A program made the position numbers and the translations under genes. 64,000 nt of DNA, from positions 124,001-188,000 of the forward strand of contig NZ_FTNC01000002.1 in NCBI RefSeq assembly GCF_900156285.1. Direction: 5' to 3'. Origin of the DNA: Halanaerobium kushneri. GTDB taxonomy: Bacteria; Bacillota; Halanaerobiia; Halanaerobiales; Halanaerobiaceae. The notes beneath the pieces were generated by a model that was not told the origin of the DNA, did no database searches, and worked only from the letters and a program-made list of their open reading frames with translations. Numbering within the stretch: position 1 is the first letter of the stretch; every line of letters starts with the position of its first letter. This document shows, one piece after another, positions 1 to 64,000 of this stretch.

Positions 1-765
1 TTTTTTTTCAAGATTATTATCATATGAAAAAATTTTATTCTCTTTTCCCAGTAATCCATAATCTTTTAAAGCTGATTTATATCCAATAATCCTATCTTCA
101 ATACTACTGGTCTTACTAAATTCACCTTTTATAAAACCAATTTTCTTATGTCCTAATTCTATTAGATATTCTGTAGCTTTATACCCACCTAAAACATTAT
201 CTGACATAACACAATTAGTTTTACAATCTTGAAGACCTCTATCCACTAATACAAAAGGAAACTCTTCATTTTTTAGATCTGTAATTGCATTACTCTCTTT
301 TTGGTCTTCAGCAGGCATAATAATCAATCCCTCTATACCATTAAGACGCATCGTATGAATACTTTCAGCCTCAATTTTATAATTATCATTAGAACTTACG
401 AAGCTCATATTGAATCCCTTTTTCTGAATAAAACTTTCAATTCCACTTAAAATATTTGCTTCCAATTCATGTTCACAGTGGGTTAAGATAACTCCAATAT
501 TCCCATAATTTTCAGTGGTCTTTTTGTTATCATAGACAAAAGTTCCACTACCTTGAACTCTGTATAAACAACCCTCATGAACTAAATCCTGTATTGCCCG
601 CCTTATAGTATATCGACTAACACTTAATTGTTGGGATAATTCTCTTTCAGTGGGGATAGCTTCTCCCAGTCTATATATATCCTCATTAATTTTATTTAAA
701 ATAAATTCTTGAACCTGTTTATATAGTGTTTTAGAGCTGTCACGTTTTATTTCTTTAGATTCCAT
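1..765 (-). CDS. GntR-LacI (AraR-type) transcriptional regulator, 3' end cut by window edge
   Basis: The reading frame opens with ATG at 765, preceded by GAAAGGAGC, and stays open to base 1, so about 255 N-terminal residues are visible. Residues about 15-80 form a GntR winged helix (ERELSQQLSVSRYTIRRAI, then the wing GCLYRVQGSGTFV). From about residue 90 a LacI-type sugar-binding domain follows (NYGNIGVILTH, GIEGLIIMPAEDQKES, ELGHKKIGFIKGEFS). This architecture is that of B. subtilis AraR, a repressor released by a free sugar. Its own promoter region carries ATATGTACCAATT (790-802), which also occurs at the promoter of the glycoside ABC operon ending at 7727. I infer that it regulates itself and that operon. 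The ligand cannot be told; arabinose is not implied by the neighbours. Confidence 0.88.
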   Translation of the reverse strand, partial: MESKEIKRDSSKTLYKQVQEFILNKINEDIYRLGEAIPTERELSQQLSVSRYTIRRAIQDLVHEGCLYRVQGSGTFVYDNKKTTENYGNIGVILTHCEHELEANILSGIESFIQKKGFNMSFVSSNDNYKIEAESIHTMRLNGIEGLIIMPAEDQKESNAITDLKNEEFPFVLVDRGLQDCKTNCVMSDNVLGGYKATEYLIELGHKKIGFIKGEFSKTSSIEDRIIGYKSALKDYGLLGKENKIFSYDNNLEKK

Positions 766-789
766 CTTTTAAGCTCCTTTCTAAAATTC

Positions 790-802
790 ATATGTACCAA
801 TT
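790..802. promoter_or_regulatory. Putative operator of the GntR-LacI regulator
   Basis: ATATGTACCAATT lies 25 bases upstream of the regulator start. The identical 13-mer occurs at 23746-23758, and an inverted near copy at 23772-23786, both in front of the ABC operon. It resembles half of an AraR box (TTTGTACGTACAAA). The assignment is inferred from position and repetition only. Confidence 0.5.
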
Positions 803-874
803 ATTATAAACAATTAACAGGTTGCTATCAAGTTTTTTATTTTATTTTCATCAAAAGGTGAATTGCAAGTTGCA

Positions 875-2086
875 TTGCACGGTTTTTTTGATTTTTTTGA
901 AATAACCCGCACCTTCAGTGTTTTTAAATGCTAAAACTTAATTTCGATTTAAACAATTCATTTGAATTTCCGTAGTCAAACATTTTTCTGCGATAAGTAT
1001 TTATAAATTCTTGAATCTTTTTTACCAGTGTTCTTTTGATCCCTTTGAAACTTGTGCCTTTAGGTAAGAAGCGTCTGATAAAACGGTTAGCAACCTCATT
1101 TGATCCTCTCTGCCAACTACTGTATGCATCACAATAATACTGGCTAGTTCTGGGAATACTACTGCTTGTAAAAGACTCTTCAATACCCTCATAATCTGCA
1201 AATTCTGATCCATTATCTGTAGTAATCGTCTTGAAAGTTTTCCTAAAATTAACCACTCCAAATCGTCTTTCTATTCTATCCAGACCTTTTACCACTGATT
1301 CCGCTTTTTTGTTTGGTATTTTTTCTATGATTTCCTGTCTGGTTTGTCTTTCTGTTAAGACTAGTAAAAATGGTTCTCCTTTTTCTTTCAAACCCTCTAC
1401 CAAATCCATCTCCCAATGTCCAAATTCTTCTCTAGTATCAGCTTCTTCAGGTCTATCTCTAATTGTCCGACCTTCCTTGCGTCTCGTAGTGCTTGCACTT
1501 TCTTTAGGCCTATCTTTCTCAGGTTTATAATTGCCATGTATGAGATCATCTCGATCTATATCTAAAACACCTTTATCTATATAATTATAGATTGTTTTCC
1601 AGTGTAATTGTAGGTCATAATCATCTGATTTTTTAATGTCTTTTGCAACTGCTGCAGGTGATCGTAATTTAAGTATCTGTTTTTTTATAAATTTAGCTAA
1701 ATCTTTGTTTTTACCTATTTTTAAATCTCGTCCTTTTGCAGTATTATTTTGCTCATAAACTTCCTGTCCTCTTTTGGCACTATACTCTTTTCTATAAGTC
1801 CAATCACTATTTTTTTGCTCTATTTCACCCTTTTTAATTTCACGACTTACTGTAGTTCTATGACAGTTTAATTCTTTACCTATTTCAGTATAATTTTTAT
1901 CCTGTTGATTGTATAGATGTTCTATTTTTACGCGATCTTCATAACTTAGGTGTTCACCTTTTTCTCTTTTTGTGTTACAATTATTTTGACACATATTCTG
2001 TACCCTCCTAATGTTTTTGTGGTTATTAACATTATACAAAAGGTACAGGTATGTGTCTATTTTTTTATCAAATCAACGCGTGCATT
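875..2086 (-). mobile_element. IS30-family insertion sequence
   Basis: The transposase gene at 924-1994 is flanked by imperfect inverted ends. The left end reads TTGCACGGTTTTTTTGAT from 875. The right end, read inward on the minus strand from about 2086, reads AATGCACGCGTTGATTTGAT. TGCACG and TTTGAT are shared. The exact termini and the short target duplication expected of the family could not be fixed, so the boundaries are approximate. Confidence 0.6.
924..1994 (-). CDS. IS30-family transposase
   Basis: This DDE transposase catalyses movement of the surrounding element. An N-terminal helix-turn-helix (about residues 16-52, YTEIGKELNCHRTTVSREIKKG) is followed by the catalytic core: D197 in HWEMDLVEG, D260 in TTDNGSEF and E300 in QRGSNEVANRFIRRFLPKG. 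All three motifs are characteristic of IS30. The ATG at 1994 is chosen because AGGAGG stands 9 bases before it; an in-frame ATG at 2039 would add 15 residues but has no such site. Length (356 aa) is normal and no frameshift is seen, so the enzyme may be active. Confidence 0.93.
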   Translation of the reverse strand: MCQNNCNTKREKGEHLSYEDRVKIEHLYNQQDKNYTEIGKELNCHRTTVSREIKKGEIEQKNSDWTYRKEYSAKRGQEVYEQNNTAKGRDLKIGKNKDLAKFIKKQILKLRSPAAVAKDIKKSDDYDLQLHWKTIYNYIDKGVLDIDRDDLIHGNYKPEKDRPKESASTTRRKEGRTIRDRPEEADTREEFGHWEMDLVEGLKEKGEPFLLVLTERQTRQEIIEKIPNKKAESVVKGLDRIERRFGVVNFRKTFKTITTDNGSEFADYEGIEESFTSSSIPRTSQYYCDAYSSWQRGSNEVANRFIRRFLPKGTSFKGIKRTLVKKIQEFINTYRRKMFDYGNSNELFKSKLSFSI

Positions 2087-2271
2087 TAATTATACAATTT
2101 ATCTTTTCATTAAAAAATCGTTGTTTTTTAAAACTAATAAAGGCACCTAATAATGTTGACATACCCTATTTGCTTTTGTCAAGCGAAAAGTGTACCACCC
2201 TACCAATCGAATTGTGTACCACCTAGTTTAAAAAAGAGAAGGAGAAGAAAATACTCCTTCTGTAGTTAAAA

Positions 2272-3021
2272 TTACTGGGCTTTCTTTGTTTTCTTTTGCT
2301 GATCTAAGAGTCGATGACTGGATCCATTAAATAACATTATCTTGCTGTTGTGAATCAGTCTATCAATAATTGCAGCAGTCATTCTTTCATCATGAAATAC
2401 TTTAGCCCATTCAGCAAATTCAAGATTGCTGGTTAAAAATATAGATCCTTTTTCATATCGTTCTGAAAAGATTTGGAACATTAATTGTGTCGCCTGATTT
2501 GATAATTCAACAAAGCCCAATTCATCAATTAATAATAAATCCAGTTTGTTGATCTTCTTTAAGAATTTAAGCAGCTGCTGCTTTTCCTGCATCTCAATTA
2601 GTTGATTACACAAACCAGCTGCTGTGAAGAATCCAACTGTTTTACCCAGTCTGCAGGCCTCAATACCTATTGAAATCAGCAAATGGGACTTCCCAGTACC
2701 TGGTGATCCTAAAAATAAAACATTGGTGTTTTGATCAATAAATTTGCAGCTAAACAATTCCATAACTTCAGTTTTAGATAAAAAAGGAGCTTCAGAAAAA
2801 TTAAACTGTTCGATTGTCTTTAAATTAGGAAATTTAGCCTGTTTAAAAAGCCTATTAAATCTGTTGTTTTCTCGCATGATAACTTCATATTCAACAAGGT
2901 TACTAAAAAATTGTTCATGGTTCCAGTTGTTATCTCTTGCTTCTTTTAGAATATCATCATAGCATTCTACAATGCCTGGTAGGCGGCAGAATTTAAGCTG
3001 TTCTCTTAATTTATCATCCAT
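2272..3021 (-). CDS. istB: IS21 helper ATPase IstB
   Basis: IstB is the AAA+ partner that selects target DNA and activates the IstA transposase. A Walker A site GSPGTGKSHL lies near residue 105, a Walker B site LLLIDELGF near 160, and ILTSNLEF/FLTSNLEFAEW-like sensor sequence follows; length (249 aa) is typical. Its start overlaps the end of the istA remnant by 8 bases, the translational coupling usual for this family. The gene looks intact although its partner istA is broken, so it could only act in trans with another istA copy. Confidence 0.93.
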   Translation of the reverse strand: MDDKLREQLKFCRLPGIVECYDDILKEARDNNWNHEQFFSNLVEYEVIMRENNRFNRLFKQAKFPNLKTIEQFNFSEAPFLSKTEVMELFSCKFIDQNTNVLFLGSPGTGKSHLLISIGIEACRLGKTVGFFTAAGLCNQLIEMQEKQQLLKFLKKINKLDLLLIDELGFVELSNQATQLMFQIFSERYEKGSIFLTSNLEFAEWAKVFHDERMTAAIIDRLIHNSKIMLFNGSSHRLLDQQKKTKKAQ

Positions 3022-3357
3022 TTATCTCACCACCTTTTACCAGTAAAGAATCGTAATCGCTTAAAGGAAGATGAGTAGTGTAGATATGGTCAATATTAAG
3101 CTCTTTCAGGATATCATCTGCTAAATACTGTGTACCAGTGGTACACTGAGTTTGGTAACGAAGTACACTTAATACATCCTGGTAACTGTATCTGTTTTTC
3201 TGGTCAAGGTCTTTTAAAATTCTGCTGATGGTTGGAATTGAATATTCTTCTGTCAGTCTTAAAATATCAATGAATTCTCTGGTTCCTTTAGATTTTGATC
3301 TTAAATGAGCCTGGATTAATCTATGATATTCATCAAAAATTTCTGGCAGTTTCCAGT

Positions 3358-3480
3358 TGTGATTTTGCAAATTAATCCAGTTAAATTATTCAGATTAAAT
3401 CAGCCTAAATTATCTAAAATTACAGCATAATTTTCAAATTGAATTAGTAAAAACAAAAATATTTTGCAGATTAAATTAGC
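3358..3480. repeat. Left end of the nested transposon: inverted repeat plus subterminal repeats
   Basis: Four related words stand in the same orientation: GATTTTGCAAATTAATCCAG (3361), TTATTCAGATTAAATCAG (3387), TTTTCAAATTGAATTAG (3431) and TTTTGCAGATTAAATTAG (3462). They are probably transposase-binding sites, by analogy with Tn7 and Mu ends. No gene is present. Confidence 0.65.
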
Positions 3481-3527
3481 AAGGGACTTAAAAATAAGCC
3501 CCTTTAATTTGAATAATATTTTTCACT

Positions 3528-4328
3528 TTAAAATGTATCTTTTTCGCAGGCTTTGAAGACAATTTCCTGGTTTATCTGTTCTGCTTTAAGCTGAAATCCT
3601 AAAAGCAGCGAGTTAACTGCGATATTGTTGATCAATCTGGGTAGTCCTCTGGATCTCAAGGCAATTGCCTCCAGAGCCTGAGGTATGAATATTGGGTGAT
3701 TTGCTCCAGCAAGCTCAAGCTGGTGCTCAACATACTCTTTGACTTCCTCTTTGTTTAAAGGATTTAACTGATACTTCATGATTACTCGCTGATTTAAGGA
3801 CTGATTATGATTCAAATTTAGCTTGGTCATAAAGTGAGATAAACCAGCTAAAATAAGAATAAATGGGTTCTGAGAATCCATAGCAAAATTAAATAAAATA
3901 CCAAGATCACTCAAAAATTTGTTGGGAGCAAGCTGCATTTCATCTAAGATAATGATCGGGGTAATCTTTTTCTCGTTGTAAAACTTTAAGATAGCAGCCT
4001 GAACCTGATTAAAAAGGTCCACCTTTCTGAATTTAGGTTCTTCTCCCAGGCCAATGGCTATCCCTCTGTAAAAATCCATTACTGAGCCTGTAGATAAGGG
4101 GAAATAGATGACCTTAAATAATGATGGATTAACACTGTCAGCCATAGATCTCAGGGCAGAAGTTTTACCACTTCCAGGTTCACCAATAATGACAGCAATG
4201 CCTCTTGTTTTTTTAAGATAGTCAAGTCTGGCAGAAAGTTCTTTTAAGTTTTCAGACTGGTAGAGATCTTTAGTTGCAATCTCTTTTTTAAATGGATTAT
4301 CTGATAAAGAATAAAAAGATTTATACAT
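3528..4328 (-). CDS. AAA+ ATPase of the nested transposon (ExeA/TniB/TnsC-like)
   Basis: The 266-residue protein is a single AAA+ domain. Walker A is GEPGSGKTSAL (K55, T56) and Walker B is PIIILDEMQL (D129, E130). The opening MYKSFYSLSDNPFKKE is typical of ExeA-like ATPases, and a lid-like helical region rich in leucine closes it (RGLPRLINNIAVNSLLLG). Its start overlaps the end of the transposase gene by 8 bases, implying coupled translation. By analogy with MuB, TniB and TnsC it should bind target DNA and recruit the transposase. That role is inferred from the operon and not from any residue unique to transposition. Confidence 0.85.
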   Translation of the reverse strand: MYKSFYSLSDNPFKKEIATKDLYQSENLKELSARLDYLKKTRGIAVIIGEPGSGKTSALRSMADSVNPSLFKVIYFPLSTGSVMDFYRGIAIGLGEEPKFRKVDLFNQVQAAILKFYNEKKITPIIILDEMQLAPNKFLSDLGILFNFAMDSQNPFILILAGLSHFMTKLNLNHNQSLNQRVIMKYQLNPLNKEEVKEYVEHQLELAGANHPIFIPQALEAIALRSRGLPRLINNIAVNSLLLGFQLKAEQINQEIVFKACEKDTF

Positions 4329-5586
4329 TTTTGCTGCCTCCTTCAGTCATTTTAGCAAAGGAGAGAGGATTACCTCTTTTAGCATGAGCATTATCAGCCA
4401 TAATCACAGGCTCAGCTTTAGTAATACATTTACCATTTTCATAAAGATAAATATTATCATATGTTTCCTGATCAAAGCGGATCTTAACCTTTTTGCCAAT
4501 ATAGACAGGAGGAACCTGATAGAGTTTAGAGTTAACCGATATAGTTCCGTCGTGTCTAACTTTTCTCTGAGCTCTTTTGAGAAAAAGCAGCTTAAGTTTT
4601 TCAGGCTCATCATAGGTTTTAACCTGACTAATCTGGGACATGTATTTATCCAGAGGAGTCATCTTCAGAGAAGAGTGCACTTTACGGTGATAATCTTTTT
4701 CCAGCCACTTAAAAAAGCTCTTGTTTAGCTTATCCAGGGAAGATAAATCTTTATCAGTTAAAAGAGGTAAAAATCTTTTTCTGACAGTTAAGTAAAACCT
4801 TTCAATTTTGCCTTTATCAGCAGGTGAATACGGCTTAGTGTGAATCAGGGTAATACCCAGCGAAGCACAGGCAAAATGGAGATTATCACTGCGATAGACT
4901 TTACCATTATCAACATAAAGGAGTTTTGGAATACCTCTTCTTAAAATAGCTTCTGAGAGTACCTGCTGCACAGCAGAAAACTTTTCTGTTGTTAAGAATT
5001 TGGCATAAGTAATAACCCTGGAGAAGTCATCAATAAAGGCAAAGAGAAAAGTCTTAACCTTTTTGCCATCAAGGTTGAGATAGGGTCCATACATCTCGTC
5101 TCCCTGCCAGAGCATATTAACCTGATCATAGGCAAAACGGCGTCTGTTTTCTTCTTTGCGGGGAGAGTTGACCAACAGGTTCTTCTTTTTAAGAAAGCGA
5201 TAGACAGTAGAATAGGAGGCCTGAGAGGGCAGCATTTTCTTTTCCGTAATCAGCTGATCGTAGAGCAAAGAAACAGACCGATCAGGATGTTCTTTTCGGG
5301 CTTCTAAAATAACTTCCTTAAGTTCTGGAGTTAAAACACGACTTTTACCTCTGTCATTTCTGGGTTTGGGTTTCAGCCCTTCAAAACCACCTTTGCGATA
5401 GGCTCTAACCCACATGGATATGGTTTTTGGTGAGTATTCTCTGACACCATAATAAGGGACATTATGTTTTTTAGCAGCCACCTTTGCCAGATACTCGTTC
5501 TGTTTTTTCACCTGTCTATTCAGGATAGGTGAAATGAGGGAAAAGCGGAATAGAGCTATCTGTTCTCTGTCATTATCAGTCATCAA
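4321..5586 (-). CDS. DDE (rve-core) transposase of the nested transposon
   Basis: The protein has 421 residues. The N-terminal half holds two helix-turn-helix units (about 50-75, YSPKTISMWVRAYRKGGFEG, and 100-135). The retroviral-integrase core follows, with D163 (QGDEMYGPYL), D226 (LLYVDNGKV) and E262 (PADKGKIERFY). The D-E spacing of 35 is the classical one. The C-terminal part (about 340-400) is a beta-rich Mu-transposase-type domain (VNSKLYQVPPVYIGKKVKIRF). It resembles IS481/Mu-type transposases in sequence but sits beside a dedicated ATPase. It is intact and presumably cuts the TG...CA ends found here. Confidence 0.9.
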   Translation of the reverse strand: MMTDNDREQIALFRFSLISPILNRQVKKQNEYLAKVAAKKHNVPYYGVREYSPKTISMWVRAYRKGGFEGLKPKPRNDRGKSRVLTPELKEVILEARKEHPDRSVSLLYDQLITEKKMLPSQASYSTVYRFLKKKNLLVNSPRKEENRRRFAYDQVNMLWQGDEMYGPYLNLDGKKVKTFLFAFIDDFSRVITYAKFLTTEKFSAVQQVLSEAILRRGIPKLLYVDNGKVYRSDNLHFACASLGITLIHTKPYSPADKGKIERFYLTVRKRFLPLLTDKDLSSLDKLNKSFFKWLEKDYHRKVHSSLKMTPLDKYMSQISQVKTYDEPEKLKLLFLKRAQRKVRHDGTISVNSKLYQVPPVYIGKKVKIRFDQETYDNIYLYENGKCITKAEPVIMADNAHAKRGNPLSFAKMTEGGSKNV

Positions 5587-5738
5587 AATCAGCTCCTTTA
5601 AGCTTGAATTTTAGCATTTAAGAGCAAAATTGTTCTTAAACTGCTGATAATAACATTTTAATCAGAAAATAACTCTTTTCTAGTGAAAGCTTTTGTGTTT
5701 AAAAAAATAGTTCCAAAAAGTCAATCTTTATGGTACAA

Positions 5739-6263
5739 TTAAAGTGCCATAAAACATTGATTAAAGTGATCCTGATACTCTTTTGAGAGTATCTGAGCGT
5801 CGGAGCTCCAAATCATTTTAATTAGTTTTGTGGCTTTTTTTATTCTTGATAATTTAAAGGGGATCAGTGAGTGATATTTATCTCTGAAAAAAGCAATTAG
5901 ACCAGGAATATTGCAGGTAAACCTGTGCAGATAAAAATATACTGCTCGTTTGTAAAGAAGTAGTTTTTTCTGCAGCAGATATTCTTTCATACAGCAGACA
6001 ATATAATTTAGAGATCTCTGAAATCTAGGGAAGAGAAAAGCTGGAAGAATGGAAACAGTTTTCTTACAGTGCTGGCATTTGTATCTTCTAATTTGTATCC
6101 AAAAGCATTGGTTATCGATGGTGATTACATAGCGGTGGTAAAATCCATGTTTAAGAAGTTTATCATGGCAGTGAGGACATTCTTCAGGGTGAGGAAAATT
6201 ATTATTCTGGCCGAGCTCAGAATATTTTTTTACAGGTATTTTAAAGTCATGAATGATTTGCAT
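5739..6263 (-). CDS. Zinc-ribbon protein of the nested transposon, unknown role
   Basis: The protein has 174 residues. Two paired cysteine sites, CPHC and CQHC, about 35 residues apart, form a zinc ribbon like the N-terminal finger of ISL3-type transposases. A basic helical C-terminal half follows with no DDE core. I think it belongs to the uncharacterised DUF6431 group. The ATG at 6263 is preferred because TTAGGGTG lies upstream; a TTG at 6290 would add nine residues. It stands first in the element, just inside the right end. A DNA-binding or target-choice role like TniQ/TnsD is plausible but unproven. Confidence 0.7.
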   Translation of the reverse strand: MQIIHDFKIPVKKYSELGQNNNFPHPEECPHCHDKLLKHGFYHRYVITIDNQCFWIQIRRYKCQHCKKTVSILPAFLFPRFQRSLNYIVCCMKEYLLQKKLLLYKRAVYFYLHRFTCNIPGLIAFFRDKYHSLIPFKLSRIKKATKLIKMIWSSDAQILSKEYQDHFNQCFMAL

Positions 6264-6294
6264 CTGATCACACCCTAAATATTCTGACAATATT

Positions 6295-6386
6295 TTATCA
6301 GATTAATTTAGGAAAAGAAAGTGCTTGCTTTAAATTATTTTGATTAATATTTATCGTTTTCTAGTGGATTAATTTGATAGATAACA
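6295..6386. repeat. Right end of the nested transposon
   Basis: The terminal repeat (6365-6386, read inward TGTTATCTATCAAATTAATCCA) pairs with the left end. Two looser copies of the subterminal motif follow: about 6337-6356 inverted (ATAAATATTAATCA) and 6295-6312 direct (TTATCAGATTAATTTAGG). The repeat organisation differs from the left end, as is common in directional transposons. Confidence 0.55.
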
Positions 6387-7726
6387 TCCAGTCCTGGATC
6401 ACTTTTGCCTGATCATATCCTCTAGCTTTTTTCCTGAGTAAACTCAGGAAATGATAGGGATAAAGAATTTCTTTGTTTTTACCAAAGAGCCTATCATGTA
6501 CGGCAACCACTTTATCATTGTAGACCAGTCTGATTTCAAATGGATATAGTCTGGCCTGTAGCCTTTTGCCAACATATTCAGTTGGTACAGAATATCGATT
6601 GGTATCTATATGGACCAGCTGATAGCTGCTAACTTTAACATCTTTAAGACGGGCATAGTCATAAATTTCTGTTAGAGGAAGAAAATCTTCTGCTAATAAC
6701 CTTTTCTCCCAGGTTTCACCGAGATGTTTTTTGGTTCTAAGTCTATGCTGACATTTTTTAAGCAGCATCTGATTTGTATCTTCATAACTGATAAATTCTG
6801 GTCTTGGTAAGAAGTAATTATTCTGAACATATTTTACTAAATTTTCAACTAAGCCCTTTTCGTTACCCTTGCCAGGTCCACAAAACTCTGCTTCAAAAGA
6901 GTAAAATGATTGTATTTTAAGGAATTCCTGCTGCAGTATACGATCCTGCTCTTTAAGAACTGTTTTTACTGCTGGTTTAAGATTATCAAAAATAATCTTT
7001 TTAGGAATACCACCAAAAAATTTAAATGCTGAACTAAGTCCATCAAAAAAGAATTCTGTCTGTTCTCTCGGATAGGCTTTAACAAATTCACCTTTGCCAG
7101 AGCATAATTTAGCACAGAAGGCATGCTGCTTGACAGGAACACCTTTTTTCACAGAGTATACTTCACCAAAATCAACCTGTAGGGACCCACTAATTGGAAC
7201 CAGTTTCAGATAGGCTTCCTGCTGGTTTATATGGAGTTTTTCTTCCTCCTTTCTACACTGATAAGTAAAGGAAGAATAAGTACCTGAATAGCCTTCTTCA
7301 CGGATTAATTCATACATCCTGAGTTTAGTTAATTTTTGTCCTTTAGGAGCTTCACTGTTTTCTTTAACCATTATGTTTATTCGCTTTTTGAAATCACCAT
7401 TTACTAGCTGAGGTCTGTCTGTACTTAGCCTGTATTTTTGTTCTGGGTTTGCAATAGCTTTAGTTACAGTATCGCGATGTATCCCAAGTTCGCTTGCAAT
7501 AGCTCTCTTACTTTTCTTTTGATTAAAATATAGAAACCTAATATAATTATATTGTGCCATCTCTTTCACCTTTCTTACCTCCTGTTTATAATGATTATTG
7601 GATAAATCAATTATACAGGAGATGGTGTTGAGGTGGTACACTTTTCGATTAGCAGAATATTATTTTTGGTACACTTTTAGTTTAGCATATGCACCTATTT
7701 CAAAAATCTATAGTCAAGAACTTTTC

Positions 7727-10138
7727 TTAAAACTCAAAATATGGTAAATCTGTATTTAATTCTTTACAAGCTAAAAATGATTTTTCTGCATCATTAAATT
7801 CATTTGACCATTTAATTAAAAATTCAAACTGATAAAAACCACCAATTTCAGCTTTAAAATTTGTTTCCCAATAATTACTTAAAGCCCATGCATATACATT
7901 TTTTTTGAGTTTTTTTAACTTTTTAGAACCTTTGAGTAAACGATTTCTATATTTAAGATCTCCAATATGTATAATTGGAGTGTCAGGTGTTGCTACAGTT
8001 ATTCCACTATTTTTTGTGATAATTGAAAATCCTTCCTGAACACAATAAAAATCTGTTAATGTACCGGGTAACTGGTCTTTCCAAGGTTCTATTTGTCCAC
8101 CAGTTTTATGAAGAAAAATATTATTAATCTTAGAAGAATCAGCAGAAAAGGGTAAGGAGATGTATAAATTCTCTGCCTCCCAGTTACATGTTTTTAAAAA
8201 TCTTATAGTACAATCAGCTTGTGGCTTATAATGATATGCTCTTATTTTAAGCAAATAATGTTTAAGTCCAGGGGAACTATATTTTAATTCTACTTCAGTG
8301 AAAAGTTTATTCTCTTTTATTGATCTTAAACCTGTGAATTTTCCAATAAATCTATTTACTTGACAATTCTTGCGATTTCTACCCATCGAAACTCTTGTTT
8401 TAATTATATCCTCTTCATTCTTTGCAGGATTCATTTCATAAATTGGAGTAAAAGGATTATGTACTCTTTCATCAGATAATAAACTTATTTTATTTTTCTT
8501 ATCAAACCACTTTGTAATTCCTTTTTCTTTTTCCCATTCAAGTTTAACATATGGAGTTTCCAGAAAATGCTCACCAGATTCTGATTTACAATTTAGATTT
8601 GATTTTAATTCTGTATCTACAATAATTCCAGACTTATCTCTATAACTAACATTACCTCGCATATCAAAACTACTCCGACTTATCTGGCTATTTTCATATT
8701 TTTTTTGAATATCAATTGTTTTTGTTTTTTTTGCCTCAACACAAATATTCATAAACAATGAATTACTCTCTTTATCAAAATATTGTTTTTTGGGAATCTT
8801 TTTATTAATTATACCAACCATCTTTTCATTATTTTTTATAGACTCAGAAATAGGAAATTTATATAATTTATTGACCTTAAAGGGCATTGGATTAACTATT
8901 TTAATTTTTTTAGAATTAATTAATTGAGCATTTAAAATTCCTTCGGAAATTAATAGTTCATTAGTTATTTTACTTATATAATTATATGCTTGAGTAGCGT
9001 ACTGCTTTTTGGTTTCAGAAATTATATTTACTTTATTTAAATAAGGATGTGACACAGATTGATGATGTCCCCAAGTATGTTCAGCATATAGACCTAGAAG
9101 TTTTTCTGCTTTTCTAATTTTAGTATCGTCTTTAGTATTATACTTATCTAATAAATTACGATAGTATTTCAGTTTTCTTTGAGCTAAACGAAAAGTAGAT
9201 GTAGTTCTTGCAGTACTAATTACTCCATCTGTCCACCAGTCTGGCCAATCCCCGCTATATACTGGAATTTTCACATCTGTATTTCTAATTTTTTGAAATA
9301 CTTCATCTATTGTTACCATTTTCAAAAATATCTTGTCACCATAAGACTTATTCCACTTTTTTATCATTTTGATAATATTCTCATTTGGGGGGGCATTATC
9401 AATCACTTTTCCACTAACTGTAATCGGAACGAAGTCAAAAGGATAGTTTTCTTCTTCTAATTTCTCTAAATATCTAGGAATTCTAACTTCTGCAATAGAA
9501 AATGGTTCCATTTGATTTAAATCTAATTCATCATCTATAAATTTCCCATGTATTGGTCCAATACCAAGATCATTTCCAAACATATAATGATCTCCATTCC
9601 AAACCAGCACTTTATTTTCTTTAGGAGTCTTCCAGTAAAATGGAAATTGTCTTCTTCCAATAGGAAACATTCCATGATGACTATGGGTACAGCTATAAAG
9701 ATTCTTAATCCCATTGCTATATAAAATTTCAGAAAAACCCCAACTATAACCATTAATATCCGCAGTTAATGCTGTTTCTAGATTTATAGAATTTTCTTTT
9801 GAAAAATCCACAGCACGTTTTGTAAGATTATTTAGTACTTTATAATCAAGAAGTTCAGTAAAATTCAGATAAGAAGCTGAAAGCCCTATTTTACCTTCAA
9901 TAACGTATTTTATGAATTGTTTAAGTTCATCAGATTGAGCTTTTTTTAAAAATTCTTCAACGCTCCAAAAAGTTTCACAATTCCACTTATACCCTTCTAA
10001 TGATTCTTTAGATAACATCTCTATTACTTTTCGAATATAATTAACATGACGTAATTTAATAATATTTTGTTCTGCAGTAAAACCAATATCTGTATGAGAA
10101 TGATTAATAACAAAAATTGTCCACTTTCTTTTTGGCAT
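7727..10138 (-). CDS. GH38-type alpha-mannosidase-like glycosidase
   Basis: The 803-residue cytoplasmic protein begins with the GH38 metal-site signature HSHTDIGF (H13, H15, D17). D127 in TADINGYSWGF is the likely catalytic nucleophile/zinc ligand, and WPDWWTDG and AEHTWGHHQSVSHP are further active-site segments. A large beta-sandwich C-terminal region follows. It is more divergent than the other GH38 in this operon (13463-16090), so the substrate may not be a plain mannoside. It is the last gene of the operon and lies 34 bases from the IS21 insertion. AAAGGAG precedes the ATG. No signal peptide is present, so it would act on imported sugars. Confidence 0.8.
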   Translation of the reverse strand: MPKRKWTIFVINHSHTDIGFTAEQNIIKLRHVNYIRKVIEMLSKESLEGYKWNCETFWSVEEFLKKAQSDELKQFIKYVIEGKIGLSASYLNFTELLDYKVLNNLTKRAVDFSKENSINLETALTADINGYSWGFSEILYSNGIKNLYSCTHSHHGMFPIGRRQFPFYWKTPKENKVLVWNGDHYMFGNDLGIGPIHGKFIDDELDLNQMEPFSIAEVRIPRYLEKLEEENYPFDFVPITVSGKVIDNAPPNENIIKMIKKWNKSYGDKIFLKMVTIDEVFQKIRNTDVKIPVYSGDWPDWWTDGVISTARTTSTFRLAQRKLKYYRNLLDKYNTKDDTKIRKAEKLLGLYAEHTWGHHQSVSHPYLNKVNIISETKKQYATQAYNYISKITNELLISEGILNAQLINSKKIKIVNPMPFKVNKLYKFPISESIKNNEKMVGIINKKIPKKQYFDKESNSLFMNICVEAKKTKTIDIQKKYENSQISRSSFDMRGNVSYRDKSGIIVDTELKSNLNCKSESGEHFLETPYVKLEWEKEKGITKWFDKKNKISLLSDERVHNPFTPIYEMNPAKNEEDIIKTRVSMGRNRKNCQVNRFIGKFTGLRSIKENKLFTEVELKYSSPGLKHYLLKIRAYHYKPQADCTIRFLKTCNWEAENLYISLPFSADSSKINNIFLHKTGGQIEPWKDQLPGTLTDFYCVQEGFSIITKNSGITVATPDTPIIHIGDLKYRNRLLKGSKKLKKLKKNVYAWALSNYWETNFKAEIGGFYQFEFLIKWSNEFNDAEKSFLACKELNTDLPYFEF

Positions 10139-10211
10139 TTATTTTTCTCCTTTGATTTATTATAAAACTCATAAATCTTAGTTTATATATTTTGTTATCT
10201 ATCAAAAACAA

Positions 10212-11117
10212 TTATCCTATACTCACTTTTTTTACTCCAAACTCCTTTAATTTTTTAACTAGAGAAGCTTTTTCAGTTTCTGAGAACATCTTGGTTTCAA
10301 AGTAATTAATATTACCTATATTCTTATTTTTAGAAATTCCCCAATTATTATAAAACATAATATGGGTTTCTAAAATACTTTTATATTTATTCGAAAGGTC
10401 TGCTATTGCTTTATAATGTTCATCGCAATTATTTATTCCCGGAATAATTGGGCATCTTAAAATTACATTTGCATCTCGATTACATAAAAAATCTAGATTA
10501 GATAATATTAATTCATTGGATACTCCAGTATATTTTTTGTGCCTATTTTTTCCTGTAATCTTATAATCAAAAAGAAATAAATTTACCAGCGAAATAATTT
10601 TTTTATAATTGCTTTCTTTAGCGTATCCACATGTTTCTATAGCTGTGTGAATATTTTCTTGCTTACATTTTTCCAGTAATTTCACCAAAAAATCGATTTG
10701 AACAGTTGGTTCCCCACCAGATACAGTTATACCACCACCAGAATTATCATAAAACTTCTTATCTTTAATAACTTCATCCATTACCTCTTCCACTGAAACG
10801 CTTTTCCCTATGATTGATAATGCATCTAACTCACAAACTTCAATACATTTTCCGGACAACTTACATTTATCGAAATAAACATAATGTTTACCACTAACAA
10901 AGTTATGTACACCATTACCACAACTTTGTTCACACATCCTACAATTTATACACTTACTCTCATTATAAGATAACTGAGCTTCATATTGTTGTGACTCTGG
11001 ATTATGACACCAGATGCAATTTAGTGGACATCCCTTTAAAAAAACGGTTGTTCTTATTCCCGGCCCGTCATGAAATGAGGATCTATTTATATTATAGACT
11101 AATCCCTTTTCTGACAT
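10212..11117 (-). CDS. Glycyl radical enzyme activating protein (radical SAM)
   Basis: The 301-residue radical-SAM enzyme abstracts hydrogen from the glycine of its partner glycyl radical enzyme. The SAM cluster motif CPLNCIWC (C30, C34, C37) sits near the N terminus, preceded by SSFHDGPGIRTTVFLKG. Two ferredoxin-like cysteine groups follow (CINCRMCEQSC and CKLSGKCIEVC). Extra clusters of this kind mark activases of dehydratase/lyase-type enzymes and are absent from plain PflA. SGGGITVSGGEPTVQ is also conserved. The ATG at 11117 has AGGAG 8 bases upstream and is preferred over the ATG at 11138. The gene lies 57 bases downstream of the enzyme it must serve. Confidence 0.92.
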   Translation of the reverse strand: MSEKGLVYNINRSSFHDGPGIRTTVFLKGCPLNCIWCHNPESQQYEAQLSYNESKCINCRMCEQSCGNGVHNFVSGKHYVYFDKCKLSGKCIEVCELDALSIIGKSVSVEEVMDEVIKDKKFYDNSGGGITVSGGEPTVQIDFLVKLLEKCKQENIHTAIETCGYAKESNYKKIISLVNLFLFDYKITGKNRHKKYTGVSNELILSNLDFLCNRDANVILRCPIIPGINNCDEHYKAIADLSNKYKSILETHIMFYNNWGISKNKNIGNINYFETKMFSETEKASLVKKLKEFGVKKVSIG

Positions 11118-11174
11118 GTTTACAACTCCTAATACCATTTGAACTTTTTGAATTATAGATAACTTAATTAAACC

Positions 11175-13436
11175 TTAATAAATAGTTCTACCTATTATAT
11201 CCTTCTGAACTCCCTGCTCAAGATCAACAAACCTTGCAGTATAGCCTCCAACACGCACCACTATATTCTGGTACTTTTCAGGTTCTAACATTGCCTTTTC
11301 CAGATCTTCTTTATTTACAACACTAATATTACATTGCGAACCACCAAGATCAAAATAAGTGTATAACAATTGCTTCAGCTTATTTCTTTCTTTATTAAAT
11401 AATTTCTTGCTAAACTTGAAGTTCTGAGCAATACCAGCATGAATATCACATCTCATTTGTGTAAGTGAATTAATCAAAGCAGTAATGCCTTGTGTATCCA
11501 TCCCCTGAACAGGGCCATTGGCATTCGATAAAGGTGTCCTGCAGAGCCTTCCATCAGCTGTTGCAGCTGTGAATTTTCCTAAAGTTGTATTGGCACTATT
11601 ATTTATTTCCACGACCAGAAAAGAATCTAAACATGTATTTTGATTTTGTTTTTTTGTAATATTACAAATATGTTCATGAACTCTAGCCGCCATCCTGTCT
11701 GCCTGTGCTTCATCATTTCCATACTTGCTTATATTCAGTAGATACCGTCTTTCTTTTTCAAAGCCTTTAAAATTATCATTTAGCATTTCTAATAAATATT
11801 CAGCCGAAAACGTCTTCTTATCATAAATAGCTTCTTTTATTGCAGCTAAAGAATCAGATGTAGTAATATTTCCATATGTCTCTATAGTCCCTCCAAGATG
11901 CTGTATTCCACCATCAAGAGCAGCTTTTCCTTTAGAAAGACAGTCACTCATGAGCATACTTTGAAGCAGAAAAGAACCTTCTTCATTTAAGGTTTTATAT
12001 ATCTGCTCTTGAATTTTTGCTGCCTTTTCAATAAAAAATTTAATTTGCTTGTCATAAGCAGCAAAAAAGTCCTCAAAAGTTTTAAAATCATTAAGGTTGC
12101 CAAGTTCTAAACCAATAACATCTCCTGTCAACAAATCTACACCATTATTTAAAGTAACTTCAACTATTTTAGGCATATTAATTATTACATTGGGAGTTCC
12201 CAGACTTCTATGACCAAGGATAAACTCTCCACATCCAAAAAAAGAATAGTCCTCTGCAACTTCCCGTGTCACTTTAAAAGCTTTTTCGACACCTGGAACA
12301 TTAACATCATCATTATATAAAACAGGAAAAGTAAGACCAGTTCCAAGTAGATCAAGTGCTTTATCCATGAGACAAGAATTCATTCCCTCATAATATCTTA
12401 GACTTGTTTGAGGAAACATACCTCCTGCCCTTTTAGTGGCCTCCATGGCAATAAGTGCAAATTCATCTGCATTATTCTCATTCCACCTTCCCACTCCACC
12501 AAGAATAACTCTGCTATTCCTCCCATACAATTGATCTATTAGTTTAAAAAGAGAAGTCAAAAGCTGAATAGCTTTTTCCTCTGTAATAATATCATTATTC
12601 CGATCATTAACATAGAGATCACCAAGTACTACATCCATCCTATTAAAATCCGTAATCCCAGCAACTATATTAAAAATCCAAATAAGTTGTAAAGCTTCCC
12701 TAAAAGTAGCAGGTTTATTATTTTTAATATTAGAGATAGTATTCTTGATTTCATGGAGTTCTTCTGCTTTATCAACAGTTATATCTGCGGCCTTTAACTG
12801 TCGATTTATATCTTTTATATAATAGTCCCAAGCATATAGAATTAAATCCAGAGCACCATTAAGACCAGTATAGAAATCTTTGTTTCTGCCATATTTTTTT
12901 GCTTTTTTCAAACCATTATTAATTTCTTTGCGTAAGCCTGGTATACCTACTTGTATAAGTTTTTCATGGTCCACCTGAAACTCTGCTATCCTATATAATG
13001 GATGGATAATAGCACTTTCATTCACCCAATCATCAGTAGGAGCTGCATATTTCATAGTAGCTGAAAACGCCTGGCGCGCCTTGTAATTTGTATTTTCAGT
13101 TTCCCAAAAATCACACATATCTTCAACTAATCTTTCATATTCTTCATCTATATTCGAACTATTTAACTTCTCTTTTACCCTACCTAAATCATAACAATAA
13201 CCACATCTATCAATTTCATCACTTGTTCCTTCACCATACACTATATGATGAAATCCAATAGTGTTATACTCTATTCTACCTGCTAATAAATCATTGTCTT
13301 TCATAGGTCTAAGCATTGTAGGAAGCTGAACTTTTAAACACTCCAACTCTCTTATTGACTTTGAAGCATCCTTATATTTTTTGTATGTTTCAGTAAAAAG
13401 TAGTTCAGCATCCAAAGATTTTAGTGTTTGCCTCAA
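11175..13436 (-). CDS. Glycyl radical enzyme of unknown substrate (PFL/dehydratase superfamily)
   Basis: The protein has 753 residues. The glycyl-radical loop near the C terminus reads RVGGYTARF, with G731 as the radical site. The thiyl cysteine is C402 in FFGCGEFILGH. C-x-E (C402, E404) is the arrangement of dehydratase-type enzymes such as glycerol dehydratase and choline lyase, while pyruvate formate-lyase has two adjacent cysteines. The glycine between C and E is unusual; the familiar form is GCVEP. The start is TTG at 13436 after AAGGAGG. Encoded between two GH38 enzymes and next to its activase, it probably acts on the sugar or aglycone they release. Substrate unknown. Confidence 0.9.
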   Translation of the reverse strand: MRQTLKSLDAELLFTETYKKYKDASKSIRELECLKVQLPTMLRPMKDNDLLAGRIEYNTIGFHHIVYGEGTSDEIDRCGYCYDLGRVKEKLNSSNIDEEYERLVEDMCDFWETENTNYKARQAFSATMKYAAPTDDWVNESAIIHPLYRIAEFQVDHEKLIQVGIPGLRKEINNGLKKAKKYGRNKDFYTGLNGALDLILYAWDYYIKDINRQLKAADITVDKAEELHEIKNTISNIKNNKPATFREALQLIWIFNIVAGITDFNRMDVVLGDLYVNDRNNDIITEEKAIQLLTSLFKLIDQLYGRNSRVILGGVGRWNENNADEFALIAMEATKRAGGMFPQTSLRYYEGMNSCLMDKALDLLGTGLTFPVLYNDDVNVPGVEKAFKVTREVAEDYSFFGCGEFILGHRSLGTPNVIINMPKIVEVTLNNGVDLLTGDVIGLELGNLNDFKTFEDFFAAYDKQIKFFIEKAAKIQEQIYKTLNEEGSFLLQSMLMSDCLSKGKAALDGGIQHLGGTIETYGNITTSDSLAAIKEAIYDKKTFSAEYLLEMLNDNFKGFEKERRYLLNISKYGNDEAQADRMAARVHEHICNITKKQNQNTCLDSFLVVEINNSANTTLGKFTAATADGRLCRTPLSNANGPVQGMDTQGITALINSLTQMRCDIHAGIAQNFKFSKKLFNKERNKLKQLLYTYFDLGGSQCNISVVNKEDLEKAMLEPEKYQNIVVRVGGYTARFVDLEQGVQKDIIGRTIY

Positions 13437-13462
13437 AATAATTCCTCCTTTATAAACTAAGA

Positions 13463-16090
13463 TTACCTATCAACTATAATCGTAAATATTTTCTTAGAAG
13501 GAACATTCAAATATAAACCTTCTTCATGCTCAATCTCTTCTATAATATCTTCAGACAAGTTTCCTAAGTAAACATTCGAATAATCAAAGTCTAGGTTGAT
13601 TTGTGTTTTTTGATTTTCTTCAGTCGGATTGTATATTCTTAATATGATCTTTTCACTCGATTCATGTTTTTTGATCGAGCTAATTTCAATTTTTTCATTT
13701 TCAATTTCAATATAGCTTTTTTCTTCTGGTAAACTGCCTGACTGTTTTTTAAGAGTTTTTGTTTTTAATTGTGCTCTATATTGTTTAGCTTTATGAGAAA
13801 TTCCAGCTTCAGCCCAATTGCCCTTATGTAAAACTAAAGCATAAGAAAAGCTATGCTTGCCTAAACATTGAGCTTCAGGAGCAGGCAAACATGGTCCAGC
13901 TTCAATTGTACGATGTTCCAGATCATCAACTGATAGCCACCCAACACTCCTTAACAATGTAAGCGCTATTGAATTTTGTTTTTCAGGAATAATTTCATAT
14001 TCAGGTAAACCTCTATTTAATAATGAAACCCCAACTTGATCATCACTCAAACTTACAAATCCTGAATTATGAGCAGTTTTATAAGCCTTTTCAACCCACC
14101 CTTTACTATCAGGAACCGCGATAGGTCTTTTTACTACATCAAAATGACTATCTGCATATACAACATCTGTATCAATCCCTGTTGGAAATTCAACCTGTAA
14201 ACGATGATCTTTTGCTTTGTTATCGAAAGTTGTTTCAAAATCAATTCTTTGGATCTTACTATATAAGGTAATTTTAGTTTCTAAAGGACAGTCAATATAA
14301 CTACATGATCTGGACTTTCGATTTTCACCTATTTTTTCAGGTAAAGACATAGAACCTGATATTTTTAATGTCACTTCTGAAGAACCAAAGTTTTCAATCG
14401 AGCAATTTGAAAGATTAGATAATATAACTTTATCTTTTAATGGAGGAGAATATGTATATTCATCTCCAGCATCACCTCTATCTGAAAATCTATTACAATT
14501 ATTATATGTCCTGTTGTTTATTTTATCTGTTATGTCAACTGTTCCATCATTATTTGCTTTTACTATATAAAAAACATTCTCTATATAATTACTACCATGA
14601 GCTATATCTGAACTATATTCTCCTGGCATTGTAAGATCGTTTACCGCTTTAATCTTATATGTTTTATAGCCTGCTGCCGGGATATTTTCTGCAGTAAATG
14701 ATATGTCAGCATAATTTACATCAATTAGAGTTGGAGTATCAAATGGATCTAGCTCAATTTTTATATCTTCACCATAGTCTTTAAGTTGATGAATTATTTC
14801 ATGATTATCATCAAATACTTTCACTCTATTAAACGTGATTTCTTTTGAAAACTTAATCCTTGTATTAATATTTTCATTAATTTCATAAGGAAGTGGGTTA
14901 AATATTGTTAAAGCTAACTCATCGTCTTCTAAATATTCAACATTAATTTTATTAGTTATATATTGTAAGTTTTCATTAGTTATCTCTTCAGCAATCTGTT
15001 CTGCCCAATCAAACCTGGTCATCATTTCTTTATGCACCTGGTCAATACTACATCCACAAATACTGTCATGAGGATGGTTTTTCATTAACCATTTCCATCC
15101 ATTCCAGATCAAATTAGAGCGATACTTTTTATCCTGCAGCCAAGCAAAAGTAGATGTTGGTTCTGCCCAATTTTCAAGTAAAGTCTGACATCTCTCATTG
15201 GCCTGCTTAATATACATTCTCGCAGAATAAACCGAATTTAGGGTCATCATATCTTTATTGGATCTGAATTCACCTTTTAACTTCTCTAAATCATCATTTA
15301 CCGTTTCTTTAGCATAGTCCATATATTGTTTTAAATTCCCCTGACTTATTTCAATATTAGGAAACTTTTTGTTTAGATACTTACTTAATTCTGGAATATG
15401 AGGTTGTGCCTCTAGGTGGTCTACTCCATTTAATAATAATAGTGATTTTGAAGTTTCTCTTTTCAATAGGTCATCTATTGAATCTCTAATAACATCATAA
15501 GCTTCATCAAAATCTGTGGAAAGACTTCGGGCATTACAATATCCAACCTGTGGAAGATGCGCTGCAAATAGTTCTGTTCCATCCGGTCCTTCCCAGATAA
15601 ATTCGTTTCCTTTTGTCTTATTATAATCAATACCACGCCAGAAAATTATATTATCTATATTAAATCCCTGAAGTATTTGAGGCATTTGAGATATATGACC
15701 GAAGGGATCCGGCAAGTAACCAATTTTCATAACTTTTCCAAAGTCATCTGCTATTTTATGACCTAATAATAAATTTCTAATAGTAGCTTCACCGCTAACT
15801 AAAAATTCATCAGGTAAAATATACCAGGGACCCACCTGTATTCTATCTTCACCAATATATCTTTTTAGTATCTCTTTTTTTTCTGGATACACTTCAAGAT
15901 AATCTTCTAATATTATTGTCTGGCCATCAAAACTAAAATCAGTGAATTCATCATTTTCAAGTGTATTAAATAAATTTTCAAAAGTATTTATCAGTCTTAA
16001 CTTAAACTGTTGAAAGGTAAGATACCATTCTCTATCCCAGTGAGTATGTGGTACAATGAAAGCTTTATAATCATTTGTTTTTTTAAACAT
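13463..16090 (-). CDS. GH38 alpha-mannosidase (possibly mannosylglycerate hydrolase type)
   Basis: The protein has 875 residues. It carries the canonical metal/nucleophile motifs PHTHWDREW (H15, H17, D19) and GYLPDPFGH (D128), then KNHPHDSICGCSIDQVH, another zinc-site segment. Long C-terminal beta-sandwich domains complete the family layout. The length is close to E. coli MngB (about 877 aa), which cleaves phosphorylated mannosylglycerate; bacterial GH38 enzymes of other specificity are similar in length. No signal peptide is present. GGGAGG precedes the ATG. The gene lies 26 bases upstream of the glycyl radical enzyme gene and is evidently co-transcribed. Confidence 0.88.
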   Translation of the reverse strand: MFKKTNDYKAFIVPHTHWDREWYLTFQQFKLRLINTFENLFNTLENDEFTDFSFDGQTIILEDYLEVYPEKKEILKRYIGEDRIQVGPWYILPDEFLVSGEATIRNLLLGHKIADDFGKVMKIGYLPDPFGHISQMPQILQGFNIDNIIFWRGIDYNKTKGNEFIWEGPDGTELFAAHLPQVGYCNARSLSTDFDEAYDVIRDSIDDLLKRETSKSLLLLNGVDHLEAQPHIPELSKYLNKKFPNIEISQGNLKQYMDYAKETVNDDLEKLKGEFRSNKDMMTLNSVYSARMYIKQANERCQTLLENWAEPTSTFAWLQDKKYRSNLIWNGWKWLMKNHPHDSICGCSIDQVHKEMMTRFDWAEQIAEEITNENLQYITNKINVEYLEDDELALTIFNPLPYEINENINTRIKFSKEITFNRVKVFDDNHEIIHQLKDYGEDIKIELDPFDTPTLIDVNYADISFTAENIPAAGYKTYKIKAVNDLTMPGEYSSDIAHGSNYIENVFYIVKANNDGTVDITDKINNRTYNNCNRFSDRGDAGDEYTYSPPLKDKVILSNLSNCSIENFGSSEVTLKISGSMSLPEKIGENRKSRSCSYIDCPLETKITLYSKIQRIDFETTFDNKAKDHRLQVEFPTGIDTDVVYADSHFDVVKRPIAVPDSKGWVEKAYKTAHNSGFVSLSDDQVGVSLLNRGLPEYEIIPEKQNSIALTLLRSVGWLSVDDLEHRTIEAGPCLPAPEAQCLGKHSFSYALVLHKGNWAEAGISHKAKQYRAQLKTKTLKKQSGSLPEEKSYIEIENEKIEISSIKKHESSEKIILRIYNPTEENQKTQINLDFDYSNVYLGNLSEDIIEEIEHEEGLYLNVPSKKIFTIIVDR

Positions 16091-16244
16091 TTTATTCCTC
16101 CCTCAAAACAAAAATAATAATTGGTTCTAATTGAATTTCACCTTTAGATTTTATTTTGTCACCAATTTCACCTTGAGTAACTTCATAAAATATGGGGTTC
16201 GAATATTTTATATATAATTAATATGAAAGTAATAAATTAAAATA

Positions 16245-17519
16245 TTATTCTTTATAATTAAAACTTTTTCTTATATTATCCAAATAAATTACTTTATTAT
16301 TAAATCGTGACTTTTCAGCAGCATGAGCCATAATATGACTCTCAATTGAATTTTCTAAAATACTTATACTATCTGATTTGTTTTTACCTTGAATCATTTT
16401 AATGAATTCTTTCATTACTCCTGCATCACCACCATTATGACCACTTTTAGACTTTTTAACTTTAATTTTTTGCTCAGAAAAACCAAATTTATTAATTTTA
16501 ATTATACCTCTATCAAAATCAGCGTTAATTTCTCCTTTAGTTCCAAAAATAGATGTTTTTCGAGTTATTTTATCAGAAAATGCTGTTAATGCAAAATTAA
16601 CTTCTATATTATTGGTTAAAGTCATTCTAATAGTTTGAACTTCAGGTACATTATTATCACATTTATATACACAACGTCCATAAGGACCCTTCCGTAAAGC
16701 CTCAATTTTTGCTTCATAAGAAAAATCATCTGTTATAACTGAAGTTGGCCACCCATCACTGCCATTAAGATATATTTTTTTTGCTGAATATGGACATTCA
16801 CTTTCTATAGAACAATCTAAACATTTATTTGTTGCTCCTTTGGGATGATTATTTTCATTAAAAAAATCAAGTGAAGCATGAGAAGATAATTCTATACATT
16901 TTTCATCTGTTAACCAGTACAGCAAATCTAAATCATGACAACTTTTGGCTAAAATTATCGGAGCTGCTACTGAAGTATTACGCCAATTTCCTCGCACATA
17001 ACTATGAGCAAAATGATAGTAGCCTATCTTTTCAATGTGATTTATAAAACGAATTTTACCAATATATTCTTTTTTTAAAATCTTTTTTAGTTTTTGATAA
17101 AATGGAGTGTATCTAAGTACATGACAAACTAATATATCACTATTAGTTTTCTGCGCTTTCTGAAGAACCTTAAAAGTATCATTTAAATTGGGGGTGATTG
17201 GCTTTTCTAATAATATTTTATACCCCTTTTCCATGGCATACAACACTGGATTTAAATGCATATTATCTAGGGTTGAAATTATAATTCCATCTGCTAATTT
17301 TTTTTGATTAAGAAAATTTTCCCAAGAATTATATTGTAATTTTTCCTTTATATTATGTTCATCAGCAAATAGTTTTCTTTTTTTTTGATTAGGTTCTGCT
17401 ACAGCTACAGCTTTAATCTTATCTGAATTATTTTTTATGAATTGTCCATATGCACCTCTACCCCGATCACCAGCACCTATTATAGCTACTGTTACTGTTT
17501 TATTCATTTTATTTATCAC
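16245..17519 (-). CDS. Gfo/Idh/MocA-family NAD(P)-dependent oxidoreductase
   Basis: An N-terminal Rossmann fold (VTVAIIGAGDRGRGAYGQF) leads into the family motif EKPITPNLNDTF (lysine for catalysis). The protein has 424 residues. A cysteine set (CLDCSIESEC, then CVYKC) is inserted in the C-terminal domain; similar sets recur in some sugar-oxidising members and may bind metal or be structural. It probably oxidises a sugar or cyclic polyol released by the neighbouring mannosidases. The start is uncertain: GTG at 17519 or ATG at 17507, since GAAAGG lies very close to the first and rather far from the second. Confidence 0.85.
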   Translation of the reverse strand: MINKMNKTVTVAIIGAGDRGRGAYGQFIKNNSDKIKAVAVAEPNQKKRKLFADEHNIKEKLQYNSWENFLNQKKLADGIIISTLDNMHLNPVLYAMEKGYKILLEKPITPNLNDTFKVLQKAQKTNSDILVCHVLRYTPFYQKLKKILKKEYIGKIRFINHIEKIGYYHFAHSYVRGNWRNTSVAAPIILAKSCHDLDLLYWLTDEKCIELSSHASLDFFNENNHPKGATNKCLDCSIESECPYSAKKIYLNGSDGWPTSVITDDFSYEAKIEALRKGPYGRCVYKCDNNVPEVQTIRMTLTNNIEVNFALTAFSDKITRKTSIFGTKGEINADFDRGIIKINKFGFSEQKIKVKKSKSGHNGGDAGVMKEFIKMIQGKNKSDSISILENSIESHIMAHAAEKSRFNNKVIYLDNIRKSFNYKE

Positions 17520-17633
17520 TACCTTTCATTCCTGTATATTCCTTTCTTATCTTTAATAGTTCATACTATAAATTGAAGATATTAAATTTAAAAATAAATC
17601 ATTACGAACAATTGTAAAATTAAAACTTAAAAT

Positions 17634-19106
17634 TTATTGTTTAATAAATATTGGATTAGTTAATACTAAAATTTCTTTACTATTTTCAGCTTTTATTTCC
17701 CAATAATAATATCCAACTTTAGATATATTATAATATATCATATTATCTTTTGATTTTTTTAAATTTTTTGTATAAACTATTTCTCCGTCATGGTATAAAT
17801 TAGCTTCTACTTTATTTGTTAATTTTTTTACTGAAAATCTAAGTTTAATTTCCGAGTTGAATTTTATAACATCTCCCATTTCTCCAATTATATTATCGTT
17901 TAAAGCAGCTTTAAAATCTACTTCAGGTCCTGAACTAATATAGGCCTTTCCTCTTGACAATGCATATGATATGTGTTCTTTAGTACATTCTTCTGCCTTT
18001 ACATAAGTAAATGGAATACGTTTATTATTTTTGTAAAATTGAGGATCATGAAGATCATTACTACTAATAATAGTAATTTTATATTTCTCATCTAACTTTC
18101 TATGCCAAAGTTTTCTAGCTAAAGTGTTTTGAATAATATTATATTCCCAATTTCTAAACCATACTTCCAATAGATCTATTTGTTTCCAATCAATTTCAGA
18201 ATATTCCCATTCACATCCCATGCAGACTGGATTACCGATAGAAAAAGGATGTGCTACTGAAAAAAGCCCTCCTTGATTATGTATTTGACGAATTTGTTTT
18301 TCTAAATTATCATTTTTATCGGTGGTTCTCCAATCAATATATGAATTTATATTTAACGCGACTGCATGGCCAAAATAACTAGATAATTCGATACTAGGTA
18401 TAATTGTAATATCATCTGTCATTTCATTTGTTATTTCATTCCAAGCACTAATAGTATTGTGATCAGAAAGTGCAAAATAATCAAGATTATAATCTTTGAC
18501 AAGTTCAACCATATTCTTAAGATCTGTCTTTCCATCACTATGATTTGTATGAAGATGCAACTCTCCTTTATACCATTTATATTCTATTTCTTTTTTATAA
18601 AACCAAATTTCAAGTTCATAAGATACTTTTTCTGAACAAATTCCATGAGTTTCTATTTCAACAGTCCAGTTTCCACCTGTAATTGGACCGCATAAAAAAC
18701 CAGTTGTTGTATCTTCCTGGCATTTAGAATCAATTGCAATTTTTTTTCCATAAAAATGTGGTGAATCCCACCGTCCCCTGAATTTTCCCAATGGACTGTA
18801 TAATGAAAAATTTAATTGATTTTTTAACGGAATTAATTCTTTAATTAATGTTTTTTTCTTTTCTTTAAAAATTTCACGCATTTCTGAATCAAGTTTTATA
18901 ACATTTTTTTTATAAAAATCATTTAATTTATTATTAATATCTTCAACTGCTTGTTTTTTATTTTTCATATATTCAGGAAAATAAGTGAATTTTAATTTTA
19001 ATTTTTGAGTACCTTCTGGTATATTTAAATTTATTGGAAAAAATTTCTGGTTGTCTTTTTTATGGAATTCACCAGAAAATTTTTGCTCTATTACTTTAAT
19101 TTTCAA
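17634..19106 (-). CDS. PHP-domain metallohydrolase (CehA/McbA-like)
   Basis: The PHP domain begins near residue 180 with ELHLHTNHSDGKTD and continues with LDYFALSDHNTISAWNE, FSVAHPFSIGNP and ISSNDLHDP. These supply the metal-binding His/Asp residues of a di- or trinuclear phosphoesterase-type centre. The first 175 residues are a separate beta-rich domain, as in CehA-like proteins. The protein has 490 residues and no signal peptide. In this operon it may remove a phosphate or other ester from the imported glycoside. The start is awkward: TTG at 19106 sits only 2 bases after AAGGAGG, while an in-frame ATT six bases later has perfect spacing. Confidence 0.8.
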   Translation of the reverse strand: MKIKVIEQKFSGEFHKKDNQKFFPINLNIPEGTQKLKLKFTYFPEYMKNKKQAVEDINNKLNDFYKKNVIKLDSEMREIFKEKKKTLIKELIPLKNQLNFSLYSPLGKFRGRWDSPHFYGKKIAIDSKCQEDTTTGFLCGPITGGNWTVEIETHGICSEKVSYELEIWFYKKEIEYKWYKGELHLHTNHSDGKTDLKNMVELVKDYNLDYFALSDHNTISAWNEITNEMTDDITIIPSIELSSYFGHAVALNINSYIDWRTTDKNDNLEKQIRQIHNQGGLFSVAHPFSIGNPVCMGCEWEYSEIDWKQIDLLEVWFRNWEYNIIQNTLARKLWHRKLDEKYKITIISSNDLHDPQFYKNNKRIPFTYVKAEECTKEHISYALSRGKAYISSGPEVDFKAALNDNIIGEMGDVIKFNSEIKLRFSVKKLTNKVEANLYHDGEIVYTKNLKKSKDNMIYYNISKVGYYYWEIKAENSKEILVLTNPIFIKQ

Positions 19107-19146
19107 AACCTCCTTCTATTGTGTTAATCTCTTAAATATTCACTTA

Positions 19147-20241
19147 TTAGTTTATTAGTGAACCTGATTCTTTTTCATAAATTCTTACCATATTGTAATC
19201 AAATTTAATTTGCACAAGTTGTTCTATTTCTAAATCAATATTTCTTTCAAGAGTTAGCCTAACTCTTGAATTTCCGACTTGTAATGTTACTAAAGTAGTT
19301 GCCCCAAGTGTTTCAATTGCATAAATTTCACTTTTAATATCACTTTCATTTTCTGAAATAAAAACATTCTCTGGTCGTATACCAAAAATATAATCTTTCA
19401 TTAAATCAATTGGTTTGTTTAATTTTATTTTATTTTTAGGAATAGAAACACTTGTTTCTGGAAAATGAATTTCAATATTATCTTTGTTATCCTCTAGTTT
19501 ACAATCAATTAGATTCATTGGAGGATCTCCAATGAAATCTGCAACAAAAGAATCAGAAGGATTTTCATATACTTCTCGTGGTGTTCCTATTTGTCTAATT
19601 TGACCGTCTTTTAAAACTGCAATTCTATCAGCCAAAGCCAAAGCTTCAGATTGATCATGTGTTACATAAATAGTTGTAATTCCTAATTCTGATTGAAAAT
19701 GTTTAAGAAATGTTCTTGATTCTAAACGTAATCGTGCATCTAAATTACTTAAAGGTTCATCGAATAAAAACACCTTCGGTTGATGTACTAAAGCTCTTGC
19801 TAAAGCAACACGTTGCTGCTGCCCCCCACTAAGTTGATTGGGTTTACGTTCAAGTAGATTACTTATTTTAAATTGTTTAGATGTTTCTTTAACCTTTTTC
19901 CTTATTTCATTTTTATTTATTTTTCTCACTTTTAAAGGATAACCAATATTCTCAGCAACTGTCATATGTGGATAAAGAGCATAATCTTGAAAAACCATTG
20001 CCACATCTCTTTCTTTGGGTTCTTTATAAGTAACATCTTCATCATCAAACATTATTCTTCCTTCAGTAGCTTCTTCTAAACCTGCAACTAATCTTAAAGT
20101 TGTTGTCTTTCCGCAACCTGAAGGGCCTAACAAAGCAAAAAATTCACCTGGTTTTATATTAAAATTTATATTATTAACCGCTATAACATTCCCAAATTTC
20201 TTTACCAATGAATCAAGATTAATTCCAATAACTTCTGTCAT
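19147..20241 (-). CDS. Sugar ABC transporter ATPase (MsmX/UgpC type)
   Basis: The 364-residue ATPase drives carbohydrate uptake. Walker A (GPSGCGKTT), signature LSGGQQQRVALARAL, Walker B VFLFDEPLSNLDARL and the switch YVTHDQSEA are all intact. A C-terminal TOBE-like regulatory domain (about 240-360) follows, as in MalK/MsmX. AAGGAGG precedes the ATG. It directly follows two permease genes. Because the second ABC operon (26341-29501) has no ATPase gene, this subunit may power both transporters, as MsmX does in Bacillus; that is inference. Confidence 0.95.
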   Translation of the reverse strand: MTEVIGINLDSLVKKFGNVIAVNNINFNIKPGEFFALLGPSGCGKTTTLRLVAGLEEATEGRIMFDDEDVTYKEPKERDVAMVFQDYALYPHMTVAENIGYPLKVRKINKNEIRKKVKETSKQFKISNLLERKPNQLSGGQQQRVALARALVHQPKVFLFDEPLSNLDARLRLESRTFLKHFQSELGITTIYVTHDQSEALALADRIAVLKDGQIRQIGTPREVYENPSDSFVADFIGDPPMNLIDCKLEDNKDNIEIHFPETSVSIPKNKIKLNKPIDLMKDYIFGIRPENVFISENESDIKSEIYAIETLGATTLVTLQVGNSRVRLTLERNIDLEIEQLVQIKFDYNMVRIYEKESGSLIN

Positions 20242-20256
20242 TTAAATCCTCCTTAT

Positions 20257-21084
20257 TTATCCTTTCAAGCCACCATAAAATCTAAAACCATACTTTTTAT
20301 TTGCAAATAAATATAATGCTATAACTGGAATGGTATATAGTAAAGAATAAGTTGATATTAGATCAATTTTTGGCATACCTACCTGATTAGTAAATGAATA
20401 TATTGCAACTGAGGCAGGCATTTTCCCTTCACTCCTTAAAAATAAAAACGGAATTAAAAAGTTAGACCAAACCTGAACAAAAGTATAGACTCCAATTACA
20501 ACCATTCCAGGTCTTGATAATGGAAAAATAATATCTTTAAAAATTTGAAACTTTGAAGCCCCCGAAATAATAGCAGATTCTTCATATGATGTTGAAATAG
20601 AATCAACAAAATCTTTTAGTAAAAAAACAGCTGTTGGTAAAAATCCCCCACTAAAAACCAATATTACCCCTAAATGAGTATCAATTAATCCTACTCTCAA
20701 TAATAAAAAGAAAAGTGGTACCATTGCCGCTATTCCAGTAACAATAGAAGAAAACAAAACTAATATATACATAATTATATTCTTACCTGGAAGTTCAACT
20801 CTAGAAAAAGCATAAGCTGCTAATGAAGCCAAAAACAAAACTAAAAACGTTGCTCCAAAACTTTGAATTAAACTGTTTTTAAAAGCAGCAATAGCATAAT
20901 CATTTTCTATTACCTTAGAAAAATTTTCTAAAGTAGGGTTTAAAGGAAACTGAAGTGCTAAAGTAGGGTTTTCATTAAATGGTGTAAAAATAAGCCAAAG
21001 AATCGGTAAAACAAAAAACGCTGATAAAACAACCACTAACAAATTATATAATAATCTTAAAATTACTTTTTTTACTTCTCTCAT
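20257..21084 (-). CDS. Sugar ABC transporter permease, MalG-like
   Basis: The 275-residue protein has about six membrane segments. The cytoplasmic EAA loop that docks on the ATPase reads EESAIISGASKFQIFKDIIFPLSRPG. It ends in YGFRFYGGLKG, a typical MalG-type tail. The start overlaps the end of the preceding permease gene by 4 bases. It forms the inner-membrane pore with the 21081-21944 product. Confidence 0.94.
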   Translation of the reverse strand: MREVKKVILRLLYNLLVVVLSAFFVLPILWLIFTPFNENPTLALQFPLNPTLENFSKVIENDYAIAAFKNSLIQSFGATFLVLFLASLAAYAFSRVELPGKNIIMYILVLFSSIVTGIAAMVPLFFLLLRVGLIDTHLGVILVFSGGFLPTAVFLLKDFVDSISTSYEESAIISGASKFQIFKDIIFPLSRPGMVVIGVYTFVQVWSNFLIPFLFLRSEGKMPASVAIYSFTNQVGMPKIDLISTYSLLYTIPVIALYLFANKKYGFRFYGGLKG

Positions 21085-21944
21085 CCATTACCACCCTTCA
21101 TTGAACGAAAATAGAATAATGCAAATATTAAATTGATTAGTAACATAACAACTGAAACTGCAGAACCATAACCAAACCTCATATATTTAAATGCTTCATT
21201 ATAAGTGTAAATAGGCAAAATCTCTGTTGCATTTGCAGGTCCACCTTTAGTCAAAAGAAAAGGTGTAAATAAATTAAAAGTCCAAAGTGTAATTAAAATT
21301 AAATCAGTACCAATATAATTTTTTAATGATGGCAATAAAATATCTTTAAATTTATCCCAAAAAGATGCACCAATTACATCAGCAGTTTCTAAATAAGAAG
21401 GAGGAACTGTTTGAAGAGCCGAAGTAAATAACATCATTGAAAAAGCAGCTCCTCTCCAACTGTTCCAAATTATTATGACGGGCATTGGATATTGAGTGAG
21501 CCAGTCTTTAGAGTTCATACCAACCAAACCAACAATTCTATTTAATAGACCATAATCTACATCAAGAAACGCTCCCCATAAATACGCAACTACTACAGAA
21601 GGAATTATCCAACTAGCTACAGCAAATCCATTTAATAATTTTTTCATTATTCCTTGAGTATTTCGTAAAATAATTGCCAATAATAATCCCAATGCAACTT
21701 GTCCAATTACTGCTGAACCAAGAACAAATTGAAAAGTTAAATTTAAAGAATGCCAAAATCTACTATCTGTAAACATACGAAAAAAATTGTCAAGACCTAC
21801 AAATTCAAGACTATCTTGTAATAAAGAATAATTGGTTAATGATAAAAATAAACTCCAGATAGCAGGAAATATTAAAAACACAAAAATCAATGCTAATCCA
21901 GGTAATACAAAAAATATAGCCTTTCGTTTTGATAATATTTTCAT
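21081..21944 (-). CDS. Sugar ABC transporter permease, MalF-like
   Basis: The 287-residue protein has about six membrane segments. Its EAA loop reads LETADVIGASFWDKFKDILLPSLK. GAGGAGG lies before the ATG. It is separated from the solute-binding-protein gene by a long perfect palindrome (21966-22003), which may set a lower expression level for the membrane genes. Confidence 0.94.
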   Translation of the reverse strand: MKILSKRKAIFFVLPGLALIFVFLIFPAIWSLFLSLTNYSLLQDSLEFVGLDNFFRMFTDSRFWHSLNLTFQFVLGSAVIGQVALGLLLAIILRNTQGIMKKLLNGFAVASWIIPSVVVAYLWGAFLDVDYGLLNRIVGLVGMNSKDWLTQYPMPVIIIWNSWRGAAFSMMLFTSALQTVPPSYLETADVIGASFWDKFKDILLPSLKNYIGTDLILITLWTFNLFTPFLLTKGGPANATEILPIYTYNEAFKYMRFGYGSAVSVVMLLINLIFALFYFRSMKGGNG

Positions 21945-21965
21945 TAAAATCCTCCTCTATTTTAT

Positions 21966-22003
21966 TCTCCTTTCCCTAAATTTTAAAATTTAGGGAAAGG
22001 AGA
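21966..22003. promoter_or_regulatory. Perfect 38-base intercistronic palindrome
   Basis: The arms are TCTCCTTTCCCTAAATTTT and its exact complement, with no loop left over. It lies between the solute-binding-protein gene and the permeases. No U-tract follows, so it is more likely an mRNA-protecting or attenuating hairpin than a full terminator. The second ABC operon has a hairpin at the same place (28108-28135). Confidence 0.75.
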
Positions 22004-22033
22004 AAGCTATATATAATCATTACCTAACAGTAA

Positions 22034-23410
22034 TTATTTTTCCATCACTTTATCTTCTCCAACAATTCTAGTCACTTCTTGAGCATATTTATCTAATGCT
22101 TCTTCTGGAGTCAAATTACCAGTAACCACTTCACCTGTCATAATTTGAACTTGTCTTGATACCTGTTCATATTCAGAAAAACCAGGGCGAGCAGTAGTGT
22201 TTTCTGATAAAGCTGGAGCAATATTAGCCATATAAGGGTCACTCTGAATCATATCACTTTCAGCAACATCATTTCTTGCAGGTATTCCAGGATTGATTTC
22301 TAAAATTTCTAGCTTCATTTCTTTAGAATTTAAGAACTTTAATAGCTCCCAAGTTAACTCTCTATTATCAGTAGATGGTGATGGAACCCAACCTGTACCT
22401 CCAGAAATTGATACATAATCTTGTTCATTAATTCCGGCTTTAGGTTCTTGAGCAGGCATAGCAGCCCAACCAATTTTAGAATCTCTATGTTTTATACCCC
22501 AAGCAGCATCAGGTTTTATAACTGATGTCCAAAACCAGATTCCCTCAACCAGCATTGCAATTTCATTATTTTTATATTGTTCAAATGTCTTGTCTCTTGC
22601 ATTTAATGATACCTGAAGATTCCCATCACCTAATTTTTCATCAACATAAATTGTTTCATATAATTCTAATGTATCCAATAAAGCATTACTTTTTACTACC
22701 CATTTACCAGCAGATTGATCATAGAGTCTACCTCCAGCTCCTAATAATGCCATATAAAAGCCCTGCATTGTGGTGGCTTCTCCCATTTGCTCACCAGCAT
22801 TAAGTTGTAATGGAGTAACATCTGGCATCTCTTCTTTTATTTTTCTAGCAGTATTAAGTAGATCTTCCCAGCTTTCTGGCTGCCAAGCCCACCATTTTTT
22901 GACATTTGCTTTTCTAAAAATTTCTTTATTATAATATATCATACGTAAATCAGTATTTTTCATAAATCCATACATTTTATCATTAAAAGCCATCATATTT
23001 TTTACGCCTTCATTAAAATTATTCCAACCCTCCCAATTAGAATAATCACTAGAATAATATTCAAGTGGTTCAAGTAATCCAGCTTCTACAAATGATGCTA
23101 ACCAAAACTGATCAAATGAAATAACATCTGGACCACGGCCAGCTCTCATATCAAGAGTAATTCTTGTTTTATAATCAGCATCAGGTACAGCTGTCTCAAT
23201 AACTTCCAAAGTTACATCTTTTCCTTGATCTTTCATATAATCTTCAAAAGCTGGTTTTAATGTATATTTATAAAATTCAATTATAGGACCATTCTTACCA
23301 CCTTCTGTACCATTTGCAATTATTTCTAATGTGGTAGCTGAAGATACAAATGAAAAAGTTAGTAAAAAAACCACTGTTAGTACAATAATCATTTTCTTAT
23401 TTCTTTTCAT
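22034..23410 (-). CDS. ABC transporter sugar-binding protein
   Basis: The protein has 458 residues. A signal peptide (MKRNKKMIIVLTVVFLLTF..., cut near SSA-TTLE) precedes a family-1 solute-binding fold. Conserved features include GPDVISFDQFWLASFVEAG and AGINEQDYVSISGGTGWVPSPS. No lipobox cysteine follows the signal, so the protein should be free in a periplasm, which fits a diderm cell. It is the first gene of the operon that ends with the GH38 at 7727, with AGGAGG before the ATG. It probably binds a mannose-containing oligosaccharide or glycoside. Confidence 0.94.
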   Translation of the reverse strand: MKRNKKMIIVLTVVFLLTFSFVSSATTLEIIANGTEGGKNGPIIEFYKYTLKPAFEDYMKDQGKDVTLEVIETAVPDADYKTRITLDMRAGRGPDVISFDQFWLASFVEAGLLEPLEYYSSDYSNWEGWNNFNEGVKNMMAFNDKMYGFMKNTDLRMIYYNKEIFRKANVKKWWAWQPESWEDLLNTARKIKEEMPDVTPLQLNAGEQMGEATTMQGFYMALLGAGGRLYDQSAGKWVVKSNALLDTLELYETIYVDEKLGDGNLQVSLNARDKTFEQYKNNEIAMLVEGIWFWTSVIKPDAAWGIKHRDSKIGWAAMPAQEPKAGINEQDYVSISGGTGWVPSPSTDNRELTWELLKFLNSKEMKLEILEINPGIPARNDVAESDMIQSDPYMANIAPALSENTTARPGFSEYEQVSRQVQIMTGEVVTGNLTPEEALDKYAQEVTRIVGEDKVMEK

Positions 23411-23800
23411 TTTAAACCTCCTAATATTTTGAGTTACAAAATAAATTCCAATATTCTGATTTTTTTAATTCGAACTAATAAAACACCTATATAACTCAAA
23501 AGACTATTATTTCCTCACCTCCTCTATTGGTTATTTTCTTAAATACTAACTTATTCACAGTTTTTCATTTCCTTTTTCAAAGTGTCATTACTCAACTTTA
23601 AATAAGCTTTTTAAATTAACGAATTTATTAACAACATTACTCTTAATACGTAGACTGCTTTCTATAAGAATAAGTATCTTTTAATATCGCTCATCTACTA
23701 CTATTCACCCTTATATTTAATTTTTTTGACCATTATGCTTGTTTGATATGTACCAATTTAACATTTTGATTAATATTGGTACGTATCTATATTATATATT
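23411..23800 (-). promoter_or_regulatory. Promoter, operators and long leader of the glycoside ABC operon
   Basis: A TATAAT (23791-23796) is followed in the transcript direction by two operator-like words, ATACGTACCAATATT (on the plus strand, 23772-23786 inverted) and ATATGTACCAATT (23746-23758). The second is identical to a site in front of the GntR-LacI gene. Transcription starting there would give a leader of about 370 bases. The leader holds an orphan Shine-Dalgarno sequence AGAGGAGGTGAGG (23513-23525), about 100 bases before the ATG and with no frame of its own. A 10-bp stem TTTTGAGTTA/TAACTCAAAA lies just before the true ribosome site. No known riboswitch was recognised. Confidence 0.55.
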
Positions 23801-23887
23801 CATGACAAATTGAAAAAGTCCTTCTTTTTTTGAAAAAAAAGAAAATTAAATTAATTTTTTAAAAAAACAGTTTCTTCACTAAAAAAT

Positions 23888-23929
23888 TAAGCGGCCTAAG
23901 CCCTTTTGAATCTAAGACTTAGCCGCTTA
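23888..23929 (-). terminator. Terminator of the GH4/ABC operon
   Basis: The stem TAAGCGGCCTAAG/CTTAGCCGCTTA has T-runs on both sides, so it may work in both directions. It lies about 55 bases beyond the GH4 stop. The AAGCGGC core recurs in the hairpins at 28108 and 55867. Confidence 0.85.
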
Positions 23930-23984
23930 GAATTTTTTTGAATATCTAAATAACAAAGTAATATTCACTTAATAAATATTTTAT

Positions 23985-25355
23985 TTATTTTAATTCTGGA
24001 AAATAGCGATGATTTTCAATATAATCGTCAAGAATAGATCTGGCAGCTTTTAAATCAGGAATTAATGGATGAATGATTAGTGCTTGAAGTGCTGAAGCAT
24101 AAGACTTATCTTTAACTGCTTTAATTGTAAGTCTTTCGTAACTTTTTACTGCCTGCAGCATTCCTCTAGCATGTTCTGGTATATCTGCAATATTTAAAGG
24201 ATGTAGTCCATTTTTATCTACATAAACAGGTATTTCTACAACATCCTGATCATCAAGACAGTTAATTGCTCCATTATTAACCACATTAAGTAGCATTAAT
24301 TCTGCCTGATCAGAATTTAATAACTGCATTACTTGTAAAGCAATATTACCATAACCTGTTTGCATTTTATCAGAACTACCGGTAGAATTAATCCCTCCCC
24401 ATAATTTTTCCGCAATATTATCAGTTTGTAACCCCATAGTTTCTACCTGCAAGTAGCTGTCATTTCGGGCACTATTGTAATTTTTATAAATCTGAAGAGG
24501 TGACTTATTACTATCATCATTATTAATTTTTCTTAACTCATTAAATAATTTAGTATTTAAGGCTTTAATAATTTCTCCTCTACTCATTTTGCTATCTTTA
24601 AGATTTTTTACAGCTTCAGTATTATTATAATAAAATAATAAATACTCATTTGGAATCATTTTTATCTGTCTCAAAAAGTCGGGATCAACTCTTGTTTCAG
24701 CAAGAGCCTGATTATTATTTAATACATTTTCTGTAATATCAATACCATTATGTACCACTCTTTTTATCCAGCCAAAGTGATTAAGTCCAAAATATTCATA
24801 AAAAAGCTCATCTTCATTTAAATCCATTGCGTCTGCAATTTCTTCTTTTAAAACAGTAGGGCCATCACAGAGTCCAATAACTTTTTCATGACCAGATTCA
24901 GTTAGAGCTTGAGTAATTAAACCTGATGGATTAGTTAAGTTAAGTATCCAAGCATCTGGAGAAACTTTCATAATTAAATCTAAATATTCCAGCATAACAG
25001 GAATAGTACGCATTGCCATTGCAAAACCACCGGGACCAGTAGTTTCTTGACCAACAACTCCGTAATTAAGTGGAATATTTTCGTCAATTATTCTATCATC
25101 TATCTGACCAACTCTAATCGTAAAAAGTATAAAATCAGCCTCAATAAATGCCTCTTCTGCATCAAGAGTATAATTTAGTTTAATATCTTTTCCAGAAATC
25201 AATTCATTATTTATCATTTTAATATTATCTAGTCTTTCTTGATCTATATCTAACATAGTAATTTCTTCAAGAGAGAGTTCTTTTTTGTTACTATAAAGTG
25301 TTTTAATAATTTGGGGAGTTCTAACCCCACCACCACCAACAATTACTACTTTCAT
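23985..25355 (-). CDS. GH4-family NAD-dependent (phospho)glycosidase
   Basis: GH4 enzymes cleave glycosides by an NAD+/Mn2+ redox-elimination route. The Rossmann motif VVIVGGGGVRTPQ opens the protein (456 aa). The Mn ligands are C163 in GLCDGP and H193 in GLNHFGW, and QETTGPGGFAMAMRT is conserved. The CDGP variant is closer to the CDMP of 6-phospho-alpha-glucosidases than to the CNxP of 6-phospho-beta-glucosidases. The operon has an ABC importer and a PfkB kinase in place of a PTS, so the substrate may be unphosphorylated or phosphorylated after uptake. Specificity is open. Confidence 0.88.
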   Translation of the reverse strand: MKVVIVGGGGVRTPQIIKTLYSNKKELSLEEITMLDIDQERLDNIKMINNELISGKDIKLNYTLDAEEAFIEADFILFTIRVGQIDDRIIDENIPLNYGVVGQETTGPGGFAMAMRTIPVMLEYLDLIMKVSPDAWILNLTNPSGLITQALTESGHEKVIGLCDGPTVLKEEIADAMDLNEDELFYEYFGLNHFGWIKRVVHNGIDITENVLNNNQALAETRVDPDFLRQIKMIPNEYLLFYYNNTEAVKNLKDSKMSRGEIIKALNTKLFNELRKINNDDSNKSPLQIYKNYNSARNDSYLQVETMGLQTDNIAEKLWGGINSTGSSDKMQTGYGNIALQVMQLLNSDQAELMLLNVVNNGAINCLDDQDVVEIPVYVDKNGLHPLNIADIPEHARGMLQAVKSYERLTIKAVKDKSYASALQALIIHPLIPDLKAARSILDDYIENHRYFPELK

Positions 25356-25378
25356 AATTTAAGCACCTACCTTTTTTA

Positions 25379-26305
25379 TTAATTTAAATATTTTTTTGCT
25401 TCATTCATATTCTGAGGGAAAGCATCAATACCACCCAGTTCACGTGTAGATAAAGATGCACATACATTTGCAATTTTTAAGGATTCTAATAAAGAAAAGT
25501 CACAATTGATTGAAGCAGTATAAGCAGCAATAAAAGAATCCCCAGCTCCTGTGGGATCTTTAAACTCAACTTTTAGTGCACTGCTCCTAACAAAACCTTG
25601 TTTATTGTCATAAGTTATTGCTCCCTTTTCTCCCAGTGTAACAACTGCTGTAGAAATTGTGTTCAAATATCTGCATGCTTTTTCCATATTAGAAAACCCT
25701 GTAATTTTTTTTGCTTCCAGTTCATTACAAAAAAAGATATCTGTGTAGTGCATAATTTCCTCAAATTCATCTTTATGTTCTCCATAATATTCGGCAGCAT
25801 TCCAACCAGTTACAAGAGAAATATTTAAGTCCATTTTACTTATTTTTTTGATTAAGCCCATAAAATCATTACCTGCAGCCAAAGAAATATGCAATCTAGT
25901 GAAATTATTAGGATTGTTATTTTCAGCTATTTCTTGCAGTATTTGTTCTGTTTTATCTTCTATTCCCCGATAGCTAATAAAAGACCTGTCGCCATCATAA
26001 ACTATAGCAGTAGAATTATTAGTAACTGCAGGTTCAATCTTTTTTAAATATTTAATCCCTACTTCTTCCTGTTTTAGTTTATTAATTAAATATTCACCCT
26101 GAACATCACTACCTACTGCTCCAGCAAGTTCTACATCTAATCCCAATCTACTCATTCCTACAGCAGTAATTGCCATTCCTCCTGCTGATGTTTTATAATC
26201 AGAACAAAATATCTCCTGACCTTTACTGGGGAGATTTTCTAAACCTTTATAAATAGTATCAAAAAATATTTCTCCAACTAATAATATTTTTTCTGTCAAA
26301 ATCAT
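25379..26305 (-). CDS. PfkB-family carbohydrate kinase
   Basis: The ribokinase-fold kinase has 308 residues. The first signature reads TSAGGMAITAVGMSRLGLD, and the anion-hole/catalytic motif DPTGAGDSFIAAYTA is intact, with its aspartate the general base. AVVTLGEKGA forms part of the ATP site. It lies between the GH4 gene and a permease, so it probably phosphorylates the monosaccharide or disaccharide of that pathway. The start could be ATG at 26305 or the TTG at 26299; GAAAGGAAG abuts the first and is ideally spaced for the second. Confidence 0.9.
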   Translation of the reverse strand: MILTEKILLVGEIFFDTIYKGLENLPSKGQEIFCSDYKTSAGGMAITAVGMSRLGLDVELAGAVGSDVQGEYLINKLKQEEVGIKYLKKIEPAVTNNSTAIVYDGDRSFISYRGIEDKTEQILQEIAENNNPNNFTRLHISLAAGNDFMGLIKKISKMDLNISLVTGWNAAEYYGEHKDEFEEIMHYTDIFFCNELEAKKITGFSNMEKACRYLNTISTAVVTLGEKGAITYDNKQGFVRSSALKVEFKDPTGAGDSFIAAYTASINCDFSLLESLKIANVCASLSTRELGGIDAFPQNMNEAKKYLN

Positions 26306-26340
26306 CTTCCTTTCTTAATAATTGTAATTTATATTAAAAG

Positions 26341-27177
26341 TTAATCAAGAACTCCCTGACTCAATCCTTTAACTAAATGACGCTGAAATATTAAATAAAA
26401 TATTATCATCGGTACCGAAGTTATAGTTGTACCGGTCAACATTAAAGGAATATTAGTAGTATATCTTCCTTTAAAAAACATCAGGCCTACTGGGAGAGTT
26501 ACTTTAGCAGGATCCTGCAGTAAAATTAAAGGAAGCAGATAAGCATTCCAAGTCCAGACAGTTGTAAGTGCAGCTGAAGTAATAATCGCCGGTTTGGCAA
26601 TTGGTACTAGTATTTTCCATAAAACCTGCCAACTTGTTGCTCCATCAACCAGACTTGCTTCCAGCAATTCTTTTGGTAAACCTTTAAAAAAAGAACGCAA
26701 GACCATAGTTGCAAAACAGGCACTCATTGCAACTTGAGGCAATATTGGTGCTAGATAACTGTCTATTAAATTCAAACGTGCCATCAGCTGATATAATGGA
26801 ATCATTATAAAAGGAGTAGCAATCATTATTCCAACTACAGTCGTAAATAATTTTATCGTTCTTTTAAAAGGGAATTCCATAAATGCAAGTGCATAAGCTG
26901 ACATAATTGCAAATATATTTGCTAAAATAACTGTAGGAACAGTCACAATTATTGTATTAATAAAATAATAACGAAAATTGTATTCAATTAATACTTCTTT
27001 AAAATTGTCTATACTCCAGCTTTCTGGGAAAGCAAGAGCCCCATTAATTATTATATTAACATGCTCCCTAAAAGAACCTAAAAACATTAATACAAAAGGT
27101 ATTAAAACAAATATAGATAAAACTATTAATATACTGTAAGTTAATAAATTTTTGAAAACCTGTTTTTTTGATATCAT
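26341..27177 (-). CDS. Sugar ABC transporter permease, MalG-like (second system)
   Basis: The protein has about 278 residues and six membrane spans. Its EAA loop is LLEASLVDGATSWQVLWKILVPIAKPA and its tail reads QRHLVKGLSQGVLD. The ATG at 27177 is preferred: it abuts the stop of the preceding permease gene and has GAGGGGAGC before it. An upstream in-frame GTG at 27204 lies inside that gene. Confidence 0.93.
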   Translation of the reverse strand: MISKKQVFKNLLTYSILIVLSIFVLIPFVLMFLGSFREHVNIIINGALAFPESWSIDNFKEVLIEYNFRYYFINTIIVTVPTVILANIFAIMSAYALAFMEFPFKRTIKLFTTVVGIMIATPFIMIPLYQLMARLNLIDSYLAPILPQVAMSACFATMVLRSFFKGLPKELLEASLVDGATSWQVLWKILVPIAKPAIITSAALTTVWTWNAYLLPLILLQDPAKVTLPVGLMFFKGRYTTNIPLMLTGTTITSVPMIIFYLIFQRHLVKGLSQGVLD

Positions 27178-27178
27178 A

Positions 27179-28081
27179 TTAGCTCCCCTCACCAATTCTC
27201 TCAATTATCTGCGTTAAAACTAATATTAATACTACAAGAATTACTACCAGCGCTGATGCATAACCTAACTCATACTGAACAAAAGCGAGTTCATAAGCAT
27301 AAAGAGAAATTGGTCGAGTTCCATAAGAACCACCTGTTGTCGAAGACACTATACCAAAAATATTGGTGCTCAGCGACCTGATTAAAGTAACTACAAATAC
27401 CACTACCATTTCATATCTTAATTCAGGTAAAGTTATATATATAAATTGCTGAGTCGAATTGGCTCCATCAATCTTAGCTGCTTCATAAATACTTTCATCA
27501 ATTTTTTGTATGCCTGATAAAAATATTATTACTGCAAAACCTAATGTCAGCCAAATACCTATAAATCCAACTGCATATGGTGCTGTACTTCGATGACCAA
27601 ACCAGGCTGTTTGGTATTTATCCAGACCAATTACTCCTAAAATTTGATTGATTACTCCAAATTGGGAAGAATAAATCCAGGAAAATATAATACCTATAGC
27701 TACAGATGCAATTACCTGGGGTAAGAAAAAAACGGTTCTGAAAAATCTCACTCCAAAAAGTTCAGTTCTTCCTATTAAAGAAGACACTATTAATCCTGCA
27801 ATTACAGGAATTATACTATACATTACAATATAAATTAAATTAGCACTAAAAGAAGCCCAAAATTTGGGATCTTGAAACATATTTATGTAATTAGTAATTC
27901 CTAAAAAATTCATTTCTCCAATGCCATCCCATTTTAATAAACTATAAAAGAAAGTATTAATAAAGGGATAAATCAAAAATACAGATGTAATGGCTAAAGT
28001 GGGCAAAATATAAATATATGGTGTAAATTTACCCATAATATCAAATAGAGGTTCAAAGTTTTTATCTTTTTCAGCAGACAT
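27179..28081 (-). CDS. Sugar ABC transporter permease, MalF-like (second system)
   Basis: The protein has 300 residues and about six membrane spans. Its EAA loop is SIYEAAKIDGANSTQQFIYITLPELR. It pairs with the 26341-27177 product. TAGGAGG precedes the ATG, and an intercistronic hairpin (28108-28135) separates it from the binding-protein gene. Confidence 0.93.
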   Translation of the reverse strand: MSAEKDKNFEPLFDIMGKFTPYIYILPTLAITSVFLIYPFINTFFYSLLKWDGIGEMNFLGITNYINMFQDPKFWASFSANLIYIVMYSIIPVIAGLIVSSLIGRTELFGVRFFRTVFFLPQVIASVAIGIIFSWIYSSQFGVINQILGVIGLDKYQTAWFGHRSTAPYAVGFIGIWLTLGFAVIIFLSGIQKIDESIYEAAKIDGANSTQQFIYITLPELRYEMVVVFVVTLIRSLSTNIFGIVSSTTGGSYGTRPISLYAYELAFVQYELGYASALVVILVVLILVLTQIIERIGEGS

Positions 28082-28107
28082 AAAATTCCTCCTAAAATCA
28101 CTTAATT

Positions 28108-28135
28108 AAGCGACCTCTTATTAAAGAGGCCGCTT
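28108..28135 (-). promoter_or_regulatory. Intercistronic stem-loop of the second ABC operon
   Basis: On the minus strand AAGCGGCCTCTT pairs with AAGAGGTCGCTT (one G-U). There is no strong U-tract. It probably makes the binding protein more abundant than the permeases. It shares the AAGCGGC core with two terminators in the window. Confidence 0.7.
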
Positions 28136-28157
28136 TTTTCTTTATTACTGTTTATTT

Positions 28158-29501
28158 TTAATCCGCTTTGGGTTTTTCATCCTGCCACTGTCTAAAATCA
28201 GTTTCTATTTTTTCTACAAAATCTACTGGAGAAATATCTAAGTTCATTAGATTCTGTCCTGCTTCTCCCATAGTGTCCCACATTGAAGATGAAATCCAGT
28301 CTAAATAGTGCCCTAGTCTTCCAGAGTCATTCACTTCATTCCAAGTAGTATAAATATCGTATTTTAATGTACCCCTTTCTAATTCAGAAGTATCTACTGG
28401 AACTGAAGCTGGTAGACTGTTATTATCTATCAAATGTTCATTAGTAGATTCCGAAGAAATAACTATATCAATAAACTCAGCAGCCAGATCAGGATGTTCT
28501 GTGTAAGCACTTATACCATAGGGAACAAGCATTCCGCCAACCTGAGGCGGTAATTTTCCATCCTTTTTATAAGGAGGAAATGGGAAAAATCCTGCTTCAA
28601 TATCAGATACAGTTATATCTCCACTGTACCAGCTTCCCTGAATAAATATTGCTGCTTTACCAGCTGTAAAGATTGGCAAGGCATCATCTCCATTTAAACC
28701 GGAAAACCCATCAACAAAATAATCATTTTCCACCCACTCTTGTAAAATAGATGCTGATTCTTGAGTGCTTTTATTAACAAAACTCCGATCTTCATCCCAC
28801 CGAAGAACAATATCATCTAGATATTCTTGAGCATTATCTGCACCCATGTCATGAGCCAGAACACTTCCTAAGACTTCACCATAAAGATGGAAAAACTGCC
28901 AGTCATCTAAACCACCGTAAGTAATTGGAATATACCCTGCATCCTTGAGAGTTTTTAATACTTCTTCGAATTCTTCTAAACTCTGAGGTATATTTAGATC
29001 AAGCTCTTCAAATATTTCTTTGTTATAGTAAACACCTACTAACTCTCCCATAAATGGGACAGCATAAAGGTTACCTTTACCTAAGACTGTACCATCTTCA
29101 GAATAACGAGCTCTGTTCATAACTGCAGGAGATAATATTTTATCTTCCCAGTTATATTCTTCTGCATATTTGTCTAGTGCTAGCAAATGACCTCCTCTAA
29201 CTAGTGGTCCCATCATTGTTTCTGCATTATTTACAGTCATAATATCAGGACCCTGACCTTTTGGTAAAGCGGCCATTATCTGCATTTTTAGATCATCTAA
29301 TGGTCTCGCTACACGTTGAAAGCTAACATTTGGATGTTTCTGCTTAAATTTCTCCATAGCATCTTTAATTATTTGATCATTTGCTTGCCTAAAATAATTA
29401 TCCCATACTTTAAGCACTACCTCTTCTTGAGCAGAAACCACAGAAGCAATTGAAGCTAAAACCAGCATTAATACAACAATAACAAAAATTGATCTTTTCA
29501 T
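28158..29501 (-). CDS. ABC transporter sugar-binding protein (second system)
   Basis: The protein has 447 residues. The signal peptide MKRSIFVIVVLMLVLASIASVVSA is cut before QEEVVLKVW. No lipobox cysteine is present, as in the first system. Family-1 fold features include PKGQGPDIMTVNNAETM and FTAGKAAIFIQGSWYSGDI. It is the first structural gene of the operon 29501-23985 and lies 95 bases downstream of the HutC-type regulator. It probably binds a di- or oligosaccharide handled by the GH4 enzyme. Confidence 0.94.
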   Translation of the reverse strand: MKRSIFVIVVLMLVLASIASVVSAQEEVVLKVWDNYFRQANDQIIKDAMEKFKQKHPNVSFQRVARPLDDLKMQIMAALPKGQGPDIMTVNNAETMMGPLVRGGHLLALDKYAEEYNWEDKILSPAVMNRARYSEDGTVLGKGNLYAVPFMGELVGVYYNKEIFEELDLNIPQSLEEFEEVLKTLKDAGYIPITYGGLDDWQFFHLYGEVLGSVLAHDMGADNAQEYLDDIVLRWDEDRSFVNKSTQESASILQEWVENDYFVDGFSGLNGDDALPIFTAGKAAIFIQGSWYSGDITVSDIEAGFFPFPPYKKDGKLPPQVGGMLVPYGISAYTEHPDLAAEFIDIVISSESTNEHLIDNNSLPASVPVDTSELERGTLKYDIYTTWNEVNDSGRLGHYLDWISSSMWDTMGEAGQNLMNLDISPVDFVEKIETDFRQWQDEKPKAD

Positions 29502-29542
29502 TTACCTTTTCCCCCTTTAATATTTTTTCTTTTATTTAATAA

Positions 29543-29584
29543 AACTTTCCTCGGCAATTATCAATTATGTATTTAAGGAAAGTT
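29543..29584. promoter_or_regulatory. Inverted repeat between the regulator and the binding-protein gene
   Basis: AACTTTCCT (29543) and AGGAAAGTT (29576) are exact complements spaced by 24 bases. It could be an operator for the regulator, or a weak hairpin ending the regulator transcript. Confidence 0.4.
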
Positions 29585-29596
29585 AGTAAGCCTAAA

Positions 29597-30325
29597 TCAA
29601 CGACGACTTGAAATTTGAAAATAAAATCTGTCTGTACGATAAATATTTACACAGTATAAAATTGGTTCCATCTTAACATTAAAATAAGTTTCTTCAGCAC
29701 TTAAAACAGGTGCCCCTGCTTTCAATTCCAATTTTTTAGCTATATCTTTTTCAACACCAGCTGCTCTGACATTTAGTTGAGAAAATTCTAATTCAATTCC
29801 ACAATTTTCTTTTAAATAAGTAAATAATGATTCATCTAAATCATCTAACATAAAATTTTCTGGAATTATTGTATGCGGAAGTTTATCTATACTGTAGATC
29901 ATTGGCTTTCCATCACCAGTTCTTGTTCTTTCAATAACTGCAACTTTTGTACCTTTTTCTACAGTTAAAATATCAGCCAAATTTTGATCTGCTTTTTCCC
30001 AACTCAATTTTTTATAACTAGTTCCTGCCTCTAAACCCTGTTCTTTTATACTTTCAGTAAAACTTTTTAATCTTTCCATTCCATTTATCTGAGAACGAGT
30101 GATTAATGTTCCAATACCCTGCATTCTTTTTACTAGACCATCACTTTCTAAAATTCCAATAGCTTCTCTAATTGTGCTCCTGCTAACTGACATCATCTCA
30201 GTTAGATCTTTAAGTGGTGGTAATTTATCTTCATCTTCAAAAATCCCAGTTTTTATTTCTGCTTTTAATTCGTTATAGATTTGTATATAAAGAGGCTGCT
30301 CACGTCTTCTTCTATTTTTATCCAT
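29597..30325 (-). CDS. GntR-family regulator, HutC subfamily
   Basis: The protein has 242 residues. An N-terminal winged helix (about 10-75, DLTEMMSVSRSTIREAIGILESDGLVKRMQGIGT) is joined to a C-terminal UTRA ligand-binding domain (GTKVAVIERTRTGDGKPM, APVLSAEETYF). HutC-type proteins usually repress a nearby catabolic operon and are released by a sugar phosphate. The gene stands just upstream of the second ABC operon in the same direction. Its own promoter has a perfect 19-bp palindrome over the -10, suggesting autoregulation. Confidence 0.92.
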   Translation of the reverse strand: MDKNRRRREQPLYIQIYNELKAEIKTGIFEDEDKLPPLKDLTEMMSVSRSTIREAIGILESDGLVKRMQGIGTLITRSQINGMERLKSFTESIKEQGLEAGTSYKKLSWEKADQNLADILTVEKGTKVAVIERTRTGDGKPMIYSIDKLPHTIIPENFMLDDLDESLFTYLKENCGIELEFSQLNVRAAGVEKDIAKKLELKAGAPVLSAEETYFNVKMEPILYCVNIYRTDRFYFQISSRR

Positions 30326-30362
30326 TTAATCAACTCCTATCATTCATCATTCATCTGATGTC

Positions 30363-30398
30363 TGATATTATTATAATATCATTTTTTTGAATTGTCAA
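30363..30398 (-). promoter_or_regulatory. Consensus sigma-A promoter with overlapping 19-bp palindrome
   Basis: TTGACA (30393-30398) and TATAAT (30370-30375) are spaced by exactly 17 bases. The palindrome TGATATTAT-T-ATAATATCA (30363-30381) covers the -10 box, so a bound repressor would block RNA polymerase. It is the likely site of the HutC-type regulator. Confidence 0.8.
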
Positions 30399-30504
30399 AT
30401 TATTTCGCTAATTAATACTCTAGATACATTTCATATTTCAATTCACCTTTTAAATCATTAATATTAGTAATCCGCAAAATAGAAAGCTAAACTTTAATTT
30501 TTAA

Positions 30505-30583
30505 ATCGAGTAGGAGAGAAATAATTAATTTATTTCTCGTCCTCTCACACCACCACAGCGTACCGTTCGGTACTGGGCGGTTC
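30505..30583 (-). ncRNA. Domain V/VI of the group II intron
   Basis: GAACCGCCCAGTACC with GGTACGCTGTGGTG forms the domain V hairpin, closed by a short loop at GAAC. GTGAGAGGACGAG and the segment ending CCTACTCGAT make domain VI with a candidate branch-point adenosine. This matches the usual 3' end of bacterial group II introns. Confidence 0.75.
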
Positions 30584-30608
30584 ATTAAGAATTAATTACT
30601 TGTGTATA

Positions 30609-31920
30609 TCATTCCGTAAAACTAAGGTATCCCAGCTTCTTTAGAAATTTGTTGGTAAAGGTTCTTGTAAGTATTTGACTAATGGAAATTCTCCAGTAGC
30701 CTTTTCTTGTGTTAGCATATCCCCACGCTTTAGATTCTTTAATGCCCAGTTTCTTGAGCATCCTAAAACGAGTTCTAACCCTTTTCCACCTTTTCCAGTA
30801 GCACATCCTTATTCGTCGTCTTGTCCACTGGTCAAGAGCTCTCATTTTGCTTTTCATATCAGCTATTTTATAATAGCTGACCCAGCCTGTGATTGTCTGT
30901 TTTAATTTCTTAAAACGATATTTCATTGTCCAGGCTTTATTTCTCGATGTGAGTTCTTTTATTTTTGCTTTAATTTTCTTGATTGATTTCGGGTGGACTC
31001 TAATCCTTACTTTACCTTTCCTTCGATAAAATGAGAACCCTAAGAATTTCCTTCTCCAGGGTCTGCCGACTGCACTTTTTGTTGTATTAACTTTAAGTTT
31101 CAGTTTCTTTTCAATAAATACAGTTATGCTTTTCATAACTCTTTTAGCCGCTTTTCTGCTTTTAACAAAGATCTGACTATCATCAGCATAGCGACAGAAT
31201 TTATGATTGCGTTTCTCCAGTTCTTTATCCAGTTCATCCAGCATGATATTACTAAGCAATGGACTTAAAGGCCCGCCTTATGCAAAGAAAGTTATTATGC
31301 TAAGCTTAGCATAAGCCACCCTGAGGGGTTCTTTTTTTTGTGGGTATATATTCTCCATCCTTCATGACTCCCATGGTCAGCCACGATTTTATTATTTCAA
31401 TTACCCATCCATCTGTTACTTTTTGCCTGATAAATTTTATTAAAAGCTCATGATCTATATTATCGAAAAACCCTTTAATGTCTGCATCTAATACCCATTT
31501 GTAGCCCTGTTCTTTGTATTCTTCTATTTTGTTTATCGCATCAATCTGCGATTTACCTTTTCTAAATCCCAAAGAACAGTCACAGAATTCTTTTTCATAT
31601 ATCGGTTCCAGTATTCCTCTCACTGCAGCCTGAGCTATTCTATCTTTAACTGTAGGTATTCCAAGTGGTCGCTGTCTTCCATCACTTTTTGGGATAAATA
31701 CTCTCAGTGCTGGTTTGGGTTGATATCTATTCTCTAAGAATTCTCTGTATAGTTCTCTCATGTGAACTGCATAGTTTTCTTTGAATTCTACTGTATCTAT
31801 TCTATCAACACCTGCATTACCACCGTTATCTAAGACATGTTTTGCGGCTACTTTCATATTTCTAATCTTTGTTACTTTATCTTTAAGAGTGTAGTACGTT
31901 TTCTTAGTTATCTCTTTCAC
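30609..31920 (-). pseudogene. Group II intron reverse transcriptase/maturase, frameshifted
   Basis: The upstream half (31920-31306) codes the RT fingers/palm up to TPQGG, with VLDADIKGFFDNIDHELL. The downstream half (31259-30609) resumes at GPLSPLLSNIMLDEL and holds the catalytic FCRYADDSQIF and the maturase X domain. A 37-base core at 31278-31314 separates them and shifts the frame. Without it the frame is continuous (about 424 aa). No endonuclease domain is present, as in class IIC. The start is GTG at 31920 with AAGGA upstream. As it stands no full-length enzyme can be made. Confidence 0.9.
31278..31314. repeat. Tiny palindromic insertion in the maturase gene
   Basis: A perfect 20-bp palindrome (31295-31314; half TTATGCTAAG) is followed by GTTATT-side sequence and a third TTATGC copy (31278-31283). 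The 37-base unit therefore has TTATGC...GCATAA ends, and GCC lies on both sides, perhaps as a 3-base duplication. Its origin is unknown; it could be a minimal miniature element or an excision footprint. Confidence 0.7.
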
Positions 31921-32653
31921 CAGTCCTTACTTCACGACTTACCAGTCTTCAACTCTACAGTCCAGTTGAACAGACCCTATCTTCATAATATTATCAGCCA
32001 CGTTTTAGATTCTCACCAATCGCCCCCTCTGACATATTACTACTGAGGTTATGGTGTTTCTGGCCTACCACCTTTGGGATTAGATTTCTCCCTCCGGCTA
32101 CCAGCCTGACCCATTGCTTTAAGCAATGTTTAAACCATTAAAATCTGTTTACCACTCCTGTAATATCTTCAACTTCGACTGCGCTGGCTGTCCTTTGCTA
32201 AACTGGTTTTATCCTCCTGCAGCTCGCCCTGCTATCTAAGGACCAGTCATCATAGCTACTATTGACGCCATCTGAACTCTGTATCTGCTTTATCTTGGTT
32301 TTCCCGTTCAGGTTATGCCTCGACTTACTAAAACTAGTTTCAGTTTCAGACAAATACAGAACTCCTCCGGTCAATTATTCTATCTTACTGTCATTCCAAC
32401 CCTAATCACATCTGCAAATCCGGCCTAGATTGCATGGTTTTTATACCGGCATTGAGCTTCTTCGTTTTTATGGCGAATCGCCATTTACAGATGCCACCTC
32501 TGGTTCACATAATGTTTTGGACTAACAGCACGTCTCAGACTCTTCAGATTCCACCTCGCGGTGAACACCCTGTCACTGTTGACTTCTACATGATACATGC
32601 CACAACATAGGTAGGACTTTCATCTACTATCAGAATAATTTACGGAGCACACA

Positions 32654-32694
32654 TAAAAAAAGTACAGTCTCAGTAAAATAGGAGACTGTACTTT
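32654..32694 (-). terminator. Terminator that serves as the intron insertion site
   Basis: AAAGTACAGTCTC pairs perfectly with GAGACTGTACTTT (13 bp), and on the minus strand seven T residues follow (32655-32661). The intron starts four bases later. Removing the ISL3 element places this hairpin about 46 bases behind the methyltransferase stop at 34159, so it was probably that gene's terminator. Confidence 0.85.
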
Positions 32695-32778
32695 GTTAAT
32701 AAATTAAAATAATTTTGGTTGTATAATTAATGTTGTGAAGAAAAAACTGTAAATCTAAAAAAATCTAAATAAAAAAAG

Positions 32779-32848
32779 GCATTTGCCTGACTCTGTTGAA
32801 TTAATTAGTTTGCACACCAAAAATTCAATGAAAGAGTCAAGCAAATGC
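32779..32848 (+). promoter_or_regulatory. Hairpin sequestering the ISL3 transposase start codon
   Basis: GCATTTGCCTGACTC (32779-32793) pairs with GAGTCAAGCAAATGC (32834-32848) with one mismatch. The second arm includes the ATG at 32845. Transcripts entering from outside would contain both arms and hide the start codon, a known way for insertion sequences to avoid activation by read-through. Confidence 0.65.
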
Positions 32849-34050
32849 ATAATAATCTTGTCACAGATTTATTAGATTTACCAGACCTTGTGGCAACAGA
32901 ATTAATCCAAACAGAAAAATATTTAACTTTTATCGTTGATTACAAAACAGATCATGTTAAGTGTCCTATCTGTGGCAAAAAGGCAGATAATATTCATGAT
33001 AGGCGTCCTCAAAGTATTCAGGATGTTCCTTTTAGAGATAAAAAAGTTGTTATTAAAATAGTTAAAAAACGCTATAGCTGCAAGCATTGTGGCAAAAGAG
33101 CAATACCAAAAAATCTTAAGAGTATTCCTGGTTATTCCAGGAAAACTGAGCGTTTTAAATTCTATCTTTTAAAGCAGACTGATGGCCGTGATTATTCAAG
33201 GGTAGCAAGAGAAAATGATCTCAGCTATACAAGTATTAAAAACTCAGTTAATACTCAAATAGATACTATGATAGAAAAGGCTCAGCTGGAAACTTTAGAT
33301 AAAGTTGAAGCTATCAGTATTGATGAATTTGCAATCAAGAAAAAACATAAATACGCAGTTGCTTTAACTGATCCAATTAACGGTAAGCTAATTGAAGTTC
33401 TATCCTCTCGAAAAAAGAAGGATCTTATAGAGTACTTCAATACCTGGCCTGAGGAACTGCGGGAGCAGATCAAGTACTTCTCCATGGATATGTGGAGTCC
33501 ATATAAAGCTGTTGCAGAAACTGTTTTTCCAAATGCTAAAATAGTGGTTGATAAGTTTCATCTAGTTACAGCCATTAATAATGCCCTAGATAAGCTGAGA
33601 AAAGAGGAGCAGGATAAACAGACTGCTGCTAATAGAAAGAAGTTCTATAAATCAAGACTAACCCTTCTAATGGCTGGTGAAGACCTTGATGATGACGGAC
33701 ACCAGCGACTGATAGAGATCTTCAAACTATCTCCTGCTTTAGAAAAAGCATGGGAGCTAAAAGAAGAATTCCGTGATTTACTCCAAATTCCTGATGTTAA
33801 AGAATCTATTCAAGCTTTAAATCACTGGTATGAAAATGTTAGTCAGTCTAAATTAAGTCTTTTCTATAGAGCTAAAGGAACAGTGAAACGCTGGGAACAG
33901 CATATTATTAACTATTTTAAGACTAGAATAACCAACGGATTTGCTGAAGGATTAAACAACAAAATCAAATTAATCAAAAGAATTGGCTACGGTGTTCCCA
34001 AAGTTGAAAACTTAAAACGCCGAGTATATTTATCATTACTAAGTATTTAA
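32845..34050 (+). CDS. ISL3-family transposase
   Basis: The protein has 401 residues. An N-terminal zinc finger (C40-PIC43 and C79-KHC82) is followed by a helix-turn-helix region and the DDE core: D160 in AISIDEFAIKK, D215 in FSMDMWSPY and the glutamate in ITNGFAEGLNNKIK. These motifs are diagnostic of ISL3. The ATG is the first codon after the hairpin arm; the ribosome site AAAGAG is weak and lies within the stem. The frame is intact and the enzyme is probably functional. Confidence 0.95.
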   Translation: MHNNLVTDLLDLPDLVATELIQTEKYLTFIVDYKTDHVKCPICGKKADNIHDRRPQSIQDVPFRDKKVVIKIVKKRYSCKHCGKRAIPKNLKSIPGYSRKTERFKFYLLKQTDGRDYSRVARENDLSYTSIKNSVNTQIDTMIEKAQLETLDKVEAISIDEFAIKKKHKYAVALTDPINGKLIEVLSSRKKKDLIEYFNTWPEELREQIKYFSMDMWSPYKAVAETVFPNAKIVVDKFHLVTAINNALDKLRKEEQDKQTAANRKKFYKSRLTLLMAGEDLDDDGHQRLIEIFKLSPALEKAWELKEEFRDLLQIPDVKESIQALNHWYENVSQSKLSLFYRAKGTVKRWEQHIINYFKTRITNGFAEGLNNKIKLIKRIGYGVPKVENLKRRVYLSLLSI

Positions 34051-34158
34051 GAGAAATTTAAAAAATCAAAGAGCTAACATGATTCAATGGATGCTATTTA
34101 GATTTCACAACATTTGTTAAAGAACCATAATATTTAACTCTTTTTTTAATAAAATCCT

Positions 34159-34737
34159 CTAAACTTTAAGCCCGCTGATCAAATAAGAATTATAATCTAT
34201 AGCTTTAACTTCTATATTTTTAATATTTCTCTCTTCCAGCATAGCTTTTAACTGCTCACTTTTAACCCGATGATGAAGTGGTGGACCCTCTTCTCTTTGA
34301 TCTGGATCCCACTCAATAAAAACAACCCTGGAACCCTTCTCTAAAAAATTAAAATAGTTATCCAAAAACTCAGCTTTATCTTCTACCTCATGAAAAAGAT
34401 AAGCAAAAAGCATAAAATCTGCACTCTGATGCAGGTTGGCATCATTATCCTCGCTCTTACAAATTTCTATTCTGTCAGTTAAGCCCGCCTGCTGAGCTCT
34501 GTGTTTTAAATCCAAAAGCATATCTATTTCTACATCAACAGAATAAACTTTTCCCTTTTCACCAACTATTTCTGCTGCCGGCAGTGAGAAAAATCCATTC
34601 CCTGCTCCTACATCAACAAATATATCTCCCTCTTTTAAATTTAACTTTGACAGCATTTCAGCCGGTTTTAAACTTTTTAATCTTTTTTCTGAAAATAATT
34701 TTTTCTTTTTAGATGGATGAAATCTTTTACCTGACAT
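34159..34737 (-). CDS. Class I SAM-dependent methyltransferase
   Basis: The 192-residue enzyme has the SAM-binding motif VDVGAGNGFFSLPAAEIVG, then VYSVDVEIDML (acidic ribose ligand) and FMLFAYLFHEVED. It resembles the UbiE/Methyltransf_11 group. The substrate cannot be told. AGGAGTGG precedes the ATG. It is transcribed alone; its terminator seems to have been carried away from it by the ISL3 insertion. Confidence 0.85.
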   Translation of the reverse strand: MSGKRFHPSKKKKLFSEKRLKSLKPAEMLSKLNLKEGDIFVDVGAGNGFFSLPAAEIVGEKGKVYSVDVEIDMLLDLKHRAQQAGLTDRIEICKSEDNDANLHQSADFMLFAYLFHEVEDKAEFLDNYFNFLEKGSRVVFIEWDPDQREEGPPLHHRVKSEQLKAMLEERNIKNIEVKAIDYNSYLISGLKV

Positions 34738-34870
34738 AAAACCACTCCTATTCTATTAAAATATCACTTTTATAAATTTACTCATTTAACTATTAAATTC
34801 AAATCAATATATTTATAAAGTTATTTTATCTTATCTAAAGATATTATAACTTAAATCAGACAATTAAAAA

Positions 34871-34911
34871 GTAAAAGACCCTACATCTGTAAAGATTGTA
34901 AGGCCTTTTAC
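34871..34911 (-). terminator. Terminator of the beta-glucuronide cluster
   Basis: GTAAAAGACCCTACA pairs with TGTAAGGCCTTTTAC with two imperfect positions. On the minus strand the stem is followed by TTTTTAATT. It lies downstream of the GH3 gene. Confidence 0.75.
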
Positions 34912-34948
34912 TTCATCTATATTAATTTAATAAGGAGCTAATTTATTT

Positions 34949-34988
34949 GGTACCGGGTACCTGGGATTTTTTTCAGGTACCCGGTGCC
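34949..34988. repeat. GC-rich palindrome behind the GH3 gene
   Basis: GGTACCGGGTACCTG and CAGGTACCCGGTGCC form a 15-bp stem with one G-U pair. It stands 10 bases beyond the GH3 stop, in AT-rich surroundings. A related palindrome with the same CCGGGTA core is at 37601-37634. Confidence 0.8.
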
Positions 34989-34997
34989 GTTATTATG

Positions 34998-36704
34998 CTA
35001 TCTCTTTGCTTCCCAAATATCACACCAAACATTTTCATTATAAGAACCTTTAAAATCAGATTTACCCATTATCTTTTCAATAGTCTGTCTGATAATTTCA
35101 CTTGTATTTCCGTGAGCATTGATAAAAGTTTTAACCATAGGTACATCAATAAAGTGGTTGGTATAATTTAAGGAAACAAATACTGTTGGAATTTCAGCAG
35201 CATACCAGGGAACCTCATTATCCATTGGAGACTTCCACTTAATCCTGTAATTATTCTGCTGGGCATAACCCCTAACATCAGCAAAAACAAAAGCTGCATC
35301 ATATTTATCACGATATTCCATTATTTTACCTTTTTCACGGGATTCACCTTCGTTTAAATCAACCTCAAAACCTGCCTTTTCCAGTTCTTCAATAATTCTT
35401 TCTCTGGATGAGGTATCGCTATTATAAATTCCACCAAGCTCTCCATAGAGATAATATAATTTTATTCTTGGATGAGTCTCCGGGGTTATCGGCAGCTGAT
35501 CCAGGCTGTCTTTAACCAGAGTAATTCCCTGATCGGCAGCCTCTGCAGCCATTTCATGATGTTCCTTCTGACCAATTATCTCAAGCTTATCTTCTGCCGG
35601 TACTAACTGATCAGCCTCCGAATTCTGATGAAGATTAATTGCTGCTTTGAGTCCTAAAATTCTTTCCAGTGCCTCATTTAATCTTTGATCTGTAATTACT
35701 CCATTTTTGTAGCCTTCCAGCATAAACTGAAAATCTTCTTCCTTATCATTAAAGAATAAAAACATGTCACAGCCAGCAGCTATTGCACCAGGGACATAAT
35801 CCTTTCTTGACATAGCAGCTGTCATTCCTAGCATATGTGAGGCATCTGTTACTACCAGACCGTTAAAGCCCAATTTATCTCTTAAGAGATCATTTAATAA
35901 CTCTGAAGCCAGAGTTGCCGGCATAATATCCTGTTCGCTTAATTCCGGGTTCAGCTGTTTTGAGTATTCCGGCATTGCAATATGACCGGCCATAATACTC
36001 ATCAGACCATTGTCAATGTGGTGTTTGTATACTTTACCAAAAGTCTGATCCCATTTTTTTGGCTCAAAATCATTAATTCCTAAAACCAGATGCTGATCTC
36101 TTTCTTCAACACCATCACCGGGAAAATGCTTAACACAGGTAGCAATTTCACCAACTTCGCTGTCTTTTAAACCTTCAAGATAGGCTGAGGTATATTTAAT
36201 TACCTTCTCCGGTGTGTTTCCATAGGCTCTGGTGTTAACAATTGTATTCCGCCAGTTATATAAAATATCAACTGAGGGATCAAAATTCCAGTTTACTCCG
36301 AGAGCTGCTTCTTCTCGACCGCTGACCAGACCTGCATTATAGGCCACTTCTTCTGATTCTGAGGCCTCAGTCATTGCTCCACTGGCAATAAAAGTTCCAT
36401 TTGTTGAAGCACCATCGCCACCATTATCACAGTTGGCTGCTGCCAGCAGTGGAATTTTACTTGCTGCCTGCATATCTTTGATAAAATTATAAACTTCTTC
36501 AGATCTTTTACTGGCATATCTGATTCCACCAACATGATACTTCTTCACAATTTCTGCATTATCCGGATCAGCCAAATCACCATGAATCCTGGTGATAAAT
36601 AACTGGCCGATTTTTTCTTCCAGTGACATTTCAGAAATTGTGTCTTTTACCCATTTAATATCTTCATCATTTAAATAAAAAGGCTTTGCTTTTAAATCTA
36701 CCAT
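34998..36704 (-). CDS. GH3-family glycosidase
   Basis: The protein has 568 residues and no signal peptide. The catalytic nucleophile is D287 in LVVTDASHMLGM. The motif CVKHFPGDGVEERDQH lies where NagZ-type enzymes place their His-Asp acid/base dyad, so a beta-N-acetylhexosaminidase-like or phosphorylase-like activity is possible, as well as beta-glucosidase. A second Rossmann-like domain (about 400-560) follows. It is the last gene of a cluster with a glucuronidase and a GPH symporter, so its substrate is probably a beta-linked oligosaccharide taken up by them. GGAGG precedes the ATG. Confidence 0.88.
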   Translation of the reverse strand: MVDLKAKPFYLNDEDIKWVKDTISEMSLEEKIGQLFITRIHGDLADPDNAEIVKKYHVGGIRYASKRSEEVYNFIKDMQAASKIPLLAAANCDNGGDGASTNGTFIASGAMTEASESEEVAYNAGLVSGREEAALGVNWNFDPSVDILYNWRNTIVNTRAYGNTPEKVIKYTSAYLEGLKDSEVGEIATCVKHFPGDGVEERDQHLVLGINDFEPKKWDQTFGKVYKHHIDNGLMSIMAGHIAMPEYSKQLNPELSEQDIMPATLASELLNDLLRDKLGFNGLVVTDASHMLGMTAAMSRKDYVPGAIAAGCDMFLFFNDKEEDFQFMLEGYKNGVITDQRLNEALERILGLKAAINLHQNSEADQLVPAEDKLEIIGQKEHHEMAAEAADQGITLVKDSLDQLPITPETHPRIKLYYLYGELGGIYNSDTSSRERIIEELEKAGFEVDLNEGESREKGKIMEYRDKYDAAFVFADVRGYAQQNNYRIKWKSPMDNEVPWYAAEIPTVFVSLNYTNHFIDVPMVKTFINAHGNTSEIIRQTIEKIMGKSDFKGSYNENVWCDIWEAKR

Positions 36705-36720
36705 AATTACCTCCGTTTTT

Positions 36721-37563
36721 TTACTTTAAAATAAAATTAAATTTTTTAATCAGCTTTTCTTCATATTCACCCTGATAATTTCCACTGAAAAACTTTTCTG
36801 CTGCCTGATTAGCAAATTCTTGCCAGGATTCTTCTTCCTCACAGGGCATTATCGGATAAAATAATACTTCATTTTTCTCAGAGGCTCTTAAATCTCCCGG
36901 TGCATCACCGATCATTAATACTTGATTTTTATCATACCCTTTTGCCTTTAAATCCTTAATGTTAGCAGCTTTCGAACCAGCTTCCTGACCAAGTATGACT
37001 TTAACATACTTCTTTAAATCATAACTCTCCCATTCATCTAAAAGAGCTTCCTGATTAGCTGAAGAAACAACTGCTAGATCTGCTTTAGCTGAGATTTCAG
37101 CAAGTGATTTTTTAACTCCTATAAAAACTTTTCCCTGATTTTTTTCCAGTTTTGAAATCTCCTGATTAACCCGCTGACTCCATTGAAGTGCTAATTTAAG
37201 CTGCTGATTATTCTCATTATTTTTAATGGCTCTTTTTAAAGCAGGGTTGGATAATTCGCTGCTTTCTTGAGTCCATTTTTCAATCTGATTAATTTGGGGC
37301 AGTTGATAACCTTCTTTTTTTAATTCATTAAAAGTTTTAACCAGACCCTGAAAGCGGTTGATACCTCTGCTGTGAGAATAAAGATTAACCTTATCCCAGT
37401 GTTTCAAAAAATCTTCTTCCATCTCCTCTAACTGCCAGACTTTAACTGCCTGCGGACCAAAAGCTTTTTTATGTTTTTCAGTCATTGTATCAATCGCTGA
37501 ACCATCAGAATCAATGCAGATCAGATATTCTTTTTCTTTTAGATAATTATCAATAAGGTTCAT
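36721..37563 (-). CDS. HAD-family hydrolase
   Basis: The protein has 280 residues. The nucleophile motif LICIDSDGSAIDTM (D-x-D), a second motif AVVSSANQ and the metal-site motif VLMIGDAPGDLRASE mark a HAD phosphatase with a large helical cap (about 40-170). It lies between the GH3 and GH2 genes in the same direction and is probably a sugar-phosphate phosphatase of that pathway. The exact substrate is unknown. Confidence 0.82.
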   Translation of the reverse strand: MNLIDNYLKEKEYLICIDSDGSAIDTMTEKHKKAFGPQAVKVWQLEEMEEDFLKHWDKVNLYSHSRGINRFQGLVKTFNELKKEGYQLPQINQIEKWTQESSELSNPALKRAIKNNENNQQLKLALQWSQRVNQEISKLEKNQGKVFIGVKKSLAEISAKADLAVVSSANQEALLDEWESYDLKKYVKVILGQEAGSKAANIKDLKAKGYDKNQVLMIGDAPGDLRASEKNEVLFYPIMPCEEEESWQEFANQAAEKFFSGNYQGEYEEKLIKKFNFILK

Positions 37564-37600
37564 TTTTTCACCCGCTCTTATTTGTGATATATTTTACTTA

Positions 37601-37634
37601 TACCCGGTCCAGATAGGCTTATTTGGACCGGGTA
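37601..37634. repeat. GC-rich palindrome between uidA and the HAD gene
   Basis: TACCCGGTCCA pairs exactly with TGGACCGGGTA around a 12-base loop. No U-tract is present. It shares its core with the palindrome at 34949-34988, and both stand directly behind a gene end. Confidence 0.8.
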
Positions 37635-37657
37635 CAAAAGAATCATTTCACTATTGT

Positions 37658-39469
37658 TTAAGCTTTATAATTATTCGGCATTTCTTCCCATCTCTTTTTT
37701 AAAAGATGAGCTGACATCTTAGGCTGCCTGTCTCTGGTAAAAGCACCTTTTTTATTGCCGTTAACTCTTAAAATACCTTCTACAGTCTGGAAGTCAGCAA
37801 AATTCCACATCTGTTCTCCAACTATTGAATTACAGTTATCAAAAACCTGATGCTGAACTTCTAAATATTCATTTTGATACTCCTCAGACCACTGAACTGA
37901 AGGTAGTTTGTGAATACCTGCCTTGGTATCTGCACCATATTCGGTCATTACAATTGGCTTTCCTTCTTTTTCCCAGCCGGCAAGTTCTTCTTCAAAATCT
38001 TTCTGAGCATATTCTAGTTCAGAACCCCCAATGATATACCAGCCGTAATAGCGATTTAGCGATATCACATCAGCAAACTGGGCTACATTACACTTGCCAT
38101 AGGGGGCAGTCATAATATTGGTAAACGTAAGAGGTCTCTTTTGAGGATCAAGGCCCCGGGCAAAGGAGAAAATTTCTGCAAAGTATTCTTCTGCTCTTTT
38201 TTGAGCACTATCCGGTTCATTGGCCAGGCACCACATAACAACAGAAGCATGGTTTTTATCTCTCTTCATTAAACGCTTAATTTCTCTTTTATGATTTTTT
38301 ATTGTCTGCTCGTGGACAATTTCTTTTTCAAAGAACTCCGATTCTTTACCTGTACCTGCAGCCAGGAAGTTCATATTCATATCAAAAAGTCCGACTGCAG
38401 GAGTTTCATCGATTACTACAACCCCTCTGCGGTCACACATTCGATAAAATTCTTCGTCATAAGGATAGTGTGAGGTGCGAACTGAGTTAGCTCCAATCCA
38501 GTCCAAAAGCTCAGCATCTCTGATCATTACTGCCGGATCAAAACCGCGTCCGTTAATCTCACTGTCCTGATGCTTACCAAAACCTTTGAAATAAAATGGC
38601 TCATCATTAATTAAAAAGCGGTTGCCTTTAACTTCAACTGTCCTAATTCCTACCGGCAGTGGATAATTATCGACCAGCTCTCCTGCACTTAACAGACTTA
38701 CTTCCAGATTATAGAGATATCCTTCTCCAGGCTGCCAGAGCTTAACGTCTTCAAACTTCAATCTGCCTTCTGCACCTGAGTTTTGGGCAACAACTTCGCC
38801 GTCAGCGTCCTTTAATTCAACCCTTATTTCAGAATGAGAGCTGCTTTTAATTTCATATTCTACAATACCGGTACTATCATCAAAATCTGTAACTGTGCTA
38901 ATGTCATAAATATAGTCCTTAGGCAGAAGCTGCAGTTTTACTGCAGAGTGGATTCCAGCATAATTAAAGAAATCAAAATAAGGGAAGAGTCTCCTTTTGC
39001 CATCATCATATTCTTTAATCTGTCCTGTAGGGATAGTTGTTAAATCTAATTCATTATTAACAACTACAACCAGAGTATTTTTGGCTCCAAAATCAGCTGC
39101 TTCATTAATAATTGCTCCAAAGGGCATATATCCGCCTTCATGTTCAGCAATTTTTTCGCCATTTAGCCAGACTTCCGCTCTGTGAGTTGCACTGCCAAAG
39201 CGCAGGTTAATATTTTTTTGCTGCCATTCTTCTGCCAGATAAAATTCTGTCTGATACCAGACGTCTCCAACATGTTCTCTAATATCTTTATCTGTAAAAA
39301 GATCATTATAACTTGAAGGAACAGGCACTTCTTTGTAATCATTTAAACCGTTCTGCCAGCCTTCTTCTCTCCCCTTTTCTTCAAAATCAACTTTAAACTT
39401 CCAGATCCCTGATAAATCAATCACCTGACGGGTTGCAGATTCAGCAGGATATAAAAATTGTGATTCCAT
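37658..39469 (-). CDS. uidA: Beta-glucuronidase, GH2
   Basis: The protein is 603 residues long, the same length as E. coli UidA, with the sugar-binding, immunoglobulin-like and TIM-barrel domains in order. The acid/base is E418 in MWCLANEPDS and the nucleophile is E510 in VMTEYGADT. The conserved QFADVISLNRYYGWY of glucuronidases is present. It has no signal peptide and so hydrolyses imported beta-glucuronides. Its neighbour upstream is a GPH symporter of the UidB type. ACGGAG precedes the ATG. Confidence 0.93.
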   Translation of the reverse strand: MESQFLYPAESATRQVIDLSGIWKFKVDFEEKGREEGWQNGLNDYKEVPVPSSYNDLFTDKDIREHVGDVWYQTEFYLAEEWQQKNINLRFGSATHRAEVWLNGEKIAEHEGGYMPFGAIINEAADFGAKNTLVVVVNNELDLTTIPTGQIKEYDDGKRRLFPYFDFFNYAGIHSAVKLQLLPKDYIYDISTVTDFDDSTGIVEYEIKSSSHSEIRVELKDADGEVVAQNSGAEGRLKFEDVKLWQPGEGYLYNLEVSLLSAGELVDNYPLPVGIRTVEVKGNRFLINDEPFYFKGFGKHQDSEINGRGFDPAVMIRDAELLDWIGANSVRTSHYPYDEEFYRMCDRRGVVVIDETPAVGLFDMNMNFLAAGTGKESEFFEKEIVHEQTIKNHKREIKRLMKRDKNHASVVMWCLANEPDSAQKRAEEYFAEIFSFARGLDPQKRPLTFTNIMTAPYGKCNVAQFADVISLNRYYGWYIIGGSELEYAQKDFEEELAGWEKEGKPIVMTEYGADTKAGIHKLPSVQWSEEYQNEYLEVQHQVFDNCNSIVGEQMWNFADFQTVEGILRVNGNKKGAFTRDRQPKMSAHLLKKRWEEMPNNYKA

Positions 39470-39512
39470 TTTTTATCACTCCGTTTATTTAAAATTTTAA
39501 AAATATAATTAT

Positions 39513-39549
39513 AGAGCTTCTCTAATATATATAATTTTAGAAAAGCCCT
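39513..39549 (-). terminator. Possible terminator behind the GPH symporter gene
   Basis: AGAGCTTCTCTAA pairs imperfectly with TTAGAAAAGCCCT around an AT-rich loop. On the minus strand the run TATAATTATATTTTT follows. It is weak, and read-through into uidA is likely. Confidence 0.5.
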
Positions 39550-39587
39550 AATAATATTTCATTCATTATACTATTAATTCAAAATTA

Positions 39588-41069
39588 TTAAGCAGTAGTT
39601 GAAGCTACAGTTTTCCTCTCATCGATTTCATCCTGAATTTCGGCCATTTTTTCTGCATCAAGAGGATAGAATTTCATAGCAATTAGAGATGCCACATGCC
39701 CGATTAATGGTAAACCAAAAACAATAAACATTATGGCAATTTCCAGCCCCTGACCAACAGGAGAGTTGGGTGGAATCTTTTGGGCACCATATCCTGCCAG
39801 TGAAATACTAAGCCCCATTATTACTGTACCTAAAGAAGAAATCATTTTATCCACAAAGGAAAAAATAGTGCCAATGAATCCAGACATAAATCTGCCTGAG
39901 CGATAAGTTTCGTAATCGGTACAGTCGGCAATCATTGGAATAACAATATTACCAGCTAACTGACTTACTGAATATTGAGCACCTAAAAGTATTAAAAGAA
40001 TTAATACTTGAGTTGAAAATTCTCCTGATGCTAAAAATGGTGTAGCAACAACAAGCATTAAAACTAATATTGTTCCACCCCAGGTTAATCTAACAAAAGA
40101 TTTTTTAAGACCAACTTTTTCTGCATATTTAACTCCTAAATAGGTAACTATTACAGCTGGTACTGTCACCCAGAGTGTAAATTTACCCTGAAGAGCAGTA
40201 TTATATAGAATATTGGAAAAGAAGTAAACGAAACCAGCTCTTCTTGCAGTCATAGCTAATTTATCAGTAGAAGCAGCCACAATTAACATTTTCAAAGGTC
40301 TGTTGTTTTTTAATACTTCCCAGGCATCCTTAAATTTAACTTCTTTAGAATTTTCAGCCAGTCCAAAATATTCAGTTCTGTCTTTTGACCAGATACCAAT
40401 AATTGCTAAGATAGTCATCACAAAAGAAGCAGCCATAAATACAATAGATACAGTTGACCATAAGGCAGGATCATTAACATTCTGAGCATATTTAGGTGCC
40501 ATATAGGTCATAATAAACCAGGTACCACCAGAAAATAATAAAGTGTTATATATTGCATCAAAAAAAGTAAAAAGTGGTCTTTGAGCTGGATCATTAGTTA
40601 GAGCTGCCTGAGCTCCTTTAGTACAGGAAGTCTGAAAAGTATACCCAATAATTGCTAAACCATATAAAACTGCTGTAACAATATACTTTGTCTGTTCTGA
40701 CCATTCAGGTGGGACATGAAACAGGGCTATTAGCATTACTACTAAAATAATATTTCCTACTAGCATAAAGGGACGATATTTTCCAAACTTAGTGTCAGTC
40801 TTGTCAAGTACAAACCCAATAATCGGATCGGTAAAACCATCAAACATTCTCATTGCAGTTGCTATACCACCAACAATAGCTGCTGATAAACCTAAAACAT
40901 TCTGAGTAAAAAAGGCATAATACATTATTAATAAAAAGGCTGTGTTTGTAGCAGTATTATTTAAAGCAAAAAATGCAATCTGCCATTTTTCTGCGTTATG
41001 ATACTTTCCCTTTTCTTTCAATTTTTCTCTTTTCTTTTTAATTTCTTTTTGATCTGGCTTATTTAACAT
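39588..41069 (-). CDS. GPH-family sugar:cation symporter
   Basis: The 493-residue protein has about twelve membrane spans. The early family motif MRMFDGFTDPIIGFVLDKTDTKFGKYRPF is clear over its length. The family (MelB, UidB, XynB) imports glycosides, pentosides and hexuronides with Na+ or H+. Placement in front of uidA suggests beta-glucuronides. AGGAGG precedes the ATG. The 295-base stretch upstream (41070-41364) holds its promoter region, a small palindrome TCCGGCCCTTCCGGA (41102-41116) and the terminator of the next gene. Confidence 0.92.
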   Translation of the reverse strand: MLNKPDQKEIKKKREKLKEKGKYHNAEKWQIAFFALNNTATNTAFLLIMYYAFFTQNVLGLSAAIVGGIATAMRMFDGFTDPIIGFVLDKTDTKFGKYRPFMLVGNIILVVMLIALFHVPPEWSEQTKYIVTAVLYGLAIIGYTFQTSCTKGAQAALTNDPAQRPLFTFFDAIYNTLLFSGGTWFIMTYMAPKYAQNVNDPALWSTVSIVFMAASFVMTILAIIGIWSKDRTEYFGLAENSKEVKFKDAWEVLKNNRPLKMLIVAASTDKLAMTARRAGFVYFFSNILYNTALQGKFTLWVTVPAVIVTYLGVKYAEKVGLKKSFVRLTWGGTILVLMLVVATPFLASGEFSTQVLILLILLGAQYSVSQLAGNIVIPMIADCTDYETYRSGRFMSGFIGTIFSFVDKMISSLGTVIMGLSISLAGYGAQKIPPNSPVGQGLEIAIMFIVFGLPLIGHVASLIAMKFYPLDAEKMAEIQDEIDERKTVASTTA

Positions 41070-41289
41070 TAATAAGTCCTCCTAGTTTTTTAATGGATTT
41101 AGTCCGGCCCTTCCGGATTGAGCTGAACTACGAAAATCATGTCTTATAGGACTTATGTTAGATTTAACTAACTCTTATATAACTTCTAATAACATTATAA
41201 AATAAAAATATTGTAATTTCGTCTCTATTTATTTGGAATTAATAAATAAAAATCCAGTTAAATTGAATTTATTCAGAAACAAATCATTA

Positions 41290-41333
41290 AAACCCAAAGA
41301 AAAGATAATTAACTGTTTCTTTTCTTTGGGTTT
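41290..41333 (-). terminator. Terminator of the AraC-GH39 gene
   Basis: AAACCCAAAGAAAAGA pairs perfectly with its complement at 41318-41333. T-runs are short on the minus strand and longer on the plus strand, so it may serve both. Confidence 0.75.
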
Positions 41334-41364
41334 CTATTTTTTCCTATAAATATTTAGTTTTTAG

Positions 41365-43839
41365 TTAAATTTGAAACTGTTTTCTTAGCAGATAAAATTC
41401 TATCCCATGACTTTTAATTTCACCCTGAAGTTTATACTTACCCTCCAGATCGAGATATTCAATTCTTAAATCAGGAAATGATTTGTATTTTAAATATTTA
41501 ATTTCATGATTATTCAGGTCAGAAGGAGCACCCATCTTCAACCACTGATCAAAAGCAGAACCAGAATCTCTATTCAATTTATACTGACTGAGCTTATACT
41601 TGCCTTTTAATCCATTAAGTTTAAATATAAATTTCAGGTCAGATTTATTTTCAAAAACCTGATACCTGTTATATTTATCAATAATACTGTAATCAGCATT
41701 TTGATAACTTTTACTCAAATAAGCATAATTATAAATCAAAAATTGAAGATCATCTCCCCGGGCAGTAATTATATAATTATCACCCTGTGCAATAATCTTA
41801 TCTCCCAGTTCTGATAAAACTATATAGGCATAATAACCAGATTTTTTAATTCCCTCTGTATTCATTAATCCTCTGCCACCAAAAAATGGTAATTCGTTAA
41901 TCGGCCACTCCGAAATTAAATCTGATAAATTTAAATAACCCAGCCCATCTAAATAATCCTGAAGTTTTAAGGCATTATCTATTATAAAATCTGACATAAA
42001 AGCAGTATCATGTACCAGTTCTTTTGCATTCCAGCTGACATTCCAGCGGGTTGCTATTAATTCTGCCTTCGGATAATAATCCTGCAGCAGTTTTTTTATT
42101 TTTTTAGACATCTTTATTGAGTAATCCTTTTCTTTAAACTTAAATTTAATATCTTCCAGGGTACTTTCCTTATAAAATTGACTCATATCAATTTCTTCTT
42201 CGATTACTGGCACTGAATTATGATAGAGATTGATATTATAAAAATCTACAGCAATATTATTTTTTTCTGCATATTTCAAAAATTTTTGAGAAAGAAAATT
42301 TTCTTCAAAAAATGTTTCTGAAGCCGGTCCAACTCGCAGTAATTTAGAAATACCTTTTATTTTCTCAGCTGTCCTGGCATAAAATTCAAAATATTCAAGC
42401 TCTGTTCCAGCCCAGTGAAAACCCTGATGAGGAAATTCAGTCCAGACCTGAAAATACCAGCTTTTTACCTCTTCAATACTATATCTATTAATCAAATGTA
42501 TTATAAATGCATTAATCAGCTCAAGCCAGGCTTCTATTTTTTGAGGTGGCGAAAAATTAGCCTGATAATAAAAAATAGTTTTATCTTTTTGACTGGCCAG
42601 TAGCTCAGGCATAAAACTTAAGGTAATAAATGGTTTTAAATTATTTTCTAAAATAAAATCTATTATATTATCAACAAGTTTCCAGTTATAATGGATGTTT
42701 TCCAGACTATCACCTTTACAAACTTCCAGATCATCATTAAAGATACCTTCAAAACGTAAATATTCAAAATTTATCTCCTGCTGAAGCTCTCTAATCTGAT
42801 GGCGTAGATTTGAATCCAGAATACTTTGAGCTGTTCCAGCATTAATTAGTTTTTGCCAGACAGGCCTTACATTTTTTATTCTCTCTGACTCAATTAAGTT
42901 AATTTCACTCTCTATTTTTTTAACCTGACTGAAATTATTTTCTTTAAAGTATTTGATTACTTTCTCAAAATATTGAATATAATAACTGAGCTCACCAAAC
43001 TCTTCAATTAAATTTAGCTTTTTTAGTTGGGGATAATTTTTCTTTACTGCAAGCGGACTCTCTTCAAAATACTCATTAAATACTCTATAAAAACTCTTCA
43101 CATTTCTAAAACCTGCTTTAAGTGCAATCTGATTAATATTTTGATCTGTATAAAGAAGTTCTGACAGTATTTTTTCCAGCCGCAATCGGTCCAAAAATTT
43201 TTTGAAATTAACTCCAGTTAATAGTTTAAATTTTTCTGATAGATAAGAACTATTATAATGTAATTCTTCTGCAATTTCCTTTAATGTCAAATTTTTTTGA
43301 ATTTGATTTTCCAATTTTTCAATCACTTTAAGTACTATATTTCCCCTTGCTTCCTGATAAAATTGATCCTGACGTTGATTATAAATACAGTAATTGTTAT
43401 TCAGCTCTCGAAAAAGTTCAGCTAGATTTTTCTTTATTTTTTCTTCCACTTGATAATGAGAAGAAAAATAATCTCTGGCTATTAAAGCAATTAAATATTT
43501 AATCTTAGTCAGATTATCCTGATTATTTAATTTGTATATCTTAGTTTCAAAGTTAGAAATTAAATTCAACAAATAACTATATTTAAAGTTAAAAACAAGA
43601 TATTCAGCATCTTTTGATTTTCTAAGCAGCTGAAAGGGGGTATAACTATTAATTATCTTAATTTCCCCTGCCTTTAAATTTATTATATCTCTGGACTCAC
43701 TATTGTTGCTATAAGTTATTTTACCCTTTAAAAGCCAGATGATTTTTAAACTTCGATTAAATTTTTGCTGTTTTACAAGTGAATTAAGAGAAATGTTAAG
43801 GGGAAGACCAAATTTAAAATCTATTTTTTCGTAATTCAT
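41365..43839 (-). CDS. AraC-type regulator fused to a degenerate GH39 domain
   Basis: The protein has 824 residues. A cupin-like N-terminal region (about 1-100) and an AraC/XylS double helix-turn-helix (about 165-270, TLKEIAEELHYNSSYLSEKF and INQIALKAGFRNVKSFYRVF) are followed by a GH39 beta-xylosidase-like barrel and beta domain (about 320-824). The acid/base glutamate is kept (E468 in VWTEFPH), but the nucleophile glutamate of the TEF/TEW motif is arginine (R598 in IATRWNVSWN). The barrel is therefore probably a sugar-sensing module without hydrolytic activity. It may control the glucuronide cluster downstream. GAGGAG precedes the ATG. Confidence 0.88.
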   Translation of the reverse strand: MNYEKIDFKFGLPLNISLNSLVKQQKFNRSLKIIWLLKGKITYSNNSESRDIINLKAGEIKIINSYTPFQLLRKSKDAEYLVFNFKYSYLLNLISNFETKIYKLNNQDNLTKIKYLIALIARDYFSSHYQVEEKIKKNLAELFRELNNNYCIYNQRQDQFYQEARGNIVLKVIEKLENQIQKNLTLKEIAEELHYNSSYLSEKFKLLTGVNFKKFLDRLRLEKILSELLYTDQNINQIALKAGFRNVKSFYRVFNEYFEESPLAVKKNYPQLKKLNLIEEFGELSYYIQYFEKVIKYFKENNFSQVKKIESEINLIESERIKNVRPVWQKLINAGTAQSILDSNLRHQIRELQQEINFEYLRFEGIFNDDLEVCKGDSLENIHYNWKLVDNIIDFILENNLKPFITLSFMPELLASQKDKTIFYYQANFSPPQKIEAWLELINAFIIHLINRYSIEEVKSWYFQVWTEFPHQGFHWAGTELEYFEFYARTAEKIKGISKLLRVGPASETFFEENFLSQKFLKYAEKNNIAVDFYNINLYHNSVPVIEEEIDMSQFYKESTLEDIKFKFKEKDYSIKMSKKIKKLLQDYYPKAELIATRWNVSWNAKELVHDTAFMSDFIIDNALKLQDYLDGLGYLNLSDLISEWPINELPFFGGRGLMNTEGIKKSGYYAYIVLSELGDKIIAQGDNYIITARGDDLQFLIYNYAYLSKSYQNADYSIIDKYNRYQVFENKSDLKFIFKLNGLKGKYKLSQYKLNRDSGSAFDQWLKMGAPSDLNNHEIKYLKYKSFPDLRIEYLDLEGKYKLQGEIKSHGIEFYLLRKQFQI

Positions 43840-43922
43840 TACTTAAAACTCCTCAAATATTTTATAGGGTACTCTAAAACTTAATTTTATTATATCATCT
43901 ACAGCTAAAAATGTATAAATAA

Positions 43923-43951
43923 ATACCGGTTATTGGAATTATAAACGGTAT
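43923..43951. promoter_or_regulatory. Inverted repeat in the divergent promoter region
   Basis: ATACCGGTTAT and ATAAACGGTAT are complementary at 10 of 11 positions, spaced by 7 bases. It lies between the AraC-GH39 gene and the chemoreceptor gene and is a candidate operator for either. Confidence 0.45.
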
Positions 43952-44104
43952 CTATACAAATATTATTAAATTTTCCTATTAAAAGCAGGGATTATTCTAC
44001 CTATCACGAATTATTATTAATATAGCTTATTAAAGAAGAAGCTATTTTATTTTTGTCTGTAAATAAATTTTAAAATTATATAATAAATAAATGGAGGGAA
44101 GTTT

Positions 44105-45919
44105 ATGAAAGGAACAGTCGTCTCGACCTGGCTGAGTACTCTAACCAGAACATATGGGGAGGAAAAAGTCAATAAAGCTAAAAAGAAAGCAGGATTTAAG
44201 GAAGATTTAATTATTACTCCAATGACAACTATTGAAGATCAAAAAACAAAAGATCTAATGAAATATTTAGGCCAGGATGTTGGTAAAGATCCCAGAGAAA
44301 TTTGGCATGAGATGGGGATTAAAAATATTGAAACTTTTTCTAAATGGTTTCCTTCCTATTTTAGCAACAGAACTTTGAAAAACTTTTTGATGTTAATGGA
44401 TACAGTTCACCTACAGTTAACAGAAATGCTTCCAGGAGCTAATCCTCCTCGTTTGCGAGCAAAAGAATTAAATGATAATCAGATCGAAATGACTTATAAA
44501 TCAAAGCGGGGTATGTATGACTATTTTCTGGGACTTCTGGAGGGAAGCTCTTCTTTTTTCAAAACACCTATCGAGGTAGAAGAAATTGATCGAGGTACTC
44601 TTGATGATGGCAGAGATTTTTTGACTATTCATATCAGCTTTGAAAAATCTTTTAGAAATAAGAAGAAATATCTCTTTTCAAAAATTTTAGGTCTGGGTTT
44701 TTTAAAGAGTATCCCTGCTAAAATGGGCTTAATTGGATTTATCTCAAGTTTTGCTTTAATATCTCTGCCACAATTTACGGCAGGATGGCAAGTTAATCTG
44801 GGCGGAGCAGCAGGGCTGGGAATTATTCTGACAATTATCAGCAAAATTTTAATGTCACCTATTAAAGCTATTGATGATGAATTAAGCAAAATAGAAGCCC
44901 TAAATCTCGATGACGAAAACAGGCTGCAAACTGCTGATGATTTTGAAAAATTATTTGAAAAGCTACGTCAGATTAAATCTAAATTAAGAGAAGATATACT
45001 CTTCCTTAAGGGTGGAACTGATGATATGCATAATTTTACTGAAGATTTTGTCGAGCTGGCTGAAGATATGGAAGAAGTATCTGATAGCATTTCTACAGTT
45101 GTCGATGAAGTTGCTCAGGGAGCACAGGCTCAGGCTCAGGAAACTGAAGAATCTGCCTATATAGTCAATCAGAATGTTGAAGAAATTGAAAAACTTGCTG
45201 AAGCGGGTCAGGAAAGCCGTGATAATCTCGAGAATGCTGTTAAAAATATCCGTTCCTCTACTCAGGCAGTTGTTGATGTAAATGAACGAATCAGTGGAGT
45301 TCGCTCTGCCTTTGCTAATGTTAACCAACTGGGAAAACAACTTTCGGAAAAAATTGAAACAATAATGGAAATTGTAGATACAGTTGAAGAAATTGCTGGC
45401 CAGACTAATCTACTTTCACTTAACGCTTCTATTGAAGCGGCACGTTCCTCTGATAATGGACGTGGCTTTACAGTAGTGGCTGAAGAAGTAAGAGAGTTAG
45501 CAGAAGAATCTCAGCAGGCTGTTGAAACAATCAGAAAAAATCTGGGAGAATTTACTGAACATGTTGAAACACTTAGTTCAAGTATCAGTGAACAGTTTAG
45601 CAACCTTGAAGCCAGTAATCAGGCTTTGGAGGAAGTTGCTGAATCGAGCAATAGTGCTACAAATGATATTGAAGCAGCTACCGATCAGGTTGTAGAAATA
45701 GTCAGCAGCTTAAATACTGAAACTAAAAAAATCAGAGAGGTTATTGAAAACTTTAATAACCTTGCTGCAATTGCTCAAGAAAATTCAGCATCCAGTGAAG
45801 AAATGAGTGCCAGTGTTAATAGCTATTCTGAAAAAATTAAAGAAATGACAGGTTATATTGAACAAATGGAAGATTTAACAGAAAACTTTCGTAATAACCT
45901 AAAAGGTTACAATGTTTAA
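44105..45919 (+). CDS. H-NOX heme sensor fused to a methyl-accepting chemotaxis domain
   Basis: The protein has 604 residues. Residues 1-185 are an H-NOX domain with the proximal heme ligand H102, P115 and the heme-propionate motif Y131-S133-R135. The distal residues W9, N74 and Y140 match those that stabilise bound O2 in the Caldanaerobacter (Tt) H-NOX. Two hydrophobic segments (about 210-265) follow, then the MCP signalling coiled coil with the hairpin tip [19 protein letters not shown]. It should report O2 (or NO) to the CheA/CheW machinery and drive avoidance. ATGGAGGG precedes the ATG. It is transcribed alone on the plus strand. Confidence 0.95.
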
Positions 45920-45941
45920 TTAATTACTGTAAAAATAAAAC

Positions 45942-45982
45942 CGCTCTTTAGACCGGGAGCTTAAATCCTGATCTTAAGAGCG
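45942..45982. terminator. Bidirectional terminator between convergent genes
   Basis: CGCTCTT and AAGAGCG form the stem, with internal pairing in the large loop. ATTTTTTA follows on the plus strand, and TTTTATTTTT follows on the minus strand. Confidence 0.75.
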
Positions 45983-45987
45983 ATTTT

Positions 45988-46446
45988 TTATTCTTTCAAA
46001 TTATCTTTGATTACCTGTTCCCAGACCTGCATGTTATCCAGAAGCCAGGCAGCTGCATCTTTTTCTCCCTGATTATTACTAAATTCGACTTTTAATAATT
46101 CACTATTTTTCCTTTTACCAAGAAATGAATTGACTCTTTCTATGTTTTTAATATTATCTAAAGGTATAACTATATTCTTTTTTGGTACCCATCTTAAAAA
46201 ATGTAGTTCATCCGGAGTTAAAAGTAAAGAGCCATTACCTCTAAGTTGAGCTCTACCAGCTGATTCTTGACCAAAAAAATTAACTTCTTTGCTAAAATAA
46301 ATAATTCTATCTTTATGATAATTAGTAAATAGTTCTTCTGCCCTTTTTCTTTTAATACTTGCAATTACTCTATGAATAACATAACTAAGGACAGCTAAGA
46401 GAACAGGGATTAGTAAAACCAAAGTTTTCTGATTGAAAAACTGCAT
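45988..46446 (-). CDS. Small membrane-anchored protein, PH-like domain
   Basis: The protein has 152 residues. A single N-terminal membrane span (about 6-28, KTLVLLIPVLLAVLSYVIH) is followed by a basic stretch and a beta-rich domain (GNGSLLLTPDELHFLRWVPKKNIVIPLDNIKNIERV) resembling bacterial PH/GRAM-like folds. The ATG at 46446 has GGGAGG upstream; an in-frame ATG at 46476 adds ten residues without a site. Function unknown. Confidence 0.7.
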   Translation of the reverse strand: MQFFNQKTLVLLIPVLLAVLSYVIHRVIASIKRKRAEELFTNYHKDRIIYFSKEVNFFGQESAGRAQLRGNGSLLLTPDELHFLRWVPKKNIVIPLDNIKNIERVNSFLGKRKNSELLKVEFSNNQGEKDAAAWLLDNMQVWEQVIKDNLKE

Positions 46447-46538
46447 AATTAACCTCCCTAAAGAGCTGATATTCAATTAAAAGTTAAATTATAATCGTTT
46501 TAAGTCAATGAGGGTCTAATTTTCTATTTTAACTTAAT

Positions 46539-47327
46539 TTACTTTTCTTTGCGAACTGTATTTTTTAAACTTCCAATACCTTCAATTTCGATTGTTATCT
46601 GGTCGCCATCTCTTAAAAAAATCTTTTCCTCCCTGGCAAAACCTACCCCTTCGGGTGTGCCGGTCAAAATAACTGTTCCTGGCAGCAGCGTCATATTATG
46701 TGAAAGATAACTTACCAGCTGCTCAATATTAAAAATCATATCTGAAGTTTTTGACTGCTGCATAACTTTTCCATTTAAAATTGATTTAATCTTTAAATCA
46801 TCAGGTTCAACCTCAGTTTCAATCCAGGGACCTAAAGGACAAAATGTATCAAATGATTTTCCTCTAGCCCACTGCTTATCCAGCTTCTTCTGACAATCGC
46901 GTGCACTAACATCATTGGCACAACTATAACCTAAAACATAATCATCAACTTCAACAGTCTCAATATTTTTAGCCTTTTTAGCAATCACAACTGCCAACTC
47001 TGCTTCGAAATCAACTTCAGCTGGAGCCAGTTTGGGTAAAACGATCTCTGAATTCGGCTCAGTTAAACTACTGGTTGCTTTTAGAAAAATAACCGGACGC
47101 TCTGGAATCTCAGCTCCGGTTTCTACAGCATGCTGCCTGTAATTTAAACCGATTGCAATTATATTTGGTGGTTGGACTGGAGCCAGAAGTTTAATTTTTT
47201 CAAGCTTTGCAACCTCCTGTCCAACAGAAAAGTTTGAAAAAACATCCCCTTTTAGCTCAAACACTGTTTCGTCCTTTAAAATTCCATTTTTTATTTTTTC
47301 ATCTTTTTGATATCTAATAATTTTCAT
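46539..47327 (-). CDS. Fumarylacetoacetate hydrolase-family enzyme
   Basis: The protein has 262 residues. It shows IAIGLNYRQHAVETG, the metal-binding glutamates in VDFEAELAVVI and the family core CANDVSARDCQ. These enzymes hydrolyse or decarboxylate 2-oxo-acids with Mg2+; FAH-like proteins of this length also include sugar-acid (e.g. 2-keto-3-deoxy) enzymes and oxaloacetate decarboxylases. The gene is followed by nothing co-directional in the pathway sense and its substrate is not evident. It lies 21 bases behind the IMPase gene and is probably co-transcribed with it. Confidence 0.9.
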   Translation of the reverse strand: MKIIRYQKDEKIKNGILKDETVFELKGDVFSNFSVGQEVAKLEKIKLLAPVQPPNIIAIGLNYRQHAVETGAEIPERPVIFLKATSSLTEPNSEIVLPKLAPAEVDFEAELAVVIAKKAKNIETVEVDDYVLGYSCANDVSARDCQKKLDKQWARGKSFDTFCPLGPWIETEVEPDDLKIKSILNGKVMQQSKTSDMIFNIEQLVSYLSHNMTLLPGTVILTGTPEGVGFAREEKIFLRDGDQITIEIEGIGSLKNTVRKEK

Positions 47328-47348
47328 CTGCTACTCACCTGCTCAATT

Positions 47349-48134
47349 TTATTTTTTATAAATAACTTCAATAATCGTTTTTAATTGATTTACTAATTCT
47401 TTGCTCCCTGTTATAAAAAGTGGCTCTCCTTCTATCTCAGTTTTGTAAACTTCTCCTCCTGCTTCTTTAACCAGTAATTCTCCTGCTGCAAAATCCCATT
47501 CTTTAAGTTTGAATTCCCAGTAAGCATCTATGCGCCCACAAGCTACAGAAACAAGATCAAAAGCAGCACTTCCAGAACGCCGGAGCCCTCTGATTTCTTT
47601 TAATATTCTATTAAGTGGTTCCAGATTATCAATTCTGGATACTTTTTTATCATATGGAAAACCAGTTGCAACTAAAGAATTACTTAAGACAGATTTTTTA
47701 GAAATATTTATTTTTTTTGTAGATTTATAAGCTCCTCTGCCTTTAATTGCTGAATAAATCTCATCCAATTCTGGAATATAAACAACCCCAAGTACAACTT
47801 CTCCCTTATATTTTAAGGCAATCGACACAGAATAAATAGGATAACCACTTGCATAATTATTTGTTCCATCAAGTGGATCAATAATCCAGGTATATTTGCT
47901 TTTTTTATCAGCATAATCATTCTCTTCACCTAGAATATTGTGGGCTGGATAGTTGTCTTCAATCTTTTCTCTAATCATTTTTTCACTCAATAAATCAATT
48001 TCTGTTACAAGATCAGTTAAAGTGCTTTTAGTATTAATTTCTAAATTTTCTTTTTTTAACTTTTCTTTCTGAATCTTACCAACATCCAGCGCCCATTCTT
48101 TTGCTAGAGCCAGTGCATCAACTAAATTTATCAA
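47349..48134 (-). CDS. Inositol monophosphatase-family protein
   Basis: The protein has 261 residues. The metal-site motifs GEEND, WIIDPLDGTNNYASG and EWDFAAGELLVKEAGGEVY are complete. Members dephosphorylate inositol phosphate, fructose-1,6-bisphosphate or 3'-phosphoadenosine compounds; the sequence alone does not decide. The start is a TTG at 48134 with AGGAG about 10 bases upstream. Confidence 0.92.
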   Translation of the reverse strand: MINLVDALALAKEWALDVGKIQKEKLKKENLEINTKSTLTDLVTEIDLLSEKMIREKIEDNYPAHNILGEENDYADKKSKYTWIIDPLDGTNNYASGYPIYSVSIALKYKGEVVLGVVYIPELDEIYSAIKGRGAYKSTKKINISKKSVLSNSLVATGFPYDKKVSRIDNLEPLNRILKEIRGLRRSGSAAFDLVSVACGRIDAYWEFKLKEWDFAAGELLVKEAGGEVYKTEIEGEPLFITGSKELVNQLKTIIEVIYKK

Positions 48135-48197
48135 ATTAAAACAGCTCCTCCACGATTAATAATTGCTCACTTTAATTTTATCAAAAACTTTCTTTAA

Positions 48198-48641
48198 TTA
48201 CAATTTAAGCAGCATTTCAAAATGCGGTATATTATCTTCCAGATATCTATCGGATACAACCTCAAATCCCAGACTTCTGTAAAAATTAAGAATATACTCC
48301 TGAGCAGAAATTCTAATTGAATCTGTACCCAGATTATTTTTAATAAAAGAAATTGCCTGTTCCATCATTTCCAGACCAAGTCCTTCTCTCCTGTATTCCC
48401 TATTTACCAGTACTCTCCCTATAGATGCTTCTTTATAGGATATACCTGGCAAAATAATCCGAAGATAAGCTGCAATCTGTTTCTGATCTTGATAAAATAA
48501 ATGAAAGGAGTGTTGATCCTTATTATCACATTCATTGTAAGGACAGTCCTGCTCGACAACAAAAACATTAATTCTTGCCTCAATAATTTTATATAATTCC
48601 TGGTTACTCAGTTCTTCAAATTTCTTTATAGTTAAATCCAT
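48198..48641 (-). CDS. GNAT acetyltransferase, ElaA-like
   Basis: The protein has 147 residues. The N-terminal VFVVEQDCPYNECDNKDQ is the ElaA signature. ASIGRVLVNREYRREGLGLEMM is the acetyl-CoA-binding segment (R/Q-x-x-G-x-G/A). The substrate is unknown. AAAGGAG precedes the ATG, and the gene follows the GGDEF/EAL gene by 15 bases. Confidence 0.9.
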   Translation of the reverse strand: MDLTIKKFEELSNQELYKIIEARINVFVVEQDCPYNECDNKDQHSFHLFYQDQKQIAAYLRIILPGISYKEASIGRVLVNREYRREGLGLEMMEQAISFIKNNLGTDSIRISAQEYILNFYRSLGFEVVSDRYLEDNIPHFEMLLKL

Positions 48642-48656
48642 AATCTACTCCTTTAC

Positions 48657-50798
48657 TTAATAATCACTTTCTTCCTTGTTATCTGTAAAGTATTTCTCTA
48701 TTACTGCTGCTTTTTGAGCTCGCGAAAAATAATAACCCTGATAATAATTGCAGTTGTTTTCTCTTAAAAAATCTAATTCTTCTTTAGTCTCTACACCCTC
48801 TGCTACCACTTCCAGTCCCAAATTACTTCCCATCATAATAATAGTTTTAACAATATTTAAATTACTCCGATTATGAACAAAAGACTTGTCAATTTTAAGT
48901 TTATCAAGAGCAAAACGGTTTAAATATTCAAGAGAAGAATAACCGGTTCCAAAATCGTCAATAGATATTTTTACGCCAAGTTCTTTTAACCTACTTAAAA
49001 CTTCTACAGTATATTCTATATCTTTAATCACTGTTCTTTCGGTTATTTCAAGCTCCAAAAATCTTGCTTCTAGTTGATATTTAGCCAGCAAATTATCTAT
49101 TTTTTCAACAAAATTCTCCTGCTGAAATTGCTGAGGAGCTATATTTACAGCCATAATTATATTATAACCTCTATTTTGCCAGGCTTTTAACTGCTGCAGC
49201 GCTTCATTTAAGATCCAGTCACCCAGTCTTAAAATCATTCCTGTCTCTTCTGCCAGTGGGATAAATTCCCCCGGAGAAATCCTCCCCTCCTCAGGATGCT
49301 GCCAGCGAATTAACGCTTCAACTCCAACAACCCTATCTGATTGACTTTCAAGCTGTGGTTGATAAAATAACTGAAACTCGTCATTTACTATTGCCTTCCT
49401 TAACTTACCTTCTAAATTCAACCTACCTGACAGCTGTCCCAACATCTCCTGATCAAAAAACTTAATATTATTTTTCTCATCCACAAAATGAAGTGCCAGT
49501 CTTGACTTTCTAATTAAATCCGAACAATTTTCGCCCTGCTCGTTAATAGCAATTCCAATTTTAATTTTTAAATAAATAAGATTATTATTAACTTCATAAG
49601 GCTCTGAAAGTGTATTTATTATATCACCAGCATATTCTTTTACTTCCTCTTTGCTTTTGTTTGAAGAAAAATAAAAAATGAATTCATCACTTTTACGAGC
49701 AATTGTCATTTCCTCAGACAAACTTTTTCTTAAACGCTGGTAAAGTTCTCGCAGAATATCATTTCCTTTTTGATAACCATAATTACTATTTACCAGAGTT
49801 AAATTATCTGTTATCAAAGTAAATAAATAAATTTGACTCTCATTACTTATATTTTCTTTTAAAGATTCCGAAAGATTACTTTCTAAAAAGTTTAAATTTG
49901 GCAGACCTGTTAGGGGATCATTATAGGTAAGTTTTTTTATTCTATTAAGCATCTTATTAAACCCCGAAGCAAGGCTACCAAATTCATCCTCAGTTTTAAT
50001 ATCTAACTGAAAACTTAATTGCCCATTCTCTACCCGCTTAAAAGCTGAAACTATCTGTTTTATATTCTGATTTATGTATTTTGAAATATCAAATATTATT
50101 AAAAATATAATCAGAACAATAATACCAAAAATAATTAAAAATAAATAGATTGTTTCATCACGAATATTTTTTATTTTGGCAAGAATTTGAGAAACAATAT
50201 TATAATAACTACTCTGATAGCCGCCAGAGCCAACAAACATATCTGTACCTTCGATTTTTTGTAGATACCCATATTTAGTTTCAATCATTCCATTATCAGG
50301 ATTAATATAAGGATAACTTAGTCTGCCACTACCCTTATTTTTAACAAGATTAATCATTTCTTCTAATAATTTTCTATCCTGAATCTGAAGTTCCATTCTA
50401 TTTTTACCCTCTAAATTTGGAGTTGGAGGCAGAGAAACCGTGTTCCCCTCCAGATCATAAATGTAAAAATAAAGATCATCAATGGCTATCTCATTATTTA
50501 ATTTAGACATCAAATTTTTTAACTCATTTTCAGAAAAAGATTGATCTTTTTCCTGACTCTCCTGCAGACGTATCTGATAAGCTTGAGAGAGAATTTGAGC
50601 TCTACTTTTAACCAGAGCTTCATATTTATCATAATTTCTTTCCAATAACTCTAATTCCATCAAAGTTTGATTTTCTTCGGAAAGATAATTAAACTGATAA
50701 ATTACAATTGCCAGCAGAAAAATCATTGCCATAACAAAACTTAATCCAATTCCCAATAAGATTTTATTTTGAATAGATAAATTTTTAAGTATTCTCAT
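48657..50798 (-). CDS. Membrane GGDEF-EAL protein, probably a c-di-GMP phosphodiesterase
   Basis: The protein has 713 residues. A span at about 15-35, an extracellular Cache-like sensor (about 40-215, with SYPYINPDNGMIETKYGYL), a second span (about 218-240) and a HAMP linker lead into the GGDEF domain (about 295-450). Its signature is degenerate: RKSDEF replaces GGDEF, so cyclase activity is unlikely. The EAL domain (about 465-705) keeps EALIRW, the ELEITE metal site and DDFGTGYSSL, all needed for hydrolysis. The sensor faces outside, so an extracytoplasmic signal should lower c-di-GMP. TAGGAGC precedes the ATG. Confidence 0.93.
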   Translation of the reverse strand: MRILKNLSIQNKILLGIGLSFVMAMIFLLAIVIYQFNYLSEENQTLMELELLERNYDKYEALVKSRAQILSQAYQIRLQESQEKDQSFSENELKNLMSKLNNEIAIDDLYFYIYDLEGNTVSLPPTPNLEGKNRMELQIQDRKLLEEMINLVKNKGSGRLSYPYINPDNGMIETKYGYLQKIEGTDMFVGSGGYQSSYYNIVSQILAKIKNIRDETIYLFLIIFGIIVLIIFLIIFDISKYINQNIKQIVSAFKRVENGQLSFQLDIKTEDEFGSLASGFNKMLNRIKKLTYNDPLTGLPNLNFLESNLSESLKENISNESQIYLFTLITDNLTLVNSNYGYQKGNDILRELYQRLRKSLSEEMTIARKSDEFIFYFSSNKSKEEVKEYAGDIINTLSEPYEVNNNLIYLKIKIGIAINEQGENCSDLIRKSRLALHFVDEKNNIKFFDQEMLGQLSGRLNLEGKLRKAIVNDEFQLFYQPQLESQSDRVVGVEALIRWQHPEEGRISPGEFIPLAEETGMILRLGDWILNEALQQLKAWQNRGYNIIMAVNIAPQQFQQENFVEKIDNLLAKYQLEARFLELEITERTVIKDIEYTVEVLSRLKELGVKISIDDFGTGYSSLEYLNRFALDKLKIDKSFVHNRSNLNIVKTIIMMGSNLGLEVVAEGVETKEELDFLRENNCNYYQGYYFSRAQKAAVIEKYFTDNKEESDY

Positions 50799-50987
50799 CC
50801 TTAGCTCCTATTTATATTTTTATTTGCTGATTAGAGAAATAAAAACAAGCATTCTAAACTTTATTATAACAGAAATGTAAAATTATATCTATTCTGCAGC
50901 CAATTTACTCTCAATTAATTAATAATAATTCTATTTTCAAGGTAACACTTTTCTGAATATTTGTTCAAATCAAATAAAAATAAAATA

Positions 50988-51033
50988 CCTCCAAATAGAT
51001 AGTCTGAATTAATTAGGCTACCTACTTTGGAAG
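50988..51033 (-). terminator. Terminator behind the small membrane-protein gene
   Basis: CCTCCAAATAGATAGTCT pairs with AGGCTACCTACTTTGGAAG with a few wobble positions. On the minus strand TATTTTATTTTTATTTG follows. Confidence 0.75.
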
Positions 51034-51062
51034 TATAATTAAAAAAAGATGTTTTTTTATAA

Positions 51063-51347
51063 TTAGTCATTATTTTGGTTTGAATTTTGCTTATTTTTTT
51101 CTTTCATTGCTTTTGACATCGTCTTTTTCAGAGTTTTCATCATATCTTCTTCACTATCAACACCCATAACAATAATATCAGGACTGCCACCAAAATAATG
51201 ATCAAATATCTCAAATATTAAAATCCCGGCTAAAAGAACTGCCAGAGCCAGCTCCAGGCCCATCTCAAAATAAATAAGAGCGAAAGCAAGGGCAGTAATA
51301 AAGCCGATAACATATGAAATTTGATTTCTATGCTGTGTAATAAACAT
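51063..51347 (-). CDS. Small two-span membrane protein
   Basis: The protein has 94 residues with two hydrophobic stretches (about 10-28 and 31-50), then a charged tail rich in Lys, Glu and Asn. The ATG at 51347 has no clear ribosome site. An in-frame ATT at 51389 stands 7 bases after AAGGAG and would add a basic N-terminal segment, so the true start is uncertain. Function unknown. Confidence 0.6.
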   Translation of the reverse strand: MFITQHRNQISYVIGFITALAFALIYFEMGLELALAVLLAGILIFEIFDHYFGGSPDIIVMGVDSEEDMMKTLKKTMSKAMKEKNKQNSNQNND

Positions 51348-51498
51348 TGAGAGAAGGTCTTTTAAAATAACTAACTTTTTCTTAATAATATCACTTCTCC
51401 TTTATAAAACATTTCTTAAGAGTATCTATATAATATCAGTCCTGATTTTGAATGTCAAAATTTGAGTGGTTTAAATAACTTTTTTGCAATTATAGATA

Positions 51499-52149
51499 CT
51501 AATTAACATAAAAAATATCATTATAATAATTACTTCCAAACTCTCGTTTATGAACAAGTGCAGAATTAAGATTTTCTGCAAAAACACTCAGCCATTTTGC
51601 ATAAAGCTGATGCATTAACTCCAATTCTACCTCTGTTTGCTGCCAGAATTCCTGATGCAGCTGATTCTGATGTTTCCAGATTATCTTGTTTTCCTCTTTA
51701 ACTGCTCCTGACAAACGATCACAGGGCATCCTTTCCACAAAATGCTCATTGATAATTTCAAATGCTTCATTTAAATCAAACTCGTTTACCTCATCCCGTT
51801 TTTTTGCTTTTTGCGCAAGCTCTTTTGCCTGTTCTTCATAAATGGTAAAAAGCAACTCCTGGTCATTATATTTGTCCAATAAAACTGATACCACTGCAGC
51901 TTCTCTACTCTGAGCACTGCTAATTGCAGCTTCCAGCCAGGGATGGATATCATTACCAGCAATTAATTCGGTCAGAGGTTTATCTGCTTTTAATTCCCCA
52001 TACTGCTGACGATAAGGCTGAATTAGATCATTAACAATTTCTGTTGAATATTTTTGACTAAACTTAGCAACAATTTTTGCTTCTCTGGCTTCAACTATCT
52101 GGATCTGATTATATAACCACATATGAATCGGTCCTAAAAATGCACTCAT
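51499..52149 (-). CDS. Uncharacterised soluble helical protein
   Basis: The protein has 216 residues. The ATG at 52149 has AAGGAG 8 bases upstream. It is predicted all-helical with no membrane span. Paired segments HMWLYNQIQIVEAREAKIV and HPWLEAAISSAQSREAAVV are alike, so it contains an internal duplication of about 75 residues. A third part has MPCDRL and a His/Trp-rich stretch (WKHQNQLHQEFWQQT). Metal binding is possible. I do not recognise the family. Confidence 0.75.
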   Translation of the reverse strand: MSAFLGPIHMWLYNQIQIVEAREAKIVAKFSQKYSTEIVNDLIQPYRQQYGELKADKPLTELIAGNDIHPWLEAAISSAQSREAAVVSVLLDKYNDQELLFTIYEEQAKELAQKAKKRDEVNEFDLNEAFEIINEHFVERMPCDRLSGAVKEENKIIWKHQNQLHQEFWQQTEVELELMHQLYAKWLSVFAENLNSALVHKREFGSNYYNDIFYVN

Positions 52150-52240
52150 TATCAAAACTCCTTTATTTTTATACTTGATTATTCTTCTCAAGTTATTATA
52201 GCATTTTTAAAAAGGAGTTTATATGATATGTGTCACAGAA

Positions 52241-53113
52241 TTAATTAATACTGATTATATGAGTACACTCAAATTTTCGCCCTGGTTCAAGCTCATTAAT
52301 TCCCTCTTTATCTTCAAGTTTTCCAGTAGAATCTACCGAATCAGCAATCCCCTGCCAGGGTTCAATACAAATAAAAGGAGCTTCTGCTGATTGTGACCAG
52401 ATCCCCAGATAGGGGAAATTTTGAAATTCTACTTTCACTTCTCTTTCTGATTTTTTACTTTTTAAAGTTATTTTTTCTGATACTAAATTTTTAAAGACTA
52501 AGGCATCGTCTTTAAAAATTTCTGGCTTTAGTTCCAGAGTTTTTGAGTTTTTTAATAAGTTTTTTCGCTGATTATTTAACAGACCTGATTCTAATAAATA
52601 TTTATCAGCTGTTTCTTTTTTTTCAAATTCTAAATAATAATCTTCTTTTTTTTCATTCTCAGTAAGAGGCCAGTAAAAAGCAGGATGCGCTCCAATTGAA
52701 AAGTAGATATTTTTCTGATCCTGATTAATAACTCGATAAGTAATATCCAGGGAATTACCCTCAATATTATATATAATCTGTAGTCTAAATTTAAAAGGAT
52801 ATTTTTCTAAAGTATCTTTGCTCTCTTCCAATAGATATGTCAAATGTTTTTTACTTTGTTCCACCAGTTCAAATTCCTTATCTCTGGCAAAACCGTGCTG
52901 AGTCATCTCATATTTTTGTCCTTTATAAAAATAGTGATTATTTTTTAAACGTCCAACAATCGGAAATAAAACAGGTGCGCTTCTCCCCCAGTATTTAGAA
53001 TCACCATGCCAGAGATAATTTTTTCCGTCTTTTTTTAAAATTAATTTCTTTAATTGAGCACCATTAGTATCAACTGCAATTTTTATTTCTCCATTTTCCA
53101 GTTCTGAAATCAT
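52241..53113 (-). CDS. Aldose 1-epimerase-family protein
   Basis: The protein has 290 residues. It shows the galactose-mutarotase fold motifs TQHGFARDKEFELV, FSIGAHPAFYWPL (catalytic His) and FICIEPWQGIADS (catalytic Glu). It belongs to the LacX/YphB-like branch, whose members interconvert anomers or bind hexose phosphates. It is divergent from the GH94 gene, whose product glucose-1-phosphate plus glucose would need anomer exchange. GGAGGAG precedes the ATG. Confidence 0.88.
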   Translation of the reverse strand: MISELENGEIKIAVDTNGAQLKKLILKKDGKNYLWHGDSKYWGRSAPVLFPIVGRLKNNHYFYKGQKYEMTQHGFARDKEFELVEQSKKHLTYLLEESKDTLEKYPFKFRLQIIYNIEGNSLDITYRVINQDQKNIYFSIGAHPAFYWPLTENEKKEDYYLEFEKKETADKYLLESGLLNNQRKNLLKNSKTLELKPEIFKDDALVFKNLVSEKITLKSKKSEREVKVEFQNFPYLGIWSQSAEAPFICIEPWQGIADSVDSTGKLEDKEGINELEPGRKFECTHIISIN

Positions 53114-53263
53114 TAGGAATCTCCTCCTGACTTACTTTTGAATTTTAATAATTATTTATTCTTATAACACAATTATATAATAGATACAATAAATTTAAAA
53201 GCAAGCAAACCTGCTTTAAACTCATAATTTTTTCAAATAAAACTTAATTTATTTAATAAAAAA

Positions 53264-53331
53264 AGAAGGAGTTTTTTATTTTAACAAGAATAATATAAAT
53301 AATGCTAAAACGATTTCGGTTCTTGTTTTTT
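53264..53331 (+). promoter_or_regulatory. Leader of the cellobiose phosphorylase gene
   Basis: An orphan ribosome site AGAAGGAG (53264-53271) has no reading frame. It is followed by the arms AACAAGAA (53283) and TTCTTGTT (53320) and then a T-run, a possible attenuator. The true ribosome site AGAAAGGAG lies just before the GTG at 53369. Confidence 0.4.
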
Positions 53332-53368
53332 AAAATTTTTGATTAGTCATTAAGAAAGGAGTTTTATC

Positions 53369-55795
53369 GTGAAATATGGTCATTTTGATGACAGGAAAAA
53401 GGAATATATAATTCAAAAACCTGATACTCCCTATCCCTGGATTAATTACTTAGGGTCCGAAGAATTCTTTGGTTTAATTTCAAATACTGCTGGAGGATAC
53501 AGTTTTTACAAAGATGCCAGCAAAAGAAGACTAACCCGTTACCGTTATAATAATGTTCCTATTGATGCCGGAGGTCGTTATTACTATATTTATGAAAAAG
53601 GAGAATATTTTTCTCCGGCCTGGGCACCACAAAAGTCCAATCTGGATAGCTATCAGTGTCGACACGGACTCGGCTATACAATTATTGAATCAGAAAAAAA
53701 TTTACTGAAAACTGAAATGAAGTTTTTTGTTCCTCTGGGAGACAATATAGAAATCCACCAGATTAAAATTAAGAATCTTAGTAATGAACACAGAAAAATT
53801 AAGCTTTTTTCATTTTTAGAATTCTGCCTATATGATGCCGAAGATGATATGACTAATTTTCAACGTAATTTTAATACTGGAGAAGTTGAAGTAGACGGTT
53901 CAACAATTTATCATAAAACAGAATATAGAGAAAGAAGAAATCACTATTCTTTCTATACGGTCAATCAAGAAATTTCTGGTTTTGATACAGATCGCGAAAG
54001 TTTTTTAGGATTATATAATAGCTTTTCTAATCCAGATGTTTTAAAAACAGGTGAATCAAATAATTCAATTGCTCACGGCTGGTCACCGATTGGTTCTCAT
54101 TCTTTAGAAATTGAATTAAATGCTGGCCAGGAAAAAGAATTTATCTTTCAGCTTGGTTATATAGAAAATAAAGAGGAAGAAAAGTGGGAAAGCAAGGGAG
54201 TAATAAATAAGAACAAAGCTAAAAAACTAATTTCTAAATATAATTCTTCTGACAAAGTTAATAAAGCTTTTAAAAAGTTAAGAAAACACTGGGAAAAACT
54301 CCTCTCTTCATTTTCTATAAAACATCCTGATCCCAAATTGGAAAGAATGGTTAACATCTGGAACCAGTATCAGAATATGGTTACTTATAATTTAGCTCGA
54401 TCTGCCTCCTATTTTGAGTCAGGAATTAGTCGGGGAATTGGCTTCCGGGACTCTAATCAGGATCTGCTGGGATCAGCTCATATGATTCCGGAAAGAGTCA
54501 AAAAACGAATTAAAGATCTGGCTTCAACTCAATTTGAAGATGGCAGTGCTTTCCACCAATATCAACCTTTAACTAAAAAAGGTAATGATAAAATTGGAAG
54601 TGGATTTAATGATGATCCTCTTTGGCTTATCTTTGCTGTTGCTGCATATATTAAAGAAACAGGAGATTATGAAATCTTAAAGGAAACAGTACCATTTAAT
54701 AACGGAAAAAAAGCCACTATTTTTGATCATCTGGAAGCCTCATTTATGCATGTAGTTAATAATCTGGGGCCGCACAACTTGCCATTAATTGGACATGCTG
54801 ACTGGAATGATTGTCTGAACTTAAGTGCTTTTTCCGAAAAACCAGGAGAATCTTTTCAGACTGTGAGCAACAAAGACAACAGTCCAGCTGAATCTGTAAT
54901 GATTGCAGGTATGTTTTTAACAGCCGGTCCTGATTTTGTCCATTTATCTAGAAAAATGAATAAAAATAAACTGGCAAAAAAAGCAGAAATGGCTTTAGAA
55001 GAAATGAAAGCAGCAGTCAATAAATATGGTCGTGATGATGAATGGTTTGTTAGAGCTTATGATTACTACAGTAAGCCTTTAGGAACAAAAGATAATAAAT
55101 ATGCTAAAATATTTATTGAACCTCAGGGATTCTGCATCATGGGAGGAATTGGACTCAAAGATGGATTTGCTGAAAAAACTTTAGACTCTGTAAATAGAAA
55201 GCTGAATTCTGAACACGGATTAATGATTTTAGATCCTACAATTAAGGAATATCAAATAAATATGGGAGAAGTAAGCTCTTATCCACCTGGTTATAAAGAA
55301 AATGGTGCTATCTTCTGTCATAATAATCCCTGGATCATGATAGCAGAAACGATTATAGGAAATGGGGAACGTGCTTTTGAATACTATAGTAAAATTGCTC
55401 CAGCCTATAGAGAAGATATTAGTAAACTCCACCGGACAGAACCCTATGTATATGCTCAAATGATTGCTGGTAAAGATGCTGCCAGCTTTGGAGAAGCTAA
55501 AAATTCCTGGCTGACAGGGACTGCTGCCTGGAATTTTGTTGCTATTAGCCAGTGGATTTTAGGTATCAGACCTGATTTTGATGGTTTGAAAATTGATCCC
55601 TGTATACCAGCTGAATGGGATGAATATACTGTAATACGTAAATTTAGAGGTTGTAAGTTTAAAATTAATGTTAAAAACCCGAAAAATATAAATAAAGGTG
55701 TAGAAAAAATATTTGTCGATGGCAAAGAAATAGAAGGTCAGCTGCTTAAAACTCATGATAAAGATGAGAGTAAGGTCGAAGTTATAATGGGATAA
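53369..55795 (+). CDS. Cellobiose phosphorylase, GH94
   Basis: The protein has 808 residues, close to known cellobiose phosphorylases (about 811). It cleaves cellobiose with phosphate to glucose-1-phosphate and glucose, saving ATP. The catalytic acid is D481 in [24 protein letters not shown] and the N-terminal beta-sandwich [20 protein letters not shown] are family signatures. The start is GTG after AGAAAGGAG. It has no signal peptide, so it acts on imported cellobiose, and an epimerase gene lies divergently next to it. Cellodextrin phosphorylase is less likely because of the length. Confidence 0.95.
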
Positions 55796-55866
55796 ATTTT
55801 GAATAAACTTAAAACTTGGTTTGAATTTATTTCTAAAAAGTAACAATAAAAATTATAAAATCATCT

Positions 55867-55908
55867 AAGCGGCTTAGATCATAATTTCTAAAGACCTTAA
55901 GCCGCTTT
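55867..55908 (+). terminator. Terminator of the cellobiose phosphorylase gene
   Basis: AAGCGGCTTA pairs with TAAGCCGCTT, followed by TTTCTAGTTTT on the plus strand. It is about 70 bases behind the stop and uses the same AAGCGGC core as the hairpins at 23888 and 28108. Confidence 0.85.
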
Positions 55909-55977
55909 TTCTAGTTTTATTTATCAAATAGATTAGTAATCTTATATATCATGTTACAAACATTTCGACAATAATTT

Positions 55978-56925
55978 TTATACAATTCCTATAGCCCTAA
56001 AGATGAAAACAAAGAAAGTCAGAGAAAAAACTGATCCCAGAGTAGTCATCATAACTATTGAAGCGGCGAGATTTTCGTCTCCTCCCATTGCAGCTGTTAT
56101 AATTGCAGAAGAAATTGAAGTTGGTACTCCAAATAAAATATAAATTAAAAATATTTCACTATTACCAAATCCTAAAGTAAAAGCTGCCAAAACAGCTATC
56201 GCTGGATTAATTAATAGTTTGAAAATCGTTGCAGCAACTGCAGATTTAATATCTACAAATAATTTATCAACTTTAAAGGTGGCTCCAATTGTCAACAGGG
56301 CCAGCGGAGTTGCTAAAACATCAAAATAATTAGCTGTATTCTGAAGCAGAGGTGGAAATTTAAATTTCATTAATGAGGCTAAAACACCAAGAACTATAGC
56401 AATAATAAAAGGATTACTAATTATATTTTTCAGAGAGTTTCTAAATTGATTCTTTGCCTTATTATCAGGATTAGTAAGAACTAAGACTAAAACAGCTAAG
56501 ATATTATAAATCGGCACTACAAAAGCCACGACTAAAGAAGCAAGAGGACCAATTACACCTGTAACATTTTCAATTAAAGAAAATCCTACATAAACAAAAT
56601 TACCTCTAAAAGTTCCATGTATAAAAGCTCCAACTTTAGTGTCTTCTTTAACAAATAATTTGGAATAAAAATATATAATCACTACACTAATTGCTGTGCC
56701 AACAATTGCAAAACTAACAAATTTAAAATTGAAATTTTCAACTACAGCACTCTGAGAAACACTGTTAAAAAGTTTTAATGGTAAAGCTATGTAAAAAACT
56801 ATAAAATTAGCTGCATTAATAAAATCCTGTCTGATTATATTTCTCTTCTTTAGTATAAAACCACTCAACATTATCAAAAAAATTGGTAAAGCAACACTGA
56901 GACTAAAAACAAAATTATCTAGCAT
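55978..56925 (-). CDS. AEC-family transporter
   Basis: The 315-residue membrane protein has about ten hydrophobic spans in two halves, with the half-repeat motif ending in SGFILKKRNII at the start and GVLASLMKFKFPP in the middle. Prokaryotic members (e.g. MleP, YwkB) carry malate or other organic acids. AGGAGGG precedes the ATG. Transport direction and substrate are unknown. Confidence 0.88.
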   Translation of the reverse strand: MLDNFVFSLSVALPIFLIMLSGFILKKRNIIRQDFINAANFIVFYIALPLKLFNSVSQSAVVENFNFKFVSFAIVGTAISVVIIYFYSKLFVKEDTKVGAFIHGTFRGNFVYVGFSLIENVTGVIGPLASLVVAFVVPIYNILAVLVLVLTNPDNKAKNQFRNSLKNIISNPFIIAIVLGVLASLMKFKFPPLLQNTANYFDVLATPLALLTIGATFKVDKLFVDIKSAVAATIFKLLINPAIAVLAAFTLGFGNSEIFLIYILFGVPTSISSAIITAAMGGDENLAASIVMMTTLGSVFSLTFFVFIFRAIGIV

Positions 56926-57041
56926 AATTCCCTCCTGAAATCATTATATTTAACAATAGTGTATATAAAAAAAAGAATAATAACAAGACATTAATTGTTA
57001 TATTAAATTAATTTTCTACTTTTTTTGATATAAAATAGTAA

Positions 57042-57074
57042 AACAGAAAGGCTAGATAAAATAGCCTTTCTGTT
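57042..57074 (-). terminator. Terminator of the pectate lyase gene
   Basis: AACAGAAAGGCTA pairs perfectly with TAGCCTTTCTGTT around a 7-base loop. On the minus strand TTTACTATTTTAT follows. Confidence 0.85.
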
Positions 57075-57103
57075 CATTTTTGTTATTAAATGTTAGATCT
57101 TAT

Positions 57104-60100
57104 TTACTTGAACATAGGAGAAGTGAATTCTAAATAATCTCCTAATTTAATACTTCCATCTTTATTTCTCTCAATAGGTAATTTAATTTCTAAACTCTCA
57201 AAATTATCTTTAGTAATTTTTACACCACTGATATTTTTTGAGTTTTCACCATTATAAAAGAAATTATGATTAGAAGCTTCAACCTCAGGATAACTATCAG
57301 CATCTATTTCTTTTGTGGCAAAAGAAATGAATTCTTCTATAACATAATCCTCCTCTATTCCATTATAAGTGGTAAAGACAATGTTTCCTCCCTGGTTATT
57401 AAAGGAGACGTTATTTACAGCTCTAACTCCTGGATTACTGTTGCTGGCAAAACCGACAGCACCATTTCCAAAAGCTATACAATCTTTAATTAGATGTGGT
57501 ACATGAACTCCCTCTCCACCAAGTTTAAAGCCGTTTTTATCTCCATTACCGACAGTACCATCTGTTAAAGTACCATTATTGTAGGCTATAGAGTCTTCGA
57601 TTACTACTTTCCCTATTGCACCAGTACCCACTTTTGTGTAAAGATCCCAGCCATCATCAATATTATTATGAGAAATACAGCCTTTAAATACGTTACCCTC
57701 ACCAGAGGTTAATTTAGCTGCAAACCCATCAGCATTGTTATTAGATGGATCCGCATTATCAAAGGCTGTAGAATTTAAGATAAGATTATGTGATGGCCAT
57801 TGATCTTTATCAGATTCAGTAATATCTGTTCTACTTATCTGCAGACCTGTATTTCCATTATCATAAAATCTACTTTCCTCAACAATATTATAATTACCAC
57901 CAATAACCATTCCCTTTTCATTTGCCGCAGACTGAGTAACATCTATTCCTTTAATATGCCAGTAATCAGCACTTAGTATAATCCCTTCTGATTTTTTATT
58001 AAAATCAAAAACAGGATTTGCTCCTTCTGCTGCTACAAGATACCTGTAATTTTTTTGAGTCCCATCATTATACTTCTTAATTTCTAATTTTTCTTCTCTT
58101 AAATACTGACCATCTAAAACTACAATTTTCTGCCCCGGACGAGAATATGCTACAGCAGTATCAATATCAAGCGGAGAATCTTCACTTCCCTCAGCAGCTG
58201 GACTACCTTCAGGTGCAGCATAAATATCTGCTCCATCTCTATAAGTTTTCATCTTAACACTGAAGTTTTTAATAATCTGATTATAGTCTGTCAGATTTTG
58301 AGTGTCATCTGGTAAAAATATAATCGTAAAATCATTGGCAGTGTTATTTTTAAGCTGAGTTGCAATCTCAATTTCTTTTCCAGCATTAATATCCAACTCA
58401 TTTTCAATTATTTCTCTACCCTGTTTTACTTCTGCAGTACCATCAACATTTGCTTCAAAAATCAGTGGATAATCTTTAACTGCAGTTTTTTCCAGAGAGA
58501 GAAAATCAAAATCTGGATCAACAGGCTCAGCTGGAGGTACTACTTTTGGAGCATCAGTTGCTGCATTAGAAACTCTTAAGTCAATATTACTAACCTCAAT
58601 ATGACCGACTCGAGCTCCAAAGAAGCCAAGATAAATTTTGTCATTCTGTACTTCCAGTAGTTCAGGTTCAAATAAAATCTCTTCTTTTTCTCCATTTAGT
58701 CGACCAACATAGCCGCTGTTTGTTTTCTCAAGTGTTAGTCTATACTCTTTTACAGGATAGGTATTATCTGGAGTTGGTTTAACTTGCTCAATCATCATAC
58801 CTTTATCTCCATTACTGCCTTTTCCATCCGGTGATTCCACACCAGTTCTGTAAAATAACTGGGTTCCATTTGGATCCTTACTTCCACCACTGTAGCCACC
58901 TACACCAACAATATTTGAGGCAAAAACACCGTCATCACCATCTTTCCCGATTGCATCACGAGCCATGATTCCAAAAGCCTCCTGGCCATCATGTGGCTCT
59001 TTCGCATATTCAATCACTTTAATATCTGCTGAAAGCTTAAAGTTATCATCAGCATCAAGTACGGTATAATAGTAAGCTATTCCATCATGATCAGTTGCTA
59101 CTTTTCCTCCACCATTAATAGAAGCTACTTCCACTGAATCTTCTTTAACATTGATAAATGTATCATCATCAGAAGCTGACTGACCAAAATTAATTGCATT
59201 CCAGCTGTACTCTTTTGCTTTTCTTACTGTAATATCAAAAGTAATAGCCTCTAATTGATCAGATTCTGGAATTACCTGCACCGTGTAGGTTCCCTCTTTT
59301 TGATTATCGATATTAGAATCATCAATTGTATATTCATCAGCTGCCAATATTTCTTGATCACCATTATCATATACTTTTGCTATTTTTATACCTTCTGTTT
59401 TAAATTCTTCTCCAAGATCAATTGTTGTTTGAGGATACTCAATCAGCTTTAGACCACTAACTTCCTTCTCTTTTAGCCTTAAATTTAAGGCTGTTTTTTG
59501 ATCTTTATATTTAAGCATCACTTTCTGCTCCCCTATAGCACTGGAATCAAAACCTTCAACTTCATAATCTTCTCTCATTAAACGAATAGAATTCCCATCA
59601 TCATAATTAGCATAGACTGAAATTCCATCCAGGTCTAATTCTTCGCCGGGAAAATATAAAGTTTTTTCTGGTTTTTCTTTGATTTTCAAATTCTTAAGTT
59701 CTGCATCACTAACATTTATAGTAAAGCTGCTTTTAACTTCAGGCTTTTCTTTATAAATTATTGAAACATTTTTTTCTCCTGGAGATTCAAATATAAATCC
59801 AGTGTCAGTTAACTCAGTTCCATCAACAGCTATTTTATACTGCTCAGAATTAATTTCTTTTTCTCTGTAGCCATTATTATATTCAGCTATAACTAAAAGT
59901 CCTTCTGACTCAAACTGATCTCCTAAATAATAATTTGTTTTAGCAGGATAGTATTTAATTTTTAAAGCTGTAGCAGTCAATTCACTAATATTTAAATCTA
60001 TTTTCTTAACAGCTCCTCCATATTGAATTTTAATGGTGTTTTTACCTGCTTTAGAACTGTTAAATCCAGTAACTATATAATCTTTACTGCTTAACTCTTT

Positions 60101-60913
60101 ACTGCTACCATCAGCAAATTCTGCTGTAACATCCAATCCTTTAAGATTTAAATCCTCTTCTAGAAGATAATCTTTTTTGAAATTATCGCTATTAATATTT
60201 AATTCTTCAACTTCTTTTATTTTTTCAAGCTTTAAATCACTATAAATTACTGTTGTATTTCTGGAGGTATAAAGTCCTGCAAAAAGATCTTCACCTTCAA
60301 ATCCAGAAAAATTATCTACAATTACCGGTTCTTCCTCACCAAATTTCAACCAGTATGTATCACCAAATTTTTTCATTTTCACTTTATAATTTAATTCTGG
60401 TGCCGGAATGGTCCCCTTAACCAGCTCTCCAAGTTTTTTCTGTCCTTTTGCAGTTCTATAAAAAGCTGTTGTTGGGGTTTCTTTGGTTACATTTAGGGGT
60501 CCTACCGCAAGTGCATAACCGATATCTTTTTTATTATTTTTATTATATAAAACCTTATCTCTGACCATAATACCAAAGGAAACCTGATTATTCAGATCAA
60601 AAGACTGAACTTCTGCCTGAACGCTCATCTCAAAATTATCATCTTGCTTTAACTTTTTAAAATAATAAGCTATTCCTTCTGATGAACTTTCAATCTTACC
60701 TCTGTTATTTGCACTCATCATTTTAATTCTGTCTTTATCCAGTTCCTGAATGGCAAAATTTTCGGCTGTTATTTTATTATCTCCACCTACATTGCCAAAA
60801 ACACTTGCTTCCCAGTTACTGTTTACTTCAATCATTTCTGCAGAAACTGCTGGTGTCATGATGATTAAGATTAATAAAGCCACTAAAATATTTAAGTTGA
60901 TTTTAGAATTCAT
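57104..60913 (-). CDS. Secreted multidomain pectate lyase, PL9
   Basis: The protein has 1,269 residues. A signal peptide (about 1-25, ending AVSA) precedes a jelly-roll-like domain (about 26-230), three to four bacterial Ig-like repeats (about 235-565, each with a Y/F-x-x-G-E-x-x-x-x-x-G-L/I core), a second copy of the jelly-roll-like domain (about 570-790; both copies share GIAYYYxxLxxDDNFxxS) and a PL9 beta-helix (about 900-1269). The PL9 signatures NADGFAAKL and DDGWDLY carry the Ca2+ ligands, and NGFKLGG the likely catalytic lysine. It should cut polygalacturonate outside the cell. GGGGG precedes the ATG. Confidence 0.93.
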   Translation of the reverse strand: MNSKINLNILVALLILIIMTPAVSAEMIEVNSNWEASVFGNVGGDNKITAENFAIQELDKDRIKMMSANNRGKIESSSEGIAYYFKKLKQDDNFEMSVQAEVQSFDLNNQVSFGIMVRDKVLYNKNNKKDIGYALAVGPLNVTKETPTTAFYRTAKGQKKLGELVKGTIPAPELNYKVKMKKFGDTYWLKFGEEEPVIVDNFSGFEGEDLFAGLYTSRNTTVIYSDLKLEKIKEVEELNINSDNFKKDYLLEEDLNLKGLDVTAEFADGSSKELSSKDYIVTGFNSSKAGKNTIKIQYGGAVKKIDLNISELTATALKIKYYPAKTNYYLGDQFESEGLLVIAEYNNGYREKEINSEQYKIAVDGTELTDTGFIFESPGEKNVSIIYKEKPEVKSSFTINVSDAELKNLKIKEKPEKTLYFPGEELDLDGISVYANYDDGNSIRLMREDYEVEGFDSSAIGEQKVMLKYKDQKTALNLRLKEKEVSGLKLIEYPQTTIDLGEEFKTEGIKIAKVYDNGDQEILAADEYTIDDSNIDNQKEGTYTVQVIPESDQLEAITFDITVRKAKEYSWNAINFGQSASDDDTFINVKEDSVEVASINGGGKVATDHDGIAYYYTVLDADDNFKLSADIKVIEYAKEPHDGQEAFGIMARDAIGKDGDDGVFASNIVGVGGYSGGSKDPNGTQLFYRTGVESPDGKGSNGDKGMMIEQVKPTPDNTYPVKEYRLTLEKTNSGYVGRLNGEKEEILFEPELLEVQNDKIYLGFFGARVGHIEVSNIDLRVSNAATDAPKVVPPAEPVDPDFDFLSLEKTAVKDYPLIFEANVDGTAEVKQGREIIENELDINAGKEIEIATQLKNNTANDFTIIFLPDDTQNLTDYNQIIKNFSVKMKTYRDGADIYAAPEGSPAAEGSEDSPLDIDTAVAYSRPGQKIVVLDGQYLREEKLEIKKYNDGTQKNYRYLVAAEGANPVFDFNKKSEGIILSADYWHIKGIDVTQSAANEKGMVIGGNYNIVEESRFYDNGNTGLQISRTDITESDKDQWPSHNLILNSTAFDNADPSNNNADGFAAKLTSGEGNVFKGCISHNNIDDGWDLYTKVGTGAIGKVVIEDSIAYNNGTLTDGTVGNGDKNGFKLGGEGVHVPHLIKDCIAFGNGAVGFASNSNPGVRAVNNVSFNNQGGNIVFTTYNGIEEDYVIEEFISFATKEIDADSYPEVEASNHNFFYNGENSKNISGVKITKDNFESLEIKLPIERNKDGSIKLGDYLEFTSPMFK

Positions 60914-60974
60914 TTTATTAATTTCCCCCTCTGATTTTAATTTAGAAAAGAATTACTTACTAAATATTTAAATT

Positions 60975-61008
60975 TCACCTCCTTTTTAGGTTTAACGTTT
61001 TCCGTTTA
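60975..61008 (-). promoter_or_regulatory. Leader of the pectate lyase gene
   Basis: A very strong orphan ribosome site AAAAGGAGGTGA (60975-60986) lies about 62 bases before the ATG, with no gene of its own beyond a possible 13-codon frame. Just upstream GGAAAACGTTAAAC (about 60993-61006) resembles a catabolite-control (cre) box with two mismatches. The rest of 61009-61199 shows nothing beyond AT-rich promoter-like sequence. Confidence 0.4.
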
Positions 61009-61199
61009 CCCTTAAATAACAAATCTTTGAAATTTATAAATAATTACAAATATAATATTAGCACTTTATCCTAATTTTATCTAAACATATTTTTAGAATT
61101 TAGATTTCATTTAACATATTTTTAGCTTAAAATTTAAATTTTCTTATAATTTAAACAAATAAAGCTTTAAGTACTTAAAATATTCAATATAAAACAATA

Positions 61200-61238
61200 A
61201 AAGTAGATATTAATAATTTATCTGCTAATATCTACTTT
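61200..61238 (-). terminator. Terminator behind the esterase gene
   Basis: AAAGTAGATATTA pairs exactly with TAATATCTACTTT. On the minus strand TTATTGTTTTAT follows. Confidence 0.8.
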
Positions 61239-61266
61239 AAAGTTTTAAAACTTTATTCAATTTTCT

Positions 61267-62076
61267 CTATAATACTTCATCAAGCCAATCTAAAACTAAA
61301 TCAGACCATTTAGAAACATATTCGTTTTCTGCTGCTAAACCAAGTCCGTGCCTTCCCTGGGGGAAGATATGACTTTCAAAATTAATGTTCGCTTCACTCA
61401 ATGCTCTACAGAATAAAATAGTGTTTTCAACTGGAACTGAAGCGTCATCAGCAGTATGCCAGATAAAGCCTGGTGCTGTTTTCTTGCAAATATTTTTCTC
61501 AGTTGAAAATAAATCCAAGAGCTTTTGAGAAGGAGAATTGCCAAGTAAATTGTCTACTGAACCCTGATGAGCAAACTTTCCAGCACTGATTACCGGATAA
61601 GCTAAAATTTGTGCATTAACCATTGAATTTTCTGCTTCAACTAAATCTTGGTCAAAACTATAATCTTTCAATTTTTCTCTATATATATTTCTATACAAAT
61701 CATTATTAGTGCCCACAATCGAGGCAAGATGACCGCCAGCTGAGAACCCCATAACTGCAATTTTATTTTTATTAACCTTCCATTTATCAGCATTTGACCT
61801 AATATACTTTACAGCTCTTAAGGCATCTAATAGTGGATAAGGAAATCTATAAGGAGCAACCCTATAATGCAGAACAAATGCATTAAATCCATTTTTATTC
61901 AAAAACTGAGCCACCTCTTTACCTTCGTGTTCAGCTCGATGAGTATAACCGCCTCCAGGAAAAATTAATACTGACTTTTTTACTTTTTCTGTATCGAGCA
62001 GGTATTTTTTTAAAAGAGGTGCAAAATCATCTGTCTTTTTATAACCAGGAATTTGACCATTCCAGATATCTAACAT
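61267..62076 (-). CDS. Alpha/beta-hydrolase, acetyl-esterase type
   Basis: The protein has 269 residues. The oxyanion motif FPGGGYTHRAEHEG and nucleophile elbow GFSAGGHLAS are clear. An aspartate in TADDASVP and a histidine in PQGRHGLG complete the triad. Such enzymes remove acetyl groups from xylan or pectin fragments. It has no signal peptide. It lies between a pectate lyase and a GH28-CE8 gene, so it is probably an acetyl esterase for imported pectic oligosaccharides. GAGGAG precedes the ATG. Confidence 0.87.
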   Translation of the reverse strand: MLDIWNGQIPGYKKTDDFAPLLKKYLLDTEKVKKSVLIFPGGGYTHRAEHEGKEVAQFLNKNGFNAFVLHYRVAPYRFPYPLLDALRAVKYIRSNADKWKVNKNKIAVMGFSAGGHLASIVGTNNDLYRNIYREKLKDYSFDQDLVEAENSMVNAQILAYPVISAGKFAHQGSVDNLLGNSPSQKLLDLFSTEKNICKKTAPGFIWHTADDASVPVENTILFCRALSEANINFESHIFPQGRHGLGLAAENEYVSKWSDLVLDWLDEVL

Positions 62077-62168
62077 TTCTAATCTCCTCTCTAAATAACT
62101 TTTAAATCAAATGAACCAGGCTATTAATTAAAAACTAAATATATCTTATAATTTTTAATACTATAAGA

Positions 62169-64000
62169 CTAAAACCAGTTCTGATCGGTAAAAATCATAT
62201 TTATATTATATCGTCTGGCTTCTTCTGCAGTCAAAATTTTAATCCAGTCAAATCTTTTGCTATTTGCTGCTCCTGGACCATAACTATTATATTCAGCATA
62301 ACGTGCTGTTTTCTCTTTAGCTGGATCTCGCCAGTTATTCCAAGCTTTTTCTCTAACATGTTTTCCCATATAAGTATTTATAAAAACTACATTTCCATAA
62401 GGTCTCCAGGGACGGCCTAAAAACACAGTATTTTCTTTAAGATCAGAGCTTAAAATACAGTCTTTAAAAACATAACCATATTCTTTTTCTTTAGGAGTAG
62501 AAGCAGCTGTAATATAGCCGGGCCCTGTACTGTAAATTTCACATTCATTAAAATATGCAGTTGCTGCTCCAAAAATGAAATCTACATCTCCTTCAATATA
62601 GCAGTTACCAAAATATAATCTTCCTTCACTACTTTTTGTATAAAGAGTATCCTGATTACCCTTAAATTTACAGTTATAAAATGCAACTTTGTCTCCACCC
62701 ACACTGGCTGCTACTGCCTGCCCAACTTTGCTGCGTGGTTCTGAGGTATTAACAAAAGTAATATTTTTAAACTTTAATCGCTCACCATTAATAAAAATTG
62801 AAGCAGAATCAAATGTTCCCATTTCTTTACCATTTTCTTTAATTTTTCGGGCGTAATCATCATAGGTCAAAATAGTAGTTTCAGGATCCTCTCCTATAAA
62901 TGTCAAATTTTTTAAAGTCTCTGGAATTACTATTTTTTCTTTATAAATTCCGTTTTTTATAAAAACTTTATTAATAGTGTTATTCCCTTCTAACATTTTT
63001 AATGCCTCAGAAAATGTTTTGCAATCACCACTGCCATCTGCCGCAATAATAAGGTAATTTCTTAAATTGATTTTTTTAGAATTTAAAAGCTGCAGATGTT
63101 CATTTTTACTAATCAAATCTAAATTCTCGATCTCAATATTTTCAGCATAATTCACTTTCAGGCCTTTATCTCCATTTATTTTAAGATCTTCCAAATAAAT
63201 ATTTTCAACCGGCATCTCTGGCAGTCCTTTAATATAAATTCCCTGTTCAGAATCAAGACAGTTTATATCTTTAAGATAAATATTTTTAAATTGAGGAGTT
63301 TCAACAGTAACTTTCTCTTTTTTTATCTTTGATCCTGATTTAGATTCATAAAAAAGATTAAACTTTATTGCCTGGTGTTTAATCTTAGACATTCTAACCT
63401 GCCGTAAATAAATTTCTTCTACTGTCCCTCCTCTTCCCCTGGTGCTTTTAAATCTAATCCCTATATCTGTCCCCATAAAATTACAGTTCTCAAGATAAAC
63501 ATTTTTTACACCAGAAGACATCTCACTTCCAATTACAAAACCACCATGTCCATGATAAACATTACAATCTCTTATGTAAATATTTTCTGAAGGCATTTTT
63601 CTTTTTCTTCCTGACTCATTTTTACCTGACTTGAGACAGATGGCATCATCACCCACATCAAAATTACATTCTTCAACCAGCACATTCTTACAAGAATCAA
63701 TATCCAATCCATCTCCATTCTGAGCATACCAGGGATTACGAATAGTAAGCTGACGCAGGATAATATTTTCAGACATCAATGGATGAAGATTCCAGCCGGG
63801 AGAATTTTGAAAAGTAACACCTTCTATTAAAATATTTTTGCATTCTTTTAAATTTAATAAGACAGGTCGCAGATACTCTCCAGCTTTTCTGTAATCTTCA
63901 GGAGTTATTTCCGCGCCTTCTTTTCTTTTAATATCTAAGTTATGTACCAAATCCTGACCGTTTAGAGCTTTTTGGGACGGCCACCATATCTTACATTCTT
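62169..64000 (-). CDS. GH28 polygalacturonase-CE8 pectin methylesterase fusion, 5' end beyond window
   Basis: The frame is open from the stop at 62169 to the right edge, so at least 610 residues are visible and the start is missing. The N-terminal part is a GH28 beta-helix with NGDGLDID, VGDDAICLKSG and GHGGFVIGSE, which supply the three catalytic aspartates and the histidine. From about residue 305 of the visible part a CE8 domain follows: GQAVAASV, GNQDTLY, DFIFGAA and LGRPWRPYG are the pectin methylesterase signatures. One chain would remove methyl groups and cut the homogalacturonan. Whether it is exported cannot be seen. It is part of the pectin module with the esterase and PL9 lyase. 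Confidence 0.93.
   Translation of the reverse strand, partial: ECKIWWPSQKALNGQDLVHNLDIKRKEGAEITPEDYRKAGEYLRPVLLNLKECKNILIEGVTFQNSPGWNLHPLMSENIILRQLTIRNPWYAQNGDGLDIDSCKNVLVEECNFDVGDDAICLKSGKNESGRKRKMPSENIYIRDCNVYHGHGGFVIGSEMSSGVKNVYLENCNFMGTDIGIRFKSTRGRGGTVEEIYLRQVRMSKIKHQAIKFNLFYESKSGSKIKKEKVTVETPQFKNIYLKDINCLDSEQGIYIKGLPEMPVENIYLEDLKINGDKGLKVNYAENIEIENLDLISKNEHLQLLNSKKINLRNYLIIAADGSGDCKTFSEALKMLEGNNTINKVFIKNGIYKEKIVIPETLKNLTFIGEDPETTILTYDDYARKIKENGKEMGTFDSASIFINGERLKFKNITFVNTSEPRSKVGQAVAASVGGDKVAFYNCKFKGNQDTLYTKSSEGRLYFGNCYIEGDVDFIFGAATAYFNECEIYSTGPGYITAASTPKEKEYGYVFKDCILSSDLKENTVFLGRPWRPYGNVVFINTYMGKHVREKAWNNWRDPAKEKTARYAEYNSYGPGAANSKRFDWIKILTAEEARRYNINMIFTDQNWF

Follow-up and report, generated by a model that had tools for sequence, protein, structure and literature searches.

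A complete transposon interrupts an IS21 istA gene

The window, a 64,000-nt stretch of Halanaerobium kushneri contig NZ_FTNC01000002.1, contains a complete 3,029-bp element at positions 3358 to 6386. The element starts with TGTGATTTTG and finishes with ATAGATAACA, and thus has TGT...ACA ends. A repeat search and the alignment of copies delimited a left (ATPase-side) terminal inverted repeat, TGTGATTTTGCAAATTAATCCA, at 3358 to 3379 on the plus strand, and a right one at 6365 to 6386 on the minus strand, which closes in ATAGATAACA. The repeats are 22 nt long, with a complementarity of 82%. The 6-bp target-site duplication (TSD), TCCAGT, is present at 3352 to 3357 and at 6387 to 6392, as established from the flank sequence and a test of the istA frame.

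The interrupted gene is istA, the transposase gene of an IS21 element. In the ORF list, its 5' part lies at 6393 to 7641 on the minus strand and its 3' part at 3014 to 3357; the istB of the same IS21 lies at 2272 to 3021. Excising the element together with one TSD copy in silico produced a single uninterrupted IstA frame of 530 aa, and this restored IstA aligned without interruption over the junction to a second IstA of the same genome. The joined flanks, representing the empty site, were not found in any of the 12 genomes of the genus that we searched. Therefore, we infer the insertion event from three things: the restored istA frame, the duplication, and the existence of other element copies. 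The original prediction of exact boundaries, with TGT...ACA ends, a 6-bp duplication, and an istA frame restored on removal, was borne out, and the other copies stop at the same bases.

An IS30-like transposase gene is located near the interrupted IS21, at 924 to 2039, so that three different mobile elements occur within 7 kb. On the other side, at 7727 to 10138 and 10212 to 13436, there is a glycoside hydrolase family 38-like protein (Pfam), and the ORFs next to it look, by eye, like a glycyl radical enzyme with its activase.

Three conserved genes and their relatives

All three genes expected from the original prediction are present as ORFs on the minus strand. The AAA+ ATPase (3528 to 4328; 266 aa) carries an AAA_22 domain (Pfam) and is related by profile comparison to Tn552 p271 and MuB. 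It overlaps by 8 bp the DDE transposase ORF (4321 to 5586; 421 aa), whose product contains an HTH, an rve core, and a Mu-transpos_C domain, as determined by Pfam, alignment, and profile search. Its start is probably the ATG one codon past the TTG. The catalytic residues D163, D226, and E262 are found in the alignment, giving the D-D-35-E pattern of a DDE transposase. The third ORF (5739 to 6290; 183 aa as called) encodes a zinc-ribbon protein that belongs to Pfam family DUF6431 (PF20020), as seen by Pfam, alignment, and structural model. Judging from its relatives, this ORF probably starts at an internal ATG at about 6263, giving 174 aa.

The three genes are conserved and under purifying selection, with a dN/dS of about 0.03 to 0.12 for all three and of 0.08 to 0.12 for the DUF6431 gene, in comparisons having enough synonymous changes. 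Between the window element and its copy at locus L033, the DUF6431 gene differs by only five changes, which makes dN/dS uninformative for this pair. Divergence between these two copies over 3528 to 6290 is uneven: dS is 0.019 for the DUF6431 gene versus 0.43 for the ATPase gene. This gene-wise unevenness suggests recombination between element copies.

Among structures in the PDB, the DDE profile matched TnsB of a type V-K element best (E value of 1.3e-11, residues 52 to 386). The DDE protein also matched a PHROGs transposase family (5.7e-60), and the ATPase matched a PHROGs DNA transposition protein family (2e-16). The DDE protein scored 71.9 bits against Tn552 p480, even though the p480 compared was a fragment, versus 12.6 bits against TniA; in profile comparison it matched TniA at 92.6%, over the catalytic core, and IstA at 3%. 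The ATPase matched Tn552 p271 at 97%, MuB at 96%, TniB at 26%, and IstB at 35%, the last over the P-loop alone. By these sequence comparisons, the nearest characterized relatives among those tested are Tn552 (p480/p271) and Mu, with TniA further away and IstA/IstB far. The original prediction had read the element as Mu-, Tn7-, and Tn5053-like. Its core stands, as a three-gene transposon of the Mu/Tn552 type. A special kinship with Tn7 or Tn5053 is not supported; the ATPase is nearest to p271 and MuB and only weakly TniB-like.

In the staphylococcal plasmid pMW2 (L166, 5776 to 7176), the Tn552 p480 gene is apparently frameshifted, with a longest open piece of 278 aa. This region has an identity of 99% or more to many other plasmid records.

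Both ends carry multiple sites

A motif search located four 17-bp sites in the ATPase-side end, at 3361 to 3377, 3384 to 3400, 3428 to 3444, and 3460 to 3476. They correspond to end positions 4, 27, 71, and 103, and the inner ones are weak (6.5 to 8 bits). The zinc-ribbon-side end has sites at 6367 to 6383 and 6314 to 6330. Subterminal copies of this motif of about 17 bp were observed in both ends of diverged elements, at recurrent positions. On the ATPase side, position 27/28 was occupied in 10 of 16 elements, position 59 (reverse) in 5 of 16, and position 71 in 5 of 16; on the zinc-ribbon side, position 79 (reverse) was occupied in 8 of 16. No position recurred in the internal control stretches. 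The motif density per position and strand was 0.0037 to 0.0056 in the ends versus 0.0003 to 0.0012 internally. Inward of the outermost copy, it was 3 to 19 times that of the four internal control stretches. The multiple end sites of the original prediction are thus above chance, and their positions recur.

The element belongs to a widespread family

In other Halanaerobium genomes, the alignment of copies to the element runs from base 1 to base 3029 and goes no further. The genus holds four more full-length copies and four partial ones that begin or end at identical bases, and one copy bears a TSD of its own, CAAATT. One contig of H. saccharolyticum, of 3,030 bp, consists of the element alone, from TGT to ACA. 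Contigs equal to exactly one element also came from Metabacillus, Bacillus, Ureibacillus, and Geobacillus (e.g., L082, L106, L113, L115, L117, L132, and L143). Element-only contigs of this kind are what a multicopy repeat usually leaves in an assembly of short reads. The source genome has one copy, and several other genomes have multiple copies.

Scanning 84,980 genomes with the transposase profile, we confirmed 412 relatives and retained the best 80. The order DUF6431-DDE-ATPase was found in nearly all loci that are intact with respect to contig ends. The hosts are mainly Bacillota, and elements also occur on plasmids of Pseudomonadota and Actinomycetota. The same three-gene arrangement is present on annotated plasmids of Cupriavidus, Acidithiobacillus, Streptomyces, Mycobacterium, and Geobacillus. 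Our own profile scan, rather than the annotation, identified the ATPase in Acidithiobacillus and, weakly, the DUF6431 gene in Mycobacterium. Of 299 genomes of the phylum, 66 (22%) had a DUF6431 match above the cut-off; the 14 control genomes had none. A transposase gene adjoins the DUF6431 gene in 24 of 30 loci, by a table count in which a short flank was examined. The viral contigs searched yielded a single locus. The search for other copies with the same ends and the same three genes thus revealed a family, whose Halanaerobium members end at the same bases. We also looked for copies with different ends and encountered none; the TSD length varied from 5 to 7 bp.

Several loci depart from the standard arrangement. 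In Streptomyces (L161, 4808 to 5086), an extra 92-aa ORF with no Pfam match lies between the DDE and ATPase genes. In three genomes (L210, L211, and L212), DDE/ATPase elements have a cysteine-poor 234-aa protein in the DUF6431 position, which is devoid of the zinc cysteines and matches the DUF6431 profile weakly (P of 6.5e-4, probability of 28%), and small ORFs of unknown family downstream of the ATPase gene. The L212 element was delimited at 4,326 bp, with a 7-bp TSD, TCACTTC. In L214 (G010:C21, 3693 to 6941), the transposase gene is split at about codon 256 to 263 by a run of three tyrosine recombinase genes (Phage_integrase), and the insert resembles a recombinase-in-trio element sitting inside the transposon. 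In L217 (G107:C24, 1733 to 2506), a single frame matches both the ATPase and the DUF6431 profiles, possibly as a deletion fusion of the two.

Insertion sites are diverse

We delimited 26 elements, each with a perfect TSD, TGT/ACA ends, and a terminal repeat on either side. The TGT/ACA ends are partly built into this set, because the end search demanded them; that copies with different flanks stop at the same base is independent of this requirement. The TSD was 6 bp long in 13 elements, 7 bp in 10, and 5 bp in 3. The 7-bp TSDs occur mainly in Bacillaceae; in the Halanaerobium lineage, the TSD is 6 bp. A shuffled control was exceeded by the TSDs of the Mycobacterium, Geobacillus pGS18, and L212 copies but not by those from Cupriavidus, Streptomyces, and Acidithiobacillus.

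We identified the target genes by eye after restoring their frames. They include genes for hydrogenase, transporter, TetR, and peptidase proteins; insertions also lie in intergenic DNA and, frequently, in other mobile elements. The mobile elements, which hold a sizeable share of the insertions, include the IS21 of the window, an IS3 (L083), group II intron reverse transcriptase genes (L150 and L152), and other transposase genes; the copies at L151, L153, and L159 are also in mobile DNA. In Thermoanaerobacter wiegelii, four of the five listed copies sit in other mobile elements. The 26 targets share no common sequence beyond a weak, symmetric, A/T-centered preference. We rejected site-specific targeting on the basis of these 26 targets.

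The DUF6431 protein is most likely a DNA-binding accessory

The model of the whole DUF6431 protein (pLDDT of 91) has a Cys4 zinc ribbon followed by a five-helix C-terminal domain. Across 54 sequences, the four cysteines never vary, and a C-terminal F-M-A or close variant is strongly conserved in the Bacillota set. Directly after the ribbon, the Streptomyces and Cupriavidus relatives have a Pfam HTH (HTH_28 at 27.7 bits and HTH_23 at 25.2 bits, both above the cut-off); these matches occur in the relatives, not in the DUF6431 protein of the window. Fold searches with the whole model and with the C-terminal domain (pLDDT of 89) gave as best matches the NrdR zinc ribbon (Z of 3.5) and the Apaf-1 CARD (Z of 4.1), which are too weak to use. 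TniQ was not among the matches of the whole model or of the domain, which excludes nothing. At the sequence level, we found no similarity to the TniQ or TnsD tested (no PF06527 match; 0.8% for TniQ and 0.7% for TnsD in profile comparison), and we dropped the idea that the protein is homologous to them.

Because it combines a zinc ribbon with HTH-bearing relatives, the DUF6431 protein is most likely a DNA-binding accessory that acts on the element's own ends, on its promoter, or as a nonspecific target adaptor. The plan of a zinc ribbon plus an HTH is found in IS1 InsA and in the N termini of several transposases. Tentatively, and at somewhat below even odds, we favor a role at the ends or promoter of the element itself, following the logic of IS1 InsA, because the gene is the first one, beside one end, and its product has the ribbon-plus-HTH plan. 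A non-sequence-specific adaptor between target and ATPase ranks next and seems rather unlikely.

Proposed mechanism and alternative readings

Judged from its anatomy, the element appears almost certain to be of the Mu/Tn552 type and built for its own movement, and the window copy is complete and probably autonomous. We suggest that the DDE transposase binds the site array at each end and brings the two ends together. From the chemistry of its family, it would then nick the 3' ends at TG/CA, and these would be joined to the target at positions staggered by 6 bp, or by 7 bp in Bacillaceae. The AAA+ ATPase may assemble on target DNA and activate the transposase, as MuB does and p271 probably does.

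The original prediction had proposed that the zinc-ribbon protein may choose the target. As a target selector, it would bind either particular target DNA or some host factor, thereby recruiting the ATPase, as TniQ/TnsD does for TnsC. The plan of the element does match that of systems with a transposase, an AAA+ protein, and a zinc protein, the co-occurrence of DUF6431 is near-universal, and the conserved F-M-A tail could dock on a partner. Several copies are lodged in other mobile elements; however, such insertions may merely reflect survival. The DUF6431 gene also comes first, not behind the ATPase gene. Since the protein lacks sequence similarity to the TniQ/TnsD tested and the insertions fall in varied targets (hydrogenase, transporter, and TetR genes among them), the data give no support to a site selector of the Tn7 type, and we regard target selection as an unlikely role. 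A broader version, in which this is a pan-bacterial, unnamed Mu/Tn552-type family with diverse insertion and DUF6431 is a new target adaptor of the ATPase that replaces TniQ, strikes us as doubtful.

The best NCBIfam model for the DDE protein is IS481 (NF033577, 206.6 bits), and RefSeq labels some copies as IS481 family transposases. This could mean that the element is an ordinary IS481-family insertion sequence and that the other two genes are incidental passengers. However, this score does not reach the curated cut-off (224), a Mu C-terminal domain is part of the transposase, and the ATPase and DUF6431 genes are co-conserved across phyla under purifying selection. In a coarse FastTree, the DUF6431-associated transposases grouped together (support of 0.95), apart from Tn552, TniA, TnsB, and MuA, although IS150 was wrongly drawn into the group by its long branch; single-gene IS481-like transposases of related genomes branched elsewhere. 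We therefore consider the IS481 reading improbable. It is still harder to see the element as a decayed or mosaic remnant, with ends and genes joined by recombination and an inactive window copy. The single copy in the source genome and the uneven divergence from L033 would fit such a remnant, but the three frames are intact, the TSD is perfect, the ends equal those of other copies to the base, and several genomes have multiple copies.

Novelty and comparison with known systems

Each gene already has a database name, and some of the transposases are called IS481 family in RefSeq. In the open papers that we searched, neither the three-gene set as a family nor DUF6431 as a transposition protein is described, and the sole mention of DUF6431 is an annotation beside a DDE transposase. 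Provisionally, the family thus appears to be undescribed in this literature; subscription papers, ISfinder, and TnCentral were outside its scope. The family ties a domain of unknown function to transposition in a compact three-gene system of the Mu/Tn552 type, with several members from thermophiles and halophiles. Small systems with AAA+ assistance lend themselves to the question of how an ATPase picks targets without TniQ. Should the zinc-ribbon protein prove to touch the ATPase, it would represent another way, independently arrived at, of recruiting targets.

With Tn7 and CAST, the element shares a transposase whose best PDB match is the type V-K TnsB. Unlike them, it has no TnsA gene, no similarity to TniQ/TnsD, and no recurrent attachment site. 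A survey of TnsC describes TniQ/TnsD as ubiquitous in its Tn7 clade (PMC10293859), and the word DUF6431 is absent from that survey. The TniA-like catalytic core and a three-protein machinery that includes a zinc protein are common to Tn5053/Tn402, whereas TniQ and a resolvase with res are not, and the TSD is 6 or 7 bp in 23 of 26 elements rather than 5 bp. IS21 corresponds in kind in two of the three parts, DDE and AAA+, but the ATPase is not of the IstB type (PF01695), with which it shares the P-loop alone. IS481 elements have TG...CA ends and lend their name to several members. They are typically single-gene and without an ATPase, whereas this element has three genes and a DDE protein below the NCBIfam cut-off.

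Mu has in common with the element an HTH-rve-Mu-C transposase, an AAA+ partner, and site arrays at both ends. However, the element is not a phage and has no other Mu genes, it contains DUF6431, and its TSD is 6 or 7 bp; that of phage Mu is 5 bp. Tn552 has the same two-gene core of DDE and AAA+ and is the nearest tested relative of both proteins, but the homology is distant and the transposases are far apart (branch of about 1.5). Tn552 duplications are 6 to 7 bp. One element called a Tn552 derivative has a 7-bp site (PMC12486829). Tn552 itself is larger, with resolvase and beta-lactamase cargo and no annotated DUF6431 gene in pMW2; the 3,029-bp element of the window has three genes only and no serine resolvase. 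We group the present elements as DUF6431-DDE-AAA+, defined by the Z-D-A order, TGT...ACA ends, and a 6- or 7-bp TSD, all of which are found in the window element.
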